A stretch of DNA of 64,000 nt from positions 1 through 64,000 of the forward strand of contig JAUWGP010000006.1 in assembly GCA_030606335.1 (NCBI GenBank). The letters run 5' to 3'. This stretch comes from Caldifarciminota bacterium (GTDB lineage Bacteria; Hydrothermota; UBA3073). How positions within the stretch are numbered: the stretch's first letter is position 1; every line of letters begins with the position of its first letter. Under the pieces are notes generated by a model. That model was not told the origin of the DNA. It worked only from the letters and a program-made list of their open reading frames with translations, and did no database searches. This document shows, in pieces, positions 1-64,000 of the stretch. The translations under genes and the position numbers were made by a program.

Positions 1-646
1 ACAGTCTCTTAACCTGATTGAGATGCCTTTCCATCTGGTTATACGATTCTTCCATAAGCTTAAGCGCTTCCTTTGAGAGATATGCACCAAGATATGCCTG
101 TGTGACTTCAAGCATAACATCATCGACTGTTCTTCTATAATTCTCCTCCTCGATATTCAAATTTATATTTGCCATTCTATATGAATTCATTAATGTACCC
201 CAGGTAAAAAGCGGCTGCTGGATTGACCCTCTTAACAGATAATTCTCATTCTCACCCATTTCAAGTTCCATGCTATCAACACCAGTCATAACTGTTATTG
301 GATCAGTAAATCCAGAAGGTGTACCACTAAAGTCATAGACCATCAGGGGCGTAATCGTATATTCCGGAACCTCCATCAAGAACGCAGGAATCCTACCCAG
401 CCGTGTATAACCCCCCTCAAACGATATAGACGGTAGAAAACCTGACCTTGCAATTCCTATCTCTGCATGTCTTTCAATCAATTTTTCTTTCGCAGAAAGA
501 ATCGTCTTGTTATTTACTGTAGCTAATTCCTTACTACTCTTAAGGGTAAGATGAAGACTGTCTGCAGTTGAATAATCTTCAGCAAGCACCTGTATACCTG
601 CGATAACCAGTGTAATAATTACAAGATTATTTATCATTCCTCTCAT
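1..646 (-). CDS. TolC-family outer membrane efflux protein (3' end beyond window)
   Basis: Open frame running off the left edge. The N terminus reads MRGMINNLVIITLVIAGIQV, a signal peptide ending near LAEDYSTADS. It continues through segments typical of TolC-like channel proteins: SLHLTLKSSKELATVNN, an IGIARSGFLPSISFEGGYTR region, and an IQQPLFTWGTL..YRMANINL segment (the usual 'QPLF..G' turn before the long helices). An upstream ATG at 651 meets a stop two codons later. The ATG at 646 follows AGGAGAG and is the better start. In this family three copies form an outer-membrane/periplasmic tunnel for RND or ABC pumps. The TetR regulator directly upstream on the same strand fits an efflux operon. 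Partners would lie left of the window. About 215 residues are visible. Confidence 0.85.
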   Translation of the reverse strand, partial: MRGMINNLVIITLVIAGIQVLAEDYSTADSLHLTLKSSKELATVNNKTILSAKEKLIERHAEIGIARSGFLPSISFEGGYTRLGRIPAFLMEVPEYTITPLMVYDFSGTPSGFTDPITVMTGVDSMELEMGENENYLLRGSIQQPLFTWGTLMNSYRMANINLNIEEENYRRTVDDVMLEVTQAYLGAYLSKEALKLMEESYNQMERHLNQVKRL

Positions 647-693
647 TGCATCTCTCCTTGTTATAAAAACTTTAGTAAAATCTCTTAGAATTC

Positions 694-1320
694 CTATAAA
701 CTATTGTTTTTAACGCATTCCAGACCCTTTCTCAATATATCCATTATAAATCCAACACACTCTTTATTTGATAAAGTACCACTTTCGATACGATAAAAAA
801 CAAGAGAGGCTAACATACCTCTTAATACATTTGAAAGCAATTCCACATCGCAGTCCTTTATATCACCATCTTTTATTCCCTGACAGATTAATGCTTTTAT
901 TGCATTTAAAACAAAACCCCTGTATTTCTCTAAGAATTCCCTAAACTTTTTTTCTTTAGATGAGTAAAGATTATGTGCCTCCGAATATAGAATCGTAATA
1001 ATCTCTTTATTAAGCTCCACATAATTGAGAATTGCATTAAACATCTTCTCTATTTTATCAAAAAATGGTAAATCTTCCAGCTCAATCTCACCTATTAAAT
1101 TCTTGAAATCAGCTATAATACTCTTAAGAATTTCACGAATTATATCCTCTTTTTTCCTGAAATAAAAATAAAGTGCAGATTTAGAAAAACCAGCCTCATG
1201 TGCAATATCACTAACAGTTGTACGCACAAAGCCCTTGGATGAGAATATTCTCACTGCTGCTTTTATTATTGCTTTCTTCCTTTCTTCTCTTTCTTTTGAT
1301 TTTCTTAAATTCAAATCCAT
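694..1320 (-). CDS. TetR/AcrR family transcriptional repressor
   Basis: About 208 residues. The N-terminal helix-turn-helix (about residues 12-60) reads RKKAIIKAAVRIFSSKGFVRTTVSDIAHEAGFSKSALYFYFRKKED, a textbook TetR DNA-binding domain. The rest is the helical ligand-binding/dimerisation domain with no recognisable ligand signature. A longer frame begins at 1392, but its first codon overlaps the -35 box of a consensus promoter and its first 24 codons span the -10 box and two operators. The start is therefore placed at the ATG at 1320 (MDLNLRKSKEREER). There is no clear Shine-Dalgarno in front of it. The gene lies 47 bp upstream of the tolC-like gene on the same strand, so it probably represses its own efflux operon and is released by a toxic compound. 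Confidence 0.9.
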   Translation of the reverse strand: MDLNLRKSKEREERKKAIIKAAVRIFSSKGFVRTTVSDIAHEAGFSKSALYFYFRKKEDIIREILKSIIADFKNLIGEIELEDLPFFDKIEKMFNAILNYVELNKEIITILYSEAHNLYSSKEKKFREFLEKYRGFVLNAIKALICQGIKDGDIKDCDVELLSNVLRGMLASLVFYRIESGTLSNKECVGFIMDILRKGLECVKNNSL

Positions 1321-1330
1321 AATTATATTC

Positions 1331-1363
1331 GACCAATGAGTCAATATTTCGACCAATTGGTCA
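1331..1363 (-). promoter_or_regulatory. Tandem TetR operators
   Basis: Two related palindromic sites start 20 bp apart. GACCAATTGGTC (1351-1362) is a perfect 12-bp palindrome, and GACCAATGAGTC (1331-1342) is an imperfect copy; each is followed by AAT. They begin immediately downstream of the -10 box, where a bound TetR dimer would block initiation or escape. The 20-bp period (about two helical turns) would put two dimers on one face. Assignment to the adjacent TetR is inferred from position. Confidence 0.75.
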
Positions 1364-1392
1364 ATTATAACATAAAATAATCTACTTGTCAA
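1364..1392 (-). promoter_or_regulatory. Consensus promoter of the TetR-efflux operon
   Basis: On the minus strand TTGACA (1392-1387) and TATAAT (1369-1364) are separated by exactly 17 bp. The predicted transcription start is near 1357, inside the operator region, giving a leader of about 37 nt before the ATG at 1320. Confidence 0.85.
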
Positions 1393-1439
1393 GAAAAATA
1401 TATATAAATTTTAAAATCATAGTCTATTTATAAAAAGTC

Positions 1440-1468
1440 TTGACATTCTTTAAGTTTTATGATATAAT
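1440..1468 (+). promoter_or_regulatory. Consensus promoter of era
   Basis: TTGACA (1440-1445) and TATAAT (1463-1468) with a 17-bp spacer. The predicted start is near 1475, leaving a leader of about 37 nt before era. It is divergent from the TetR promoter. Confidence 0.85.
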
Positions 1469-1511
1469 TCATCATATATATATTGTGTTTCAGATATAAT
1501 CAATAAAACTA

Positions 1512-2378
1512 ATGAAGTCAGGATTTTGTACAATCCTTGGAAGAACGAATGTGGGTAAATCTACATTACTGAATAGGGTTTTGGGGAAAAAAATCTGTGC
1601 AGTATCTCGTAAACCACAGACCACCCGTCACAGAATACTTGGCATACTGACTGATGAAAACTCCCAGATATCCTTTTTGGATACTCCGGGAATAATGAAG
1701 CCCGCCTATGAACTCCAACGTATTATGGTCAAGACTGCTTTCCTGAGTATTGAAGGAGCCGATGTTGCGGTAGTAATCGTTGAACCAGATACCATAGAAA
1801 ATGAAATAATCAAAAAGGTAGATAACATACCAATAATTGTAGCAATTAACAAGATCGACCTTATAGAGAATAGAGATTCCCTTCAGGTTCTAATTCATGA
1901 ATATTATGAAAAAGAAACTGTAAAGGCAATCTGCCCTATCTCTGCTCTAACAGGCGAGGGTGTAAATGAGCTTATAGAAAAAATACTTAGTTTTTTACCC
2001 GAAGGTGAACCTTTCTATCCTGAAGATATTCTCTCTGATAGAGATGAGAGATTTTTTTGTAGCGAAATTATAAGAGAAAAAATTTTCGAGACCTATGGAA
2101 AAGAAATACCTTACTCAGCTGCTGTAGTTATTGATGAGTTTATAGAGAGAGAAAAAGGTAAGACATATATAAAGGCTATTCTATATCTGGATAAAGAATC
2201 TGCCAAGGGTATTATCATTGGTAATAAGGGGAAAAAGCTAAAAGATTTAGGTTCTCAAGCAAGGAAGGAGATAGAATTTTTCATACAGAAACCAGTATAT
2301 CTGGATTTATGGGTTAGGGTTCGTAAGGGTTGGAGGAAAAAAAGAAGTGACATAAGGCAGTTTGGGTATTCCAGTTAA
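1512..2378 (+). CDS. era: GTPase Era
   Basis: 288 residues, near the usual ~300. Era is a GTPase that binds the 3' end of 16S rRNA and helps mature the 30S subunit. The G1 loop is GRTNVGKS (residues 10-17; most Eras have GRPNVGKS, so Thr replaces Pro). G3 is DTPG (57-60), G4 is NKID (113-116) and G5 is SALTGEG. The C-terminal KH domain (about 190-288) carries the GNKG loop and the ending WVRVRKGWRKKRSD typical of Era. It is transcribed from its own consensus promoter and followed by a repeat-filled gap before gatB. Confidence 0.95.
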   Translation: MKSGFCTILGRTNVGKSTLLNRVLGKKICAVSRKPQTTRHRILGILTDENSQISFLDTPGIMKPAYELQRIMVKTAFLSIEGADVAVVIVEPDTIENEIIKKVDNIPIIVAINKIDLIENRDSLQVLIHEYYEKETVKAICPISALTGEGVNELIEKILSFLPEGEPFYPEDILSDRDERFFCSEIIREKIFETYGKEIPYSAAVVIDEFIEREKGKTYIKAILYLDKESAKGIIIGNKGKKLKDLGSQARKEIEFFIQKPVYLDLWVRVRKGWRKKRSDIRQFGYSS

Positions 2379-2386
2379 ATAATTTT

Positions 2387-2642
2387 GGACGCAGATTTAC
2401 GCAGATTTACAGGATTTTTTATTTTTTTATATGAAATCATTTTAGTTATTTTAAAATAACTCATGTCTTATATACCTTTTTTAATGATAGCTATATTTTA
2501 TTACTTAGAGCTCTTATTTTAAAGAATTTGTTTTGACTCATTTTTTACTGTTTAAATCTTTGTCTATCTGCGTTAATCTGCGTCCAATGATTGTTATATT
2601 TTATTTATTTTTTGATGCGCAATTCTGCGTTAATCTGCGTCC
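2387..2642. repeat. Inverted GACGCAGATTTACGCAGAT repeat element in era-gatB gap
   Basis: A left arm GGACGCAGATTTACGCAGAT (2387-2406) is answered by two right arms of the form TCTGCGTTAATCTGCGTCC (2567-2585 and 2624-2642). The arms are complementary and internally direct-repeated (CGCAGATTWA units). The 160 bp between them are very AT-rich with no gene. A shorter relative lies at 58743-58823. It looks like a non-coding dispersed repeat. Confidence 0.7.
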
Positions 2643-2654
2643 TAAAAAAGCATT

Positions 2655-4061
2655 ATGCAAGAATACGAGGCTATCATAGGCATAGAAATCCATGTTCAGC
2701 TTAAAACAAATACCAAGCTCTTTTGTTCCTGTCCAGCAGTATATACAGATGAAGTAAATACCAATGTCTGTCCCATCTGTCAGGGTTTTCCAGGAACTCT
2801 TCCGGTACTTAATGAACAGGCAGTAAAACTTACTGTTCGTGCAGCATTAGCTCTTGAATGTAAAGTGAATAGTACAGCAACATTTTCTCGAAAGAATTAT
2901 TTCTATCCAGATTTACCAAAGGGTTATCAAATTACAACATGCGAACATCCAATAGGAGAAAACGGTATAATCAATATAGATAACAGGTCGATCAGGATAA
3001 GACAGATCCATCTTGAGGAGGATTCGGGAAAGCTTATTCATATGAAAGATGAGTCCCTTGTAGACCTTAATAGGGCAGGATTCCCCCTTATAGAGATAGT
3101 TACAGAACCAGATATACGTGAACCGAAAGAAGCCTATATCTATGCGATAAAATTGAGGGAGATTCTAAGATACATCGGTGTTTCCAATGCTGATATGGAA
3201 AAGGGTGAACTAAGATGTGAACCTAATGTATCCGTTCATATAAAGGGAGAACCTTTTGGGACGAGAAGGGAGATAAAGAATCTCAACTCGATAAAACAGG
3301 TTGAAGAAGGGATTAGGTATGAAATAGAGCATCAGATATATATGCTAAAGAAGGGGAAAACTATAAGACGCGCAACCCTTCTCTGGGATGAGAAAAGTAA
3401 AACTACTAAGGAAATGCGAATAAAGGAAACAGAAGAGGATTACAGGTATTTCGATGAACCTGACCTCCCTGTGCTCTGTATACCACACTCCCTTATAAAG
3501 GAGCAGGAGAAACAAATTGGAGAACTCCCTGATGACAGAAGAGATAGGATGTCAAAAAAGTATGGACTGGATAAGAAGAATATCGACATTCTCGTTTCAA
3601 GAAAAGCACTTGCTGACTATTTTGAAGGTGTCATGAAAAATAGCAATAATGTAAAACTTACTTCAGGTTTTATACTTGTTGAATTAGTTGGTTTTCTTAA
3701 TGAACAGGGTATTAAATTCGAAAATAATCCCATATCCCAGAACAAGCTATCAGAAATTATTTGTCTCATGAAAGATGGAATTATTACAAGAACAGTAGCA
3801 AGAAATTTACTTCCCAGGATTAGTGAAGGAGGTTCCCCAAAACAACTCGTAAAGCAACTCGGACTCGAGAAAATAGAAGGTGAAAAAGAGCTTGAAAGCA
3901 TTGTAAAGGATATCTTGAACAAACATCCTGATGAGGTTATTAGATATAAGGAAGGAAAAAGCGGGCTCTTTGGATTCTTTGTAGGAGAAGTAATGAAGAC
4001 TACAAGAGGTAAAGCAAATCCAAAGGTAGTAGGTAAATTATTAAAAAAAATCATAGGTTAG
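2655..4061 (+). CDS. gatB: Aspartyl/glutamyl-tRNA amidotransferase subunit B
   Basis: 468 residues, normal for GatB. It works in the GatCAB complex, which converts Glu-tRNA(Gln) and/or Asp-tRNA(Asn) to the amidated forms; GatB phosphorylates the misacylated tRNA and docks it. The N terminus has the family signature IGIEIHVQL, the Cys pairs C24/C26 and C39/C42 of the zinc site, and FYPDLPKGYQ. The middle has the HLEEDSGKL and DLNRAG..PLIEIVTEPD blocks. The C-terminal YqeY-like tail (about 320-468) binds tRNA and ends FFVGEVMKTTRGKANPKVV. Its presence implies an indirect tRNA amidation pathway. gatA and gatC are not in the window. The start is close behind the repeat, and no clear ribosome binding site is seen. 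Confidence 0.96.
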   Translation: MQEYEAIIGIEIHVQLKTNTKLFCSCPAVYTDEVNTNVCPICQGFPGTLPVLNEQAVKLTVRAALALECKVNSTATFSRKNYFYPDLPKGYQITTCEHPIGENGIINIDNRSIRIRQIHLEEDSGKLIHMKDESLVDLNRAGFPLIEIVTEPDIREPKEAYIYAIKLREILRYIGVSNADMEKGELRCEPNVSVHIKGEPFGTRREIKNLNSIKQVEEGIRYEIEHQIYMLKKGKTIRRATLLWDEKSKTTKEMRIKETEEDYRYFDEPDLPVLCIPHSLIKEQEKQIGELPDDRRDRMSKKYGLDKKNIDILVSRKALADYFEGVMKNSNNVKLTSGFILVELVGFLNEQGIKFENNPISQNKLSEIICLMKDGIITRTVARNLLPRISEGGSPKQLVKQLGLEKIEGEKELESIVKDILNKHPDEVIRYKEGKSGLFGFFVGEVMKTTRGKANPKVVGKLLKKIIG

Positions 4062-4084
4062 GTGTTCTGGATAATAATTTTTTC

Positions 4085-4113
4085 TTGCATTTCTTAAATT
4101 TTTATGTTATAAT
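4085..4113 (+). promoter_or_regulatory. Promoter of the TPR lipoprotein gene
   Basis: TTGCAT (4085-4090), 17-bp spacer, TATAAT (4108-4113). The predicted start is near 4120, with an ~80-nt leader ending in AGGAGGG before the ATG at 4201. Confidence 0.65.
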
Positions 4114-4200
4114 AATCACAGTTGTTTGATGAATGGATTTAACCTTGAACACTGGCATCTTTTTGGTTTTTTTATATGTCTGATTCTATAAGGAGGGTAT

Positions 4201-5199
4201 ATGCGTAGGATGACCATTGTTGTAACAGTTATGCTGATACTTGCTGGATGCGCTTCACAGGAAATGACATCTGGTAAGATTTACATGCAGCAAGAGAACT
4301 GGGACAGGGCAATAGAGTTCTTTTCTAAAGAGGTGGAAACGAATCCTGCTAATGCTGAGGCGCATATGTGGCTTGGTAAAGCACATGTACAGAAAAGAGA
4401 ATATGAAGTAGCAGCAGATAATTTTAATAAGGCTATAAAGATAAACCCTGATATCGTGAAGGAGGAGGAGAGACTATTTATCTGGGGAGTTTACAATGCT
4501 GCCGGGGAAAAGGCTACGAATAGAAATGATTTCATCAAAGCAATCTCCTACTTTACATACTCTATTGAAATCGAACCAGACTCTGCGATCACATACACTT
4601 TTTTGGCATATGCATATTCTGGAATGCAGGATACTTCAAACACAATCAAAAATTACAAAATTGCTATCGAAAAGGACCCATCAAATGCTGATAAAAGGTC
4701 TAAACTTGCTATTTACTATATGAGCTTAAAGAATTATGAGGAAGCTGTAAAAGAGTTTACAGAAGCTACAAGCATTGACCCCTTAAATATAGATGCCTTA
4801 TATCATACAGGTGTATGTTACACATACTTAGAAGATCTTGATAATGCTGAAAATACATTTAGAAAGGTAATTGAGATAGATTCAACTAACGAAGACGCTT
4901 ATTTTAACCTTGCTATGACGCTTATTCAGAAGAAGGATATTGAGAATGCAAAAACAATCCTTATTAAGGCATTAGAAATAAACCCAGAAGATGTTGAGGC
5001 ACTTTCATTTCTTGGCTCTATATACCTACAGGAAAAAAATTACAATGAAGCAGAAAATATTTACACTAAGGCAATCGAGTTAAACCCTGAGGATCCAATT
5101 CTATATTATAACCGTGCTTCTATATACTTTGGATTGGGCGAATATGAAAAACAAAAGGCAGACGAAACAAAGGCAAGGGAGCTTGAAGAGAATAATTAA
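4201..5199 (+). CDS. TPR-repeat lipoprotein
   Basis: 332 residues. The N terminus MRRMTIVVTVMLILAGCASQ is a lipoprotein signal with lipobox LAGC (Cys17), so the mature protein is membrane-anchored. From about residue 25 to the end there are roughly eight tetratricopeptide repeats (units such as EAHMWLGKAHVQKREYEVAADNFNKAIKINP, A-x-F-x-K-A-I-x-x-xP). TPRs are protein-docking scaffolds and give no catalytic role. It starts after a strong AGGAGG and lies 31 bp before the rhomboid gene, probably in one operon. NlpI- or BamD-like assembly roles are possible but not shown. Confidence 0.85.
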   Translation: MRRMTIVVTVMLILAGCASQEMTSGKIYMQQENWDRAIEFFSKEVETNPANAEAHMWLGKAHVQKREYEVAADNFNKAIKINPDIVKEEERLFIWGVYNAAGEKATNRNDFIKAISYFTYSIEIEPDSAITYTFLAYAYSGMQDTSNTIKNYKIAIEKDPSNADKRSKLAIYYMSLKNYEEAVKEFTEATSIDPLNIDALYHTGVCYTYLEDLDNAENTFRKVIEIDSTNEDAYFNLAMTLIQKKDIENAKTILIKALEINPEDVEALSFLGSIYLQEKNYNEAENIYTKAIELNPEDPILYYNRASIYFGLGEYEKQKADETKARELEENN

Positions 5200-5230
5200 T
5201 TTCTCTGAAGGTGGTGCGAGAGACAAATAG

Positions 5231-5911
5231 ATGATACCCTTAAGAGATAACATACCTTCGAAGAGATTTCCCTTTGTTACATATCTCTTGATAGTTATAA
5301 ATGTTGTCTTATACATTTATGAGCTTTCTTTAGGAAAATCCTTAAATATATTTATCGCCAAATATGGATGTATCCCTTTTGAGATAACTCGAGCAAGGGA
5401 TATTGCTCCTTATATAGATATACCTGTATATATCACACTCCTGAGCTCCATGTTCTTACATGGTTCCCTTTTGCATCTTATCAGTAATATGCTCTTTCTC
5501 TATATATTTGGCGACAATGTTGAGGACTGGTGGGGACACTGGAGATACCTCTTTATGTACATCTCGTTCGGATTAATTGCAGCAGTTTTGCAAATACTGG
5601 TCTCACCTAACTCAAACATACCCTTTATAGGTGCATCAGGTGCAGTAGCAGGCATAATGGGTAGTTATTTCTTCCTATATCCGCGAGCAAAGGTCAATGT
5701 ACTCATCATATTCTTCCTCTTTTTCAGGATTGTGTGGATACCTGCATTCTTATTTCTCGGTTTCTGGATACTACTACAAATTATCTTCGGGATTTTCACT
5801 CTACCTTCAGGTTCGAATATTGCTTTTTTCGCACATATAGGGGGTTTCTTTGCTGGTCTTCTACTGACACGATGGAATGTACGGAGGAAATCAAGAGGTT
5901 GGACATTGTAA
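5231..5911 (+). CDS. Rhomboid-family intramembrane serine protease
   Basis: 226 residues, six or so membrane segments. Rhomboids cut transmembrane helices within the bilayer. The catalytic serine lies in GASGAVAG (Ser136) and the partner histidine in AHIGGFFAG (His202). The HGSLLHLISNMLFLYIFGDNVED segment (about 78-99) and the following WG..R..MYI helix match the conserved rhomboid core. The N terminus MIPLRDNIPSKRFPFVTYLLIVINVVLY is the usual cytoplasmic start and first helix of bacterial rhomboids. Both catalytic residues are intact, so it should be active. The substrate is unknown. Probably cotranscribed with the TPR lipoprotein. Confidence 0.93.
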   Translation: MIPLRDNIPSKRFPFVTYLLIVINVVLYIYELSLGKSLNIFIAKYGCIPFEITRARDIAPYIDIPVYITLLSSMFLHGSLLHLISNMLFLYIFGDNVEDWWGHWRYLFMYISFGLIAAVLQILVSPNSNIPFIGASGAVAGIMGSYFFLYPRAKVNVLIIFFLFFRIVWIPAFLFLGFWILLQIIFGIFTLPSGSNIAFFAHIGGFFAGLLLTRWNVRRKSRGWTL

Positions 5912-6044
5912 TATCAAAAATTAATGTATGTTTAGGCAAGAGTAGACACGAGTTATTAAATATTAAAGAATTAGATTTCAATATATACATATGGATCCCA
6001 TGAGAGTTTGTGGTCTTTAGATAATTTTACATTTTAATATTTGA

Positions 6045-7352
<1,308 letters not shown>

Positions 7353-7358
7353 GAGGGA

Positions 7359-7398
7359 CAGAGTATCAGAGTATCAGAGTATCAGAATATCAGGATAT
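7359..7398 (+). repeat. Five tandem 8-bp units (CAGAGTAT) after eno
   Basis: CAGAGTAT is repeated five times in tandem from 7359 to 7398; the last two units are degenerate (CAGAATAT, CAGGATAT). It begins just after the enolase stop codon. Confidence 0.8.
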
Positions 7399-7509
7399 CG
7401 GATTGCCGGGTGTAAGGATAACCCTTGGAGTTGTCCGAGTTATCGATGAGAAGTAGAAAAACTGATAACCGATTATTGATTACTGACAATCTAACGGGAG
7501 TTTTTAACA

Positions 7510-8394
7510 ATGAAGAATGTAGTAAATAAAATTGCTGCATACTGCCTACTGTTTACTGCCTGCTGTTTGCTATCCTCCTCCCACGCAGGTGAGTATACAT
7601 TCGACTTCCTTCAGCTTGATGTTGGTGCGAGGGAATGTGCTCTTGGCGGTGCATCTACTTCAGTACCGTCATCAGGATTTTCATCTTTTTGGAACCCTGC
7701 TGCTATGGCAGATAGCAAATTGATGCTATCCTTTATGCACGCTTCCCCATTTGGGCTTGAAAATCTTGATTTTCTATCAGTCGTGATTCCAACAGGCAAC
7801 CAATTTGGTACTGGTTTATCATTCCTGAGGATTGGTATATCAGATATATCACGTTTTGGTGAAGATGTCGGGACAGGAAATATCGGGAAGTTTGGAATTG
7901 ACCAGTATATTTTTTTTGCAAGTTTTGCTGTAAATAAGAAAGATATTCTAATTGGAATAAATCTAAAATATCTTCAAAGTAATTTGGATATACTTAAAGG
8001 TAATGGAATAGGCATTGATCTGGGTGCTATTTATAGAAAGGGTAAATTTTCATTGGGTGTAAATCTTAAAAACCCATTTACCTCCGTTATAGTTTACACC
8101 TCAGGAACTAAGGATATTCTTAAAAGAGATATAAGATGTGGTTTTTCTTATCGTTTTGATTTGGAATTCTTAAATCTTTTATTTACCTATGATATTCATT
8201 CAATGTATAAAACCACACATCACATCGGAACAGAATTGTGTATTAGAGATTGTGTATTTATAAGATTGGGTAATAATGACACAAATATTGTAGGAGGAGG
8301 TGGTGTAACGGTAGGAAGGTTCTTTATTGATTATGCATTTTCATCACATGTCCTGGGACCCACACATAGAGTAAGTGGAGGAGTCTCTATATGA
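7510..8394 (+). CDS. PorV/PorQ-like outer-membrane beta-barrel protein
   Basis: 294 residues. After a Cys-rich hydrophobic signal peptide (about residues 1-27) the mature start EYTFDFLQLDVGARECALGGASTSVP..GFSSFWNPAAMA is the hallmark of the PorV/PorQ (UPF0164-like) family: 'ARA.ALGGA....SD....FWNPA'. The remainder alternates short amphipathic strands and ends in a Ser-Ile strand (VLGPTHRVSGGVSI), as expected for an outer-membrane barrel. In Bacteroidetes PorV is a type IX secretion component; here that role is not established. A larger relative lies at 20026. The hydrophobic core of the signal is encoded by DNA nearly identical to an intergenic repeat at 24129-24150. The stop codon is 7 bp from the tRNA on the other strand. 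Confidence 0.8.
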   Translation: MKNVVNKIAAYCLLFTACCLLSSSHAGEYTFDFLQLDVGARECALGGASTSVPSSGFSSFWNPAAMADSKLMLSFMHASPFGLENLDFLSVVIPTGNQFGTGLSFLRIGISDISRFGEDVGTGNIGKFGIDQYIFFASFAVNKKDILIGINLKYLQSNLDILKGNGIGIDLGAIYRKGKFSLGVNLKNPFTSVIVYTSGTKDILKRDIRCGFSYRFDLEFLNLLFTYDIHSMYKTTHHIGTELCIRDCVFIRLGNNDTNIVGGGGVTVGRFFIDYAFSSHVLGPTHRVSGGVSI

Positions 8395-8400
8395 AAAAAA

Positions 8401-8472
8401 TTGTGGGGGCGGGATTCGAACCCGCGACCTTCAGGTTATGGGCCTGACGAGCTACCACTGCTCTACCCCACG
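8401..8472 (-). tRNA. Initiator tRNA-Met (anticodon CAT)
   Basis: 72 nt, CCA not encoded. The acceptor stem pairs positions 2-7 (GTGGGG) with 66-71, while position 1 is C opposite A72, the C1xA72 mismatch that marks bacterial initiator tRNA. The D stem is GAGC/GCTC (A11:U24), also an initiator feature. The anticodon arm is TCAGG-CCCATAA-CCTGA with anticodon CAT, and the T arm is GCGGG-TTCGAAT-CCCGC. Two oddities: position 33 is C rather than the near-universal U, and only two of the three usual consecutive G:C pairs are present at the base of the anticodon stem (A29:U41). A T-run follows the 3' end. Confidence 0.92.
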
Positions 8473-8481
8473 TTAAAGTGT

Positions 8482-8510
8482 ATTATACTATAAAAATTAT
8501 AATTTGTCAA
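8482..8510 (-). promoter_or_regulatory. Consensus promoter of the initiator tRNA
   Basis: On the minus strand TTGACA (8510-8505), 17 bp, TATAAT (8487-8482). The predicted start is near 8475, three bases before tRNA position 1. Confidence 0.88.
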
Positions 8511-8532
8511 GTAAAAAATAAGGAGTAAAGTA

Positions 8533-8669
8533 GAATTTAGGAGAAAAGGAGAAAAAAGGAGATGGGGAAAGAAAGAAGGGGAGAGAATAAATAAATGAGT
8601 CTTACTTCTCCCTTTCATAACCTCTCCCTTTCTCCTGAAGAACATTAGGGGAAAAGGAGAAAAAAGGAG
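8533..8669 (+). repeat. Left direct repeat of the GxxExxY cassette
   Basis: Purine-rich repeat. Bases 8565-8669 match 9078-9182 over 105 positions with two mismatches, and similarity extends left to GAATTTAGGAGA at about 8533. It ends in AAAAAAGGAG, which is the ribosome binding site of the following gene. Internal AGAAGGGGAGAG and CTTCTCCCTTTC tracts could form a hairpin. Confidence 0.9.
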
Positions 8670-9053
8670 ATGGAGAAAAGGCAATTAATTTTAGAAAAGT
8701 TGACCGATCGGATTATTAAAGCCTGCATAAATGTTCACATACAGCTTGGGCCTGGCTTTCTGGAAAGTATCTATCATAAGGCTTTGGAAGTCGAGTTGAA
8801 TAAACAAGGTCTTGAATTTCAGACAGAGAAAGAATATAAAATTTCCTATGATGGTATAGAGGTTGGAACTCGTCGATTAGATCTGTTAGTCGAGGATGCT
8901 GTAATTGTAGAATTAAAGACAGTGGAAGAGATGCATAAAAAGTATTACGCACAGCTACGGTCCTACTTAAAGGCAACAAATAAAGAAGTAGGATTGTTGG
9001 TTAATTTTGCTGATTTTAAAGTAGACATAAGAAGAGTAGAATTAAAGAGATAA
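8670..9053 (+). CDS. GxxExxY protein (PDDEXK_3 nuclease-fold family)
   Basis: 127 residues. It contains the family-defining GPGFLESIYHKALEVEL (GxxExxY, about residues 28-44), then a restriction-nuclease-like core: IEVGTRRLDLLVEDAVIVELKTVE, with D in RLDLLV and E-x-K in VELKT, followed by HKKYYAQLRSYLKATNKEVGLLVNFADFKVDIRRV. This is the whole known domain. Members occur in environmental genomes, and the biological function is not settled; the fold suggests nuclease activity. The coding sequence sits exactly between two long direct repeats that supply its own and the next gene's ribosome binding site, as expected for an inserted cassette. Confidence 0.88.
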   Translation: MEKRQLILEKLTDRIIKACINVHIQLGPGFLESIYHKALEVELNKQGLEFQTEKEYKISYDGIEVGTRRLDLLVEDAVIVELKTVEEMHKKYYAQLRSYLKATNKEVGLLVNFADFKVDIRRVELKR

Positions 9054-9061
9054 GGAAAAAG

Positions 9062-9182
9062 GAATTTAGGAGAGATAGGGAAAGAAAGAAGTGGAGAGAA
9101 TAAATAAATGAGTCTTACTTCTCCCTTTCATAACCTCTCCCTTTCTCCTGAAGAACATTAGGAGAAAAGGAGAAAAAAGGAG
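9062..9182 (+). repeat. Right direct repeat of the GxxExxY cassette
   Basis: Second copy of the 8533-8669 repeat; 9078-9182 differs from 8565-8669 at two positions. It lacks one internal GAAAAGGAGAAAA-type block near the left end. Its terminal AAAAAAGGAG lies just upstream of the ATG at 9191 and serves the glycosyltransferase gene. Confidence 0.9.
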
Positions 9183-9190
9183 TTTGTAAA

Positions 9191-10102
9191 ATGGATAAAC
9201 TTATTTCAATAATTGTTCCTGCCTATAACGAAGAGGAAAACATAGAGCCCCTTGTTGAGGCAGTGTATAATATGCTTAAAAAAAATAAGTTCCATTACGA
9301 ACTCATAATCGTGGATGATGGCAGTGAAGATGAAACCTATTTAAGAGCAAAGGAAACCAGTAAAATACATGATTTTGTAAAAATAACCCGCAATAATAGA
9401 AAAATGGGTGTTACAAATGCTCTTCTTACTGGTTTTAAAATAGCAGAAGGAGATATTTTTGTATACTTCCCAGCAGACTTGCAGTACTCCCCTGAAGACA
9501 TCCCAAGAATGATAAATAAGATACAGGAGGGTTTCGATATAGTATGTGGATGGAAGGTTGGAAGGTATGGAAAGAAGTTTGTATCTGATATCTACAATAT
9601 GCTTTCAAGATTATTGTTTCACATTCCTGTTCATGATTTAAACTCTATTAAAGCGTTTAAAAGAGAGGTGGTCAGCGTAATTCCATGGCGCAAAGATTGG
9701 CATAGGTATATAGTGGTAATGGCATTCGAACAGGGTTTTAATGTTGGAGAGATAAAAGTTGACATTTATCCAAGAAAATATGGTATATCAAAATTTAGGG
9801 GACCTATGAGGGTAGTAATTGGTATTCTCGATCTGATTACTGTAAAATTTCAACTCTCTCTTATGCATAAACCAATGTTATATTTTGGCATAATGGGAGG
9901 TTCTCTTCTTTTTGTAGGGTTTATTATAGGCATAATAGCCCTTTACCTGAGATACGGTTTAGGCAGAGGTTACAGACTCCTCTTATTTTTAGTTATCTTT
10001 CTTGTATTAAGCGGCATCTCACTCTTTACTTTGGGGTTTCTGGCTGAGGCTATTGCTGGTATCAGAGATGAGATACATCAACTAAAAAGCAGCAAGAGGT
10101 AA
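9191..10102 (+). CDS. Polyprenol-phosphate sugar transferase (GT2, DPM1/ArnC-like)
   Basis: 303 residues. The N-terminal GT2 fold (about 1-215) begins ISIIVPAYNEEENIEPLVEAV, with VDDGSED and a metal/nucleotide motif in FPADLQYSPEDIPRM. The C terminus has two predicted membrane helices (about 233-255 and 263-290), as in membrane-anchored dolichyl- or undecaprenyl-phosphate glycosyltransferases. It would move a sugar from a nucleotide donor to a lipid carrier at the cytoplasmic face. It heads a cluster with GT4, an LPG-synthase-type membrane protein, a sulfatase-fold enzyme and YfhO. The sugar is not predictable. Confidence 0.87.
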   Translation: MDKLISIIVPAYNEEENIEPLVEAVYNMLKKNKFHYELIIVDDGSEDETYLRAKETSKIHDFVKITRNNRKMGVTNALLTGFKIAEGDIFVYFPADLQYSPEDIPRMINKIQEGFDIVCGWKVGRYGKKFVSDIYNMLSRLLFHIPVHDLNSIKAFKREVVSVIPWRKDWHRYIVVMAFEQGFNVGEIKVDIYPRKYGISKFRGPMRVVIGILDLITVKFQLSLMHKPMLYFGIMGGSLLFVGFIIGIIALYLRYGLGRGYRLLLFLVIFLVLSGISLFTLGFLAEAIAGIRDEIHQLKSSKR

Positions 10103-10185
10103 TGTAGATATCAATGTTCTTAGGTTCTAAAAAAATGATTGAGTTATGACTTGTATCTTCAGTTATTAAAGAATTAAAAGGAAAG

Positions 10186-11391
10186 GTGGAAAACCTAATA
10201 GGAAACAGGAAAAAAATTAAAGTACTTTTTCTAACACATTCTTTCATCCGTAAAAAGGGTGATTCCGCAGGAGCCTTCTTATTTGATTTAGCTCAGGGAT
10301 TCATTAAGCAGGGAATAGAAGTTACTGTGGTCGCTCCACATGAAAACAAGCTGCCAACATTCGAGTGCATTGATGATCTGTATATTTATAGGTTTCGTTA
10401 TGCACCTTATAGATATGAAAGACTAGCTTACAAAGGTATAATGCACAAGTTAGCAAGAAGTAATCTATCTAACCGTATTTTAATTATTCTCTTCCTTATT
10501 TCTTTTTTATTTAAATCCTATGAAATTATTATTAAAAGGAAAATAGATCTTATTCATGCACATTGGTGGATACCATCAGGTATGGTGGCTTTTTCTTTAT
10601 CGGCTCTAACAAATAAACCATATATCGTTACAACACATGGTACTGATATTACTTTATTAAATAATAATTCATTACTCAGGATATTAGCTAAATTGATATT
10701 TAAAAAATCAAGTTATATAACATCTGTAGCAAGCCCTCATAAATCCATTCTTTCAAACCAGATAGGAATTGATGAATCTAAAGTGGATGTGTTACCTATG
10801 CCCGTTGATCCATTACTCTTTTATCCTCAAGAAACAATAAAACCTGAGGGAAATATCATCTTAAGTATTGGTAGACTCGTTAAGGCTAAAGGATTTGAAT
10901 ATCTAATAGATGCAGTAAATCTCTTAAAATTTAAAGGGAAACGATTCCACCTTATGATTATCGGAGACGGTCCTGACAAGCAATTACTACAAAATAAAAT
11001 AAAAGAACATGGTTTAAACAACAATATTGAAATTATCCCCTCTATGCCACGATATAAATTAAACAAATTCTATAATTTATGTGATATCTTTGTTTTACCC
11101 TCTCTTGCTGAGGGTGTAAGTGTAGCAGTTTTAGAAGCACTTGCTTGTAAAAATGCAGTTATTACAACCCCAGTAGGAGGTATGTGTGATATTGTAATAA
11201 ATAACCAAACTGGATTAATTGTTCCTCAAAAAAATACCTCAGCCTTGGCAAATGCTATTGAGAAGCTACTAAACGATAGAAAATTGGCTCTGCGTTTAGC
11301 TGAAAATGGATATAGACTTGTAAAGGAAAATTTTACCCCATTAAAAAGTGCAAAAAGGATGCAAAATATTTACTGTAAAGTACTCTCTTAA
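10186..11391 (+). CDS. Glycosyltransferase family 4
   Basis: 401 residues, GT-B fold. It opens with KVLFLTHSFIRKKGDSAGAFLFDLAQGFIKQGIEVTVVAPH, the acceptor-side Rossmann start. The donor half (about 215-401) contains IILSIGRLVKAKGFEYLIDAV and the E-x7-E motif region LAEGVSVAVLEALACKNAVITTPVGG. Members transfer sugars from nucleotide donors, usually in surface polysaccharide or glycolipid assembly. The start is GTG at 10186 behind AAAAGGAAAG. It lies 14 bp before the next gene, probably one operon. Substrates unknown. Confidence 0.9.
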   Translation: MENLIGNRKKIKVLFLTHSFIRKKGDSAGAFLFDLAQGFIKQGIEVTVVAPHENKLPTFECIDDLYIYRFRYAPYRYERLAYKGIMHKLARSNLSNRILIILFLISFLFKSYEIIIKRKIDLIHAHWWIPSGMVAFSLSALTNKPYIVTTHGTDITLLNNNSLLRILAKLIFKKSSYITSVASPHKSILSNQIGIDESKVDVLPMPVDPLLFYPQETIKPEGNIILSIGRLVKAKGFEYLIDAVNLLKFKGKRFHLMIIGDGPDKQLLQNKIKEHGLNNNIEIIPSMPRYKLNKFYNLCDIFVLPSLAEGVSVAVLEALACKNAVITTPVGGMCDIVINNQTGLIVPQKNTSALANAIEKLLNDRKLALRLAENGYRLVKENFTPLKSAKRMQNIYCKVLS

Positions 11392-11405
11392 TCTACCATA
11401 ATCAC

Positions 11406-12335
11406 ATGAATTTAGCAAAAAAATTCTTAGGACCTACAGTCGTACTTATTGTTTTTGTATTTATCGGTAGGTCGTTATATATAAACTGGACTCAGATTCC
11501 CTTTCAAGAATTATCATTCAATTTTGGCTTCCTTGCTATCTCCTTGGTATTACAGATATCTTATTTTACAGTTATAAGTTTGGGCTGGAAACTTGTTCTT
11601 AAAAACCTCAATGAGAAAATATCTTTAAAAAATGCTATTCAAATTCATGCTATAACTCAATTCGGGAGATATGTTCCTGGAAAATTTCTTGCCCCCCTTG
11701 GCAAGGTATATTTTGCGAAGCGCCTGGGTATTTCCGGATATAAAACATTTGTAAGTATAGTTCTTGAAACGATATTAAGCATTCTTTCAGCTCTTATAAT
11801 ATTTTCAATTTCATTAATATGGTTTATAAACAAGGGATTACCCAGACAGATATACCTAATGCTATTTGTTATTCCTTTATGCTTAATAGCACTACATCCA
11901 GGCGTATTACCCAGGATAGTAAACTGGGGATTAAAGATATTGAAAAAGGAATCAATTAAATTCACTCTACATTACTCAAGAATATTACAACTCTTATTAA
12001 TATATTTTTTAAACTGGATAATTTATGGTTTTTGCTTCTACTTTTTGATAAAATCATTTTATCCAATAGCATATTCGGTTCTACTACCACTTTTGGGTTC
12101 AAATGCAATTGCGTGGATAATAGGCTTCCTGTCGTTCATTGTTCCAGGGGGATTAGGTATAAGAGAAGGAATCCTTAGCTTCTTGTTAAAATACCTAATT
12201 CCCACATCTATTGGTATTATATCCGCACTTATATGGAGGGTTTGGGTAATCATAGGAATGTTTATATTCATAGCTATCTTCGCCAAGGGATTCAAATTAA
12301 TAATTCGAAAAAATGATACCAAAATATCTGATTAA
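11406..12335 (+). CDS. LPG-synthase-type / flippase-like integral membrane protein
   Basis: 309 residues with about eight hydrophobic segments. The pattern matches the lysylphosphatidylglycerol synthetase transmembrane family (PF03706, UPF0104): the AITQFGRYVPGKFLAPLGKVYFAKRLG motif near residue 85 and the late FIVPGGLGIREGILSFLL motif near 245. Only the membrane domain is present; there is no aminoacyl transferase domain. In glycan clusters such proteins are thought to move lipid-linked intermediates across the membrane, but this is inference. It follows the GT4 gene closely and precedes the sulfatase-fold gene. Confidence 0.82.
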   Translation: MNLAKKFLGPTVVLIVFVFIGRSLYINWTQIPFQELSFNFGFLAISLVLQISYFTVISLGWKLVLKNLNEKISLKNAIQIHAITQFGRYVPGKFLAPLGKVYFAKRLGISGYKTFVSIVLETILSILSALIIFSISLIWFINKGLPRQIYLMLFVIPLCLIALHPGVLPRIVNWGLKILKKESIKFTLHYSRILQLLLIYFLNWIIYGFCFYFLIKSFYPIAYSVLLPLLGSNAIAWIIGFLSFIVPGGLGIREGILSFLLKYLIPTSIGIISALIWRVWVIIGMFIFIAIFAKGFKLIIRKNDTKISD

Positions 12336-12389
12336 TTTTCTCTAATCTCTTATAAATGTTCTAAGGGATAAAAGATTTAATATAACTTT

Positions 12390-13835
12390 ATGAATAAAAA
12401 CATAAACATAATCTTTTTAGCAATTGATGCCTTAAGAGCAAATAATTTAAGCTGTTATGGCTATAAAAGAAATATTAGTCCAAACATCGATAATTTAGCA
12501 AAAAACGGTATATTATTTAAAGATGCATATTCATGCATCAATCACACTGACCCATCATTTACAACAATTTTTTCTGGTAAATATCCATTATCACATGGAA
12601 TAATAAACCATGGTCCAAGAGTAACCGACATTGAGGTAAAGACATTTAATGAAAGAAAGATAAAACTTTTACCTGAAATCCTCAAGGAAAATGGTTATAA
12701 AACTTTGGCGATAGACTGGCTCTGGAGATGGCATAAAAGAGGTTACGACTATTACTCAGGAGCTAAACCTCAGTTAAGTCTACATGGTTTCTTGAAACAA
12801 CAATTTCGTAAGTTCCCTTTACTAAGAAAGTTGATCAGACAATCAATGGTCGATAAGTTGCAGGAAAAAGTATTTAAGGGAGTTTCAAAAGCATATGAAG
12901 ATGCAAGGTATGTTACAGACCATGCTATTAAAGTAATAGAAGAAAATAGTGGGGAGAAAATTTTTCTATTCCTGCATTACTGGGATACCCATGCTCCTTA
13001 CCTTCCTCCCAAAGAATATATAGATAATTATGGTAGAACAAAAAAAAGAATAGAAGAACTGTTTCAATATTTTACTTCAACCAGATTCAAGGAAGAATTT
13101 GAAGTGTTCGAGAAGAGTGTTTTGGAATATAAATCAGCAATAATTTCAAGCTATGATGGTGAAATTTCCTTTGTCGACCACGAAATTGGAAGATTAATAG
13201 ATTTTCTCCAAACTCAGGGAATTATGAACAATACTATGATAATCTTAACCTCTGACCATGGAGAAAGTCTTATAGAACACGGAATATACCTTGATCATAT
13301 CGGATTATATGATGAAACTATTCATGTCCCTTTAATTCTTATTCATCCAGAATTACCTGAGGGTAAGCATATTCAGGGATTCGTTCAACATTTCGATATA
13401 GTTCCAACTATCCTTGAAATATTAGGTATAGAATCCAATATAAGCTTCGATGGAAAAAGCGCTCTCTCCTTAATAAATGGAAGTCAATTACATTCTGCTA
13501 TTTATGCCGAAGAAGCCCAATATCAGAGAAAGAGAACAATCAGAACTAACAATTGGAAGTATATTCATTTGCTATCCCATAAAGATGAAATATGTCGAAG
13601 GTGTGGTCGTATTCATGGCGCAAGAGAAGAGTTATATGATTTAACTAAAGACCCTAAAGAAGTAAATAATATTATCGAAAAAGAACCTGAAATTGCAGTG
13701 ACCCTAAAAAAACGTTTAGATAATTGGATTGAAAAGTATAATTATCAAGAACCTACTATTGAGACTACTGCTGAAACCTATAAAGAAGATATGGATAAAG
13801 TCGAGGATAGGTTAAAGGGACTGGGATATATTTAA
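12390..13835 (+). CDS. Sulfatase/phosphoglycerol-transferase superfamily enzyme with non-standard active site
   Basis: 481 residues of the alkaline phosphatase/sulfatase fold. It starts IIFLAIDALRANNLSCYGY with metal Asp13. The usual nucleophile signature C/S-x-P-x-R is replaced by T-D-P-S-F (residues 53-57), followed by the expected TTIFSGKYP. The other metal sites are present: TSDHGES (about 286-292) and a later DHIGLYDETIHVPL. A C-terminal DPKEVNNI segment is typical of sulfatases. With Thr in the nucleophile position and no Arg, it cannot use formylglycine chemistry and resembles phosphoethanolamine or phosphoglycerol transferases or phosphodiesterases. No signal peptide is seen, which is unusual for those enzymes. 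A CRRCGR pair is near residue 405. Probably part of the glycan cluster. Confidence 0.82.
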   Translation: MNKNINIIFLAIDALRANNLSCYGYKRNISPNIDNLAKNGILFKDAYSCINHTDPSFTTIFSGKYPLSHGIINHGPRVTDIEVKTFNERKIKLLPEILKENGYKTLAIDWLWRWHKRGYDYYSGAKPQLSLHGFLKQQFRKFPLLRKLIRQSMVDKLQEKVFKGVSKAYEDARYVTDHAIKVIEENSGEKIFLFLHYWDTHAPYLPPKEYIDNYGRTKKRIEELFQYFTSTRFKEEFEVFEKSVLEYKSAIISSYDGEISFVDHEIGRLIDFLQTQGIMNNTMIILTSDHGESLIEHGIYLDHIGLYDETIHVPLILIHPELPEGKHIQGFVQHFDIVPTILEILGIESNISFDGKSALSLINGSQLHSAIYAEEAQYQRKRTIRTNNWKYIHLLSHKDEICRRCGRIHGAREELYDLTKDPKEVNNIIEKEPEIAVTLKKRLDNWIEKYNYQEPTIETTAETYKEDMDKVEDRLKGLGYI

Positions 13836-13846
13836 CCAATAATAAG

Positions 13847-13988
13847 CGAAAATGTAGGTGTTCGATTTATCGAACCCATAAAAGAAACGGGTCGGATAAA
13901 ATCCGACCCCTACAAGAATCAGAGACAAGTGAAAAATGATAATTATTTAAAAAATAGTGGATTATTCGTTAACTAATGAATTAAGATA
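13847..13988 (+). repeat. Structured intergenic element, copy A
   Basis: Contains TTCGATTTATCGAA, GGGTCGGATAAAATCCGACCC and TTCGTTAACTAATGAA, three successive palindromes. It is homologous along its length to 62223-62398, and its GTAGGGGTTTGATTTRTCGAAC core recurs twice at 42465-42533. Just downstream, TTTTTACACTACCACA (14003-14018) is the exact reverse complement of 62188-62203, which lies just upstream of copy B. Confidence 0.85.
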
Positions 13989-14039
13989 AAATCTACAAAG
14001 GATTTTTACACTACCACAAAGAGTAATGGGAGGAATGAG

Positions 14040-16529
14040 ATGAATAAACATAAAAGTACACATAAGGAAGGTGAAAAATTTAAAATTATGAACGAATCAA
14101 CTATTAATAAGATAGCCATTATTATTCTTATTATCTTGCCACTTATCTACTTTGCACCACTCCTCTCTGGTTCAAAAATGATGTATGGTTCAGATTGGTT
14201 AACATCAGGAGTTGCCTCAAGACAATGGAGTTCTGAAGCCATAAGAAATTATGGTGAGGCAGCAAGATGGAATCCCATGGTATTCTGCGGACTCCCAAAC
14301 GATAATCCAATTACATTTCATACCTTGTGGTATCTTATCTTTAAAACACACGTGGGATGGACATATCTATTTGTATTTTCAATGATGTTTGCTGGATTGG
14401 GAATGTATCTATATATTAAAGGGTTGAAATTATCTCTATATATAGCTCTCATTGCCGGGATTGCCTATATGGGATGTGGTTCAGTATTATCAATGACCTC
14501 TCCAGGTCACGAGACAAAAATTCTTGCATGTGCATTCTTCCCATTCATACTTCTCTTCCTTCATAAAGGACTTATAACAAAAAAAATTCCCTATTTCCTC
14601 ATCGCAGGAGGTTTGGGTGGACTCGCAGCTGTAAATGCTCATTTCCAATTAATCTACTATGCGAGTATTGTATTGGTAATCTACCTCCTGTTTCATCTTA
14701 TATGGCAGAGAAATGAAAATGGTATAAAAGGAACCGCAAGGGTCATCATATATTCATTTTATGGTTTAGTTTTAGCAGTAGGCATGCTTGCTATAAAGTA
14801 TCTTCCAACACTTATGGCTATAGAATGGGGTGCAAGAGGTGCTGAAAGAGGGTATGCATTTGCTACATCCTGGTCACTTGCCCCCAATGAACTCCTTGAC
14901 CTTCTTACACCTTATTTCTCAGGTGCTGTCGGTATAGGAAACAGATATTGGGGAGAGAATTATTTCAAACTCGATACTCAATATATTGCAATCTTACCCA
15001 TGATTCTTGCACTTGTTGCAATAATTTATAAAATAAAGAACAACTACGTCAGATTTTTCCTTGGACTTAGTGTTGTATCTACTATATTTGCCCTTGGGGG
15101 TCATACACCTCTCTATCGGATTCCCTATCACGTATTACCAATGCTAAATAAATTCAGGGGTCCATCAATGATATTCTACCTTGTAGCCTTCTCGACTATA
15201 GTCCTTTCAGCTTATGGAACTCAATATCTCCTGAATAAGGAAAAAAGAAAAGAGAAGAAAATAAAAAATTTAATAATACTTATTGTAATGGTTTTTGCAG
15301 TTGTTTTATTATTTACACTTGTATGCACTTTAGGTAAAACGCCAATTCTAAACTTGATAAGGTCCTATATCGAACCAGTTATAGAGGCAAGTTATGGAAA
15401 AGGATTAGCTCAACAAAAGATGCAAAATCTTATTCAGAATTATCCAGATTTTGTCAATGGATTGTGGAGAACACTTTTACTTATTATTATTTCGTCCATA
15501 CTTATCTTACTTCTTGCTTTAAGAAAAATTAAACTTACAATCTTTACAATAATTACAATTCTTGTCGTCATTTTTGACCAGTGGAGTATAGAAAAGAAAT
15601 TTTTGGATACCGTTTCACACCCCAGTATTTATTATGCACCTGATGAAATTGTACGATATATAAAGGGAGATAACTCCTTTTATCGCGTATTTCCACTTCA
15701 ATACGAACATACAAGGGATGGTTATCTTACAATACACGGAATACAAAGTCTTGGCGGCTATGTGTCCAATCCAGGTAAAAGATACCAGGAATTCATTGGT
15801 GCTGGTGAGAGTGTTATGTTCAATTATCCTAATCTCATAAGACATAGAAACCTGCTTAACATATTGAATACAAAATACGTAGTAGATGTATTTATACCAG
15901 AAGATATATCAGGATTTGATGAAAATACTCAGAAGGCGATAGAAAACTTTAAATTTAACTTCTTAAGGCAGTGGGGAATTAGCTGGGAGGATGCACACAA
16001 TGGCTTTAAAGCAGTACATACAACCAGGCAAGGCTATGCTGTTTACCTGAACGAAACCTCACTTCCAAGGGTATGGCTTGTGCCGGATTATGAGTTATTG
16101 GACAAGGATAAAGTACTTGAAAGATTGATAGAACCAGAATTCAATCCTCGGTTGAGCGTAATATTTGAAGAGGACCCAGGTGTTCCCCACCAGGATACAC
16201 TTACAAATATAGGAAATATTAAATTAACAAACTATAAGCAAAATGAAATTACCTGTGAAGCTACACTTAATTCCCCGGGATTCCTTGTCCTGTCAGAAAA
16301 CTGGCATCCTGACTGGCGGGTACTTATCGATGGTGTAAGAAGTAAACTCTATAAAGCGAATTATACATTGCGTGCTGTCTATCTACCAGAGGGCAACCAT
16401 ACTATAAATTTCATCTATATATCAAGACCTTTCCAGATTGGTTCAATTATTTCAATCATCTCTCTAATATTCTTTGCTGGTGTTATAGTGTGGGTGGGAA
16501 TACCAAAATTTCAAAAGAGACTAAAATAA
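14040..16529 (+). CDS. YfhO-family multispanning membrane protein
   Basis: 829 residues. About 13 hydrophobic segments lie in the first 530 residues, followed by a soluble C-terminal region (about 540-800) and a final helix (IGSIISIISLIFFAGVIVWVG). The arrangement, the conserved N-terminal MYGSDWLTSG..W.PMVFCGLPND block and the late LSENWHPDWRVLIDGVRSKLYKANYTLRAVYLPEGNHTINFIY block (family: 'S..YYPGW...VDG') match the YfhO family (PF09586). Members are GT-C-like enzymes that glycosylate lipids or teichoic acids from lipid-linked sugar donors. The start follows GGGAGGAATGAG. It closes the glycan cluster. Confidence 0.87.
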   Translation: MNKHKSTHKEGEKFKIMNESTINKIAIIILIILPLIYFAPLLSGSKMMYGSDWLTSGVASRQWSSEAIRNYGEAARWNPMVFCGLPNDNPITFHTLWYLIFKTHVGWTYLFVFSMMFAGLGMYLYIKGLKLSLYIALIAGIAYMGCGSVLSMTSPGHETKILACAFFPFILLFLHKGLITKKIPYFLIAGGLGGLAAVNAHFQLIYYASIVLVIYLLFHLIWQRNENGIKGTARVIIYSFYGLVLAVGMLAIKYLPTLMAIEWGARGAERGYAFATSWSLAPNELLDLLTPYFSGAVGIGNRYWGENYFKLDTQYIAILPMILALVAIIYKIKNNYVRFFLGLSVVSTIFALGGHTPLYRIPYHVLPMLNKFRGPSMIFYLVAFSTIVLSAYGTQYLLNKEKRKEKKIKNLIILIVMVFAVVLLFTLVCTLGKTPILNLIRSYIEPVIEASYGKGLAQQKMQNLIQNYPDFVNGLWRTLLLIIISSILILLLALRKIKLTIFTIITILVVIFDQWSIEKKFLDTVSHPSIYYAPDEIVRYIKGDNSFYRVFPLQYEHTRDGYLTIHGIQSLGGYVSNPGKRYQEFIGAGESVMFNYPNLIRHRNLLNILNTKYVVDVFIPEDISGFDENTQKAIENFKFNFLRQWGISWEDAHNGFKAVHTTRQGYAVYLNETSLPRVWLVPDYELLDKDKVLERLIEPEFNPRLSVIFEEDPGVPHQDTLTNIGNIKLTNYKQNEITCEATLNSPGFLVLSENWHPDWRVLIDGVRSKLYKANYTLRAVYLPEGNHTINFIYISRPFQIGSIISIISLIFFAGVIVWVGIPKFQKRLK

Positions 16530-16542
16530 TCTCATATATTAT

Positions 16543-19500
16543 ATGTCTTTGATATTTGTTATAGTGTTAATTTTTAGTGCTACTTTCGAAAATCCGAGTG
16601 TTGCCTGGCACTTTAATACAGGTGCAGACATTCGTTGTTCTCCAGTAGTGGCAAATATTGATGATAAACATCCAGGCTCAGAAATCGTGATTGGAAATAT
16701 CAATGGGGAAGTATTCTGCCTCAGTAGTGAAGGAAGTTTAATTTGGAACGAATCATTTGGTTCTGATTATTTCTTGTTTTGCCCAACTATAGCAGACATA
16801 GATGATGACGAAATTCCAGAGGTGTTAATTTATAGTAAAACAGCTAATGGTCAAGGTTGTGTTTTTTGTCTTAATAACGATGGTTCGGAAAGATGGAGGT
16901 TTAACACCTATAATTACAGAAACTGGAGCGGCTTAACAGTTGCCAATATTGATAATCTTGGTAATCCAGAGATTTTAGTTGGAAGTAGCGATGGTACTCT
17001 TTATTGCCTGAATAGCAATGGTAATACAGTATGGACCTATTCAACTGGAGGCTGTATAACGGTTCCATCAGTAGTTAATATTGATGGGTTAGAAACTCCC
17101 GAGGTGATATTCGGAAATACAGATGAGAAATTACGTTGCTTAGATAGCAAAGGGAATCTAAAATGGGAAACATATCTTGGTTTTCCCACAAGAGGGGGAG
17201 GTACTGCAATAGCTGATGTTGACCTTGATGGAGAGCCAGAAATAATAGTTAATACCAATGTTTATAGTGGTATCAGTTATATATGGTGTATAAAAAATGA
17301 TGGGGACGTGAAATGGCGAAAAAAAATTCTAAACAATAATTCTTCAGGATTATCTATGGCAGCTGTAGATGATATAAACAACGATTCTTATCCAGAGATA
17401 GTTATTTTTTCGAACTGTTATAATGACCTACAAGATTCTATCTTTGCACTACAGGATGCTGGTGATAGTGCGAGGATAGTCTGGTCAGCGAGTGCTGCAG
17501 ATTGGATTGGAGGTTCAAGAACTATACCAATCATCTGCAATCTTGATGGAGAGAATTCTAAAGAAGTAATCTGGATGGGGACAGAATATTTAAGGATATA
17601 TGACGGCTCATATGGTAACATTATATACGAGAATATCGACTTTCAATCCCCAACCGCTGTTGAACATCCCGCAGTGGCAGATATCGATGGAGATGGGCAT
17701 GCAGAGATAGTAGCAACTTATAGGAATTTTGATATAGCAGTATTAGAGTGTGATGATTGGGTAAAGTGCAGGGACCAATTTTCATCATACACATATCATA
17801 TTACCAATATTAATGATGACCTCAGTGTCCCAAAGATTGAGCCAAATTCATGGGAAACCCATAACAGTTGGTTATCACAAGGATTCTTGCCTGAAGGAAA
17901 CATTATAGTTGAACCAAATCAAACGGATTCTGTGCTGCCTGGTTTTACAATAGAGTATTCACTTATAGTTATAAACAAAACCGATTCATCTGATGTAGTA
18001 AACGTATCAACATCAGGAACCAAACCAGGATGGATAGGAAAAATATATGATTCAACAGGTTTAGATACCTTGACAGATACTAACAGCGATGGAATTCCTG
18101 ACATAGATACACTTATTCCCAATGATACTGCAGAGATTATATTAAAGATCACTCCACCTTCTAATGCACTTTATGGAGATACGGATACCACAATAGTAAC
18201 AGGCAGCCTATCAAGTAATCCTGAAATACAAGACAATGCAAGACTTATAACCATGGTTGAGAGATTGGTTGCAGTAAACATTGAACCCTGTTTGAGCGAT
18301 TCAATACAGACATGTGAGACTGTTAGATATTATCTCTGGGTCAGAAACGAGGGTAATTCAATAGACTGTATAGATATAATAGCAAGGGGTGATTGGGATA
18401 TCAGTATTCTTGGTCCCTCAGGTGAAGATACACTAACAGATTCAGATGGCGATGATATTCAGGATGTTGGAGACATCTCACCTGATGAATCAAGAGGTCT
18501 CTTTGTAGATATTACACCACCTCAGGATGTAATTCTTGGTGAAATTGATACAACACTCGTCTTTGCCTATTCATCCATTGACACATCGGTAAATGATAGT
18601 GTTCTTCTAATCACAAAGATTTATGGAGATATCGGTGTAATAATAGAACCTGATACCTCAGACTCCACTTATCCTGGGGAGATGATAGAGTATCAGTTGT
18701 ATATCACGAATGTAGGTAGATACGAGGATGTGGTAGATATAAAAACCACACACACACAACAATGGGATTTCTTACTTCTGGATACACTAAATAACGAACT
18801 TTATGATACAGATGGAGACGAACTGATAGACGTGGGTGGTCTAAGTACAGGAGAGAAGGTATCAATAACATTCAGGATAACTCCTCCATCTTTCCTTCAA
18901 GCAGGTTTAGAGGACAGTAGTATTATATATGCAATATCCTCACTCGATACAACGATAACCGACAGTGCAGTAGTCATAACAAAAATACGGAGGATTGTTG
19001 ATATAGACCTGGAACCAGATGTTTCAATAGATAGTGTAGCCCCTTTTGAGACTATCTTTTATCCTTTCATGGTTAGAAATCTTGGTAATGGATATGATAC
19101 AGTCGATCTCTTTATATCTGATGCATCACCTGGATGGGAGTACATTATCTATGATGAGGGTTTTGCTGCAGGTGACCATAACAATAACACCATACCAGAT
19201 GTAATAATACCAATGTATGGAGAAAAAGAACTGAGATTCAGGGTTATACCCCCTATGGTCTTGGTATACAGGGAAGACAGCGTAAAACTCACAGGAGTAT
19301 CCTCGGTTAACACATCTGTCAAGGATTCTATTCACTTTATCACTGTTATAACACAATCTCCCTCAATATCTATTGAGCCTGATATTGAGGATAGTATAAA
19401 CACAGGTAAGACAAAGGAATATATACTTACAGTTTCATCTGGTAATGTCGAGGACACAGTCTCGCTTTCACTCACACCACTACCATACGGATGGGATGGA

Positions 19501-20016
19501 GCTCTTTATTGCGAGAACGATAAGATAGAGGACATAAATGGGGATGGACTCCTCGATCTTGGTTACCTATCACCACTTGAAGAGAAGGATATCACCTTAA
19601 AGATTACAGCACCAGGGGTTATTGTAGACACAAGTAATATCGATGTAGAGACTGTAGTCTTTGCATACTCAATGCTCTACCCTCCCCTTTCTGATAGCGC
19701 GGTTATAATAACACACCTGAGATTGGGACTTGATATATATAACTACGAGAGCCCTTTTAAGGATAAGACTGTATTCGTATTTAGTCTTCCTGAAAGTGGT
19801 AATTTAACTATAGATATATACAACAGAGTTGGTGAGAGAATAAGGGAGCTTATCAGTAGTAGACACTTTGACAGGGGAATATTTACAGAGACCTGGGATG
19901 GGACGAATGATAACGGAGAACAGGTCTCGCCAGGTGTTTATATATATGTGTGTGAATTTGAAAAGGATGAAGGAGGAAAAGACAGAGTAATAAAAAAGAC
20001 CATTCTGCTAAAATAG
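16543..20016 (+). CDS. Large secreted beta-propeller protein with repeated Ig-like domains and FlgD-like tail
   Basis: 1157 residues. A signal peptide (about 1-17) is followed by an eight-or-so bladed FG-GAP/PQQ-like propeller (about 20-410) with repeats such as VVANIDDKHPGSEIVIGNINGEVFCLSSEGSLIW and calcium-like DxDxDG loops (DIDGDGHAEIVA). About residues 450-1080 hold six related ~105-residue domains, each starting like 'IEPD..DS..PGE.IEY.L.V.N.G' and containing DTDGDELIDVG-type loops. The last ~90 residues (GNLTIDIYNRVGERIREL..WDGTNDNGEQVSPGVYIYVC) are a FlgD Ig-like tail of the kind that ends many secreted proteins in WOR-3-type genomes, perhaps a sorting or anchoring module. It precedes the PorV-OmpA gene by 9 bp. 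Confidence 0.85.
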   Translation: MSLIFVIVLIFSATFENPSVAWHFNTGADIRCSPVVANIDDKHPGSEIVIGNINGEVFCLSSEGSLIWNESFGSDYFLFCPTIADIDDDEIPEVLIYSKTANGQGCVFCLNNDGSERWRFNTYNYRNWSGLTVANIDNLGNPEILVGSSDGTLYCLNSNGNTVWTYSTGGCITVPSVVNIDGLETPEVIFGNTDEKLRCLDSKGNLKWETYLGFPTRGGGTAIADVDLDGEPEIIVNTNVYSGISYIWCIKNDGDVKWRKKILNNNSSGLSMAAVDDINNDSYPEIVIFSNCYNDLQDSIFALQDAGDSARIVWSASAADWIGGSRTIPIICNLDGENSKEVIWMGTEYLRIYDGSYGNIIYENIDFQSPTAVEHPAVADIDGDGHAEIVATYRNFDIAVLECDDWVKCRDQFSSYTYHITNINDDLSVPKIEPNSWETHNSWLSQGFLPEGNIIVEPNQTDSVLPGFTIEYSLIVINKTDSSDVVNVSTSGTKPGWIGKIYDSTGLDTLTDTNSDGIPDIDTLIPNDTAEIILKITPPSNALYGDTDTTIVTGSLSSNPEIQDNARLITMVERLVAVNIEPCLSDSIQTCETVRYYLWVRNEGNSIDCIDIIARGDWDISILGPSGEDTLTDSDGDDIQDVGDISPDESRGLFVDITPPQDVILGEIDTTLVFAYSSIDTSVNDSVLLITKIYGDIGVIIEPDTSDSTYPGEMIEYQLYITNVGRYEDVVDIKTTHTQQWDFLLLDTLNNELYDTDGDELIDVGGLSTGEKVSITFRITPPSFLQAGLEDSSIIYAISSLDTTITDSAVVITKIRRIVDIDLEPDVSIDSVAPFETIFYPFMVRNLGNGYDTVDLFISDASPGWEYIIYDEGFAAGDHNNNTIPDVIIPMYGEKELRFRVIPPMVLVYREDSVKLTGVSSVNTSVKDSIHFITVITQSPSISIEPDIEDSINTGKTKEYILTVSSGNVEDTVSLSLTPLPYGWDGALYCENDKIEDINGDGLLDLGYLSPLEEKDITLKITAPGVIVDTSNIDVETVVFAYSMLYPPLSDSAVIITHLRLGLDIYNYESPFKDKTVFVFSLPESGNLTIDIYNRVGERIRELISSRHFDRGIFTETWDGTNDNGEQVSPGVYIYVCEFEKDEGGKDRVIKKTILLK

Positions 20017-20025
20017 GAGTTCAAA

Positions 20026-21765
20026 ATGGGTATATTAAATATCTTATTAGCTGTATTTTTTGTTAATTCTGGAGTAGGGACAACAGCATTTCCTCTTTTA
20101 AAGATTACTTATGGCCCCAGGGCCTGCGCTATGGGAGAAAGTTTCACTGCTCTATCAAATGATGCAACCACTGTCTTCTGGAATCCGGGAGGGCTTGGAA
20201 ATTTGAAAAACTCAGAATTATTTATCTCTCACCACGAATGGTTCCAGGGTATAAGGGATGAAAATCTAATATTTGTCCTCAAGACTCCTCGAGGGACATT
20301 TGGTGCATCTCTTCTTATCGCAAGTGTCAGTGACATCGAATCAAGAGGGCCCGATCAACAGATACGGAAGAGTTTAAATTCATCATCTGGTATCTTTTCT
20401 CTCTCATATGGAGTTCAACCATTAAAACATTTATCACTTGGAATGACATTCAAGGGGTTATATGATAATCTTGAGGAGATAGTTGGTAAAGGTTGGAGTA
20501 TGGATTTTGGGGGAATTTACAGCTTTCATCCATTGGTAAATCTTGGATTTAATGTATACAATCTTGGTCCAGATATGGAATATGAAGGTGAAAATATTAA
20601 ACTTCCTTCAGGTATCCGCACAGGTATATGTATACAACCTGAATTTCCTATATCACTTCTTTTAGATTTAAACTTCCCCCAAAAAGGTAAAATTGAGTTT
20701 CACTCTGGCGCTGAAGTCTGGATAAGAAATACTATTGCCCTAAGGTGTGGCTATAGAAATGCTCCTCAGGATATTGAACTTGGTGGATTTACATTTGGTC
20801 TTGGCTCAAGATGGCAGAAATATAATGTTGATTATGCCTATGTACCATATGGAGTACTTGGTAATACCCACAGGATTTCTCTCAAAATACTCTTACCACC
20901 AATAAAGAGAAAGACAAGTCTTTTAATAAAAGTAATAGATAGTAAAATAAGAACTCCCCTAAAGGCAGAACTTAAATGCACAGGAAATGTGAATCTAATG
21001 GCAACAACTGATTCCCTGAAAGGTGAATACAGGATTGTTGGAATTCCTGGAGGTATAACAAATATTGACGTAATGAAAGAAGATTATCATATCGCCTTTG
21101 ATAGTGCCTATACTATAGAATCTGAGTCAAGAAAAAAGGTCATTGAGTTGAGAAAGATCGAGCCAAGTAAGGTTCAAGGTTTAGTCCTGGATGCAGAGAC
21201 AAAAAGTCCTGTTTTATCTCAGGTAAAATGTGATGGCAAGGAGATAAAAACCAACGATAAGGGTGCATATAGTTTTGAACTTTCAGGAGGTATATATAGA
21301 ATTGAGGTCTTTCCCGATGATACATTCTATATTAAGAGTAAAGAAAATGTTTCTATTAATGAGGGTAAAATTACAGAAAAGAACTTTTATCTCTTTAAAA
21401 AAGAGGTGAAACTCATTTTTAAAAACATTCATTTCGAGACAGCAAAGGCTGATATACTACCAGATGCATACTCAATTCTCGACAATATAGGGAGAATTCT
21501 CAAAGATAATCCCAAATTAAAACTCCATATTGCTGGTCATACTGATTCAAGGAGGATTTCTACTCCAGAGTTCCATGATAACTGGGACTTATCAAGGGCA
21601 AGGGCTAAAGCTGTTAAGTATTATCTTATAGATAAACATGCAATAGAACCATTAAGGTTAAAGACTGAGGGCTATGCTTATACCATTCCCCTTGTTCCTA
21701 ATGACTCTCCTGAAAATATGGCAAAGAACAGGCGAGTGGAATTCAGGATTACTGATAGTAAATAA
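20026..21765 (+). CDS. PorV-like barrel fused to carboxypeptidase-regulatory-like and OmpA domains
   Basis: 579 residues in three parts. Residues ~1-300 have a short signal, then PLLKITYGPRACAMGESFTALSNDATTVFWNPGGLGNLK, the PorV/PorQ barrel signature. Residues ~305-460 are two small beta-sandwich repeats (LLIKVIDSKIRTPLKAELKC.., VQGLVLDAETKSPVLSQVKC..) of the carboxypeptidase-regulatory-like type. Residues ~462-579 are an OmpA peptidoglycan-binding domain: IHFETAKADILPDAYSILDNIGRIL, HIAGHTDSRR, LSRARAKAVKYYL, NRRVEFRI. It should tie an outer-membrane barrel to the cell wall. The start follows ATAGGAGTTC. Operon with the propeller protein and fabH. Confidence 0.87.
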   Translation: MGILNILLAVFFVNSGVGTTAFPLLKITYGPRACAMGESFTALSNDATTVFWNPGGLGNLKNSELFISHHEWFQGIRDENLIFVLKTPRGTFGASLLIASVSDIESRGPDQQIRKSLNSSSGIFSLSYGVQPLKHLSLGMTFKGLYDNLEEIVGKGWSMDFGGIYSFHPLVNLGFNVYNLGPDMEYEGENIKLPSGIRTGICIQPEFPISLLLDLNFPQKGKIEFHSGAEVWIRNTIALRCGYRNAPQDIELGGFTFGLGSRWQKYNVDYAYVPYGVLGNTHRISLKILLPPIKRKTSLLIKVIDSKIRTPLKAELKCTGNVNLMATTDSLKGEYRIVGIPGGITNIDVMKEDYHIAFDSAYTIESESRKKVIELRKIEPSKVQGLVLDAETKSPVLSQVKCDGKEIKTNDKGAYSFELSGGIYRIEVFPDDTFYIKSKENVSINEGKITEKNFYLFKKEVKLIFKNIHFETAKADILPDAYSILDNIGRILKDNPKLKLHIAGHTDSRRISTPEFHDNWDLSRARAKAVKYYLIDKHAIEPLRLKTEGYAYTIPLVPNDSPENMAKNRRVEFRITDSK

Positions 21766-21779
21766 TAAAAGGAGGAATT

Positions 21780-22757
21780 GTGGGTGTAAAATTTATCTCT
21801 ACTGGAAGATTTCTACCTGATAAGATACTTACGAATTTTGACCTTGAGAAAATGGTGGACACATCCGATGAGTGGATAAGAACAATGACTGGTATAAGGG
21901 AAAGAAGAATTGCATCCGATGAGATTGCGACATCCGATATGGTTACTGAGGCAGCACGTAAAGCACTCGAAAAGGGAAACCTCAAACCCCAGGACATAGA
22001 CTGTATAATTGTAGGTACAATTACACCTGACAACGCATATCCAGCTACTGCATGCTGGGTCCAGAAGAATCTGGGATTGAAAGGTTTTCCTGCCTTCGAT
22101 GTAGGTGCAGCCTGTTCTGGATTTTTATATGGAGTTATCATCGCAAAATCCCTTTTAGAGAGTAAAATAGCCACTAATATACTCGTCGCTGGTGCAGAAA
22201 TGCTAACAAAGGTTACCAACTGGGAGGATAGAAATACCTGTGTCCTCTTTGGAGATGGAGCCGGAGTGGCTATTCTTACATTATCAGATGACAATTCTGA
22301 TATACTATCTTATAATTGGGGAGCAAACGGTAATCTTGGTGAACTACTTATTCAACCTGCAGGGGGGTCAAGACTTCCAGCAAGTCATGAGACAGTAGAC
22401 AAGAACCTCCATACAGTTACTATGAATGGGAAAGAGGTATTCAAGCATGCAGTGAGATGGATGGCTATTTCTGCGGAACAGGCTCTTAAAGATGCGGGAT
22501 TAACAAAGGATGATGTCGATTTATATGTGCCCCATCAGGCTAATATAAGAATAATTGAATCCACGATCAAAAGAGTTGGTATACCAAGGGAAAAAACAAT
22601 GATAACTATTGATAGAATTGCAAATATCTCAGCCGCTACTGTTCCAATATCCGTGGATTTCGCTATAGAAGAGGGAAGGCTTCAAAGGGGAGATATTCTA
22701 TTACTTAATACATTCGGTGGAGGGTTTACCTGGGGGGCTATTCTGATAAGGTGGTAG
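21780..22757 (+). CDS. fabH: Beta-ketoacyl-ACP synthase III
   Basis: 325 residues; condenses acetyl-CoA (or another acyl-CoA) with malonyl-ACP to begin fatty acid synthesis. The Cys-His-Asn triad is complete: Cys112 in DVGAACSGF, His252 in VPHQANIRI and Asn282 in RIANISAATVP. GDGAGV and the C-terminal NTFGGGFTWGA loop are typical of FabH. The start is GTG at 21780 directly after AAGGAGGAATT. It lies 14 bp behind the PorV-OmpA gene and converges on pyrC. A standalone fabH outside a fab cluster is common. Confidence 0.95.
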   Translation: MGVKFISTGRFLPDKILTNFDLEKMVDTSDEWIRTMTGIRERRIASDEIATSDMVTEAARKALEKGNLKPQDIDCIIVGTITPDNAYPATACWVQKNLGLKGFPAFDVGAACSGFLYGVIIAKSLLESKIATNILVAGAEMLTKVTNWEDRNTCVLFGDGAGVAILTLSDDNSDILSYNWGANGNLGELLIQPAGGSRLPASHETVDKNLHTVTMNGKEVFKHAVRWMAISAEQALKDAGLTKDDVDLYVPHQANIRIIESTIKRVGIPREKTMITIDRIANISAATVPISVDFAIEEGRLQRGDILLLNTFGGGFTWGAILIRW

Positions 22758-22779
22758 TATTAAACTTACTTAAAAACCC

Positions 22780-24069
22780 CTAATCTTTCCAATCAAATAC
22801 CCTTCCTTTGTTGATGGTATATAACACTTTGCCACAAAGCTTCTTACCTAAAAATGGTGAGTTAGAAGATTTAGATAGAAATCTCTGTGGGACCCATTCA
22901 AGGTTTATATCGACAATTGTAATATTCGCATATTCCCCTAAAACCAAACCTTTTATAGGAAGTGAAAGGATACTCGAGGGGTTTATCGTCAATTTTTGAA
23001 GAAGTTGTTTTATTGTCATAAATCCTGGTTTCACAAGATATGTGATTCCGCAAGCGAGTGCTGTCTCAAGTCCTATTACGCCAAAAGGTGCCTGGTCAAA
23101 TTCAAGTTCCTTTTCAAAATCAGCATGTGGTGCATGATCAGTCGCAATCACATCAATTGTTTCATCTTTTAACCCTTTAATCATCGCCTCTCTATCTTCT
23201 TCTGAACGCAATGGTGGGTTCATTTTAAAGTTCGTATCGAAGGTCCTTACAAAATCATCTGTAAGTGAAAAATGATGTGGCGTAACCTCACAAGTCACAT
23301 CTAATCCTCCCTCTTTTGCTCTTCTAACAAGTTCCAATGAACCCTTTGTGGATATATGGGCGATATGCAATCTTGATTTTGTAAATCTTGCTAATAATAT
23401 GTCCCTTGCAATCATAGCTTCCTCAGCACTTGAAGGAGTTCCAGAAAGGCCAAGTTCTGTTGAAACAACGCCTTCATTCATCACACCAACAGATAGATTC
23501 AGGTCTTCAGGGTGGGATATAAGAGGGATATCAAATTGTTTAGAATATTCGAGTGCTCTTCTCATAATAAAAGCATCTATAATTGGCATGCCATCATCAG
23601 AAACTGCGACACAACCCGCATTTACAAGATCACCAATCTCTGCTATCTCCTTTCCTTTAAGACCCTTTGTTACCGCACCTACAGGATAAACATCACACGC
23701 CTTCTCTGCCTCATTTATATACCGCACTATTCCTATGTTGTCAATAGGTGGCTCAGTGTTTGCCATACATACAACTGCCTGATACCCACCCTTTAGTGCA
23801 GCTGTTGTACCAGAAATAATTGTCTCCTCATCCTCCCTTCCTGGTTCCCTTAGGTGTGCATGCATATCAACAAGACCTGGTATAACGAGCAAACCACGTG
23901 CATCAATCACCCTTTCCGATTCCCTCCCTCTTCCCTTTTCTCTCTTCCCTTTTCTCTCTTTCCTCTTCAACTCTATCACCTTCTCACCTTTAATTAGGAT
24001 ATCAAAGGTTCCATCCGTATCCGTAAACGGGTCAATTACCCTCGCATTTTTAATAAACAACTTATTCAT
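22780..24069 (-). CDS. pyrC: Dihydroorotase
   Basis: 429 residues; closes N-carbamoyl-aspartate to dihydroorotate in pyrimidine synthesis. It is an amidohydrolase with the metal pair H70/H72 in DMHAHLREPG, further metal ligands in ISHPEDL, HIAHISTKGS and the Asp of IATDHAPH, and the usual GVIGLETAL near the C terminus. Residues ~34-52 (KRKERKGKREKGRGRESER) are a charged low-complexity stretch not expected in the N-terminal beta-sandwich. The DNA there is a CCCTTTTCTCTCTT run like nearby intergenic repeats. Third in the pyrR-pyrB-pyrC order, but 367 bp of repeat DNA separates it from pyrB. Confidence 0.94.
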   Translation of the reverse strand: MNKLFIKNARVIDPFTDTDGTFDILIKGEKVIELKRKERKGKREKGRGRESERVIDARGLLVIPGLVDMHAHLREPGREDEETIISGTTAALKGGYQAVVCMANTEPPIDNIGIVRYINEAEKACDVYPVGAVTKGLKGKEIAEIGDLVNAGCVAVSDDGMPIIDAFIMRRALEYSKQFDIPLISHPEDLNLSVGVMNEGVVSTELGLSGTPSSAEEAMIARDILLARFTKSRLHIAHISTKGSLELVRRAKEGGLDVTCEVTPHHFSLTDDFVRTFDTNFKMNPPLRSEEDREAMIKGLKDETIDVIATDHAPHADFEKELEFDQAPFGVIGLETALACGITYLVKPGFMTIKQLLQKLTINPSSILSLPIKGLVLGEYANITIVDINLEWVPQRFLSKSSNSPFLGKKLCGKVLYTINKGRVFDWKD

Positions 24070-24128
24070 AGAAAATACAATTAATAATTTAGTTTGTTTA
24101 GTTTGTTTAGTTTATCTGGTTTGTTTAG

Positions 24129-24460
24129 TGCCTACTGCTTACTGCCTACTCTATCTTTCTCCACTTCCCAGTTTCACCGGCTCCCCGTTTCTCGTCCTAT
24201 TTATCCCGTGGAATGTGTTAACTACTCCACTGGGACGCTCTACGCCTTACTCCCTACGCTCTTCGTTATACCCTTTCTCTTCCCTCATTTTGCATTGCTA
24301 ATTGCTAATTTTACATTGATAATTGACTTCACCTTCCCTCTTCTCTCTTCCCTGTTTCACCGGTTCCCCGTTTCTCGTCCTACGCCCTATTTATCCCGTG
24401 GAATTAATTATCTATTCCACTGGGACGCTTTACTCCCTACGCTCTACGCCTTACGCTCTT
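24129..24460. repeat. Repeat-filled spacer between pyrC and pyrB
   Basis: A ~90-bp unit occurs twice (24171-24262 and 24354-24442). Each has GTTTCACCGG, TCCCCGTTTCTCGTCCT, then TTATCCCGTGGAAT..ATTCCACTGGGACGCT, a near-perfect inverted repeat with one bulged base (first copy CTCCACTGGGA), then CTCCCTACGCTCT. TGCCTACTG-type repeats lie at 24129-24150. A diverged TCCCGTGAAAT/ATTTCAT version appears near 38449-38500. The right copy runs into the 3' end of pyrB. A 142-codon frame on the plus strand here is repeat-derived and not called. Confidence 0.8.
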
Positions 24461-25414
24461 CCCTCCCCCCTCTCCTCCTGGAAGTAGATAAAAACACGCC
24501 ATCCTTACTGCTACACCATTAGTTACCTGCGGGAGTATGAGGGATCTGCTGCTATCTGCAACTGACACTGATATCTCTAAACCTCGGTTCACAGGTCCGG
24601 GATGCATTATTATAACATCCTCTTTTGCATATTTTTCAAGTATATCCTCTGTTATTGAATATAACTTTATATACTCTCTTGTAGAGGGAAATAATCCCTT
24701 AGACTGACGCTCCTTCTGAATTCTTAAAACGTATATTATATCCTTATCCTCTATAGCCTTCTTCAAGTCATAGTAGACCTTTACTCCCATTTTTTCGATA
24801 TCTCTTGGAATAAGAGTGGGGGGACCACAGATGGATACATCCATTCCAAGTTTGCTCATTCCGTAAATGTTAGACCTTGCAACCCTGGAATGCTCTATAT
24901 CACCTACTATTGCGATCTTCAATCCATTAAATCTTCCAAAGTGTTCCCTTATGGTTAGTAAATCCAGGAGTGCCTGTGTTGGGTGTTCGTGACAACCATC
25001 ACCAGCATTTATTATTGAAGCCCGAAGATTTCTGGCAAGATTATGAGGTGCTCCAGGAGAAGAATGTCTCACCACAACAAAATTTAGTTTCATCGCTTCG
25101 AGGTTCTTAGCAGTATCAAGTAAAGTTTCACCCTTTAAAACACTCGAAGTTGATGCAGATACAGACACAAAATCACATGATAACCTTCGTGCTGCGAGAC
25201 TAAAAGAATGGAGTGTGCGGGTAGATGGTTCAAAAAATAGAAACGCTGCGGTTTTACCCCTGAGGTATGGAACAACCTTTATTGGTCTCTCAAGAATCTC
25301 CTTCAATGATATTGCAGTATTTAGGATAAGCTCAATCTCTGTTCTATCAAGATCTGATATTCCAAGGAGATCTTTCCTGTTTAGACCCTTTATTTGGGAA
25401 CTATCAGGACACAT
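24437..25414 (-). CDS. pyrB: Aspartate carbamoyltransferase catalytic subunit
   Basis: 325 residues; joins carbamoyl phosphate and aspartate. Carbamoyl-phosphate binding is seen in FFEPSTRTLHSF (S64-T67), with HPTQALLDLLTI and MHPGPVNRG further on. The fold ends at TNGVAVRMACFYLL, after which the last dozen residues (PGGEGGGKSVRRRA) are read out of repeat DNA, including the stop codon. No pyrI regulatory subunit is present. The start ATG at 25414 lies inside the end of pyrR, a 25-bp overlap, so the two are translationally coupled. Confidence 0.95.
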   Translation of the reverse strand: MCPDSSQIKGLNRKDLLGISDLDRTEIELILNTAISLKEILERPIKVVPYLRGKTAAFLFFEPSTRTLHSFSLAARRLSCDFVSVSASTSSVLKGETLLDTAKNLEAMKLNFVVVRHSSPGAPHNLARNLRASIINAGDGCHEHPTQALLDLLTIREHFGRFNGLKIAIVGDIEHSRVARSNIYGMSKLGMDVSICGPPTLIPRDIEKMGVKVYYDLKKAIEDKDIIYVLRIQKERQSKGLFPSTREYIKLYSITEDILEKYAKEDVIIMHPGPVNRGLEISVSVADSSRSLILPQVTNGVAVRMACFYLLPGGEGGGKSVRRRA

Positions 25415-25932
25415 TCTTCTTCATCTATTTCTTGAAGTTTCACTTCCACCATTTCTGATTTATCAACCTTCATTGATTTACCGATAAAATCGGGACATAT
25501 AGGCAGTTCTCTCTCTCCTCTATCAATGAAAACTGCCAGTTGTACCCTCTTGGGTCTACCAAAGTCCACAAGCTCCGTAAGTGCAGCACGTACAGTTCGT
25601 CCAGTAAAGAGAACATCGTCAATTAGTAGAAGATTTTGGTCATCAATATTAAATGGTATTTCTGTTTTTCTTACAATTGGCTTTTTATCAATTGAAGTCA
25701 GATCATCTCTATATAATGTAATGTCAAGACTACCAAATAAGACATTAAGCTTAGCACTTAATGACTCAACAATACGTCTTGCGAATAACTCTCCTCTCCT
25801 TTTTATACCAATGATGAGCAATTTTTCTACATTCTTATTTCTATTGTAGATCTCGTCTGTAAGTTTATCGAGAATTTTCTTAATATCATCCTTATCTATA
25901 ATCACCCTGGCATTTTTATATAATTTATTCAC
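25390..25932 (-). CDS. pyrR: PyrR: pyrimidine operon regulator / uracil phosphoribosyltransferase
   Basis: 180 residues. PyrR binds pyr mRNA in response to UMP and can also make UMP from uracil and PRPP. The PRPP loop is LLLIDDVLFTGRTVRAAL (about 101-118), and IGIKRRGELFARRI and FGSLDITLYRDDL match the family. The start is GTG at 25932. A consensus promoter puts the transcript start about 38 nt upstream, too short for the long antiterminator/terminator leader used in Bacillus. The leader begins AATCCAG, like the start of a PyrR binding loop, but the rest of that consensus is absent. First gene of pyrR-pyrB-(pyrC). Confidence 0.93.
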   Translation of the reverse strand: MNKLYKNARVIIDKDDIKKILDKLTDEIYNRNKNVEKLLIIGIKRRGELFARRIVESLSAKLNVLFGSLDITLYRDDLTSIDKKPIVRKTEIPFNIDDQNLLLIDDVLFTGRTVRAALTELVDFGRPKRVQLAVFIDRGERELPICPDFIGKSMKVDKSEMVEVKLQEIDEEECVLIVPK

Positions 25933-25977
25933 AATATATCTTGAACATTTAAAATTTAATTAGACTGGATTTAAACT

Positions 25978-26006
25978 ATTATAACATACTTTTTAAATTT
26001 TGTCAA
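25978..26006 (-). promoter_or_regulatory. Consensus promoter of pyrR-pyrB
   Basis: On the minus strand TTGACA (26006-26001), 17 bp, TATAAT (25983-25978). The predicted start is near 25971, 39 nt before the GTG of pyrR. Confidence 0.87.
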
Positions 26007-26251
26007 CATTTTTTGGTGAATTAATAAATATAAATATTTTTATACATAATACAATTGGATGTTATTTTGTTAATTTTATACTGCTCAAGGACTTAAGATT
26101 GCCTTTATCCTCTACTACTTATAATGACTGGAATCTATATATCTCATTAAATGTCCCGATGATAATCTGCATATGTTAAACTTATTTTTTATTTCTTACC
26201 CCCCTTAAATGCGATTATTTCGCCTACGGCTCATAATGTCATGATTCGGTG

Positions 26252-26349
26252 TTTGTCATTGCGAGACTGAACGAAGTGAAGTCGTGGCAATCTCATCCCG
26301 GCGTCTGTCATTGCGAGACTGAACGAAGTGAAGTTGTGGCAATCTCATC
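26252..26349 (+). repeat. Two tandem CATTGCGAG...GGCAATCTCAT repeats
   Basis: Copies at 26252-26297 and 26304-26349 read GTCATTGCGAGACTGAACGAAG, then TGAAGTCGTGGCAATCTCATC, with one changed base. The same family recurs at 41772-41813, 44853-44970, 59696-59801 and 60753-60883. The gap from 26007 to 26515 otherwise holds only AT-rich sequence and, at about 26400-26500, degenerate AATCAACCAATTAAC / ACATTTAACATTAAAC units, the complement of units at 38085-38260. No gene is seen. Confidence 0.85.
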
Positions 26350-26515
26350 TTCAACATTTCACATTTCTTTTATCGTCCGTCAAACGACGGACTCCTACCT
26401 TCCTTATCATTTAACCTAATCAACCAATTAACTAATCAACTATTCAACTCATATCCCATTACACATTTAACATTAAACATTAAACGTTTAACATTGCAAT
26501 CCGTTGATTTTTTAC

Positions 26516-26544
26516 TTGACTTTTTTAATATAACATGCTAAAAT
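26516..26544 (+). promoter_or_regulatory. Promoter of the PBP2 gene
   Basis: TTGACT (26516-26521), 17 bp, TAAAAT (26539-26544). The predicted start is near 26551, about 47 nt before the ATG. Confidence 0.75.
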
Positions 26545-26597
26545 AGAGTGTTGGTTCAAAATCTGAGGAATAATAAACTTTAATCACTGATTTTCTA

Positions 26598-28292
26598 ATG
26601 AATAAGAATACAAGAAATAGAATTATCACCATCTCGATTGCCATAGTTTTTACATTACTTTTTCTAAGAGTATTCTGGTTACAGATAATATTTGGTGAAA
26701 AGTATAAAAGACTTTCTATAGAAAATTGTGTCAGGCAGGTATTGGTAAGGGCTCCCAGAGGACTGATATATGACTGTAATAAAAGGGTTCTTGCAGATAC
26801 CAGACCTGGCTATACAATATATGTACCAAAAGGTAAAAAAATTACCTATCTTGAAGACAGCTTACAACTGCAGTTTAAAGAAACAGAGGAATCAAAGTTC
26901 ATCAGAGATGTACCCTTCCAAATAGTATGTATGATAGAGGAGAGAAGGTCGAACATATCAGATATAAGCATTGTTACTGAGCCATTAAGAAGAACATATT
27001 TTGCTGACAGCATCTGTCACGTTATTGGTTATATGGGAGAAATCTCTAAAAGTGAGTTGAATATCTATAAAGGGTATAGAGCAGGTGATATAATAGGTAA
27101 AACAGGCATAGAAAAACAATATGATAAATATCTTAAAGGAAAGGATGGTGTGAATTACATAGAAGTTGACGCAAAAGGGAGAGAAATTGGTATATTCTCA
27201 CCCGGAAAACAACCTATACCTGGAAACAATATTTTCTTATCCATAGATATTGAACTCCAGAGGGTATGTGTAAAGGCTCTGGCTGATCATACATCCGGAG
27301 TAATAGTAGCAATTAACCCTCAAGATGGTAGAATTCTGGCTTATTACTCTCAACCCGGGTTCAATCCCAACCATTTCTCTCCTTGTATAAAAGAGGACAG
27401 GTGGATTGCATTATCAAGGGATACTATCTTTCCTCTATTCGATCGTGTTAAAAATGGAAAATATCCCCCTGGGTCCGTATTTAAGCTCTTTATAACAGCA
27501 GCAGGTATCGAGAACGGTTTATTAACAGAAAATACTCACATGCCAATTACTTGTAAGGGGGGTATGCAAATAGGAAACCGGTATTTTAGATGCTGGGATG
27601 AACACGGACAACTTGAACTAATCTCAGCAATTATACAATCCTGTGATGTATACTTTTACCAGATTGGAATGCAATTAGGGGTCGATAATATAGTAAATTA
27701 TTCCAGGATTTTTAAACTGGGAGAAAAAACAGGAATAGACTTACCTGGAGAGAGTGGAGGATTAATTCCTGATGAAAGATGGTTCAATTCCCATTATGGC
27801 AAGCGGGGTTGGTCACAGGGTAACGTCGCAAATCTGGCTATCGGACAGGGAGAGATATTACTTACTCCATTAAATATGGCATCTTTTATCTCAACAATAG
27901 CTAATGAAGGGACAATATATACTCCTACACTCATAGATAGTATTGTATCCTATGAAGGTAAAATAATATTTAGAAATAGCAAGCAAGCAGAAAAGGTTTC
28001 ATTAAATGATGAAACTATAGCCTTTATACGAAAGGCAATGCTTGGAGTGGTTCAACACCCAGATGGCACAGGAAGAGCAGCAAACATTAATGACATTATG
28101 GTGGCTGGCAAAACAGGAACTGCACAGAACCCACAGGGCGAGGACCACGCATGGTTTGTTTGTTTTGCTCCTTTTGATAAACCAACTATCGCACTCATTG
28201 TATTCGTTGAACATGGGGGTATGGGTGGTGGAGTTGCTGCACCGATAGCAGGAGAAATACTTAGATATTATTTTAGAGAGCAATTATTATGA
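26598..28292 (+). CDS. mrdA: Penicillin-binding protein 2 (elongation transpeptidase)
   Basis: 564 residues, a little short of the ~600-630 usual. PBP2 crosslinks peptidoglycan in lateral wall growth with RodA and MreB. One N-terminal membrane anchor (about 9-31) is followed by the pedestal domain (RAPRGLIYDCNKRVLADTRPGY) and the transpeptidase domain. The active-site motifs are S293-VFK (PGSVFKLF), S348-CD and K505-TG (AGKTGTAQ). GKTGIEKQYDKYLKGKDG is the class B dimer/linker block. All catalytic residues are intact. rodA, mreBCD are not adjacent, which is unusual as they often cluster. Confidence 0.95.
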   Translation: MNKNTRNRIITISIAIVFTLLFLRVFWLQIIFGEKYKRLSIENCVRQVLVRAPRGLIYDCNKRVLADTRPGYTIYVPKGKKITYLEDSLQLQFKETEESKFIRDVPFQIVCMIEERRSNISDISIVTEPLRRTYFADSICHVIGYMGEISKSELNIYKGYRAGDIIGKTGIEKQYDKYLKGKDGVNYIEVDAKGREIGIFSPGKQPIPGNNIFLSIDIELQRVCVKALADHTSGVIVAINPQDGRILAYYSQPGFNPNHFSPCIKEDRWIALSRDTIFPLFDRVKNGKYPPGSVFKLFITAAGIENGLLTENTHMPITCKGGMQIGNRYFRCWDEHGQLELISAIIQSCDVYFYQIGMQLGVDNIVNYSRIFKLGEKTGIDLPGESGGLIPDERWFNSHYGKRGWSQGNVANLAIGQGEILLTPLNMASFISTIANEGTIYTPTLIDSIVSYEGKIIFRNSKQAEKVSLNDETIAFIRKAMLGVVQHPDGTGRAANINDIMVAGKTGTAQNPQGEDHAWFVCFAPFDKPTIALIVFVEHGGMGGGVAAPIAGEILRYYFREQLL

Positions 28293-28376
28293 AACGCCTT
28301 ATATCTGTGTAATCTTTATATTAATCACTGTAATCAGATATTTCTGGACTTTTATAGAAATCTTTAAAAAATCTTC

Positions 28377-29657
28377 CTACTCTACAATTACCCTTGTATT
28401 CAATACCTTATGAAATTTACCCCTTGAGGAATAGGTTGGTGTAAAAATGAGTTCTATCCTGTATTCACCTGGCATAACTAAATCCCCAATGTTATCTCTG
28501 CCATCCCAAATAAGGTAATTTTCAAATGGGGACTCCTTGTAATTATCCAAAAACTCTCTTGTTAAATTATTTTTATAATCGTAAACTTTTGATTCAACGA
28601 TGGAAGGTTCCGTTATGAAAAATACTATATCCGTTCCTGGTTTTAGACCTGTGAAAACCGGGGGAAAGCATCCCTTAATATACCCATCTACTCCAATCCA
28701 GTAGTAGTCAATTGCTGTTGCATCAACCACGAAAACCTGTCCAAAACGCTTCCATATAGTTATACCCCTTGGATCCATAAACTCTTTATCACCAGAACCC
28801 TTTCTTCCGAAAGTAGTAATGTACTTAAGGTCCTTGTTAAATTTATGAATGCAACAATTTATTCTGTCTGTTACCCAAATTTGACCGTAATAGTCTATAC
28901 TACAAAATCCAAACATATAACTTTCAAGACCAAAGTCTTCGCCTTTTATCGAACCTTGAAATATTCCATCTATTGAGTACTTTCTGATATCATCCTCACA
29001 TAATACAACTATGAAATCGTTTTCTCGATAATTCCATAGGTCACTACGATCAATAACCGTTATCCCTCTTGGACGATTAAGTCCATCAATAATCATAACA
29101 AGCGTTCCAGTGGAATCTATGATTTGAATTCTATTATTAGCCTCATCTGTAACATATATAGTATTTTTACTATCACAGGCAATATCATAAGGACTATCGA
29201 ACTCAAGTTCATCACATCCAAATTTACCTATGCTTTGAATCCAGATAATGGTATCACCTGTATTAAACAGCTTAACCACCCTATGATTTCCGAGATCCGT
29301 CACCCAAACCCAGCCATCAGGCGATGCAGCAACACCTGTAGGTGACCAGAATTCTCCTTCTCCTCTCCCAAAATTACCGTATGTCTTTATATTAAATAGT
29401 GATTTATTATACACTATCTGATGACTTCTTGTATTACAGCAGTATGCAGTTAGTTCATCGTCATCATCCTCTCCGGGTTTATCATTGCACTTTAATTTTA
29501 CTGCTGAAATACCAAGTGGACTATCAAAAGATATTCTTGGACCTAATAGAAGTCTTGCCTCAAACTGTGTAGCACTGTGATACCCCATTGTATGCCCGAA
29601 TGGGGGATAGACAAGGGTAGTAGGATCGAATGTGACGATTAATAAAATAATAAGCAT
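28377..29657 (-). CDS. Secreted NHL-repeat beta-propeller with FlgD-like tail
   Basis: 426 residues. The first ~10 residues are hydrophobic (MLIILLIVTF), a short signal or anchor. About residues 75-330 form a six-bladed NHL propeller (FGRGEGEFWSPTGVAASPDGWVWVTDLGNHRVVKLFN; GVDEL..PYDIACDSKNTIYVTDEANNRIQIID and later blades, ending GSGDKEFMDPRGITIWKRFGQVFVVD). The last ~80 residues (NLTREFLDNYKESPFENYLIWDGRDNIGDLVMPGEYRIELIF) are a FlgD-like Ig tail, similar to the end of the protein at 16543. Function unknown; probably extracytoplasmic binding. The predicted transcription start coincides with the ATG. Confidence 0.82.
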   Translation of the reverse strand: MLIILLIVTFDPTTLVYPPFGHTMGYHSATQFEARLLLGPRISFDSPLGISAVKLKCNDKPGEDDDDELTAYCCNTRSHQIVYNKSLFNIKTYGNFGRGEGEFWSPTGVAASPDGWVWVTDLGNHRVVKLFNTGDTIIWIQSIGKFGCDELEFDSPYDIACDSKNTIYVTDEANNRIQIIDSTGTLVMIIDGLNRPRGITVIDRSDLWNYRENDFIVVLCEDDIRKYSIDGIFQGSIKGEDFGLESYMFGFCSIDYYGQIWVTDRINCCIHKFNKDLKYITTFGRKGSGDKEFMDPRGITIWKRFGQVFVVDATAIDYYWIGVDGYIKGCFPPVFTGLKPGTDIVFFITEPSIVESKVYDYKNNLTREFLDNYKESPFENYLIWDGRDNIGDLVMPGEYRIELIFTPTYSSRGKFHKVLNTRVIVE

Positions 29658-29663
29658 GTATTA

Positions 29664-29692
29664 ATTATACACTAAAAACACCATAAAGTCAA
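29664..29692 (-). promoter_or_regulatory. Leaderless-type promoter of the NHL propeller gene
   Basis: On the minus strand TTGACT (29692-29687), 17 bp, TATAAT (29669-29664). Only six bases separate the -10 box from the ATG at 29657, so transcription should begin at or next to the start codon. Confidence 0.8.
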
Positions 29693-29898
29693 GTCCTTTG
29701 TATAGATAAAATGATTATATGATAGTATTTAAATAAAATTCCTTATAATTCTTTTACCTGCCTACCGCCCGCCTGTCGTGAGATCCCCTAAGTGGCAAGC
29801 AGGTGTACATATAAAACTTCTAAAACTTCCTGAGAAAGAATTTAGCTTGCAGAACTGACACCAATAATATAATCCATCTTTCTGCAGCCAATTTTTTC

Positions 29899-29927
29899 TT
29901 GACATTTTTTGAAATTAGATGTATAAT
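29899..29927 (+). promoter_or_regulatory. Leaderless-type promoter of the lipid A acyltransferase gene
   Basis: TTGACA (29899-29904), 17 bp, TATAAT (29922-29927), preceded by a T-run. Eight bases lie between the -10 box and the ATG at 29936, so the mRNA has at most a base or two of leader. Confidence 0.8.
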
Positions 29928-29935
29928 AATAATCT

Positions 29936-30751
29936 ATGATTCTATGGTTTTTGATAATAACATTTTTATCACACATCATACCATACAAACCTGCTGTCTT
30001 TATTGCAAGAAGGATAGCAGATTTTATGTATTTCACATTTTTTAGAAATAGAAGAAAATTTGTATTTGAAAATTTTAAAATTATAAAAAATAGGAATCTA
30101 TCAAATTATGAACTCCGTAGATATGCGATCGAGACCTTTGAAAACTTCGCAACTTTCGTATACGAGTTCCTGATACTTCCCTCAGTTTATATAAAAGGTT
30201 TCCAGAACTACATTACACCGATAAATATTGAAAGGATGACGAAGCCCTCTTTGTTCCTTACTGGACATCTGGGTAACTGGGAGTGGGGCGCCAGTATGGT
30301 CAGTTTGTTTGGTTTCAATATTACAGTTATAGCTCTGGGACATCAACAAAAGACACTTAAAAATTTCTTTACCCGGAGAAGAAATCAAGCAGGAATGAAT
30401 GTCGTATATATCGACAGTGGTCTAAAAGATATATTTAGAACATTAAAAAAGGGTAATGTTATAGCAACATTAGGAGATAGAGATTACACAGGTAATTCTA
30501 TTTACGTTAATTTTCTTGGTAAAAAGATACCAATACCTAAGGGTGTATTTCAAATTTCATTAAGGTTAAAAATACCAATAATTCCTACCTTCTGTGTAAA
30601 AGAAAATAATAAATACAGGCTTTATTTTGAAGAACCTATTTATTTCAAAACTGAGAATGAGGTTGTGGAAAAATGGGTAAATATATTAGAGCGATATGTA
30701 AAAAAATATCCTACACAATGGTATATATTTGACAATATATGGAAAGAGTAA
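29936..30751 (+). CDS. Lipid A biosynthesis acyltransferase (LpxL/HtrB family)
   Basis: 271 residues, a little shorter than the ~300 usual. Late acyltransferases add secondary acyl chains to lipid A at the inner membrane. An N-terminal hydrophobic anchor precedes the catalytic HX4E motif HLGNWE (His111, Glu116). The later blocks GDRDYTGNSIYVNFLGKKIPIPKGVFQISLRLKIPIIPTFCVKE and the final KKYPTQWYIFDNIW match the family. This supports an outer membrane with LPS. It overlaps the following GT2 gene by 13 bp. Which of LpxL, LpxM or LpxP it is cannot be told. Confidence 0.92.
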   Translation: MILWFLIITFLSHIIPYKPAVFIARRIADFMYFTFFRNRRKFVFENFKIIKNRNLSNYELRRYAIETFENFATFVYEFLILPSVYIKGFQNYITPINIERMTKPSLFLTGHLGNWEWGASMVSLFGFNITVIALGHQQKTLKNFFTRRRNQAGMNVVYIDSGLKDIFRTLKKGNVIATLGDRDYTGNSIYVNFLGKKIPIPKGVFQISLRLKIPIIPTFCVKENNKYRLYFEEPIYFKTENEVVEKWVNILERYVKKYPTQWYIFDNIWKE

Positions 30752-31404
30752 TGCTCATAATACCAGCATATAACGAAGAAGAATTTATTGCGAAGGTTCT
30801 TAAATCCCTAAATTTTCCTCATGAAGATATAATTGTAGTGGACGACGGTTCATCTGACAACACCTTCCAGATATTACAATCATTTGGAGTACACACAATA
30901 AGACATAAAAAGAATATGGGGAAAGGAATGGCTCAAAGAACTGCATTTGATTTTGCAGCAAGTAAGGGAGCAGAATGGATAATAACAATGGATGCTGACT
31001 TACAACACTCACCTGATGATATACCTAAATTTCTCAAGTCTATAAAGATAAAAAGGAGTGATATGATAATCGGTGTAAGAAACATATCATTAAAAGTCAT
31101 GCCTTTCCTTAGACTTCAAACCAATCTCTGGACATCTTTCGCAGTCTCATTACTTGGTGGTTGTAGGGTAAAAGATTCACAATCTGGATTCAGAGCATTA
31201 CGAAAGGAGATATTCACAACGATTCCCCTATCTACAAATAACTTTCAAACGGAATCTGAAATTATTATTAAGGCTGCCAGAAAAGGATTTAAAATTAGTG
31301 CAGTTCCAATAAAAACAATTTATAATGAATCTAATAGTTATATAAAACCTGTTCTTGACACTCTCAGGTTTATAAAACTCATGTTACAGTCTCTGTGGCT
31401 TTGA
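30739..31404 (+). CDS. Glycosyltransferase family 2 (DPM1-like, soluble)
   Basis: 221 residues, a bare GT2 domain: MLIIPAYNEEEFIAKVLKSL, VVDDGSSDNT, TMDADLQHSPDDIP, then SQSGFRALRKEIF and TESEIIIKAARKGFKISAVPI, as in dolichol-phosphate mannosyltransferases. It has no membrane tail, unlike the enzyme at 9191. The start overlaps lpxL by 13 bp, so translation is coupled, suggesting a role with lipid A or a lipid-linked sugar. Donor and acceptor are unknown. Confidence 0.88.
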   Translation: MERVMLIIPAYNEEEFIAKVLKSLNFPHEDIIVVDDGSSDNTFQILQSFGVHTIRHKKNMGKGMAQRTAFDFAASKGAEWIITMDADLQHSPDDIPKFLKSIKIKRSDMIIGVRNISLKVMPFLRLQTNLWTSFAVSLLGGCRVKDSQSGFRALRKEIFTTIPLSTNNFQTESEIIIKAARKGFKISAVPIKTIYNESNSYIKPVLDTLRFIKLMLQSLWL

Positions 31405-31464
31405 GTGGTTATTAACTTTAACAAGTAATACTCTTTTAATTCTTACTTTCAACACTTTCATAAT

Positions 31465-32205
31465 ATGAATATTCTCATTACAAATGATGACGGTATAAAT
31501 GCTGAAGGCATTCGATACCTTTACAAGCTCTTGCACTTAAAACACAATGTAACCATAGTTGCACCATTAAAAGAGATGAGCGGGTGTTCGCATTCCATTA
31601 CTCTCCGTAAGCGTCTAAATACAAGAAAATTTGCTGATGACATATATGGTATAAATGGTACCCCGACAGATTGTGTTGTGCTTGCTGTGAATACCTTATT
31701 AGAAGAAAAACCTGAACTAATAATCTCTGGTATTAATTCAGGACCTAATCTTGGATTCGATGTGACTTATTCTGGTACTGTTGGTGCAGCAATTGAAGGT
31801 GCAATAGAGGGCATTCCATCAATTGCTATATCTATTACAGGACATAGAAACTTTGATGACACCCCAGGTGTAATCTTCAGACTCATTTCTTCCTTGAACA
31901 GGGGTGAATTTAACAATTTCTTCCTGAACGTTAACGTACCATCTGACCCCAAAGGAATAAGAGTAACAACACTCGGAAGAAGGTCTTATCAAAATGTGAT
32001 AACAACTCGTAAAACATCCTTTGAGATAGGTGGAACACCCATCCATTCATTAAGTAATGGAGATACTGATGTGGAAGCAATAGAAAATCATTATATATCA
32101 ATCACTCCTATTACCCTTGATATAGTTGACCATAACGCATTAAAGGATATAACAGTGCTCAACGAGGATTTTATAAACAAATGTACAGAAATTTCGGATA
32201 TTTAA
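31465..32205 (+). CDS. surE: 5'/3'-nucleotidase SurE
   Basis: 246 residues. SurE removes phosphate from nucleoside monophosphates and helps stationary-phase survival. The metal site is ITNDDGINAEGI (Asp8, Asp9). Further family blocks are SGCSHSITL, GTPTDCV, ISGINSGPNLGFDVTYSGTVGAAIEGAIEG and the late ENHYISITPITLD. Length is normal. It follows the GT2 gene by 60 bp and overlaps the next lipoprotein gene by 25 bp. Confidence 0.95.
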   Translation: MNILITNDDGINAEGIRYLYKLLHLKHNVTIVAPLKEMSGCSHSITLRKRLNTRKFADDIYGINGTPTDCVVLAVNTLLEEKPELIISGINSGPNLGFDVTYSGTVGAAIEGAIEGIPSIAISITGHRNFDDTPGVIFRLISSLNRGEFNNFFLNVNVPSDPKGIRVTTLGRRSYQNVITTRKTSFEIGGTPIHSLSNGDTDVEAIENHYISITPITLDIVDHNALKDITVLNEDFINKCTEISDI

Positions 32206-32660
32206 TATTATTACTGCTGATTGCCTGTAATAGAACCCCAAGTTGTAAAAAATGTAAGATTGGTAACTGGGCAGTATACCAGATAGGAAAAGAAACGGTC
32301 CTTTATACGATCATAGATAGAGAAAATGCTCAGAGATTCTGGTTGGAGATGACTGGTACGGATTTCTGTATAAGAGCACTAATAGATAATGGTAATATTT
32401 TAAGTTTAATTGATTGCGATAGTTGTATGATGGATGTTAGTAACATTAATGTTAACCCGTTAAATCAACACACCATACAGATGAAAGATACTATCTTTGA
32501 AGGTAAAAGAATTGTTATAAAAAGGCTGAATGATACACTAATAGTTTCTTCTCACGTACCCATATTTGGCATCATATCATGTGGAAAAATACATCTTCTG
32601 GATTTTGGATATCACACCCCTCCATCATTGGATAAATTCATACCAAAAAAACCTTCCTGA
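32181..32660 (+). CDS. Hypothetical Cys-rich lipoprotein
   Basis: 159 residues, not recognised. The N terminus MYRNFGYLILLLLIACNRTP is a lipoprotein signal with lipobox LIAC (Cys16). The mature part has CKKCKIG at once after the anchor and a further LIDCDSCMM pair near residue 77, so two CxxC-like pairs could bind metal or form disulfides. The remainder looks like a small beta-rich domain. It overlaps surE by 25 bp and must be coupled to it. Its cargo or partner is unknown. Confidence 0.7.
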   Translation: MYRNFGYLILLLLIACNRTPSCKKCKIGNWAVYQIGKETVLYTIIDRENAQRFWLEMTGTDFCIRALIDNGNILSLIDCDSCMMDVSNINVNPLNQHTIQMKDTIFEGKRIVIKRLNDTLIVSSHVPIFGIISCGKIHLLDFGYHTPPSLDKFIPKKPS

Positions 32661-32776
32661 AGTCTCGAGTTAACCTTCATATTGTAATCCCTTAATATAT
32701 AAATGATTATAAAAATTAGACAATATCCCAAACTTTCGTGATGACAAAATAAATAGCAAAGTAAAGCTATCTGTTA

Positions 32777-32862
32777 AAAGCCCCGCCAAGGTGGGGCGCT
32801 CCACTTTCTGTTTATGCGTTTTTTAAGTATCTGTCTATCCCCGCCAAGGTGGGGCAGGCGGA
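32777..32862. repeat. Two CCCCGCCAAGGTGGGG palindromic repeats
   Basis: GCCCCGCCAAGGTGGGGC lies in 32777-32804 and CCCCGCCAAGGTGGGG again in 32836-32862. Each is an imperfect hairpin in otherwise AT-rich DNA. The first, with its flank AAAAG..GCTCCA, is the reverse complement of a sequence inside the radical SAM gene at 47337-47366. Confidence 0.85.
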
Positions 32863-32913
32863 TAGAATCACTGCCTTCAAGTGATGGTTTTAAAGGAATT
32901 ATATAAAAAAATG

Positions 32914-32942
32914 TTGACAAAGTAGAAAAATTATGTTATACT
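32914..32942 (+). promoter_or_regulatory. Leaderless-type promoter of pheT
   Basis: TTGACA (32914-32919), 17 bp, TATACT (32937-32942). The ATG of pheT follows six bases later at 32949, so transcription should start at the start codon itself. Confidence 0.8.
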
Positions 32943-32948
32943 AAATAT

Positions 32949-34907
32949 ATGAAAGTTAGTTTAAACTGGCTTAAAGAACTTATAGAAGTAGGAGATGATA
33001 TAAATAAAATTACCCATCTCCTATCAGGTATCGGATTAGAAGTAGAGGAGATTTTACAAATTCAGAATGATACTATATTAGATTTAGAAATCAGTCCTCA
33101 AAGACCCGACCTTCTTGGCATGTGGGGTATTGCGCAAGAGATGGCAATATTTTTAAATAAAAATTTCACCCATCCCGACTTTAAAACTTATAATAACATT
33201 TCAAAAGACGTTAATATCAAAATTAATGAACCCACATTATGTAGTAGATACTCCTGCGGAGTATTGATAGACATAAAAGGGGGAGAAACACCTGAATGGA
33301 TCAAGGAAAGACTCGTAGCTATGGGCACTATTCCCCAGGATAATATTGTCGATGTGTCAAATTATGTTATGTACGAGATGGGGCAACCAGTACATATATT
33401 CGACCTTGATAAGATAACAGGTAATATAATAGTAAGAATGTCTACAAAAGGTGATTGGATAATGACCCTTGATGGTTCTAATATAGAACTACCAGAGGAT
33501 GTACTGCTCATTTGTGATGGTGAAACTCCAATTGCTATAGCTGGTATCATGGGAGGAAGCAACTCAATGGTCACAACAAAAACAAAGAATGTCCTGGTTG
33601 AAAGTGCGTTCTTTAATCCCGTTATAATAAGGAAAGGAGGTAAAAAACTTCAAATTTCTACAGAAGCATCCTATAGATTTGAGCGAGGTGGAGATATTGA
33701 TATAACAGATGTTGCACTAAACCGAACAATGTCAATACTAGAGGATTACTATGGTGCAAAATCAAAAGGTATCATCGATGATTACCCACACAAGTTTGAG
33801 AGTAGAAAATTAGATATATCTTCTAAATCCGTAAATCGTGTATTAGGTTCTTCTCTATCAGAGAATGAAATTATTACATGTATAAAAAAACTTGGATTCA
33901 ATATCGAAAATAACAATGTAATAATACCATCATACAGGAGGGATATATCACTTGAAATAGATTTGATAGAGGAAATTGCACGACTTATAGGATACAATAA
34001 TTTTACTCCTGAAATGCCACCAGCCTTTGAGATAGATGCGGAAATGACATTTATAAATAATATAAAGAATGCTATGGTAATGCTTGGTTTCAATGAAGTT
34101 TATACAATGCCTTTTGTTAAGGATAGTAATGTTGAAATAGCAAACTATATGAGAGATGATATGCGTTCTTTAAGAACCAACATTACAGATGGGCTTCTTT
34201 CTGTGCTTGTTTATAACAATTCATATGGAGCAAAAAATATCCGAATTTTCGAGGTAGGAAAAGTATTTAACCTTAATAATGAATATATTGAGCACACTGA
34301 GCTTTCAGCCATAATATCAGGTGTACGAACAAGAAATCCATTATGGTCATCAGGAGATATAGACTTTTTTGACCTTAAAGGAATATTGGAGGCAATGTTC
34401 GGAATAACAAACATTAAAGGGTGGGAAATCTCGTATACCTATACAGAAAATTATGAACCAGGCTGTATTATAAAACTGGAAAACGAAATTATTGGATTTA
34501 TGGGTAAACTCAAACAGGGGAAAATAAAAAAATTGGATATCGACTACCCAATATATGGATTAGAAATTGATATAAGTAAACTTAAAACAACACCCCAAAC
34601 TACCTATAAATCAATACCCCGATTTCCGGGTGTCGAGAGAGATATATCAATAATCGTTGATAATAATGTAACTACGGCTTCCATACTTGAGTTCGTCAAG
34701 AAAAATAGTCCTAATATCCTTGAAGAGTTATCAATATTTGACCATTATAAAGGCGAAAAAATACCATCAGATAAGGTTTCCATTGGATTACGACTATACT
34801 TCAGGGGAACAGATCGAACACTAAAAAAGAACGAAGTAGATTCTGTTGTTTCATCAATAACAAACAATCTTAATAAAGAGTATAATGCAATATTAAGGTT
34901 TAACTGA
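32949..34907 (+). CDS. pheT: Phenylalanyl-tRNA synthetase beta subunit, lacking the B2 tRNA-binding domain
   Basis: 652 residues against the ~790-800 of normal bacterial PheT. It forms the (alpha-beta)2 enzyme that charges tRNA-Phe. The N terminus MKVSLNWLKELIEVGDDINKITHLLSGIGLEVEEIL passes within ~15 residues to ILDLEISPQRPDLLGMWGIAQEMAIFL, which in other bacteria lies some 110 residues later; the OB-fold tRNA-bind (EMAP-like, B2) domain between them is absent. The B3/B4 editing region (WIKERLVAMGTIPQDNIVDVSNYVMYEMGQPVHIFD), B5 and the catalytic-like core are present. The C-terminal FDX-ACB anticodon domain (about 560-652: IPRFPGVERDISIIV..LKKNEVDSVV) is complete. pheS is not adjacent. Confidence 0.95.
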   Translation: MKVSLNWLKELIEVGDDINKITHLLSGIGLEVEEILQIQNDTILDLEISPQRPDLLGMWGIAQEMAIFLNKNFTHPDFKTYNNISKDVNIKINEPTLCSRYSCGVLIDIKGGETPEWIKERLVAMGTIPQDNIVDVSNYVMYEMGQPVHIFDLDKITGNIIVRMSTKGDWIMTLDGSNIELPEDVLLICDGETPIAIAGIMGGSNSMVTTKTKNVLVESAFFNPVIIRKGGKKLQISTEASYRFERGGDIDITDVALNRTMSILEDYYGAKSKGIIDDYPHKFESRKLDISSKSVNRVLGSSLSENEIITCIKKLGFNIENNNVIIPSYRRDISLEIDLIEEIARLIGYNNFTPEMPPAFEIDAEMTFINNIKNAMVMLGFNEVYTMPFVKDSNVEIANYMRDDMRSLRTNITDGLLSVLVYNNSYGAKNIRIFEVGKVFNLNNEYIEHTELSAIISGVRTRNPLWSSGDIDFFDLKGILEAMFGITNIKGWEISYTYTENYEPGCIIKLENEIIGFMGKLKQGKIKKLDIDYPIYGLEIDISKLKTTPQTTYKSIPRFPGVERDISIIVDNNVTTASILEFVKKNSPNILEELSIFDHYKGEKIPSDKVSIGLRLYFRGTDRTLKKNEVDSVVSSITNNLNKEYNAILRFN

Positions 34908-34924
34908 AGATTATTTGGGCAGCT

Positions 34925-35107
34925 ATGAATTTGCTCAAAGAAATAGATGAAATAGGTAAGGTTGTCAATAAATTAAGAAAAGAAAATACACAACTGATAG
35001 AGAAAAACAGAGGATTGACGGAAAAGGAAAATAAAACAAGACACAAACTAAAAAGGTTAATAGAAATTATTGACAATCTTTTAAGCACACAGGGAAAAAT
35101 CCTTTAA
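34925..35107 (+). CDS. Small coiled-coil protein, ZapB-like
   Basis: 60 residues, almost wholly a charged heptad coiled coil (LLKEIDEIGKVVNKLRKENTQLIEKNRGLTEKENKTRHKLKRLIEIIDNLL). It sits 17 bp after pheT and 2 bp before zapA, a place where many bacteria carry a short ZapB-like coiled coil that works with ZapA at the division ring. Identity as ZapB is inferred from size, coiled coil and position only; sequence alone is not diagnostic. Confidence 0.65.
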   Translation: MNLLKEIDEIGKVVNKLRKENTQLIEKNRGLTEKENKTRHKLKRLIEIIDNLLSTQGKIL

Positions 35108-35109
35108 AA

Positions 35110-35412
35110 ATGAAGAAAAAGGTTAAAATAAAAATATTTGATAGAGAGTACGAGCTTGATTATAAGCTCGATTACAGGGAAGAGAGTGAAGTATACGTAA
35201 AAACTGTTGTAGACTATGTAAACAAAAAATATGATGAAATAAGCAGTTTTAGTAAATTACAATCTCTCCCTGATATAGCTCTCCTTGTATCCATGGATCT
35301 TGCAGATGAATTAATGGATGAAAGAAAGAAAAATGGAGAGCTTAGAAAGATTATAGAAGAAGGTATTAGTAATCTTCAAAAGATTAAAAAGGGTTCCCTG
35401 TCGTGCTCGTGA
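35110..35412 (+). CDS. zapA: Cell division protein ZapA
   Basis: 100 residues. ZapA bundles FtsZ filaments. The N-terminal beta strands and DREYELDYKLDYREESEVYVKTVVDYVNKKYDEI match the family (usual 'I.G.EY.L....D.EEYVR.VA..VD'), followed by ALLVSMDLADELMDERKK and a coiled-coil tail. Gene order pheT - coiled coil - zapA - 6S RNA - rny - ymdB also supports it. The last 27 bp form the 5' strand of the 6S RNA closing stem, so its C-terminal residues (KKGSLSCS) are constrained by RNA pairing. Confidence 0.88.
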   Translation: MKKKVKIKIFDREYELDYKLDYREESEVYVKTVVDYVNKKYDEISSFSKLQSLPDIALLVSMDLADELMDERKKNGELRKIIEEGISNLQKIKKGSLSCS

Positions 35413-35547
35413 TGGCATGTAAATCCTGAGCTAACACCAAAACATTGGGGGTTCTTTTTTGCTCGCTCTGCGGGTGAGAGAATACCCACCTGAGTATAGA
35501 GTTCAAAGGATGAAGTGTCACACGGCAACTGATGGAGAACCCTTTTT
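35386..35547 (+). ncRNA. ssrS: 6S RNA
   Basis: About 162 nt, between zapA and rny where 6S RNA often lies. AAAAAGGGTTC (35386-35396) pairs perfectly with GAACCCTTTTT (35537-35547) as closing stem; inside it GTCGTG (35400-35405) pairs with CACGGC near 35521-35526. The region AATCCTGAGCTAAC (about 35422-35435) matches the E. coli pRNA template region (CCTGAGC conserved). GCTCTGCGGGTGAG (35465-35478) resembles the E. coli upper-stem GCTCCGCGG..GGTGAG. 6S mimics an open promoter and sequesters sigma70 RNA polymerase. Its 5' end overlaps the end of zapA, so it may be cut from the operon transcript. No clear own promoter is seen. Confidence 0.85.
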
Positions 35548-35626
35548 GTAATATATATTTACATTAAACAGAACATTTTATATTCAAAATAGAATATTCA
35601 AATACGAAATTTAAATAGGAGGTTTT

Positions 35627-37189
35627 ATGCAAGTTATGTTGGGTGTAATAATTGGAATTATTGCAATCATTGCTGGTGTAGTTATTGGATATTTTATTTC
35701 AAAAGTTGTAACATCAAAAAGAAGAATTGAGATAGAAAAGGATGCAGAAAGAATTATTAAAAAGGCAGAAAAAGAAGCAGAAAGCTATAGACGTTTAGCA
35801 GAACTTGATGTTAGAGCTGAATGGACCCAAAAAAGAACGGATTTTGAACAGGCAACTAGTGAGAAAAGAAAGGAATTAGAGAGAAGGGAACGAAACCTTG
35901 AAGAAAAAGAAAAAAACACAGAGCGAAGAGGAGATCTCATCAGGAAAAAAGAGAGAGAACTTGAAAATAGAGAAAGGATAATTAAATCAAAAGAATGCCA
36001 GCTGGAAAATGAAGAAAAGAAACTCGATGTGTCTATGGCGGAGGTGACATCCAAACTTGAAAGAATATCCAATATGACAAAAGAAGATGCAAAAAAGGTT
36101 CTTATGTCAAATCTTGAAGAAGAAGCACGACTCGAAGCAATGCATAAAATATATGAAATAAAAGAAAAAGCAAACAGAGATTCTGAAAAAGAAGCTAAAA
36201 AAATAATAACTCTTGCTATACAAAGATATGCACAAACGCGGACCATAGAGTCTACAGTAACAACCGTAGATCTTCCCTCAGATGAGGTTAAGGGAAGACT
36301 TATTGGTAGAGAAGGAAGAAACATAAAAGCTTTTGAAGTAGCAACTGGCGTTGATCTTCTAATAGATGATACTCCTGAGGTTGTAACAATTTCTTCTTTT
36401 GACCCTATAAAAAGGGAGGTTGCAAAAATATCACTTGAAAAATTAATAACAGATGGAAGGATTCATCCTGCTCGCATAGAAGAAATAATCGAGGAATCTA
36501 AGAAGGAAATAGAAGCTTATCTTAAAAAGGTTGGAGAAGAGACTATAATCGAAATGGAAATAAAAGGTTTATCACCAGAATTAGTAAAACTATTAGGGAA
36601 ATTAAAATTTAGGACAAGCTATGGTCAAAATGTCCTGGAACATTCTAAAGAGGTTGCAAACCTTGCTTGCCTTATGGCACAGGAGCTTGAATTAGATTCG
36701 GAACTTGCAAAAAGGGCGGGACTCCTGCATGATATAGGTAAGTCAGTTAGTCAGGACACCGTCGGAACCCATCAGGAAATAGGTGCAGAGATTGCTAAAA
36801 GAAACGGTGAAAAGGATGAAGTCGTAAAGGCAATTGCATCACACCATGATTCTGTAGAATATCTTACACCCATTGCTGTTTTGATTTCAGCGGCTGATGC
36901 AATATCTGGTGCTAGACCTGGTGCAAGGAGAGAAACCTTTGAGGCATATGTAGAAAGACTTGAAAAACTTGAAGAGGTTGCGCTTCGTTTCACTGGAGTT
37001 GATAAGGCATATGCTATTCAAGCAGGTAGAGAAATACGAGTTATAGTACAACCACAGGATATTAAAGATGAGGAAGTCCAAGATATTGCGGACAGAATAG
37101 CCAAAAAAATTGAAGGTGAATTAAAATATCCTGGTCAGATTAAGGTAACCGTTGTAAGAGAAAAACGAGCAATACAATTTGCAAAATAG
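35627..37189 (+). CDS. rny: Ribonuclease Y
   Basis: 520 residues, standard length. RNase Y is a membrane-bound endonuclease that starts mRNA decay. Residues 3-25 are the membrane anchor, followed by a long charged coiled coil (about 30-200), a KH domain (about 210-280: VKGRLIGREGRNIKAFEVATGVDLLIDDTPEVV) and an HD domain with its metal His-Asp in LLHDIGKSV (about 368-370). The end YPGQIKVTVVREKRAIQFAK is typical. It has a strong AGGAGG before the start and follows the 6S RNA. Confidence 0.96.
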   Translation: MQVMLGVIIGIIAIIAGVVIGYFISKVVTSKRRIEIEKDAERIIKKAEKEAESYRRLAELDVRAEWTQKRTDFEQATSEKRKELERRERNLEEKEKNTERRGDLIRKKERELENRERIIKSKECQLENEEKKLDVSMAEVTSKLERISNMTKEDAKKVLMSNLEEEARLEAMHKIYEIKEKANRDSEKEAKKIITLAIQRYAQTRTIESTVTTVDLPSDEVKGRLIGREGRNIKAFEVATGVDLLIDDTPEVVTISSFDPIKREVAKISLEKLITDGRIHPARIEEIIEESKKEIEAYLKKVGEETIIEMEIKGLSPELVKLLGKLKFRTSYGQNVLEHSKEVANLACLMAQELELDSELAKRAGLLHDIGKSVSQDTVGTHQEIGAEIAKRNGEKDEVVKAIASHHDSVEYLTPIAVLISAADAISGARPGARRETFEAYVERLEKLEEVALRFTGVDKAYAIQAGREIRVIVQPQDIKDEEVQDIADRIAKKIEGELKYPGQIKVTVVREKRAIQFAK

Positions 37190-37298
37190 ATTAAGATTAT
37201 TTATATTTGACAGAAACCTGCTCCGCCTTATATGGCAGATATAAGTATATGAGAATATCAGGAAATCTAACCAACATATTTTCTTAACACAATTCATA

Positions 37299-38075
37299 AT
37301 GAAAATATTATTCATAGGCGATATATTTGGTAGACCTGGGAGGATTGTATGCTCCAGAGTTTTACCTACAATTAAACAAGAACAACAAATAGACTTTGTT
37401 ATTGCTAATGGTGAAAATGCTGCAGGTGGATTCGGGATTACTCCTCCTGTTATAAATGAATTGAAACTACTTGGTATTGATTGTATAACAAGTGGTAATC
37501 ATCTTTGGGACCAAAAGGAGATAATCCCTTATCTCAATAAAGAGAATGATGATATTCTCAGACCATTAAATTATCCTGATGGTGTTCCTGGAATAGGTTC
37601 TCATATATACAAAAAAATCGGTATAATAAACCTACTCGGAAGAACATTTGTTAACTCAATTATAAACTGCCCATTCAGAACAGGTATAAGAGAAGCGGAG
37701 AATATAAGGGAAAAAACCAAGATAATAGTCGTAGATTTTCATGCGGAAACAACTGCTGAAAAACAGGCTCTTGCACTATGGCTCGATGGAAAAGTCTCTG
37801 CAGTGCTAGGTACTCATACACACGTACAGACAGCAGATGAACGAATACTTCCATCCGGTACAGCTTTCATAACCGACGTAGGTATGACAGGTCCCTTCAA
37901 TTCAGTGATAGGAGCAAAACCAAAAGAATCCATAGAAAGATTTCTGTATGGTATTCCAAAAAGACTAAAGGTAGCAAATGAAGGGAATAGGTTTAATGGG
38001 GTAATAGTTGAGATTAATGATGAAACTGGTAAGTCAATATCGATAGAGAGATTAAACTTCCCGGTTGATAGCTAA
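37299..38075 (+). CDS. ymdB: YmdB-type metallophosphoesterase (TIGR00282)
   Basis: 258 residues. Family members hydrolyse 2',3'-cyclic nucleotides and usually follow rny, as here. The metal-binding residues are seen in FIGDIFGRPGR, NGENAAGGFGI, TSGNHLWDQKE, VDFHAETTAEK and GTHTHVQTADERILPSG, in family order. Full length. The gap of 109 bp from rny holds no clear promoter. Likely acts in RNA turnover or signalling with RNase Y. Confidence 0.94.
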   Translation: MKILFIGDIFGRPGRIVCSRVLPTIKQEQQIDFVIANGENAAGGFGITPPVINELKLLGIDCITSGNHLWDQKEIIPYLNKENDDILRPLNYPDGVPGIGSHIYKKIGIINLLGRTFVNSIINCPFRTGIREAENIREKTKIIVVDFHAETTAEKQALALWLDGKVSAVLGTHTHVQTADERILPSGTAFITDVGMTGPFNSVIGAKPKESIERFLYGIPKRLKVANEGNRFNGVIVEINDETGKSISIERLNFPVDS

Positions 38076-38084
38076 GTTATAGGT

Positions 38085-38545
38085 TAAATGCGTAATGTTG
38101 GATGTTAAATGTTTAATGTTGGATGTTAAATGTTAATTAGTTGATTAGTTAATTGTTGAATGTGAAATGTTAGATGTTGAATGTTTAATGTTAATCAGTT
38201 GATTGGTTGATTAGTTGAATTGTTAATTAGTTGAATATTGGATGTTACATGTTGAATGGGAAATTAACGATTGGAGATTGAAGATTACGAATTTATAATA
38301 TCCACTTGAAAATTGGATTGATCCTTTAACCATATTACTTTTTTACTTTTACCTTTTACTTTTTACTTTTACCTTTTTACTTATCTAATGACTCCAAGAC
38401 CCAATTAACCCAATAAACTCGACAAACTCAACAAATTTATCCCGTGAAATACGACTTGTCCCATGAAATGTGTAACTATTTCATCAGGAAGCATACTTCA
38501 CTGGGACTCAATAAACCGTGTAAACGCAATAAACGCAATAAACTT
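38085..38545. repeat. Low-complexity repeat spacer between ymdB and the cupin gene
   Basis: 490 bp with no gene. From 38085 to 38260 it is built of degenerate units AATGTTGGATGTTAAATGTT and TTAGTTGATTGGTTGA. At 38335-38382 there are TTTTTACTTTTACC units. At 38405-38545 there are CAATAAACTCAACAAAC units and a diverged TTATCCCGTGAAAT..ATTTCATCAGGAAG hairpin. Similar GTTAGTTAGCTAGTTTGTTAG units follow the cupin gene at 38905-38960. Units vary too much in length for CRISPR. Confidence 0.75.
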
Positions 38546-38565
38546 TGACTTATTAGGGAGGAGCT

Positions 38566-38904
38566 ATGAAGGTATTAGACCATAATGATATAGAACTTGA
38601 AAATGTTAAAATAGAGGGTGCAAAGTGTGTAAAGGTGAGATGGGCAATAACAAAAGATGATGGCGCTCCCAATTTCGCCATGAGAGTATTTGAAATAGAG
38701 AAGGGGGGACATACACCTTACCATACACATCCATATGAACACGAGGTATATATCCTCGAGGGAAAGGGTATCCTGAAATTTGAGGATAAAGAATTTACAT
38801 TTGAAGAAGGGTATGTCATATTCGTAGACCCTGGCAAAATACATGGTTTCTGTAATACAGGGAATTCAACTCTAAAATTCATCTGCATTATTCCTCATAT
38901 ATAA
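38566..38904 (+). CDS. Cupin-domain protein
   Basis: 112 residues forming one cupin_2 barrel. The metal-binding motif 1 is G-x-HTPYHTHPYEHEVYILEG (two His, a Glu-containing HEVYILEG) and motif 2 is PGKIHGFCNTGN. Such small cupins bind a metal and act as isomerases, dioxygenases or sensors; the substrate cannot be read from sequence. It has a strong GGGAGGAG ribosome binding site and stands alone between repeat spacers, so its neighbours do not help. Confidence 0.85.
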   Translation: MKVLDHNDIELENVKIEGAKCVKVRWAITKDDGAPNFAMRVFEIEKGGHTPYHTHPYEHEVYILEGKGILKFEDKEFTFEEGYVIFVDPGKIHGFCNTGNSTLKFICIIPHI

Positions 38905-39065
38905 GTTTGTTAGTTGGCTAGTTTGTTAGTTAGCTAGTTTGTTAGTTAGCTAGTTGGTTAGATGGAGTGACACCCCTCAGGGTGTTATCCCTGATGCTGT
39001 AATCCACAATCTTTAGGTTGCGTTATTAGTTGGATGGTTTACTCTCCCCCAAGATTGATATAACT

Positions 39066-40895
39066 ATGTATGATGTGATAGTTATAGGTGGTGGTCACGC
39101 TGGTATTGAGGCAGCACTCGCTGCTCATCGAATGGGTTGTAATACCCTGCTTATTACCGGGAAGATAGAGAGTATAGGCGAACTCTCCTGCAACCCGGCA
39201 ATTGGGGGGATAGGTAAAAGTCAGTTGGTCTTTGAAATAGATTCACTTGGGGGAGTTCAGGGTTGGGTAACTGACAGATGCGGTATACATTTCAAGATGT
39301 TGAATAGAAGCAAGGGACCCGCTGTTTGGTCACTCAGAACCCAGGTTGACAGGAATGCCTATAAGAAAATAATGAGGGAGATATTAACAAAATCGGGCCT
39401 ACAAATAATTGAGGAACTCGCTGAGGATATTATAACTGATCATGGACAGATAGTAGGCGTAAGAACCCAAAAAAATGAATATCATGCTAAAGCAATCATT
39501 CTCACCACAGGAACCTTTCTCTCGGGGATAATACATATCGGTTCGAATAGCTTTCCTGCTGGTAGATATAACGAACCACCCGCTTATAAACTTTCTACAT
39601 CACTTGAGAAATTAGGATTTAAACTTGGCAGATTAAAAACAGGCACCTCGGCAAGGATAAAAAAGACATCTGTAGATACAGCAGAAATGGAAATACAAAC
39701 ACCAGACGAGATTCCACATAATTTCTCACATCAGACCAAAGAATTTAACCCACCCCGTGAGCCTTGTTATTTGACCCATACGACAGAGGAAACACATAAA
39801 ATTATACATAAAAATCTCCACAAATCACCATGGATAAAGGGTAATATCAAGGCAACTGGTGTAAGATACTGTCCTTCAATAGAAGACAAACTTGTTAAGT
39901 TTCCAGAAAAAATGTCACATCATGTGTTTGTTGAACCCGATGGTCTGGATAGTGATATACTCTACCTTGGGGGTGTCTCAACCTCATTGCCAGAGGAAGT
40001 CCAGCTTGAATTTCTCCATACTATACCTGGGTTAGAAAGGACAGAGATTGTACAACCTGGTTATGCTATCGAATACGATTTCGTCCTTCCAACACAGTTG
40101 TATGTCACACTTGAAACAAAACACGTAAAAAATCTTTTTCTGGCAGGTCAAATAAATGGAACCTCTGGATATGAAGAGGCAGCTGCTCAGGGTATTATGG
40201 CAGGGATTAATTCAGTGCTTAGTCTTAAAAGTAAAGAGCCATTCATACTTTCTCGCTCTTCAGCATACATAGGTGTTCTTATTGATGATATTGTCACAAA
40301 GGGTACAGAAGAACCCTACAGGATGTTTACCTCAAGAGTCGAACACCGACTTACCCTTCGACAGGATAATGCAGATGAGCGTCTTATGAAATATGGAAGA
40401 AAATTTGGACTTATAAGAGAGGATGTGTACAAAAAAGTTGAAAAAAGAAGAGATAAAGTCCAAAATGTTATTAAAAAATTAAAAAAAACCTATCTGGGTG
40501 AAAAAGATATATCCAAATTTAGAAATATAGAACCTGGAGTAAACCTATTTACCCTCCTTAAACGTCCAGATATTGATCTAAATGTAATAAATCAATTCAT
40601 CGAAGATATACCTGACAAAATTGTAGAAAAGGTCCAAATACTGGCAAAATACGATGGTTATATACAAAAGGAGGAAGAAATAATAAGGCATTCTCTTGAA
40701 CTGGAAGAGAAAAAAATACCTGAGGATTTTGATTACAGAATGATAGAATCAATCTCAAACGAGACAAAAGACAAGCTATCCAGTATTCGTCCACTTACAC
40801 TTGGTCAGGCAAGCAGAATACCTGGAATAAGACCAAATGATATTATACTTCTCTCGATATGGCTCAAAAAGGCAGTAGGAAATGTAACCTTCTAA
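39066..40895 (+). CDS. mnmG: tRNA uridine-5-carboxymethylaminomethyl modification enzyme MnmG (GidA)
   Basis: 609 residues from ATG 39066; an in-frame ATG at 39030 would add 12 residues from repeat-like DNA. With MnmE it modifies U34 of several tRNAs using FAD and folate. The FAD site is YDVIVIGGGHAGIEAALAA. Other family blocks are SCNPAIGGIGKSQLVFEIDSLGG, LNRSKGPAVWSLRTQVDR, GRLKTGTSARI, RYCPSIEDKLVKFPEK, FLAGQINGTSGYEEAAAQG and TSRVEHRLTLRQDNADERL. The C-terminal helical domain ends at about RPLTLGQASRIPGIRPNDI, as usual. Neither start has a strong ribosome binding site. mnmE is not nearby. Confidence 0.95.
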   Translation: MYDVIVIGGGHAGIEAALAAHRMGCNTLLITGKIESIGELSCNPAIGGIGKSQLVFEIDSLGGVQGWVTDRCGIHFKMLNRSKGPAVWSLRTQVDRNAYKKIMREILTKSGLQIIEELAEDIITDHGQIVGVRTQKNEYHAKAIILTTGTFLSGIIHIGSNSFPAGRYNEPPAYKLSTSLEKLGFKLGRLKTGTSARIKKTSVDTAEMEIQTPDEIPHNFSHQTKEFNPPREPCYLTHTTEETHKIIHKNLHKSPWIKGNIKATGVRYCPSIEDKLVKFPEKMSHHVFVEPDGLDSDILYLGGVSTSLPEEVQLEFLHTIPGLERTEIVQPGYAIEYDFVLPTQLYVTLETKHVKNLFLAGQINGTSGYEEAAAQGIMAGINSVLSLKSKEPFILSRSSAYIGVLIDDIVTKGTEEPYRMFTSRVEHRLTLRQDNADERLMKYGRKFGLIREDVYKKVEKRRDKVQNVIKKLKKTYLGEKDISKFRNIEPGVNLFTLLKRPDIDLNVINQFIEDIPDKIVEKVQILAKYDGYIQKEEEIIRHSLELEEKKIPEDFDYRMIESISNETKDKLSSIRPLTLGQASRIPGIRPNDIILLSIWLKKAVGNVTF

Positions 40896-40973
40896 CAGTG
40901 CTATACTTTATTATATACTTTTTGTCTATAATCGTCATTCTTCAGTCTCATATCTTTAAAAGAGGAGGAACAA

Positions 40974-41750
40974 ATGCTTGATGAAACTATAATATCAAAG
41001 GCTATCATTGAAACATATATGAAGAAGTTAATAGATGTCTTAAATAGCGACGTTGCCATTGCTGGTGCCGGTCCATCAGGATTAACTGCCGGTTATTATC
41101 TTAAAAAACATAATCCCACTTTAAAGGTCATACTCTTTGAACGTAAGCTCTCAATAGGTGGTGGTATGTGGGGTGGTGGAATGATGATGAATGAGATAGT
41201 TGTTCAGGAAGAGGGTAGGGAGATTCTCGATGAGTTTGGTATAAACAATAAAAAATTCGAAGATGGTTACTATACCGCAGATTCAATAGAGGCAATAACA
41301 ACTTTAGCTTCTCAAGCAGTGAAGACTGGACTAAGGATATTTAACACCATCTCTGTTGAGGATGTTATAATTGAAAGTGACAGAGTAAATGGGGTTGTCA
41401 TCAACTGGACACCATCAGTTGACACAGGACTACATGTAGACCCCCTGGCTATAAGAGCAAATTTCTTGATAGATGCTACCGGGCATCCCTCTGAGATTGC
41501 ACATATAATCGAAAGAAAGGGTAAAAAGTTACTTACCAATACCGGAAAAATAATTGGTGAGGGAGCAATGTTTGCAGACAAGGCAGAATCAGTAATTATA
41601 GAAAATAGCAAAGAGGTTTTTCCAAATTTGTGGGTATGTGGAATGGCTGCAAATGCAGTCTTTGGAGGACCCAGAATGGGTCCCATATTTGGTGGGATGT
41701 TGCTTTCAGGTAAATCAGTAGCAGAGAAGATACTTCAAAAAATTGGATAA
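40974..41750 (+). CDS. thi4: Thiazole synthase THI4 family, sulfide-dependent type
   Basis: 258 residues. It makes ADP-thiazole (thiamine precursor) from NAD+ and glycine. The Rossmann start is [18 protein letters not shown], with [18 protein letters not shown] and the end [31 protein letters not shown]. In yeast and plants the sulfur comes from a sacrificial Cys in SCMDPN; here the aligned position is His154 in GLHVDPL, as in methanogen enzymes that use free sulfide and turn over many times. This fits an anaerobic, sulfide-containing habitat. The start follows GAGGAGG. No TPP riboswitch is visible upstream. Alternative name: ribose-1,5-bisphosphate isomerase relative, less likely. Confidence 0.9.
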
Positions 41751-41771
41751 ATACAGATTGCTAATGGGTAT

Positions 41772-41813
41772 CTGTCATTACGAGCGAACGGAGTGAGCGT
41801 GGCAATCTCATCC
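41772..41813 (+). repeat. CATTACGAG...GGCAATCTCAT repeat
   Basis: One copy of the dispersed family (TGTCATTACGAGCGAACGGA then GTGAGCGTGGCAATCTCATC) between convergent thi4 and the nitroreductase gene. Confidence 0.8.
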
Positions 41814-41851
41814 TCTATGTCACCATTGTCCCACTTTCATAGGATAATTAT

Positions 41852-42421
41852 TTATCCAACTATTATATCATCAAGCCTGCGTTTGGGTACATGATGTACT
41901 TCATTACTATCCCGCCAGTATTCTATATCTTCACCCTCTTTAATTTCCTCGATTACAACCTCCTCCTTTGGCTTACCGAGTGCCAATACAAGTAATATCT
42001 CAAAGGAATCTACTATACCTAATGCTTTCTTTAGTCCTTTCCTATCTATCGAAGCAATAATACAACCACCTAAACCTTTTTCTGTAGCACCAAGAAGAAT
42101 ACTCTGTACTGCAATTCCATGGTCACAATTAACAGACTTCTTTATCCGAGTATCACAGAGTATAACTATATATGCAGAAGGTCGTTCATCATCAGCGGGT
42201 CCTTGCCAATCTTTTAGATAACCTGCCCAGGAAAGGTGAGGAAATATGAGAGCATTTTTTTCTATATCATTGGAAATGATATACTTCAAGGGCTGCAAAT
42301 TAGCAGCTGAAGGTGACAGCCTGGCAAGATTAATAAGCTTCTTCAGTATATTTAGCTCTATAGTAATTCCCTGATAAAATCGTCGGAAGCTCCTATTTCT
42401 TATTATCAAATCCTCAATCAT
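41852..42421 (-). CDS. Nitroreductase-family flavoprotein
   Basis: 189 residues from the ATG at 42421, which follows a ribosome binding site (ATAGGGGG). A frame extending to 42484 reads through repeat DNA and is rejected. The FMN-binding pattern is visible: IRNRSFRRFYQ at the N terminus, LARLSPSAANLQPLKYI (phosphate and flavin contacts), the middle CDHGIAVQSILLGATEKGLGGCIIASID and late LVLALGKPKEE. These enzymes reduce quinones, nitro compounds or flavin substrates with NAD(P)H; the physiological substrate is unknown. Confidence 0.88.
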   Translation of the reverse strand: MIEDLIIRNRSFRRFYQGITIELNILKKLINLARLSPSAANLQPLKYIISNDIEKNALIFPHLSWAGYLKDWQGPADDERPSAYIVILCDTRIKKSVNCDHGIAVQSILLGATEKGLGGCIIASIDRKGLKKALGIVDSFEILLVLALGKPKEEVVIEEIKEGEDIEYWRDSNEVHHVPKRRLDDIIVG

Positions 42422-42464
42422 AATTATCCCCCTATAATTCCTTTGCAAAAATCTCTGCTTTACT

Positions 42465-42533
42465 TTGTGGGTTCGATAAATCAAACCCCTACATTACTAG
42501 TTCGACAAATCAAACCCCTACATTACTAGTTAG
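42465..42533 (-). repeat. Tandem fragment of the structured intergenic element
   Basis: Two tandem copies of GTTCGATAAATCAAACCCCT or GTTCGACAAATCAAACCCCT, each followed by ACATTACTAGTT. Read on the minus strand, they match the left end of the elements at 13847 and 62223 (ATGTAGGGGTTCGATTTATC). Confidence 0.8.
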
Positions 42534-42625
42534 TTCTCTTCTCCGCATGTTTCTATCTCTCAGAACCCATTTATTGCTAATTATACTAAATAATGTGAAG
42601 AATGTCAAGAAAATTAAAATTTTAC

Positions 42626-42654
42626 TTGACAAAAAGGAAAAAATATGTTATAAT
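42626..42654 (+). promoter_or_regulatory. Consensus promoter of the cold-shock gene
   Basis: TTGACA (42626-42631), 17 bp, TATAAT (42649-42654). The predicted start is near 42661, leaving a ~33-nt leader with AAGGGAG, much shorter than the thermosensing leaders of E. coli cspA. Confidence 0.88.
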
Positions 42655-42693
42655 CTCTTAAGTTTTTTGTTTTTTTTGAAAAGGGAGTAGCAC

Positions 42694-42897
42694 ATGGTAC
42701 GTGGTAAAGTAAAATGGTTTAATGAATCCAAGGGATATGGATTTATTGAACGCGAGGATGGTAGTGGTGATGTCTTCGTCCACTACACTGAAATACAGGG
42801 TGATGGTTTCAGAACCCTTCTTGAGGGTGATGAAGTCGAATTCGAAGTGGTGGATGATGATAAAGGACCAAAAGCAACTAATGTAAACAAAGTTTAA
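42694..42897 (+). CDS. csp: Cold-shock domain protein
   Basis: 67 residues, a single cold-shock domain. It binds single-stranded RNA and DNA and melts mRNA structure. RNP1 is KGYGFIERE (residues 14-22) and RNP2 is DVFVHYTEI (about 27-35). [17 protein letters not shown] is the classic start. It is a self-contained unit with consensus promoter, Shine-Dalgarno and a strong terminator, so it is probably highly expressed. Confidence 0.96.
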
Positions 42898-42918
42898 ATG
42901 TCCTGACAGTCTACCCTA

Positions 42919-42948
42919 GGGCCGTAGCTTTAAAGCTACGGCCCTTTT
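42919..42948 (+). terminator. Rho-independent terminator of the cold-shock gene
   Basis: Positions 42919-42944 are a perfect 26-bp palindrome (GGGCCGTAGC..GCTACGGCCC) followed by TTTT. It starts 22 bp after the csp stop codon. Confidence 0.93.
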
Positions 42949-43113
42949 AATTTAAATATACAGAACTCTTAAAATTTATTTTAATACAAATTTTAAACTC
43001 CTCTTTCAGTCCCCTATTATTTAAAGTATCTTTTATAAGTTTCTTACAAATCTCTTATAAGTCCCTGTTAATTTTTAGTTTTTCAAATTCCTGTTAATAA
43101 ACAAAGAAATCGT

Positions 43114-43749
43114 CTATATCTCAATAACTCTGCCTGCTCCTCCCTCAATATACTTATCAGGATATAGTGACTTTATCTCAGACTTATACTGTGTACAATG
43201 AGTAGAGCAAATAAGAGTTAAGCTTCTCAAAACATCGAAATCCTTGAAGCCATGTAGCCCACCTATAAGGGCATAGGGTTTACCATACATTGATGCTGCA
43301 TTCAGAATATTCTTAACTCCAGAATGTGAACATCCAACAATCACAACCAAGCCTTTTTCTATTCTAATAACAAGTGATTGTTCTACATCATTTAATTCTC
43401 CTGTCGAGTAGATATTTTCATGTATTTCAAGCGGTTCTTTAACCTTTATAACCTCGTCTGCAATTCTGGGTTCATGGTATGATAATGGAATATAGAGTTT
43501 CGCTTTTTTCTCTTTTAGAAAATCCGGGAGTCCCCCTGTATGATCCAGGTGAGCATGGGATATAACAATCTCGTTTATTTCATAAGGAAATATGTTAAGT
43601 TTCTTCATATTATGTAATAATATCTCCCCTTTTGTACCTGTATCAAAGAGTATTTTCTGATTATATACCTCTATTAGGCAGGAAAAACCCCAGTCAGCCC
43701 TCAAACCCTCTTTCCAAACGTCATTATCATAAATAATTGTAATTTTCAT
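43114..43749 (-). CDS. MBL-fold metallo-hydrolase (DHPMR-synthase-like, COG1237)
   Basis: 211 residues from the ATG at 43749, chosen because AGGAGGAAAG lies directly before it. The metallo-beta-lactamase metal site is SHAHLDHTGGLPDFL, with an earlier LFDTGTKG, a GCSHSGVKNIL His block and a final LICSTHCTQYKSEI. The N-terminal YDNDVWKEGLRADWGFSCLIEV resembles the COG1237 group, which includes an archaeal dihydropterin-ribofuranosylaminobenzene-phosphate synthase. Function in bacteria is uncertain. Confidence 0.85.
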   Translation of the reverse strand: MKITIIYDNDVWKEGLRADWGFSCLIEVYNQKILFDTGTKGEILLHNMKKLNIFPYEINEIVISHAHLDHTGGLPDFLKEKKAKLYIPLSYHEPRIADEVIKVKEPLEIHENIYSTGELNDVEQSLVIRIEKGLVVIVGCSHSGVKNILNAASMYGKPYALIGGLHGFKDFDVLRSLTLICSTHCTQYKSEIKSLYPDKYIEGGAGRVIEI

Positions 43750-43801
43750 CTTTCCTCCTATTGGTAAAATCAGTATTGTAAAAAACTTAACCACAGATTC
43801 A

Positions 43802-43951
43802 CCCTGTTAAATATTTACAAAATAAAGTACAAGTAACCACACTTGGTACTTTATTTAACAGGGGAGCCACAGAGAATCTTTAGTATTAAGAGATTATAAA
43901 AGATTTTTTATTCCCCTACTTCCTGCCCCGCACCTATACATAGGTGCGGGG
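43802..43951. repeat. Two inverted repeats between UDG and MBL genes
   Basis: CCCTGTTAAATA (43802-43813) is mirrored by TATTTAACAGGG (43852-43863), with a competing inner pair AAATAAAGTAC/GTACTTTATTT. Further on, CCCCGCACCTAT (43926-43937) and ATAGGTGCGGGG (43940-43951) make a perfect 12-bp stem with a 2-nt centre. They are bounded by CCACAGA..CTCTGTGG repeat fragments. The second hairpin lacks a T-run, so it is not a standard terminator. Confidence 0.8.
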
Positions 43952-43986
43952 TGAATGTCCTCTGTGGTTTTTCATATTCTTTTATA

Positions 43987-44760
43987 TTATTTTTTATTTT
44001 TATAATACAATTCGTATAATCTTTCATCAATACTTCCATCTTGTAGCATCCAATCTGGATGTGTCTCTCCTTTCTCTTCCATCTGAAAACGTACACAGGT
44101 TTGCCAATCACCCTTACAATATAACTCAATCCATTCTCTACTCAGATTTCCTTCCTCATAAAATCTTTTCATAGGGCAATTTTGATACCATTTGCATTCT
44201 GTGATAATTACCCTCAACTTGCAATAATTCTTTGTTAATTCATTTTTATGTCCCGGATTATGAAGAATTGCAGATGGATGCTGAACAGGAAACACTTTTC
44301 TTTCATAGGTTAGATATAGTCTACCCCAAAGCGAATATGATTCTTCTTTTAGAGGTATTCTAAGCGCATATTTCTCAAAGACATATTTGGTTGCATAGTA
44401 ACCAAGGGGAACCAGTATTGATGGATTAATCAGTTTTATCTCACTATCTAAATATGTACCACACATTTTGATTTCATCCTGTTTTGGTCTTCTATTACCT
44501 GGTAGTTTACACTTAATCAAATTTGTCATGTAAATATCTTTTCTCTTTATATCTGCAAAATCTAATAATTCATCCAATACTTTCCCTGAAGGTCCAATAA
44601 ACATTTTTCCATCTCTATCCTCTTTCTCTCCAGGTGCCTGTGCAATGAGCATTAGTTTGGCATTGGTATTTCCCTCCCCACAAAGAGCATTTTTTCTGGT
44701 CTCAGATAGCCTACATTTGTAACACCTCATTATTTGAACATTTAAATTTCTTATATTCAT
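43987..44760 (-). CDS. Type 4 (iron-sulfur) uracil-DNA glycosylase with C-terminal extension
   Basis: 257 residues. Removes uracil from DNA. Cluster cysteines begin CYKCRL (Cys13, Cys16), with further Cys in LIKCKLPGNRRP and MCGTYL regions. The catalytic-type motif is AQAPGEKEDRDGKMFIGPSGKVLDELL, and the DNA-contact motif is FPVQHPSAILHNPG. Family 4 enzymes usually end near residue 190-200. Here ~65 more residues follow, with WYQNCPMKRFYEEGNLSREWIELYC..W.TCVRFQMEEKG..HPDWMLQDGSID, a Cys-containing segment of unknown role seen in some family members. It has an AGAGGGGATTAGG leader. Confidence 0.9.
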   Translation of the reverse strand: MNIRNLNVQIMRCYKCRLSETRKNALCGEGNTNAKLMLIAQAPGEKEDRDGKMFIGPSGKVLDELLDFADIKRKDIYMTNLIKCKLPGNRRPKQDEIKMCGTYLDSEIKLINPSILVPLGYYATKYVFEKYALRIPLKEESYSLWGRLYLTYERKVFPVQHPSAILHNPGHKNELTKNYCKLRVIITECKWYQNCPMKRFYEEGNLSREWIELYCKGDWQTCVRFQMEEKGETHPDWMLQDGSIDERLYELYYKNKK

Positions 44761-44852
44761 CCTAATCCCCTCTATAAATTCTTAAATTTCAACCTTCTAT
44801 ATTCGACTGTAACTCCACAAAATGGTTATATGTATTCAAATGTCTCCAAGGA

Positions 44853-44970
44853 ATGAGATTGCCACGTCCTGAACCGCTTGGTTCAGGACTCGCAATGACA
44901 CACTCCTTTTAGTCATTGCGAGGAGTCTGTCATACTTCTGACGGACAACGAAGCAATCGCATTTAAAGGT
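44853..44970. repeat. Back-to-back CATTGCGAG repeats
   Basis: GAGATTGCCACG..CCTGAACCGCTTGGTTCAGG..CTCGCAATGACA (44853-44900) is followed by GTCATTGCGAGGAGTC..GACGGACAACGAAGCAATCGCAT (44912-44970). The two copies are in opposite orientation, and the first contains its own CCTGAACCGCTTGGTTCAGG hairpin. The rest of the 430-bp gap shows no gene. Confidence 0.85.
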
Positions 44971-45166
44971 AGATAGTTATAGAAAAATGTGATTGTCACG
45001 TTTTCGTACACAATGAAAGGTGTTATTTTGTCTGTTATCACGAGAGTTTAGGACATTCTCTAAAATTATAACATTTAGTACATCTAACCTAAATTATAAC
45101 ACTAAAGTAAATAATTGTCAAGAAAATAAATTTTACAAACCAATTCAGTCTCTAACATCTTTTTTC

Positions 45167-45195
45167 TTGACATAGAAAAAAACCTGTTGTATAAT
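45167..45195 (+). promoter_or_regulatory. Leaderless-type promoter of the radical SAM gene
   Basis: TTGACA (45167-45172), 17 bp, TATAAT (45190-45195). The -10 box overlaps the first candidate ATG (45194), and the next in-frame ATG (45203) lies seven bases after it, at the expected transcription start. Confidence 0.82.
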
Positions 45196-45202
45196 GCATC
45201 CG

Positions 45203-47578
45203 ATGAAAAATCTTGATTTAATACTTCCATTAGTACGTAAACCTGGAAGATATATAAACGGTGAGTTAGGCACCAAAATTCATACCTCATCCAATACCTC
45301 CTGTGTGATTGCATTTCCAGACGTATATGAGGTCGGTATGTCATCTCTTGGCGTAAGAATACTCTACCATCTATTCCAAAAATCAGGAATACGTGTTGAA
45401 AGAGTATTTTCACCCTGGGTAGATATGGAAGAAAAATTGAGAAGAAACGAAATTCCCCTTTCTTCCCTTGAAACACGTACTCCCCTTAAAGATTTCGACC
45501 TCGTGGCATTTTCAATACAGTATGAACTAAATTATACGAACATTCTCTCTATGCTTGACCTGGCAGGAATCCCACTCTATAGTAAAGAAAGACAAAACGA
45601 CCATCCAATAGTTGTTGCAGGAGGTACAAGTGTCTTTAACCCACTCCCGATCCTCCCTTTTTTCGATGCGTTTCTTATTGGTGATGCTGAGGAATTTGTA
45701 CCTGCAATAATTCCTATTTTTAAAGATAAATCAACAAAAAGGAATGAAAAGCTCAAAGAATTGAGTAAATTACCCGGGGTTTTATTACCCGACAATGTTG
45801 GCAACTTATCAGTAACTGTAAAAAAAATCTCTATTGATACCCTACCTGTTGATACTATTCCTGATTCTCCCATATTACCATTTATTGAGATTATTCATGA
45901 TAGATTAGTCGTTGAGATTGCAAGGGGTTGCACACGTGGATGTAGATTTTGTCAGGCAGGTATAATCTATCGCCCTTACAGAGAGAGGGATAGAGAAACT
46001 GTAATGAAGGCTGTATTACAGGGTCTTTTAAAGACTGGATATAAAGATGTCACTCTCCTTGCTCTATCAGTCCTTGACCATTCAGATATCAAAGGAATGA
46101 TAAGCGATTTAAAAAAGAAACAAATAGGTATATCATTACCATCACTCCGAGGAGATTCCTTAAATAGTGACATTGCATCACTTTTATGTGGAGGTGGTGT
46201 TACTCTCGCACCTGAAGCAGGCACGGAAAGATTGCGCAGGATTATTAACAAGGATATAGATGAGGATGATATGATAGAATCTACCAAAAGACTTAAATCG
46301 TTTGGGTTTACTCATGCAAAACTATATTTTATGATTGGACTGCCTCAGGAAACTGAAGAAGATATTGAAGGAATAGTAAAACTTATTAATACTATCAGGA
46401 GGAATATTCCTTTAAAGGTTTCAATATCACCATTCGTACCAAGACCACATACACCATTCCAATGGGTTAGACAAAATAACATAGAGGAACTCCAGGAAAA
46501 AATTAATTACTTGAAGAGGAATATTAAAAAGACACGGGTTGCATATAGAGAACCTGAGGGCTGCTTGCTTGAGGGTGTTTTTTCACGTGGTGATGAGAGG
46601 CTCTCTGCTGTTATAGAAAGGGCATATAGACTTGGTGCCAGGTTTGACGAATGGAGTGAGATGTTCGATTTTACCAGATGGATCAAGGCATTTGATAAGG
46701 AGGGAATCAACCCGAATGATTATCTAAAAGAAAGAGATATTGATAAACCATTACCCTGGGATACTATAGAAACTGGAGTTGATAAAGATTGGTTAGTTGA
46801 GGAAAGAGAACTTTCGATTAATGGCAAGATGAGAAGAGATTGCAGGATTATTGGATGTAGTGGATGTGGGATATGTGATGGAAATATAGTACCAATTAAA
46901 AAGAAAAAAGGAAATACTGAAGTAAAATATGGAAGAATGGCTAAAAGTTTAAATAAACCATATGCTAAAATTGGCTATAGAATCAAGTATTCAAAAATAG
47001 ATAATCTTCGTTATATAGGACATCTGGATACAACAAATGCCCTTATAAGAACACTCAGACGTGCAAAGCTGCCCCTTGTTTATTCACAAGGATATAAACC
47101 CAAACCCAGGGTTGCATTTTCACCTCCTCTAACACTCGGATTTACATCGAGTGCAGAGTACATAGATGTATTGTGTAAGAGAACTGTTCCTGATATAGAA
47201 GAAAAACTTAAAGAAACAACACCTGAGGGATTTATGATAAACTCAGTAGAAATGCTCCCACCAAAGTATCCTTCTTTATCATCCTCACTTGTAAACCAGA
47301 GACTCCGGGTAAACCTTACCCCAAAAAAAAGAGGCTATGGAGTGCCCCACCGTGGCGGGGCTAAAAGAATTATAAATAGGTTTATGGAGAATGAGACACT
47401 GGAGATAGATGGTATAAACGTTAGACCGGCAGTATTAGAAATTATATATAAGGATGATTGTATGGAAATTCTTATGAAATTAGGTCAGGCTAAACCCCTT
47501 AAGATATTTCAGGTATTATTTAATATCACTGAGGATGAGGCAAGACTCCTTAAAGTTGAAAGAATTGGGTGGAAGTAA
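45203..47578 (+). CDS. Radical SAM protein TIGR03960 fused to DUF2344
   Basis: 791 residues from ATG 45203. The N-terminal third resembles a B12-binding-like domain (CVIAFPDVYEVGMSSLGVRILYHLFQ; VAGGTSVFNPLPILPFFDAFLIGDAEEFV). The radical SAM core follows, with the cluster motif CTRGCRFC (about 243-250), then LAPEAGTERLRRIINKDI and PHTPFQWV. A Cys-rich region CRIIGCSGCGIC lies near 550. The C-terminal ~210 residues are DUF2344 (IKYSKIDNLRYIGHLDTTNALIRTLRRAKLPLVYSQGYKPKPRVAFSPPL). The two parts are commonly fused; a role in RNA modification is suspected but not known. Residues ~708-722 (RGYGVPHRGGAKR) are encoded by a palindromic repeat. An ATG at 45194 is excluded by the promoter. Confidence 0.9.
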   Translation: MKNLDLILPLVRKPGRYINGELGTKIHTSSNTSCVIAFPDVYEVGMSSLGVRILYHLFQKSGIRVERVFSPWVDMEEKLRRNEIPLSSLETRTPLKDFDLVAFSIQYELNYTNILSMLDLAGIPLYSKERQNDHPIVVAGGTSVFNPLPILPFFDAFLIGDAEEFVPAIIPIFKDKSTKRNEKLKELSKLPGVLLPDNVGNLSVTVKKISIDTLPVDTIPDSPILPFIEIIHDRLVVEIARGCTRGCRFCQAGIIYRPYRERDRETVMKAVLQGLLKTGYKDVTLLALSVLDHSDIKGMISDLKKKQIGISLPSLRGDSLNSDIASLLCGGGVTLAPEAGTERLRRIINKDIDEDDMIESTKRLKSFGFTHAKLYFMIGLPQETEEDIEGIVKLINTIRRNIPLKVSISPFVPRPHTPFQWVRQNNIEELQEKINYLKRNIKKTRVAYREPEGCLLEGVFSRGDERLSAVIERAYRLGARFDEWSEMFDFTRWIKAFDKEGINPNDYLKERDIDKPLPWDTIETGVDKDWLVEERELSINGKMRRDCRIIGCSGCGICDGNIVPIKKKKGNTEVKYGRMAKSLNKPYAKIGYRIKYSKIDNLRYIGHLDTTNALIRTLRRAKLPLVYSQGYKPKPRVAFSPPLTLGFTSSAEYIDVLCKRTVPDIEEKLKETTPEGFMINSVEMLPPKYPSLSSSLVNQRLRVNLTPKKRGYGVPHRGGAKRIINRFMENETLEIDGINVRPAVLEIIYKDDCMEILMKLGQAKPLKIFQVLFNITEDEARLLKVERIGWK
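47337..47366 (-). repeat. Palindromic repeat inside the radical SAM gene
   Basis: GAGTGCCCCACCGTGGCGGG then GCTAAAAG is the reverse complement of the intergenic repeat at 32777-32804 with few changes. It is read in frame as part of the DUF2344 domain and adds about a dozen residues. Confidence 0.8.
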
Positions 47579-47693
47579 TGCAACTGATAAATAGATGACA
47601 TCAGCTTATCTATATCCATACAGATCCTGCGGATTGACTCTACAAGCTAATTTTAAAAGGTGAACATTTCGATATTCATTACCGATTTTTTCC

Positions 47694-47722
47694 TTGACTT
47701 TTTCTCTATTTTAGTATATAAT
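47694..47722 (+). promoter_or_regulatory. Promoter of the 47.9-kb lipoprotein gene
   Basis: TTGACT (47694-47699), 17 bp, TATAAT (47717-47722). The predicted start is near 47729, giving an unusually long leader of about 160 nt. Confidence 0.83.
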
Positions 47723-47802
47723 AAAAAGGGAATAAGGGAGGAGTTTCCCCTTATAATTGTCAACCGTTATGGTTGTCTTGATAGATAAGTCGTAAGGAGG
47801 CG

Positions 47803-47823
47803 ATGCTTATGTTTGCGATTTAA
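47803..47823 (+). CDS. Possible leader peptide MLMFAI
   Basis: Within the long leader, TAAGGAGGCG is followed by ATG CTT ATG TTT GCG ATT TAA, a six-codon frame with the best Shine-Dalgarno in this leader. It ends 68 nt before the lipoprotein start. Translation could control the downstream gene or mRNA stability. It may also be a chance frame; only the sequence pattern supports it. Confidence 0.35.
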   Translation: MLMFAI

Positions 47824-47890
47824 ATAATTCATATGCATGGGTAGAAATAAAGTGTGTTTTTATTTTTCTGTATTCATAAGGGGAGGAAAT

Positions 47891-49009
47891 ATGATGCGTA
47901 AGTGGCTAGTTCCTGTGGGGCTGATTTTAGCATTCGGTCTCGTGATGACAGGATGTAAGAAGGAAGGGGTAACAGACGAAGGAGAACCACAAGTTGAATT
48001 GACCATTACTTTACCAGACCCGGCACAACAACCATTGTGGAATGATGTTGATAAACTCGTCCTTACAGTAACCGGTCAGGATAAGTGGATTGTGACTGAT
48101 ACGCTGGATATATCCCCAGGGGATACGTTAGCCATCTTTACATTGAATGTTCCAGCTGGGATAAATAGGCTTTTCACTCTGGATGCAATTGATACCCTCT
48201 GGGTGGTCCTTTTCTGGGGCAGACTTGAAGCGGATATTGAGGAAGGTCAGACATATGACTTCGATATAGACCTTGAACCCGCTGGTGGTGGTGCAGCCAC
48301 TCATATAAAGATATTTAGAGATGGTTTGCCATGGTCTTCCAGTGCAATGGATACAATGCTCCAGCGAGAAGGCTTCACCCCGGGTCCAGGAGAAAACCAG
48401 TATGAGATATTCCCCTCAGACAGTTTCGCCTCTGTGCATCTTAATGTTGGTGTAGATATGGTCATAATCGTAAACGACCAGGCTCAGTACTTCTATGATA
48501 ATTACGCGGCCAGTCAGGCAAAGTTCAATGCCTTTATATATAGTGGAGGTACTATATTCTGGGAGGCATGCGACCGTGGTTGGGCACAGGGCTCCATTCT
48601 TGATGCTGGTATAACATTCCCAGGAGGAGTTTCCGTGGACTCAACATACATTTACGATAACTATAACCTTTTATATAATCCAAACTACGATCTGGTAAAT
48701 GGACTACCAGATACCATCTATGGAACCTACTCGAGTCACGAGACCTTCACTGACTATCCACTTGGAACTCAGATCTTCACAATTAACAAGGCAGAAGAAA
48801 AACCGACTCTCATACTCTACCACTACGGGGTGGGATGGGTTATAATAACGGGTCAACCACTCGAGTACTGTTATGATAGACTTCCAGTTCAAACTACTGG
48901 AGAACTTCTTCCAAGGGTAGTTAGATTCTTTCTCGGCAAACCGCCAGCTACCACTAAGGAGTGCTACTCTCCAGAATTTGGCATCTCCAGAAAAAAGAGT
49001 TCAGGGTAA
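47891..49009 (+). CDS. Lipoprotein with a GATase1/ThuA-like domain
   Basis: 372 residues from ATG 47891, which follows GGGGAGGAAAT; a longer frame from 47837 lacks such a site and would spoil the signal peptide. MMRKWLVPVGLILAFGLVMTGCKKEG ends in lipobox MTGC. Residues ~30-140 form an Ig-like sheet. From ~145 on the sequence (THIKIFRDGLPWSS..., VDMVIIVND.., FNAFIYSGGTIFWEAC..., KPTLILYHYGVGWVIITGQPLEYCYD, LLPRVVRFFLGK) looks like a class I amidotransferase-like (ThuA/DUF4350-type) fold as found in envelope proteins. This is a fold-level guess; no catalytic triad is identified with confidence. Confidence 0.7.
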   Translation: MMRKWLVPVGLILAFGLVMTGCKKEGVTDEGEPQVELTITLPDPAQQPLWNDVDKLVLTVTGQDKWIVTDTLDISPGDTLAIFTLNVPAGINRLFTLDAIDTLWVVLFWGRLEADIEEGQTYDFDIDLEPAGGGAATHIKIFRDGLPWSSSAMDTMLQREGFTPGPGENQYEIFPSDSFASVHLNVGVDMVIIVNDQAQYFYDNYAASQAKFNAFIYSGGTIFWEACDRGWAQGSILDAGITFPGGVSVDSTYIYDNYNLLYNPNYDLVNGLPDTIYGTYSSHETFTDYPLGTQIFTINKAEEKPTLILYHYGVGWVIITGQPLEYCYDRLPVQTTGELLPRVVRFFLGKPPATTKECYSPEFGISRKKSSG

Positions 49010-49029
49010 ACGTAATGATAGTTTTATCA

Positions 49030-49064
49030 TTTAGGGGACTTGCAGTGCAAGTCCCCTAAATTTT
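49030..49064 (+). terminator. Terminator after the 47.9-kb lipoprotein gene
   Basis: TTTAGGGGACTTGCA (49030-49044) is complementary to TGCAAGTCCCCTAAA (49046-49060), followed by TTTT. With A/T runs on both sides it could also stop the convergent sirtuin transcript. Confidence 0.88.
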
Positions 49065-49096
49065 ATAAAAGTTGCTATTCGCAGATGGCTAAAATA

Positions 49097-49819
49097 TTAC
49101 TTTTTCAATTTTGGCAAAATTTCGCCAGCCTTACTGAAGATGGCAACATCAGCAATCTGGGTAATAGGTGTCTCTTCAAGATTTACCTCTATGATTTTCG
49201 CGCCCCTATTCTTTGCTATAAAAGGGATTGATGCAGCAGGATATACTATCCCTGATGTACCTACGACGAGCATAACATCACATTCTGAGGTTGAGGCATA
49301 AGTTTTTGCAAGATTTCTTTCTTGCAGTGATTCACCAAACCAAACGATATCAGGTCTCATAATTCCACTACATTCACATATAGGAGGAATCTCTTTTAAG
49401 GGAACATCAACATTGAATGAGACCTTCCCGCAGGTTGTACACCTTAATCTCCAGATATTTCCGTGAAGTTCGGCAAGTTTTTTATTTCCAGCTCTTGAAT
49501 GAAGTCCATCCACATTCTGTGTTATTAAAAAAAACTGCTCAAACATCTTTTCAAGCCTTGCAATTGCCAGGTGAGCCCTATTAAGTCTGGCTTTGTTAAT
49601 AATCTGTCTTCTCCAATCATACCACTCCCATACAAGTTTTGGGTTTTTCTCAAATGCAGATTTTGTAGCAAGTTCTTCTGCTCTGAAATTTTTCCATAAT
49701 CCGTCTTTACCACGAAATGTAGGTATACCACTCTCTGCTGATACCCCAGAACCAGTTAAAACTACAAGAAAGTTGCATTTAGAGAGGATTTCAACTGCCT
49801 TTTTAACCTTCAACTCCAT
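49097..49819 (-). CDS. cobB: NAD-dependent protein deacylase, Sir2 family
   Basis: 240 residues. Uses NAD+ to remove acyl groups from protein lysines. The NAD site is VVLTGSGVSAESGIPTFRG, then ITQNVDGLHSRAG, catalytic HGNIWRLRC and zinc cysteines CTTC and a later CEC (CTTCGKVSFNVDVPLKEIPPICEC). VWFGES and VVGTSGIVYPAAS are the remaining family motifs. WYDWRR (Tyr and Arg three apart) is the sign of class III sirtuins that prefer succinyl or malonyl groups. Convergent with the lipoprotein gene. Confidence 0.95.
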   Translation of the reverse strand: MELKVKKAVEILSKCNFLVVLTGSGVSAESGIPTFRGKDGLWKNFRAEELATKSAFEKNPKLVWEWYDWRRQIINKARLNRAHLAIARLEKMFEQFFLITQNVDGLHSRAGNKKLAELHGNIWRLRCTTCGKVSFNVDVPLKEIPPICECSGIMRPDIVWFGESLQERNLAKTYASTSECDVMLVVGTSGIVYPAASIPFIAKNRGAKIIEVNLEETPITQIADVAIFSKAGEILPKLKK

Positions 49820-49904
49820 TAGAGAATATTTTAAACAAGGATCTAAAGAGATAAATAATTTATACCACTTTTGTAATAATAGCCTTTCTCATATATCTAC
49901 CATT

Positions 49905-50411
49905 TTATTTTTTTCTTTTAGATTTATTGTAATATTTTCCAGTGGCAAGAGCATATCCTCTTCTTGAATCTCCTTCCTTTAACTTAAGCCATTTTTCCGT
50001 ACCTAATTCTTTAAATTTTTTCTTCTCCTCAATAACTTCAGGGTGTTTTTTTAAAAACTGGGAGAAAAGTTTACAAGGAAATTTTTTACACTCAAAGCAT
50101 ATTTCAATTCCTTTCTCTTCAGCACAAAGACGGATTTTACAAAATGGTATTCCACCACCTTCTTTACAGGGTGCTTGACAGTAGGGTCCTTTTTTCTTAT
50201 CGCCGAAATAAACCAACCCTTTTTGAAACTCATTAAAGGAAAATTCTATCTTCTTATACTCGGGTACCCATTCTGCAAATCTGTGTGCGACAATCAACTC
50301 CTTTAAGTCTGCAGCAATCATAGCTAAAATTCTACCTTTGTAAATACCACAATTTCCACAGTACAAACCACAATAACATACCTTATTTTTTATCTCTTCA
50401 GTTTCTATCAT
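49905..50411 (-). CDS. DUF3795 Cys-rich protein
   Basis: 168 residues from the ATG at 50411, which follows CAGGAGGTAAAA. Twelve or so cysteines occur in pairs: CYCGLYCGNCGIYKG at the N terminus, CQAPCKEGGGIPFCKIRLCAEEKGIEICFECKKFPCKLF in the middle. This is the DUF3795 pattern, probably a metal or iron-sulfur binding protein. The C terminus is basic (YYNKSKRKK). Function unknown. It lies upstream of the sirtuin on the same strand but with an 85-bp gap. Confidence 0.82.
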   Translation of the reverse strand: MIETEEIKNKVCYCGLYCGNCGIYKGRILAMIAADLKELIVAHRFAEWVPEYKKIEFSFNEFQKGLVYFGDKKKGPYCQAPCKEGGGIPFCKIRLCAEEKGIEICFECKKFPCKLFSQFLKKHPEVIEEKKKFKELGTEKWLKLKEGDSRRGYALATGKYYNKSKRKK

Positions 50412-50644
50412 TTTTACCTCCTGTTGGAAAAGATGACTTATAATCAAAAACCGTTAGACCAAAAAAGTAATGCAAAAATAGTTTTTCTCGCTTAAAGCAC
50501 TTATTTTTTGATTTATCTGCGGTTTTATCATTTTCGTTTTACATTACCTAATATTTCGAAGACGTTTAAATGCACTTATTGCAGTCTCATAGGCACCAGT
50601 TTTTCTTCAACCAAGGGTTCACCTCTATAATAATGAATACTTTT

Positions 50645-52078
50645 TCATTTGGACTGATAAACTATTTCTCCATTTACAATTGTCATATCAACACTCATAT
50701 GTGGTGGTTTACCAGAAAGAACTACGAGGTCTGCCTTTTTACCCTCTTCAATTGAGCCAGTAAGCTGTTCATAACAACCTGCATATGCTGAATTAATCGT
50801 ATACATTCTAACTGCTTCCTCAAAAGAGATACTCTCTGTAGGATGTTCCATTGCACCCTTAATGCCATAAATAGGACCAGGAGGCATAGAATCAGAACCA
50901 AAACATATCATATTCCCTGCCTTTGAAGCTGTTTTAAACCTGTTTGTATTTAATCCTTCTAAACCGAATATCCTCTGATATAAACCATCAGGCATACCCC
51001 AGTTTGTTATAAAATTTGGCTGCATAGCAAGGATTATTCCCTGTTTCTTTGCTCTGATTACTGCCCCATCGTCTGCAAGTTCAAAATGTTCAATTCTGTG
51101 CCTTGATGGATTTCCTTCAGACTCATAAACGTCGAGAGCCTGTTCTATAGCCCTGTCACCTATTGCGTGTATAAGTATTTGAAGTCCAAGATTATTCGCC
51201 TTTTTTACAATATTCTTGAGTTCTTCTTTTTTATAGTTTAAGACACCGTAATTATCAGAACCTGGGTATGGTTTTTTTAGAGCAGCAGTTCTTGCTCCAA
51301 CAGAGCCATCAGCAAAAACCTTGATTCCACCTGTTTTTAGCCATTCACCATCAATATGATAAATATAATCCATATCCTTTACTGGTAAAACTGCATAAAC
51401 CCTCAGACGAAGGCTTTTCCTTTGTACCATCTCCCTGTATACATCAATATATTTCCTTAACGTCATATCATGTATTGAGGTTATCCCAAGTGAGTGGATT
51501 ATCTTTTGAGCTTGTGTAATAGCTGTTTCGATTTCTTCCTTGCTGGGAGGAAATATCTCATTTATAAACAGAACGGCATCCTCAAGGAGAATGCCTGTGT
51601 TGTGGTCTATATTAAATCCTATAGGAATACTACTGATTGCCCTGCTATTTCCTACAGCTATATGACCACATATCCTTCTGAATATAACCACCCTATTCGC
51701 ACTCAATATATCCAATTCTTCTTTTTTAGGAATTCTGTTCTCTTTCCATCTTGATTCATCAAAATCCATACAAATTAATGGCTCAGGTTTCCTTTCTTCT
51801 TTTAATCTTTCTTTCGTTTTATCGAGTGCATCTCTAAGACTGGTTGTTTTAGAAAGATTAACCCTTGTGAGATTTAATCCTACATCAACGAAATGTATAT
51901 GAGAATCAATGAAAGCGGGGGCAAGGAAACGACCCTTGAGGTCCACGATCTCCGTTTCCTTAATTCTTTTTACCATACTGAGAGGACCAACTCTTTTAAT
52001 TCTATCTCCCTCGATGATGACTGTCTCTATCACATCTCCCTCCATCGAGAGAATATCTCCATTTATGAAAGCAATCAT
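50645..52078 (-). CDS. Amidohydrolase 3 family protein (YtcJ-like)
   Basis: 477 residues. Beta-sandwich halves at both ends (MIAFINGDILSMEGDVIETVIIEGDRIKRVG and KKADLVVLSGKPPHMSVDMTIVNGEIVY) flank a metal-dependent TIM barrel: FIDSHIHFVDVG, later HAIGDRAIEQALDVYE, HRIEHFELADD and CFGSDSMPPGP. This is the YtcJ group, which acts on formamides or other amide or cyclic substrates; the natural substrate is unknown. A remnant related to its first 50 residues lies at 54313-54471. Confidence 0.9.
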   Translation of the reverse strand: MIAFINGDILSMEGDVIETVIIEGDRIKRVGPLSMVKRIKETEIVDLKGRFLAPAFIDSHIHFVDVGLNLTRVNLSKTTSLRDALDKTKERLKEERKPEPLICMDFDESRWKENRIPKKEELDILSANRVVIFRRICGHIAVGNSRAISSIPIGFNIDHNTGILLEDAVLFINEIFPPSKEEIETAITQAQKIIHSLGITSIHDMTLRKYIDVYREMVQRKSLRLRVYAVLPVKDMDYIYHIDGEWLKTGGIKVFADGSVGARTAALKKPYPGSDNYGVLNYKKEELKNIVKKANNLGLQILIHAIGDRAIEQALDVYESEGNPSRHRIEHFELADDGAVIRAKKQGIILAMQPNFITNWGMPDGLYQRIFGLEGLNTNRFKTASKAGNMICFGSDSMPPGPIYGIKGAMEHPTESISFEEAVRMYTINSAYAGCYEQLTGSIEEGKKADLVVLSGKPPHMSVDMTIVNGEIVYQSK

Positions 52079-52235
52079 GGATTTATTCTATAGCCAATCT
52101 GTATCTGAAAAAATCAAAACGGAGGATATCTTTTAAAAATATTATAGGAAAGGCTTCCTGAAAAGGTGGAAATCCCACCTATAACGGGGATAAACAGCCT
52201 TTAATATAGAATAGGTGAAGTCAACAATATCATAG

Positions 52236-52802
52236 TTAACTATCATCGATCCATGTCCTTATTAGTAACTTAAGTTCTTTATTTCGATAACTGAACTCTG
52301 CTACAACTCTTTTCAGATAATCAGGTAATTTCTTATACCCCCATAAATAACGCTTTTTTGTTTTTTCTACACCATTTCGGATAAAGTAATAAGGCAAATT
52401 TACATGAAAAAAAGAGATACTATCGGCATCCCTTAAAAAGTTAACACGTTTCGTGCCTCCTGTTTCATGTGAGCGCACCAAGAAAAAGATATCATTGACC
52501 AATTCTTTATTTATATTAAACTCTCTCATTATTCTATCCAGGATCTTAGCACTATTTAAGGCATGGGCATCTTTAAACTCTCCATAAGTTTTATAATCTT
52601 TGCATCTTACTTTCAAGTCTTCAATAGCTCTTTCTATATCATGGCCTAAAGCGGCTATTTTTAAAGCCTCATCAGCATCGGGTTTTAATTTAAGTAACCA
52701 CTCTAAAGTATTTTTCGAGTGAATTAGATCTTCTGGAACTGAAGACTTTTTTATAATCTTCTCTATTTCTTTTTTTACACAATCAATATTACCTATTTTC
52801 AT
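52236..52802 (-). CDS. HD-domain protein, DUF4202-like
   Basis: 188 residues. The metal-binding HD pattern is HSKNTLEWLLKLKPDADEALKIAALGHDIERAIE (His ~28, His-Asp ~54-55), followed by a second-site HALNSAKILDRI, RSHETGG and DADSISFF. This order matches the DUF4202 family, probably a phosphohydrolase of unknown substrate. Its start lies 14 bp inside the end of the next upstream gene (IPCT-DIPPS-like), so the two are coupled, suggesting a phosphorylated inositol or nucleotide substrate. Confidence 0.78.
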   Translation of the reverse strand: MKIGNIDCVKKEIEKIIKKSSVPEDLIHSKNTLEWLLKLKPDADEALKIAALGHDIERAIEDLKVRCKDYKTYGEFKDAHALNSAKILDRIMREFNINKELVNDIFFLVRSHETGGTKRVNFLRDADSISFFHVNLPYYFIRNGVEKTKKRYLWGYKKLPDYLKRVVAEFSYRNKELKLLIRTWIDDS

Positions 52803-54111
52803 ATAAAACCACTATTCTCCTGATATTTTCTACATTCGTCAAGAGAGCAATTACAACAAGAATTAAAAGGGGTTGATTTAATAAAGAACCAAGGAATATG
52901 ATTAATATTCTCATATCACGCCCTATTCTGAAGTAGTACTTTCTTGGCTCAAGTCTTCTCTTCATTAAACCATCGTATTTATCGGCTGTATAACTATTCA
53001 TGAAAGTGCCTATAATTGACAGAAAACCAATGAAGAGAACAACAAAACTCCCATTTTGAAAATATACATAATAAGTCAACCCAAAAAGAAGAAAAGCATC
53101 GGCATAGCGGTCTAAGACAGCATCAAACCATCCACCAAATTCTGTGGCCTGGAATTTCAACCTCGCTATCTCTCCGTCACAGCCGTCAATAACAGATGAT
53201 ACTTGTGCCAATATTGCTCCAATAACTAAATTGATATATCCACCTAAAAAGAAGAAAAATGCACCTATGCAACAGAGGATAAAAGAAGAGAACGATATAA
53301 GGTTTGGAGTAATATTAGTTTTTACAAGATACTTTGAAATCCTGGTTGAGATAGGCCTATTGAAGTATCTTGATACAGGACCATCAGAGGTCTTTTTTAA
53401 AGTATCTAAAAGCTTGTTTTCCGCTTTCTTTAATACCTTCTCATCATCAACATCAATCCAGTAATCATCTTTAATATCAAAGGTTTTAGCCTTTCCATTG
53501 GTGGCCAGCACCATTATCCCCCCAGAAAGAGAACTATCGTCATTATGTAAACTTTCTTCGATGGCGCTGAATATCGCCGGAGAACAGTGAAAAATTCCTG
53601 TATCATAAGCGTTATATTTCTTGATATTCTTTCCTGTGTCTAAAATCTTTTTGTCCTCAACGAGAACTTTGGTAACATCATCAATATCAACAAACCTGTT
53701 TGTATCGATATTATAATCTACAGCCAGCATAACCTCACCATTAGCTATTTCCTCATCCTTCAGTCTCGTAAGTATCGATTCATTAAAGATGTGATCTGCC
53801 ATCAATAGAATAAAGTTCGCGTTTAAATGTTTCTTGGCTTTAAGAACAGACAGACCATTCCCCTTTTCCCATTCTTCATTTATGATATAAGTAATCTTGA
53901 TATTTCTTCTCTTACAAAATCTGTTAAGGTGTCGTTTTAATTCTTCACTATTGTACCCAATTACCACATAGAAATCAGTTAGACCGGCCTTCTTCGCAGT
54001 CAATATCACCCGTTCGATAAGAGATAATCCTAAGAGAGGAATAACTGGTTTTAAAACGCCGCTTTTTGATAATCTACTCCCCTCACCAGCAGCAATAATA
54101 AGGCATTTCAT
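52789..54111 (-). CDS. Fused NTP transferase / CDP-alcohol phosphatidyltransferase (IPCT-DIPPS-like)
   Basis: 440 residues, two domains. Residues ~1-235 are a nucleotidyltransferase (MKCLIIAAGEGSRLSKSGVLKPVIPLLGLSLIER; LLMADHIFN). Residues ~245-440 are a membrane CDP-alcohol phosphotransferase with the full motif D-G-x2-A-R-x8-G-x3-D-x3-D (DGEIARLKFQATEFGGWFDAVLD) and about five membrane helices. This combination is the CTP:inositol-1-phosphate cytidylyltransferase/di-myo-inositol-phosphate-phosphate synthase of hyperthermophiles, which makes the osmolyte DIP; it could instead make an inositol phospholipid. No inositol-phosphate synthase is in the window. The start follows GGGGTGA. Confidence 0.82.
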   Translation of the reverse strand: MKCLIIAAGEGSRLSKSGVLKPVIPLLGLSLIERVILTAKKAGLTDFYVVIGYNSEELKRHLNRFCKRRNIKITYIINEEWEKGNGLSVLKAKKHLNANFILLMADHIFNESILTRLKDEEIANGEVMLAVDYNIDTNRFVDIDDVTKVLVEDKKILDTGKNIKKYNAYDTGIFHCSPAIFSAIEESLHNDDSSLSGGIMVLATNGKAKTFDIKDDYWIDVDDEKVLKKAENKLLDTLKKTSDGPVSRYFNRPISTRISKYLVKTNITPNLISFSSFILCCIGAFFFFLGGYINLVIGAILAQVSSVIDGCDGEIARLKFQATEFGGWFDAVLDRYADAFLLFGLTYYVYFQNGSFVVLFIGFLSIIGTFMNSYTADKYDGLMKRRLEPRKYYFRIGRDMRILIIFLGSLLNQPLLILVVIALLTNVENIRRIVVLYENR

Positions 54112-54312
54112 CGATTTAATTCACCCCTTTCATAAAGGCTTATAATAACAATTTACTATTTATGGTTCTTCTCCATTTTAGTTGACAGTACCCCGCACTA
54201 TGTTATAGTACGAGGGTAAATCCCCTTGAATTCGTGCTCTTTGCATATTTATATATAAAACTGTTCACTTAAAACATTTGTAGACACACCTATCCCGTCA
54301 CAGACGGGAAAT

Positions 54313-54471
54313 TCAATTTGTGCTGGCACTTTTAAGGTCTACGACATCATCCACATCATTAATTATAATTTTCTGACCTACTCTCTCTATATAAGTTTCC
54401 TTTATCGTTATAGCCTTAACTTCCCTACCATTCATCGTGAGAATCCTGCCGTTTATAAATCCTATACACAT
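54313..54471 (-). pseudogene. N-terminal remnant of a YtcJ-like amidohydrolase
   Basis: A 52-codon frame beginning MCIGFINGRILTMNGREVKA two bases after the methyltransferase stop. Its layout follows the first ~50 residues of the amidohydrolase at 52078: FINGDILSMEGDVIETVIIEGDRIKRVG..EIVDLKG versus FINGRILTMNGREVKAITIKETYIERVG..DVVDLKS. It breaks off exactly where the TIM barrel should begin and ends at a stop. It looks like the leftover start of a duplicated or replaced amidohydrolase gene. A functional short protein is less likely. A TCCCGTC/GACGGGA hairpin (54293-54309) lies at the break. Confidence 0.72.
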
Positions 54472-54473
54472 AA

Positions 54474-55253
54474 TCAATTTTTCCTGATAATAAACATCGT
54501 ATACTCGTCTATCCAGGTTACTTCTTCAGTATTCGGGAACTTACAACTAATGTTCTCTTCAAATATACACAGTGCATCCTCAAGCTCTTTCTCACTATAG
54601 AGACAAAATGTTGAATAGTGCCGATTCCTTGCCTGTTTTACAAGGAAATCAAGGCTGTAAAGCCTCCTGAACTTAAAATATTTAACAGATTCTAATTCCA
54701 ATGCAGTAATCTTTGATATTTCAGCTTCAATATCCTCAATCTCATAGAGCCTTTTTTCTTTCTCATAGAACTTCGGGCAGTACATTCCCCAGATATTCCG
54801 TCTATTCTGACTCCTTAATCGTGTATAAATAAATAGATATCCATTTTTCCTTAATACCCTTGCACTTTCCTTTATAACCATTGTAAGATTAAAGTGCTGT
54901 ACAGCATTAAACGAAAAAACGCAGTTAATGGTATTTGTAGATAGCGGAATATCCCTTCCCAGAGACCTGATTGGAGTATACTGGTTTATATTACACAAAG
55001 AGAAGTACTCCATAAGCTGAAGAAGCATACCCTTGTTTTCATCAATACAAAAAAGAAAGAGTCTTCTACCCAGCTTTTTAAAGAGTTCTCTATCATATCT
55101 GCCAGTACCGCATCCTAAATCTACTGCCTTTATCTCCTTTAATTCATCAAGCTTTCTACTAATAAAATCTATTGGAGGTCTATCAGTAGTCCGAACCTTC
55201 CTATATATACGGGATATCCTTGTGAAATGCCTGTGTAAAATATCATCTATCAT
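54474..55253 (-). CDS. Class I SAM-dependent methyltransferase
   Basis: 259 residues. The SAM-binding Rossmann core starts AVDLGCGTGRYDRELFKKLG (about 44-63), followed by LFCIDENKGML, and NCVFSFNAVQHFNLTMVIKESARVLRKNGYLFIYTR, the post-motif strand order of methyltransferases. The C-terminal ~95 residues are unrecognised and may bind the substrate. Its start overlaps the end of the YhaN gene by 4 bp (ATGA-type junction), so they are coupled. Substrate unknown. Confidence 0.88.
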   Translation of the reverse strand: MIDDILHRHFTRISRIYRKVRTTDRPPIDFISRKLDELKEIKAVDLGCGTGRYDRELFKKLGRRLFLFCIDENKGMLLQLMEYFSLCNINQYTPIRSLGRDIPLSTNTINCVFSFNAVQHFNLTMVIKESARVLRKNGYLFIYTRLRSQNRRNIWGMYCPKFYEKEKRLYEIEDIEAEISKITALELESVKYFKFRRLYSLDFLVKQARNRHYSTFCLYSEKELEDALCIFEENISCKFPNTEEVTWIDEYTMFIIRKN

Positions 55254-57568
55254 AACTTTATCCAGTTTGTCTCTATCATATTTACTCTTTTATTGGCGAT
55301 ATCTTTTTTAAATGCTTCCTTAACCTCGTTCTTTGCAGTGAAGTAAAGTATTTGCCAACCTTCGTCAACTATTTTCCTTAGTACATGCATCTGTGTTTTT
55401 AGTCTCTTGAAATCCGATTTAATAAAGGGGTCATCCATTATAAAAAAACCTGTATTCAAAAGCTCTCCACCAAGTGCAAGTCTTATACTGAGGTATAACT
55501 GGTCATAGGCTCCTCCTGAAAGCTCTATGGCATCAAGCCTTTTGTTATCTTTCGCATACACAAGTAGATTCTTTTCTTCTGTATCAATTTCTACTGTTTG
55601 ATATCTCCCACCAGTAATCTTTGAAAAATATTTCGAGACCTTACTCTTCCTACCAAAAAATCTTGATATCTTTTCCTCTTCCTCTTTCTCTATATCCTCA
55701 AATATACGCATAACGCTCAATACATTTTCTACATTTTTTTCAACACTATAGACAAAATCCCTTAAACTCCTATGGACATAGGAAATTTCCTTCAGGGTGC
55801 TGCAGTATACCTCACTTCTCAGTATCTCCTGTGACTCGCGTTCAATGGTTTTCAAATCATCCTGCCAGATGATTCGTTTCTTTTCAAATATCTCCCTTTC
55901 GTCAATGAATTCTGTTTTCTTTTTGTTCAATTTTCTTCCTCTTATCTCACTATACTTTATTCCTTTTGCCTTATCTTTATACGTTTCAAGTTCTGATATA
56001 CTTTTATCCCAATATTTTATCAGCTCATCTTTACTACTATATTCACCTGTTCCAAATAATGATTTTAAAACCGCAGCATGTTCTCTGCTGATATTTTCAG
56101 CATTTATCTTTCTATCAAGTTTTTCTCTATACTCTCTAAGATTTTCAGTACTTGACAATCTCTTTATTTCCTCAACAGACTTCTCAAACTCTCTTTTTTC
56201 CTTTTCATAATCTTTTATTCTCTCTTTTATTCGTTCTATTTCCCTTTCGAGTACATTTACATTACCTTCTAAATCCTTAACTTTTTTTTCCTCCTCATTA
56301 TATTCCTCTTCAAATCTTTGAATAAGAGATAGGATTTCTTCAATTGAATTAGATGAAAGGTCTATTTCAGCCATATTTAACCTTATTATCTTAAACAGTT
56401 TTTTGAGATTTACATCCTTTTTCATAGCTCTAAAATTCTGTACAATTGGATACATTAATATCCCAAAAAATATCACTGAAAACATAAAGAAAACAGGCGA
56501 GAGCCTTATTATAGAACCTACAAGAGAGAGCCCAAGTAAAATTGAAGACAAAATCATTAATAGCTTTAACCCTTCTGACTTTGAACCCAATAGAATAGCT
56601 TCATGACTCAACTCTTTATATTTCCTTACATCGATACCCACCTCTTCTTTCTTTCTTTTTCTTTCAGCCATTATCCTAAGTTCTCTCTCCTTGGACTTCA
56701 AAGCCTTTTTCGTGTTCTTTTGCTCTATCTCTTTGGTCTTCAGCTCTTCTGTGCGTTTCTCAATCTCTTCATCAATGTTTCGTATATCCCTTTCTAAATC
56801 TCTGAAATTCCTTTCAACATCCTTCTCAAATAACTCTAATTCATTTATTTCCTTGATTAAATTCTTCAATTCAACCAATATTGCCAACCCTTTTTCATAC
56901 TTTTCTCTCTTCTTTGCCTGTTCAAGATTTAAAAGTTCCATTTCTATTCCCTCTAACTCTTCATTTATATCTTCGATATTCTCTTCAATTTTATCAAGCC
57001 CATCATCTTCAGCTTTTCTTTTTAAATCTTCGATAGTTTCAATTAAATCCTCTGTCTTTCTTACCCTTGTCTCTAAATATTCAGCAGCTTCTCTGTTTGA
57101 TAATTTTCCACCACTGTCAGCTCTTGTTAATTTTCCTATTTCCATCAATTTGTTTTTAACTGATAAGATTTTATTACTCTTAAGACCAGTTAATTTATCA
57201 GTGATACCAGTGTAAAATGTTTCTTCATTATATATTGATAGGTCGCTATTTCTTATAATAAAGATATTACGTAATTCCTCAGGTGATAAATCTACAAAAT
57301 CAGTAATATCACCATCATCAGGTAACTTGATAGAATTACCTTCGTTTTCTAATATTATATAACCCTCTGGTTTATCATCAATCCTATCAATCCCTCTAAA
57401 TATATGCTTACTTGCCTTTTTGAATAGAAGTAGTTTCACAATGGCATCAATTGTTAGTGATTTTCCCTCCTCATTCATACCATAGAAAAGATTAAAGTCT
57501 CCAAGAATAACTCTATCAGAGTCAGTTAGAGGACCATACCTGAATATGCGGAATTCCTTTATATGCAT
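55250..57568 (-). CDS. yhaN: YhaN-like AAA ATPase (SbcC/Rad50-type)
   Basis: 772 residues. The Walker A loop is YGMNEEGKSLT (about 29-39). Long coiled coils (about 170-320 and 430-560) are split by a double hydrophobic stretch (about 330-375, LLMILSSILLGLSLVGSIIR..FFMFSVIFFGILMYPIV), the mark of YhaN rather than SbcC. The signature LSGGAYDQLYLSIRLALGGEL and Walker B FIMDDPF lie at the end. Together with the adjacent SbcD-like protein it forms a membrane-attached Mre11-Rad50-like complex that probably processes DNA ends. Confidence 0.88.
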   Translation of the reverse strand: MHIKEFRIFRYGPLTDSDRVILGDFNLFYGMNEEGKSLTIDAIVKLLLFKKASKHIFRGIDRIDDKPEGYIILENEGNSIKLPDDGDITDFVDLSPEELRNIFIIRNSDLSIYNEETFYTGITDKLTGLKSNKILSVKNKLMEIGKLTRADSGGKLSNREAAEYLETRVRKTEDLIETIEDLKRKAEDDGLDKIEENIEDINEELEGIEMELLNLEQAKKREKYEKGLAILVELKNLIKEINELELFEKDVERNFRDLERDIRNIDEEIEKRTEELKTKEIEQKNTKKALKSKERELRIMAERKRKKEEVGIDVRKYKELSHEAILLGSKSEGLKLLMILSSILLGLSLVGSIIRLSPVFFMFSVIFFGILMYPIVQNFRAMKKDVNLKKLFKIIRLNMAEIDLSSNSIEEILSLIQRFEEEYNEEEKKVKDLEGNVNVLEREIERIKERIKDYEKEKREFEKSVEEIKRLSSTENLREYREKLDRKINAENISREHAAVLKSLFGTGEYSSKDELIKYWDKSISELETYKDKAKGIKYSEIRGRKLNKKKTEFIDEREIFEKKRIIWQDDLKTIERESQEILRSEVYCSTLKEISYVHRSLRDFVYSVEKNVENVLSVMRIFEDIEKEEEEKISRFFGRKSKVSKYFSKITGGRYQTVEIDTEEKNLLVYAKDNKRLDAIELSGGAYDQLYLSIRLALGGELLNTGFFIMDDPFIKSDFKRLKTQMHVLRKIVDEGWQILYFTAKNEVKEAFKKDIANKRVNMIETNWIKL

Positions 57569-57675
57569 AATAGATTTTAGATAATAGATTTTAGATTGTA
57601 GATTTAAATATCATTGGTCATTTCCTTTTGGTCTGTAGTCTACTGTCTTTTCCCTTTGCCTTTATCCTTTTTCCT

Positions 57676-58728
57676 TTATCCTTGTACCATAGCCCTTATT
57701 GCAATGTCTCTGAGCTCTCTTCTCTGGTCTTCAGTATAAGAGGTGAGCCTTTCCTCAAATGCCTTAAACAGTTCATCTTCAATTATATGTTGTATATCTC
57801 TAAAGTTAAAATTCTCATCTACTATGTTTACATTACTCATTATTTCTTTTAATCGGGCCTTAAATCCTTCTTCTGTTAGATTCAATTTCTCACCGTTTAT
57901 CGCACCATCAATTGTGAGTAATACTACCGCTTGATGTTGAATATTGGACATTCTTCTTTTGACTGTCTCAAGTGGATGTTCGTCCAGGGTGGGGTCAAGC
58001 GTTATTATAACCTTTTCATAATGAGGTGTATCAAGGGGATATTCTTCCGGGGGTTTACCCACATTGAATATATTAACCTTTCGTACACCTGTTTCTTTTT
58101 TTGTGATGGAGATAGGTGAACCTGGATATACAAAATACCCACCGTCTTCCAATCTGTTAACAAGGAAATTTGCATGGAAGTGACCAGCCAGAACATAGTC
58201 TATATTAAGTTGCTCAAGATATGAGAGTTTTAGTGGCATATACCTTTCTTTACCCTCATCACCAAAGTCTTCATGTGAAAAGAATAAATCAAGTAATTCA
58301 CCATGATACAATAATATATTCTTCTTTCTCTTATCAAAAAAATCTTTAAAAGAACGTAGCCTGCCAAGTAGTTCTATAGAACTGAGCCTTTCAAATGGAA
58401 CACCAATAATCCTTATACCTTTGTATTTTTCAACTGGTGTATAATCTGAAAGAATAGTAACATTATCCCCGAAGTAAAGCCCCTTTCTATAAGAATCTAT
58501 ATCGTGATTGCCAGGTAGTATAATAGTATGAAATTGGGAACCAGAAAATACTTTTCTTATTTTTGGACGTAACGATTCTGCATCAACACCGCTATCAAAA
58601 AGGTCCCCACTTATAATGAGAAGGTCTACATTCTCATCCCTGGCAACCTGAATTATAGTTTCTAAGGCATTCCATCGGCTGTCACCTTCGTTTCGGAGAT
58701 GAATGTCTGCTGTGTGAAGTATACGCAT
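57676..58728 (-). CDS. yhaO: YhaO-like DNA repair exonuclease (SbcD/Mre11 family)
   Basis: 350 residues. The metallophosphoesterase motifs are complete: RILHTADIHL (Asp8, His10), LLIISGDLFDSG, LPGNHDID, LLYHGELLD and VLAGHFHANF. The C-terminal ~110 residues are the capping/partner-binding region. It lies 107 bp upstream of yhaN on the same strand, as in Bacillus yhaO-yhaN. The gap holds low-complexity TTTTAGATAATAGATTTTAGA and TTTCCTTTATCC repeats. Confidence 0.92.
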   Translation of the reverse strand: MRILHTADIHLRNEGDSRWNALETIIQVARDENVDLLIISGDLFDSGVDAESLRPKIRKVFSGSQFHTIILPGNHDIDSYRKGLYFGDNVTILSDYTPVEKYKGIRIIGVPFERLSSIELLGRLRSFKDFFDKRKKNILLYHGELLDLFFSHEDFGDEGKERYMPLKLSYLEQLNIDYVLAGHFHANFLVNRLEDGGYFVYPGSPISITKKETGVRKVNIFNVGKPPEEYPLDTPHYEKVIITLDPTLDEHPLETVKRRMSNIQHQAVVLLTIDGAINGEKLNLTEEGFKARLKEIMSNVNIVDENFNFRDIQHIIEDELFKAFEERLTSYTEDQRRELRDIAIRAMVQG

Positions 58729-58742
58729 AGTTTAGACTAATA

Positions 58743-58823
58743 GAACGCAGATAATCGCAGATTAATACATATATAATAAAATCTTTTAAAAATAATCATC
58801 ACAATCAGCATAAATCTGCGTCC
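58743..58823. repeat. Short GACGCAGAT / ATCTGCGTCC inverted element
   Basis: Left arm GAACGCAGATAATCGCAGAT (58743-58762) and right arm AAATCTGCGTCC (58812-58823). Same family as 2387-2642, shorter and more diverged. Confidence 0.7.
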
Positions 58824-58830
58824 AAAAAGT

Positions 58831-59304
58831 TCAAATCTCAAACTCTGATACTATTTTTCCTCTGCTCGTGAGACATGAGTATCTGCAATCAAACCTTGAA
58901 CATATACATATCGAATCTCGGGCATCCAGTTCCTCAGTCAGATACATATACACTATATCTGCTCCACACCTACAGGGAGAAAAAAGCTCCAGTTCAACTC
59001 CACATTCAGGGCATCGGAGTTTTACAATTTCTCCCTTTTCTATGTCTCCTTCCACTATCTTTCTATTATCACCCTGTAAGGGAGATAGGTTGAAATTTAC
59101 TCTCCTCTCCCCTATCTCACCTATAAGATTTATTCCCCTGTGATCTTCCCATATCTTTTTACCTCTTACAAGGTTATGTCCATTCTTGCAGTAAGCCTGT
59201 GTAATAAGTATGCTTTTATCCTTTATTATCACCTTTGCTTTTTTATGAAAAAAAGTTCCCTCAGGGATGATGAGTCTCCCGTCTTTATCAAACCTTTCTT
59301 TCAA
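58831..59304 (-). CDS. Hypothetical Cys-rich protein
   Basis: 157 residues, not recognised. The start is TTG at 59304, directly behind CAGGAGGATAA. The middle has LRCPECGVELELFSPCRCGADIVYMYL and the end ICICSRFDCRYSCLTSRG; with AYCKNGHNLV earlier there are four Cys pairs, suggesting one or two zinc-ribbon or iron-sulfur sites. It is the first gene of the minus-strand run leading to yhaO-yhaN, 102 bp upstream of yhaO, but cotranscription is uncertain because a repeat lies between. Confidence 0.7.
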   Translation of the reverse strand: MKERFDKDGRLIIPEGTFFHKKAKVIIKDKSILITQAYCKNGHNLVRGKKIWEDHRGINLIGEIGERRVNFNLSPLQGDNRKIVEGDIEKGEIVKLRCPECGVELELFSPCRCGADIVYMYLTEELDARDSICICSRFDCRYSCLTSRGKIVSEFEI

Positions 59305-59324
59305 TTATCCTCCTGTGTAGTGGT

Positions 59325-59640
59325 TCGTTGTGTTAAATATCAACCACAGAGTGCACAGAGATTACGGATTTTTTTCTTCTCTGTGTTCTCCTAAGCACTA
59401 TGTTTTTCTAATTCATATAATAGAACAAAAGATAATAATCCCTTTAATCTAATAGTATCGGTGCTTTTTAAAAGAAAAATAAATTTATTCGAAGAACCCT
59501 GTGGAAAAGTTCTTAAATCTTTTACTCCCTATTTAGGAACCGTAGAGCACACAGAGGAACCAAAGAGTCCTTATTTCTTTTTCCCTCAGCGACCTCTGTG
59601 GTTACAGTTCTGTGGTTTATTCATAAATTTAACATAATCT
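59325..59640. repeat. CACAGAG-type repeats
   Basis: Fragments ACCACAGAGTGCACAGAGAT (59332-59351), TCTCTGTGTTCTCC (59377-59390), GAGCACACAGAGGAACC (about 59545-59561) and CCTCTGTGGTTACAGTTCTG (about 59593-59612) form partly complementary arms. No gene is seen in the 59305-59695 gap. Related fragments flank the hairpins near 43790-43980. Confidence 0.65.
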
Positions 59641-59695
59641 TGCGGTTGTCTTTTAAAGGCTGTCACTCCTCATAGTGTTTCCTTGTACTCACTGA

Positions 59696-59801
59696 ATGCG
59701 ATTGCTTCGTCGTCCGTCAATCGACGGACTCCTCGCAATGACAAGAAAGAGAATGTCATTGCGAGTCCTGAACCGTATGGTTCGGGACGCAGCAATCTCA
59801 T
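59696..59801. repeat. CATTGCGAG repeats in opposite orientation
   Basis: ATGCGATTGCTTCGTCGTCC then GTCAATCGACGGACTCCTCG and CAATGAC (59696-59742), followed by GTCATTGCGAGTCCTGAACC..GGTTCGGGACGCAGCAATCTCAT (59755-59801). Same family as 26252, 44853 and 60753. Confidence 0.85.
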
Positions 59802-59822
59802 ACTTTATTATAATCATTATTC

Positions 59823-60611
59823 TTATATCCTGAACTCTGCCACTATAAAAGTATGATCTGATGGTCTTTCCTGCAACCTTGGCTTTAAATCTATGTAGGC
59901 ATCCACTGATTTTTCAGCAATTGGTTTTGTGGCTAAAATGTGGTCAACGCGCCATCCAATTTCTCGTTGGACTGCATTCCTTACTCTATAATCAAAAAAA
60001 GTATATTTATTAGGAACACCTGGATGATGTTTGCGAAATACATCTATAAATCCCCACTCCTTGACCTCCTTAAGTGCTTGCTGAACCTCAGGATTAAAAC
60101 ACACATGTCCAAGTAATCCCTTGGGGTCATGAACATCAATAGCTTCAGGAGCAACATTGAGGTCTCCTATCCATATAATCGGACTTGACGGTGATAAATA
60201 TCTTTCTAAAAAAGTCCTAAATTTTTTAAACCATCGGAGTTTATATTGATATTTAGACGAGTCTATAGAATAACCCTGAGGAACATAGGTATTTATGATA
60301 GTAATACCAGAATAAATAGCAGAGATAAATCTGGCATCTTCATCATCTGTTCCTTCAAGTCCTTTTATTATACTTTTTGGCTCTTCAATACTTACAATTG
60401 CTACACCATTGTATGACTTCTGACCTTTGAAAATTACATAGCACCCAATTTCATTAAAGCTTGATTCAGGAAATTCAAAATCTCTAACTTTTGTCTCCTG
60501 AATACAAAGAACAGCTGGTTTATGCCTTTTCAACCATTGTATTACTATGTCCAATCTTGTTCTTATCGAATTGGCATTAAAACTCGCAACTTTTAAAACC
60601 ATTGTACTCAT
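59823..60611 (-). CDS. xth: Exodeoxyribonuclease III
   Basis: 262 residues, usual length. Cuts at AP sites and degrades 3' ends in base-excision repair. The exonuclease-endonuclease-phosphatase motifs are LKVASFNANSIRTRL (Asn), LCIQETKV (metal Glu), INTYVPQG, WIGDLNVAPEAIDVHDP, FRKHHP, WRVDHILATK and a final RPSDHTFIVAEF (catalytic His). All are intact. A second ATG three codons in is equally possible as start; no clear ribosome binding site. It sits alone between repeat spacers. Confidence 0.95.
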   Translation of the reverse strand: MSTMVLKVASFNANSIRTRLDIVIQWLKRHKPAVLCIQETKVRDFEFPESSFNEIGCYVIFKGQKSYNGVAIVSIEEPKSIIKGLEGTDDEDARFISAIYSGITIINTYVPQGYSIDSSKYQYKLRWFKKFRTFLERYLSPSSPIIWIGDLNVAPEAIDVHDPKGLLGHVCFNPEVQQALKEVKEWGFIDVFRKHHPGVPNKYTFFDYRVRNAVQREIGWRVDHILATKPIAEKSVDAYIDLKPRLQERPSDHTFIVAEFRI

Positions 60612-60752
60612 ATATCTATCATTAAATGGTTACAACTACTTAATGCTCAAAATTTGAGAATGTAACATACTCTCGTGATGAAAGATTATATGATACCTTT
60701 TATTGCTAGTGTGTTGCACTTCTTGACGGACATGGCAATCCCATTCAAGTTG

Positions 60753-60883
60753 TCTGTCATTGCGAGTGAACGAAGTGAGCGTGGCAATCTCATCCATTGA
60801 TACCAATCACTGATAAGCGATTGCTTCGTCGTCCGTCAATCAACGGACTCCTCGCAATGACAGAAAAGTATATGTCATTGCGA
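60753..60883. repeat. CATTGCGAG repeat pair and flanking spacer
   Basis: GTCATTGCGAGTGAACGAAG..GTGGCAATCTCATCC (60757-60795) and the opposite copy GCGATTGCTTCGTCGTCCGT..GACTCCTCGCAATGACA (60817-60862), then a partial GTCATTGCGAG (60875-60885). The rest of the 60612-61103 gap is AT-rich with no gene or clear signal. Confidence 0.82.
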
Positions 60884-61103
60884 GAACTTCAGAACAATAA
60901 AATTCTTGTCTACCCTGAAAAAGGCGGGTTGAACAAATTGAATTTAAGATTGTTAATATCCAATATATACGGTTTTAACCATATCACGTAACTTTAGGAT
61001 ATCGTCTAAAACTTTAAGATTAGGGTTAAGAGTAAGAGTCTCGAAAAAATTAATTTTTTCTAAAAAGAAGCTTTATAAATCGGGGAGTTTAGCTTACAAA
61101 AGA

Positions 61104-61742
61104 TTAACCTAACAACTTAAATCTCCTTACTGCCTCACCAGGATCTGACTGCCCAAAGATACCTGTTCCACTCACGAGTATATCTGCTCCATACTCTATA
61201 ACCTTCTTAGCATTTGAAAGCTTTATTCCACCATCAACCTCTATTGTTATACCCATCTCTTTTAAAACCTTAATCTTTTTTAGAGGTTCCTCCATAAATT
61301 TCTGACCACCAAACCCGGGAACTACTGTCATAACAAGAATGAAATCGACTAATTGTATAAAAGGTTGAATATCTTCAAGAGGCGTTGCTGGATTTAGAGC
61401 AAAACCCACTGTGATTTCACTCTTCTTCATATCATCTATCAAGCTCCTCGGTGATTTAACAGCCTCCCTGTGAAAAGATATCATTGATGCACCTGCATCT
61501 CTGAAACTCTGCCAATAAAACTTTGGGTCGGATATCATTAAATGAACATCCAGAGGAATATCAGTTATTCTGCGTATCGCACTTACCAGGAGAGGACCAA
61601 ACGTAATATTTGGTACAAAGTGCCCATCCATTACATCAATATGAAGCATATCACAACCAGCATCTACTACCTTTTCCACCTCTTCTTTCAACCTTGTAAA
61701 ATCACAGGAAAGTATTGATGGTGCAATCCTAATACTATTCAT
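61104..61742 (-). CDS. rpe: Ribulose-phosphate 3-epimerase
   Basis: 212 residues, TIM barrel. Interconverts ribulose-5-phosphate and xylulose-5-phosphate in the pentose phosphate pathway. Key blocks: IAPSILSCDFTRLKEEVEKV, MLHIDVMDGHFVPNITFGP (metal His and Asp), LDVHLMISDP, FILVMTVVPGFGGQKFM, IEVDGGIKLSNAK and a final ADILVSGTGIFG. Metal ligands are intact. The -10 box lies seven bases before the ATG, so the mRNA is probably leaderless. Confidence 0.96.
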   Translation of the reverse strand: MNSIRIAPSILSCDFTRLKEEVEKVVDAGCDMLHIDVMDGHFVPNITFGPLLVSAIRRITDIPLDVHLMISDPKFYWQSFRDAGASMISFHREAVKSPRSLIDDMKKSEITVGFALNPATPLEDIQPFIQLVDFILVMTVVPGFGGQKFMEEPLKKIKVLKEMGITIEVDGGIKLSNAKKVIEYGADILVSGTGIFGQSDPGEAVRRFKLLG

Positions 61743-61749
61743 AACCCTT

Positions 61750-61778
61750 ATTATACAACGATTTTAACTAAAAGTCAA
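61750..61778 (-). promoter_or_regulatory. Leaderless-type promoter of rpe
   Basis: On the minus strand TTGACT (61778-61773), 17 bp, TATAAT (61755-61750). Seven bases separate the -10 box from the ATG at 61742. Confidence 0.8.
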
Positions 61779-61990
61779 GCTTAAATTTAATACCTTACCA
61801 TTTAATTCTTATTTATAGTCTTTATAACTGGAAGGAATTAATCCCTGATAATTTCATATTATAAAAGGATGATTTCATAACTCAAGTTGAGTTGTATGGA
61901 TATTCAATCCACTGAATCTGTTTAATCCCCTTATTTACTTTTTCGTGATTATTCAATCCGCTAAATCCGATTAATCCGCTGACTTTTTTC

Positions 61991-62019
61991 TTGACTTTTC
62001 TAATTAGATGTGTTAAAAT
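61991..62019 (+). promoter_or_regulatory. Promoter upstream of the aminotransferase gene
   Basis: TTGACT (61991-61996), 17 bp, TAAAAT (62014-62019), preceded by TTTTTC as in other promoters here. The predicted start is near 62026; the transcript would have a ~415-nt leader that includes the repeat element at 62223, or it could serve an unrecognised short RNA. The region 61779-61990 shows nothing else. Confidence 0.65.
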
Positions 62020-62222
62020 GATGAGGTTTTTAAATATAATAATCTACACACTTTATATTGTAGGAGGGACTTCACAGTCCCGATAAATGGATATGGGTTA
62101 CCTGTCAGCTAACGGATCAAAAAGAGAAATATTTAGTATGTCTATGTAACAAGAGAATACGTTATTTTTTTAAAAATCATATATAACTGTGGTAGTGTAA
62201 AAATAATAAGGAAGGATATGAA

Positions 62223-62398
62223 AGCAAAATGTAGGGGTTCGATTTATCGAACCCAAAAGGTAAAGCAGAAATCGGATACCCACCCGACGGTAGACGGGAA
62301 TCCGACCCCCACAAGAATCAGGGTGAGGCAAGCAAAAAGTAGATAACTACTTTTAAAATTGTGGGTTGTTCGTTAGCTAACGAATTAGAAGAAAATAG
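62223..62398 (+). repeat. Structured intergenic element, copy B
   Basis: About 175 bp homologous to 13847-13988, with an extra AGTAGATAACTACTTTTAAA segment and an expanded CCCGACGG..GACGGG hairpin. Palindromes GGTTCGATTTATCGAACC and TTCGTTAGCTAACGAA are perfect here. TGTGGTAGTGTAAAAA (62188-62203) precedes it and is the inverse of 14003-14018 beyond copy A. Confidence 0.85.
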
Positions 62399-62442
62399 GC
62401 AAAAGTTTTTTGACAATACTATAAATGTATAAAGGGGGTAAA

Positions 62443-63672
62443 ATGGGGAGTGATGCCATTATAAAGTTCACAGATAAATTTGGTGCAAGAAACTATAAAC
62501 CACTTCCTGTAGTACTCGAGAAAGGCGAAGGTGTCTGGGTATGGGATGTTGAAGGTAATAAGTACATGGATATGCTATCAAGTTATTCTGCTCTAAACCA
62601 GGGTCACATACATAAAGATATTATAGATGCTGTTAAAAACCAACTCGACAGGCTTACGCTCACATCAAGAGCATTCTATAACGACAAATTGGGAGAATTC
62701 CAGAAAAAGATCTGCGAAATAACAAAAATGGAAAAGATGTTACCAATGAATACAGGAGCTGAGGCTGTAGAAACTGCAATAAAGGCTGCAAGAAAGTGGG
62801 GTTATATAAGAAAACTCAATCCACCTGAGGCAGAGCAAAATGAAAAAAGAAAAATGGATAAAGCTGAGATTATTGTGTGCGAGAATAATTTCCATGGACG
62901 GACTACTACAATTGTGGGTTTTTCATCAGAACCACAGTATAGATTTGGCTTTGGACCATTCACTCCTGGTTTCAAGATGATTCCTTATAATGATACCAAT
63001 GCTCTAAAGGAGGCAATAACCAATAATACAGTGGGTTTCCTGATGGAGCCGATTCAAGGAGAAGGTGGAATTATTATTCCTGATTCAGGTTATATTAAAG
63101 AATGTAAAAAGATATGTGAAGAAAACAATGTTCTTATGATAGCTGATGAGATTCAAAGTGGTTTAGGAAGGACGGGACGTATGTTTGCCTGTGACTGGGA
63201 AAACACAAAACCAGACATATACATCCTGGGAAAGGCATTAGGAGGAGGTATCTATCCTGTATCCTGTATAGCATGTAACAGCGAGATTATGGATGTATTT
63301 ACTCCTGGTGACCATGGTTCAACATTCGGTGGTAATCCCCTTGCGGCAGTTACTGGTATAGCATCTTTGGATGTTTTAATCAAATATAATCTCCCTGAAA
63401 GAGCGGAGGAAATGGGAACTTACTTTATAGAGCGATTAAAAAATATCAAAAGCGACTATATAAAAGAGGTTCGGGGAAAGGGACTTCTTATAGGCGTTGA
63501 AATAAAAAGAGAGAAAGGAACTGCTCGACCTATATGTGAAAATCTTGCAAAAGAAGGAGTTCTCTCAAAGGAAACACATGAACAGGTTGTTAGATTTGCT
63601 CCTCCACTCACCATAAATAAGGAAGAGATTGATTGGGCGCTTGAAAGAATTCAAAAGGTATTTGAATCATGA
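62443..63672 (+). CDS. rocD: Ornithine--oxo-acid aminotransferase-like class III transaminase
   Basis: 409 residues from ATG 62443, chosen because AAAGGGGG precedes it (an ATG at 62425 has none). PLP-dependent; ornithine plus 2-oxoglutarate gives glutamate semialdehyde. Seen: NYKPLPVVLEKGEGVWVWDVEGNKYMDMLSSYSALNQGH, the PLP-contact MNTGAEAVETAIKAARKW and NNFHGRT, the Asp in MIADEIQSGLGRTG, the PLP lysine in ILGKALGGG, and STFGGNPLAAV. The N-terminal pattern favours ornithine aminotransferase over acetylornithine or GABA enzymes. Its stop overlaps the antiporter start (ATGA). Confidence 0.88.
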   Translation: MGSDAIIKFTDKFGARNYKPLPVVLEKGEGVWVWDVEGNKYMDMLSSYSALNQGHIHKDIIDAVKNQLDRLTLTSRAFYNDKLGEFQKKICEITKMEKMLPMNTGAEAVETAIKAARKWGYIRKLNPPEAEQNEKRKMDKAEIIVCENNFHGRTTTIVGFSSEPQYRFGFGPFTPGFKMIPYNDTNALKEAITNNTVGFLMEPIQGEGGIIIPDSGYIKECKKICEENNVLMIADEIQSGLGRTGRMFACDWENTKPDIYILGKALGGGIYPVSCIACNSEIMDVFTPGDHGSTFGGNPLAAVTGIASLDVLIKYNLPERAEEMGTYFIERLKNIKSDYIKEVRGKGLLIGVEIKREKGTARPICENLAKEGVLSKETHEQVVRFAPPLTINKEEIDWALERIQKVFES

Positions 63673-64000
63673 ATTTTATATTGGCTCTTGGTATTCTCCT
63701 ATTCGTAGGATATTGGGGTGGTAAGCTAATAAGAAAGGTTAAACTCCCCGAGGTTACAGGCTATATTATTGCTGGGGTTCTTATTGGTCCATCCTGTTTT
63801 CGCTTAATTCCAGTTACTTTTTTGGAAAATAATCTTTCTCCCATTATTGACATTGCACTGGGTCTAATCGCATTCCTCATAGGAGCTAGTCTAAACCTCG
63901 AACGTTTAAAGACATTGAAAAAGAGTATCTTTTGGATAACTTTTTTTCAGGCTATTTTTGCCTTTGCATTAGTATCAATTGTCATAATTACATTTGCACC
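63669..64000 (+). CDS. CPA2-type cation:proton antiporter (5' part)
   Basis: About 110 residues before the right edge. MNFILALGILLFVGYWGGKLIRKVKLPEVTGYIIAGVLIGPSCFRLIP, then DIALGLIAFLIGASLNLERLK and a further helix, the first three to four membrane segments of KefB/NapA-like Na+(K+)/H+ antiporters (motifs LPEVTGYIIAGVLIGP and the GLIAFLIG helix). The start overlaps the previous stop by 4 bp, so it is coupled to the aminotransferase gene. The rest, including any TrkA-N domain, lies outside. Confidence 0.88.
   Translation, partial: MNFILALGILLFVGYWGGKLIRKVKLPEVTGYIIAGVLIGPSCFRLIPVTFLENNLSPIIDIALGLIAFLIGASLNLERLKTLKKSIFWITFFQAIFAFALVSIVIITFA

Follow-up and report, generated by a model that had tools for sequence, protein, structure and literature searches.

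A roughly 450-base GxxExxY nuclease unit with inverted, word-built ends: apparently a mobile element of an undescribed kind

The nearest known kinds of genetic element to the one reported here are the rRNA intervening sequences (IVS) and the RAYT/REPIN systems, and our unit lacks a defining feature of each. The IVS in the 23S rRNA of Coxiella burnetii is 428 nt long, is bounded by terminal inverted repeats, encodes S23 in its single ORF and has three heptamers in tandem ahead of the start codon; its RNA is excised by RNase III (PMC4990558). The locus studied here is alike in size, in its one small ORF, in its terminal inverted repeats and in the tandem words before the ORF; however, that ORF encodes a predicted PD-(D/E)XK nuclease and not S23p, and the unit is intergenic, lying between tRNA-Met and glycosyltransferase genes, whereas the IVS occupies helix 45 of 23S rRNA. 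RAYT/REPIN systems (PMC3116915, PMC2817692) share with it a nuclease-type gene flanked by palindromes, geneless palindromes scattered with the same ends, and a separate repeat type for each gene, whereas our units have no HUH/Y1 transposase, their only gene being that of the PD-(D/E)XK protein, their ends are iterons of tandem words, and the gene is itself present in multiple copies and across phyla. MITEs and DDE insertion sequences are likewise comparable in their terminal inverted repeats, internal-deletion derivatives and intergenic position, but GxxExxY units have neither a transposase inside nor a detected target-site duplication. To our knowledge, members of the GxxExxY family are annotated in numerous genomes and have no described function, and we found no description of their ends or mobility in the open-access literature searched, where two papers use the name GxxExxY and neither concerns mobility; the roughly 450-base GxxExxY mobile element is thus apparently of an undescribed kind.

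The window, i.e., the whole stretch of 64,000 nucleotides analyzed, belongs to a 2.43-Mb draft genome (G000). The features of the focal locus are listed below.

8401 to 8472, minus strand: tRNA-Met(CAT) gene (ARAGORN, Rfam), left neighbor and synteny anchor in G000 to G004.
8482 to 8510, minus strand: strong sigma-70-type promoter of the tRNA gene, TTGACA-17-TATAAT, read from the sequence and outside the element.
8536 to 8644, plus strand: left geneless hairpin unit, with a purine arm, a short loop region and a pyrimidine arm ending CTGAAGAACA.
8645 to 8669, plus strand: purine word array TTAGGGGAAAAGGAGAAAAAAGGAG, adjoining the gene on its left; it forms the left arm of the gene-bearing element and provides the Shine-Dalgarno sequence of the gene.
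8670 to 9053, plus strand: GxxExxY gene, 127 aa, with a predicted PD-(D/E)XK nuclease fold.
9065 to 9157, plus strand: right hairpin unit, which closes the gene-bearing element on its right side; a loop region separates its purine arm from its pyrimidine arm.
9158 to 9182, plus strand: purine word array, the third, in which the final AAGGAG stands 8 nt upstream of the glycosyltransferase ATG.
9191 to 10102, plus strand: glycosyltransferase gene, right neighbor and synteny anchor.

The original prediction placed the GxxExxY gene between near-identical 105-bp copies, and this holds: positions 8565-8669 and 9078-9182 are direct copies with exactly two mismatches (8579, 8650), the BLAST match between them extending over 111 bp (97%, E=1.8e-48) and a longer, weaker one over 138 bp at 89%. 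Every 105-bp copy is in turn an imperfect inverted repeat, with an arm of about 88% purine followed by one of about 22% purine, the former consisting of GGAGAAA-like words and the latter being pyrimidine-rich. From left to right, the locus consists of a hairpin, a purine array, the GxxExxY gene, another hairpin, another purine array and the glycosyltransferase gene. In all there are three occurrences of the purine word array, one preceding the left loop, one the GxxExxY gene and one the glycosyltransferase. The hairpin nature of the copies and the threefold array are two points that had been overlooked earlier. Folding of the corresponding RNA (161-nt left and 146-nt right regions) was barely more stable than that of shuffled sequences (z of -0.8 and -1.8), therefore no strong RNA structure is claimed for the single hairpin. 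The focal repeat has a low-complexity character. Genome-wide matches considered as further repeat copies were rejected, as they corresponded mainly to the promoter box beside the tRNA gene.

The 105-bp copies had also been credited with supplying ribosome binding sites. For the glycosyltransferase this was confirmed, since the right copy ends in AAGGAG 8 nt upstream of the ATG (9191), a good Shine-Dalgarno sequence, although the arrangement is confined to the window's genome and its sister species (G001, 96% identity, also a draft assembly): the purine word before the glycosyltransferase start is absent in three other relatives (G002, G003, G004). For the GxxExxY gene itself, the nearest AAGGAG in the left copy abuts the ATG with no spacer, and a usable GGAG stands one word upstream, about 10 nt from the ATG; on this side the prediction holds only approximately.

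The orthologous site in relatives provides an indication of the age of the insertion and of the origin of the direct repeats. The GxxExxY gene is found there in G000, G001 and G003, the last of another genus than G000, and between the G000 and G003 proteins dN is 0.061 and dS 1.20 (dN/dS about 0.05); the focal insertion therefore appears to be old, vertically inherited and under purifying selection, and not fresh. In G003 the gene is accompanied by one full hairpin, in G004 its interior has been lost and a scrap of its 5' end remains between two hairpins, and in G002 the gene is missing and other repeat-ended units, with CCACAGAG... and GGACGCAG... ends, occupy the site. The G000 left unit is 98% identical to the G000 right unit, 99% to the right unit of G001 and 83% to the left unit of G001, and the two units of G001 are only 82% alike. 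These identities suggest that the right unit replaced the left one, so that, judging from the alignments, the near-identity of the 105-bp copies most simply reflects recent local overwriting within the lineage of the window.

The product of the gene is a clear member of the GxxExxY family, with scores of 138.1 bits against TIGR04256 (cut-off 35) and 136.1 bits against PF13366 PDDEXK_3 (cut-off 22). It is full-length, with the motif GPGFLESIY containing G29, E32 and Y35, and residues D71, E81 and K83 are invariant across the alignment of GxxExxY proteins. No solved structure was matched by sequence in the PDB; the AlphaFold model (pLDDT 94.5) found Cas4-type folds as its best PDB matches, 4ic1 giving E=1.5e-4 with a query TM of about 0.6. 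The modeled protein thus has a predicted PD-(D/E)XK fold of Cas4/RecB type with conserved catalytic residues. In its predicted fold and catalytic residues it resembles nucleases such as SSO0001 (4ic1) and Pcal_0546 (4r5q), differing in being a 127-aa minimal core with a query TM of 0.4-0.6 to these targets.

GxxExxY loci are numerous in the genus, with 13 in G000 and 19 in G001, counting fragments and one copy with an in-frame stop; ten further genomes of other taxa, reached through loci of a GTDB scan, hold 1-6 copies each. Most of the inspected genus loci are bracketed by a word family of their own in inverted orientation, with a period of about 8-11 bp, the families including GGACGCAGATGAACGCAGAT, CCACAGAGGTCACAGAG, GACAGGATGTACAGGAT, GCCACGAAGGCACAAAG, CAACGGATTAAACGGATT and AACAGGGACTTGGAAGAGACT. 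The defining repeats are inverted and built of iterons, and not the 105-bp direct repeats. In several loci the start codon lies within the end repeat, which is then translated as the protein N-terminus. Some GxxExxY genes are found within long arrays of geneless units, as at L076 (G000:C57), with CCCACGAAGGACACGAAG and AAGTCTCTTACGAGTCTC; at L280 (G000:C16:99156), a GGAGAAACGGAGAAAGGGAGA word array is apparently inside an ORF, coding for ERGRNGEREN-like residues.

Among relatives, a given site may hold the element, lack it, retain an internally deleted copy or carry an element of another type. G001:C77 is a 513-bp copy whose matching site in G000 is empty, with the flanks rejoined and at most one shared base, and at the site of G001:C90a only a remnant is found in G000. 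Conversely, a decayed copy in G000 (C19) is missing in G001, with short overlapping homology, a difference that could be a deletion. At two places (G000:C43 and C48), G000 and G001 hold different element types. Nostoc displayed a similar picture in nine genomes: in six the element sits between one and the same pair of genes and is of two protein-plus-end types; two are without it, about 35 bp of flank being missing too; and one has a different small palindrome at the site. The imprecise empty sites in Nostoc, together with the overlapping homology at one G000/G001 site, indicate that deletions may explain part of this variation. One Nostoc copy has the same insert of about 26 bp mirrored in both arms, showing that sequence was copied from one arm to the other; arms of the same element do become identical.

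The same ends also occur on geneless copies. The pattern GGACGCAGATN{1,4}CGCAGAT gave 14 matches in G000 and its reversed form 0; some matches bracket GxxExxY genes and others, one of them inside the window, stand alone. The following two geneless relatives lie in the window.

2383 to 2646, no strand assigned: ACGCAGAT-type unit, TTGGACGCAGATTTACGCAGATTT, with one left arm and two right inverted copies (2561-2587 and 2621-2646).
59342 to 59603, no strand assigned: unit with CACAGAG words, AACCACAGAGTGCACAGAG ... CTCAGCGACCTCTGTGGTT.

The ends of the former are those of GxxExxY genes on C42, C43 and C11 of G000, and in the latter no GxxExxY remnant was recognized by eye in six frames. Furthermore, a small separate palindrome, CACCCYGTTAAATAAT...TATTTAACRGGGTAAA, is nested in ACGCAGAT ends at the same position in L134 (G001:C74), L104 (G001:C134) and L080 (G000:C42). 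Around 59700-59800 the window holds a palindromic repeat of a different family, of the TGCGATTGCTTCGTCG...CTCGCAATGAC type, which is known from many bacterial genomes, and positions 35392-35542 correspond to 6S RNA (Rfam, 62.6 bits). The words of the focal locus itself are almost nowhere else: the 105-bp sequence, which the original prediction had proposed to trace through the genome and at orthologous sites, has no further occurrence in G000 by BLAST, whereas orthologous sites do vary in relatives, a mixed outcome for the refuting condition set with that prediction, and the focal purine word array gave four matches in two genomes, two of them being the focal site. Thus, the focal element itself is probably not mobile at present.

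Genes for S23 four-helix proteins, at 9-16 per genome in the genus, share the layout with other words. Several of them (L147, L150, L146, L154, L145 and L166) are outside rRNA and lie within iteron-ended units that resemble those of GxxExxY (e.g., CAGACTACAGACCGCAGACT, AGTAGCGAGTAGC).

Beyond the genus, the gene and its ends constitute a unit in at least 16 phyla, and the end words co-vary with the nuclease. The GTDB scan, queried with a four-sequence GxxExxY subfamily, retrieved 80 loci and favored the GPGLLES subfamily; the intact loci came from organisms in 16 phyla, one archaeon among them. The inverted-repeat score between the two flanks had a median of 17.25 in 74 GxxExxY loci and of 9.0 in 617 neighboring ORFs (p=3e-28), and 73% of the GxxExxY loci exceeded the control 95th percentile, a fraction that refers mainly to the favored subfamily; in the window's own phylum, 79% of the loci exceeded the control. 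Flanks swapped between GxxExxY loci also outscored neighboring genes, as expected if words are shared across phyla. S23 genes gave a weaker result in the flank test (22 loci, p=2e-4). Units are mostly 425-500 bp long; each end arm comprises about three 8-10-bp words in tandem, in most cases CRCRRAG repeated three times. The words follow the protein (Mantel r=0.267, p=0.0005), a relationship that also holds when the GTDB set or the window's own phylum is taken by itself; on the protein tree, 25 changes of word are required, compared with 35.5 after shuffling of the labels (p=0.003), and each word class spans several phyla. Ordinary target duplications were not seen: in 41 elements the best direct match averaged 3.95, against 3.63 for swapped flanks. 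No transposase was found inside the GxxExxY units. The proposal of a single-gene, repeat-bounded unit without a transposase is borne out in substance, if not in mechanism, and such units come and go. Plasmids and phages were rejected as common carriers, a single query (E<=1e-5) having matched the family in 8 of 72,556 plasmid records and 0 of 50,697 phage records.

Taken together, we consider it likely that the focal locus is an old, inherited copy of a compact mobile element consisting of a GxxExxY nuclease and inverted, word-built ends, which would operate as follows. The nuclease would bind its own end words and cut at or near them, probably acting on DNA that replication or repair leaves single-stranded or in hairpin form, as suggested by the Cas4/RecB-type nucleases among the nearest solved folds. 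Repair or a template switch would then copy the unit to a new place; it may also copy it into a resident element, resulting in site exchange, or from arm to arm, resulting in homogenization. In the focal locus, the same process would have replaced the left hairpin with a copy of the right one, leaving the near-identical direct repeats. More broadly, and as a tentative though serious proposal, GxxExxY could represent a new transposition system, in which a minimal Cas4-like nuclease recognizes its own iteron-built inverted ends, mobilizes a unit of about 450 bp without target duplication, spawns geneless satellites, overwrites rivals where they share a site and has spread in both bacteria and archaea, with S23 elements and rRNA intervening sequences as a sister branch.

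The chief rival is that host or third-party machinery (fork template switching, repeat recombination or an enzyme acting in trans) moves or maintains the units, GxxExxY and S23 being nucleic-acid-binding cargo that stabilizes or processes the hairpin. It is the S23 parallel that keeps this explanation alive: S23 is a four-helix protein and not a nuclease, and its genes are found in the same architecture with different words, so that mobility may come from shared host machinery; the Coxiella rRNA IVS is alike, its RNA being excised by RNase III (PMC4990558), and the lack of observed target duplication is equally in keeping with it. Nevertheless, the protein family has end words specific to it, and across phyla these mirror the phylogeny of the family, which suggests that the protein reads them, and the catalytic residues are invariant; we thus regard passive carriage as possible, but rather unlikely. 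That the units are non-autonomous derivatives of ordinary transposons, with ends belonging to a DDE or HUH transposase encoded at another locus of the genome, would account for the geneless copies with the same ends; it is improbable given that target duplication is not consistent and that the words follow GxxExxY, crossing phyla with it.

Two further explanations concern the focal locus more closely. A resident functional gene (a nuclease, defense or toxin-antitoxin module) whose flanks gained purine repeats by slippage would fit the purifying selection at the focal site (dN/dS about 0.05), the low complexity of the repeat and weak PADLOC matches to Cas4, but it fails the flank test, where the same architecture with other words stands far above neighboring genes in 16 phyla, and words that co-vary with the protein and numerous, often decayed copies make it very improbable. 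Even less credible is the original prediction of a 105-bp target duplication or of spread by recombination between direct repeats carrying ribosome binding sites, despite the 105-bp copies that flank the gene and the good Shine-Dalgarno sequence in the right one: the left and right units of G001 share 82% identity, G003 has one full hairpin only, other elements display no target duplications, and only G000 and G001 have the ribosome binding site arrangement.

If GxxExxY proteins are shown to be the cores of iteron-ended elements, the large family to which they belong, with no described function, would gain a role, and an explanation would be at hand for the CACAGAGACACAGAG- and ACGCAGATTAACGCAGAT-type repeats of environmental genomes. 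How rRNA intervening sequences move would become testable, since the same architecture is found here with a nuclease of assayable activity. Furthermore, the co-variation between nuclease and end words provides a natural collection of very small nucleases that may be sequence-specific.
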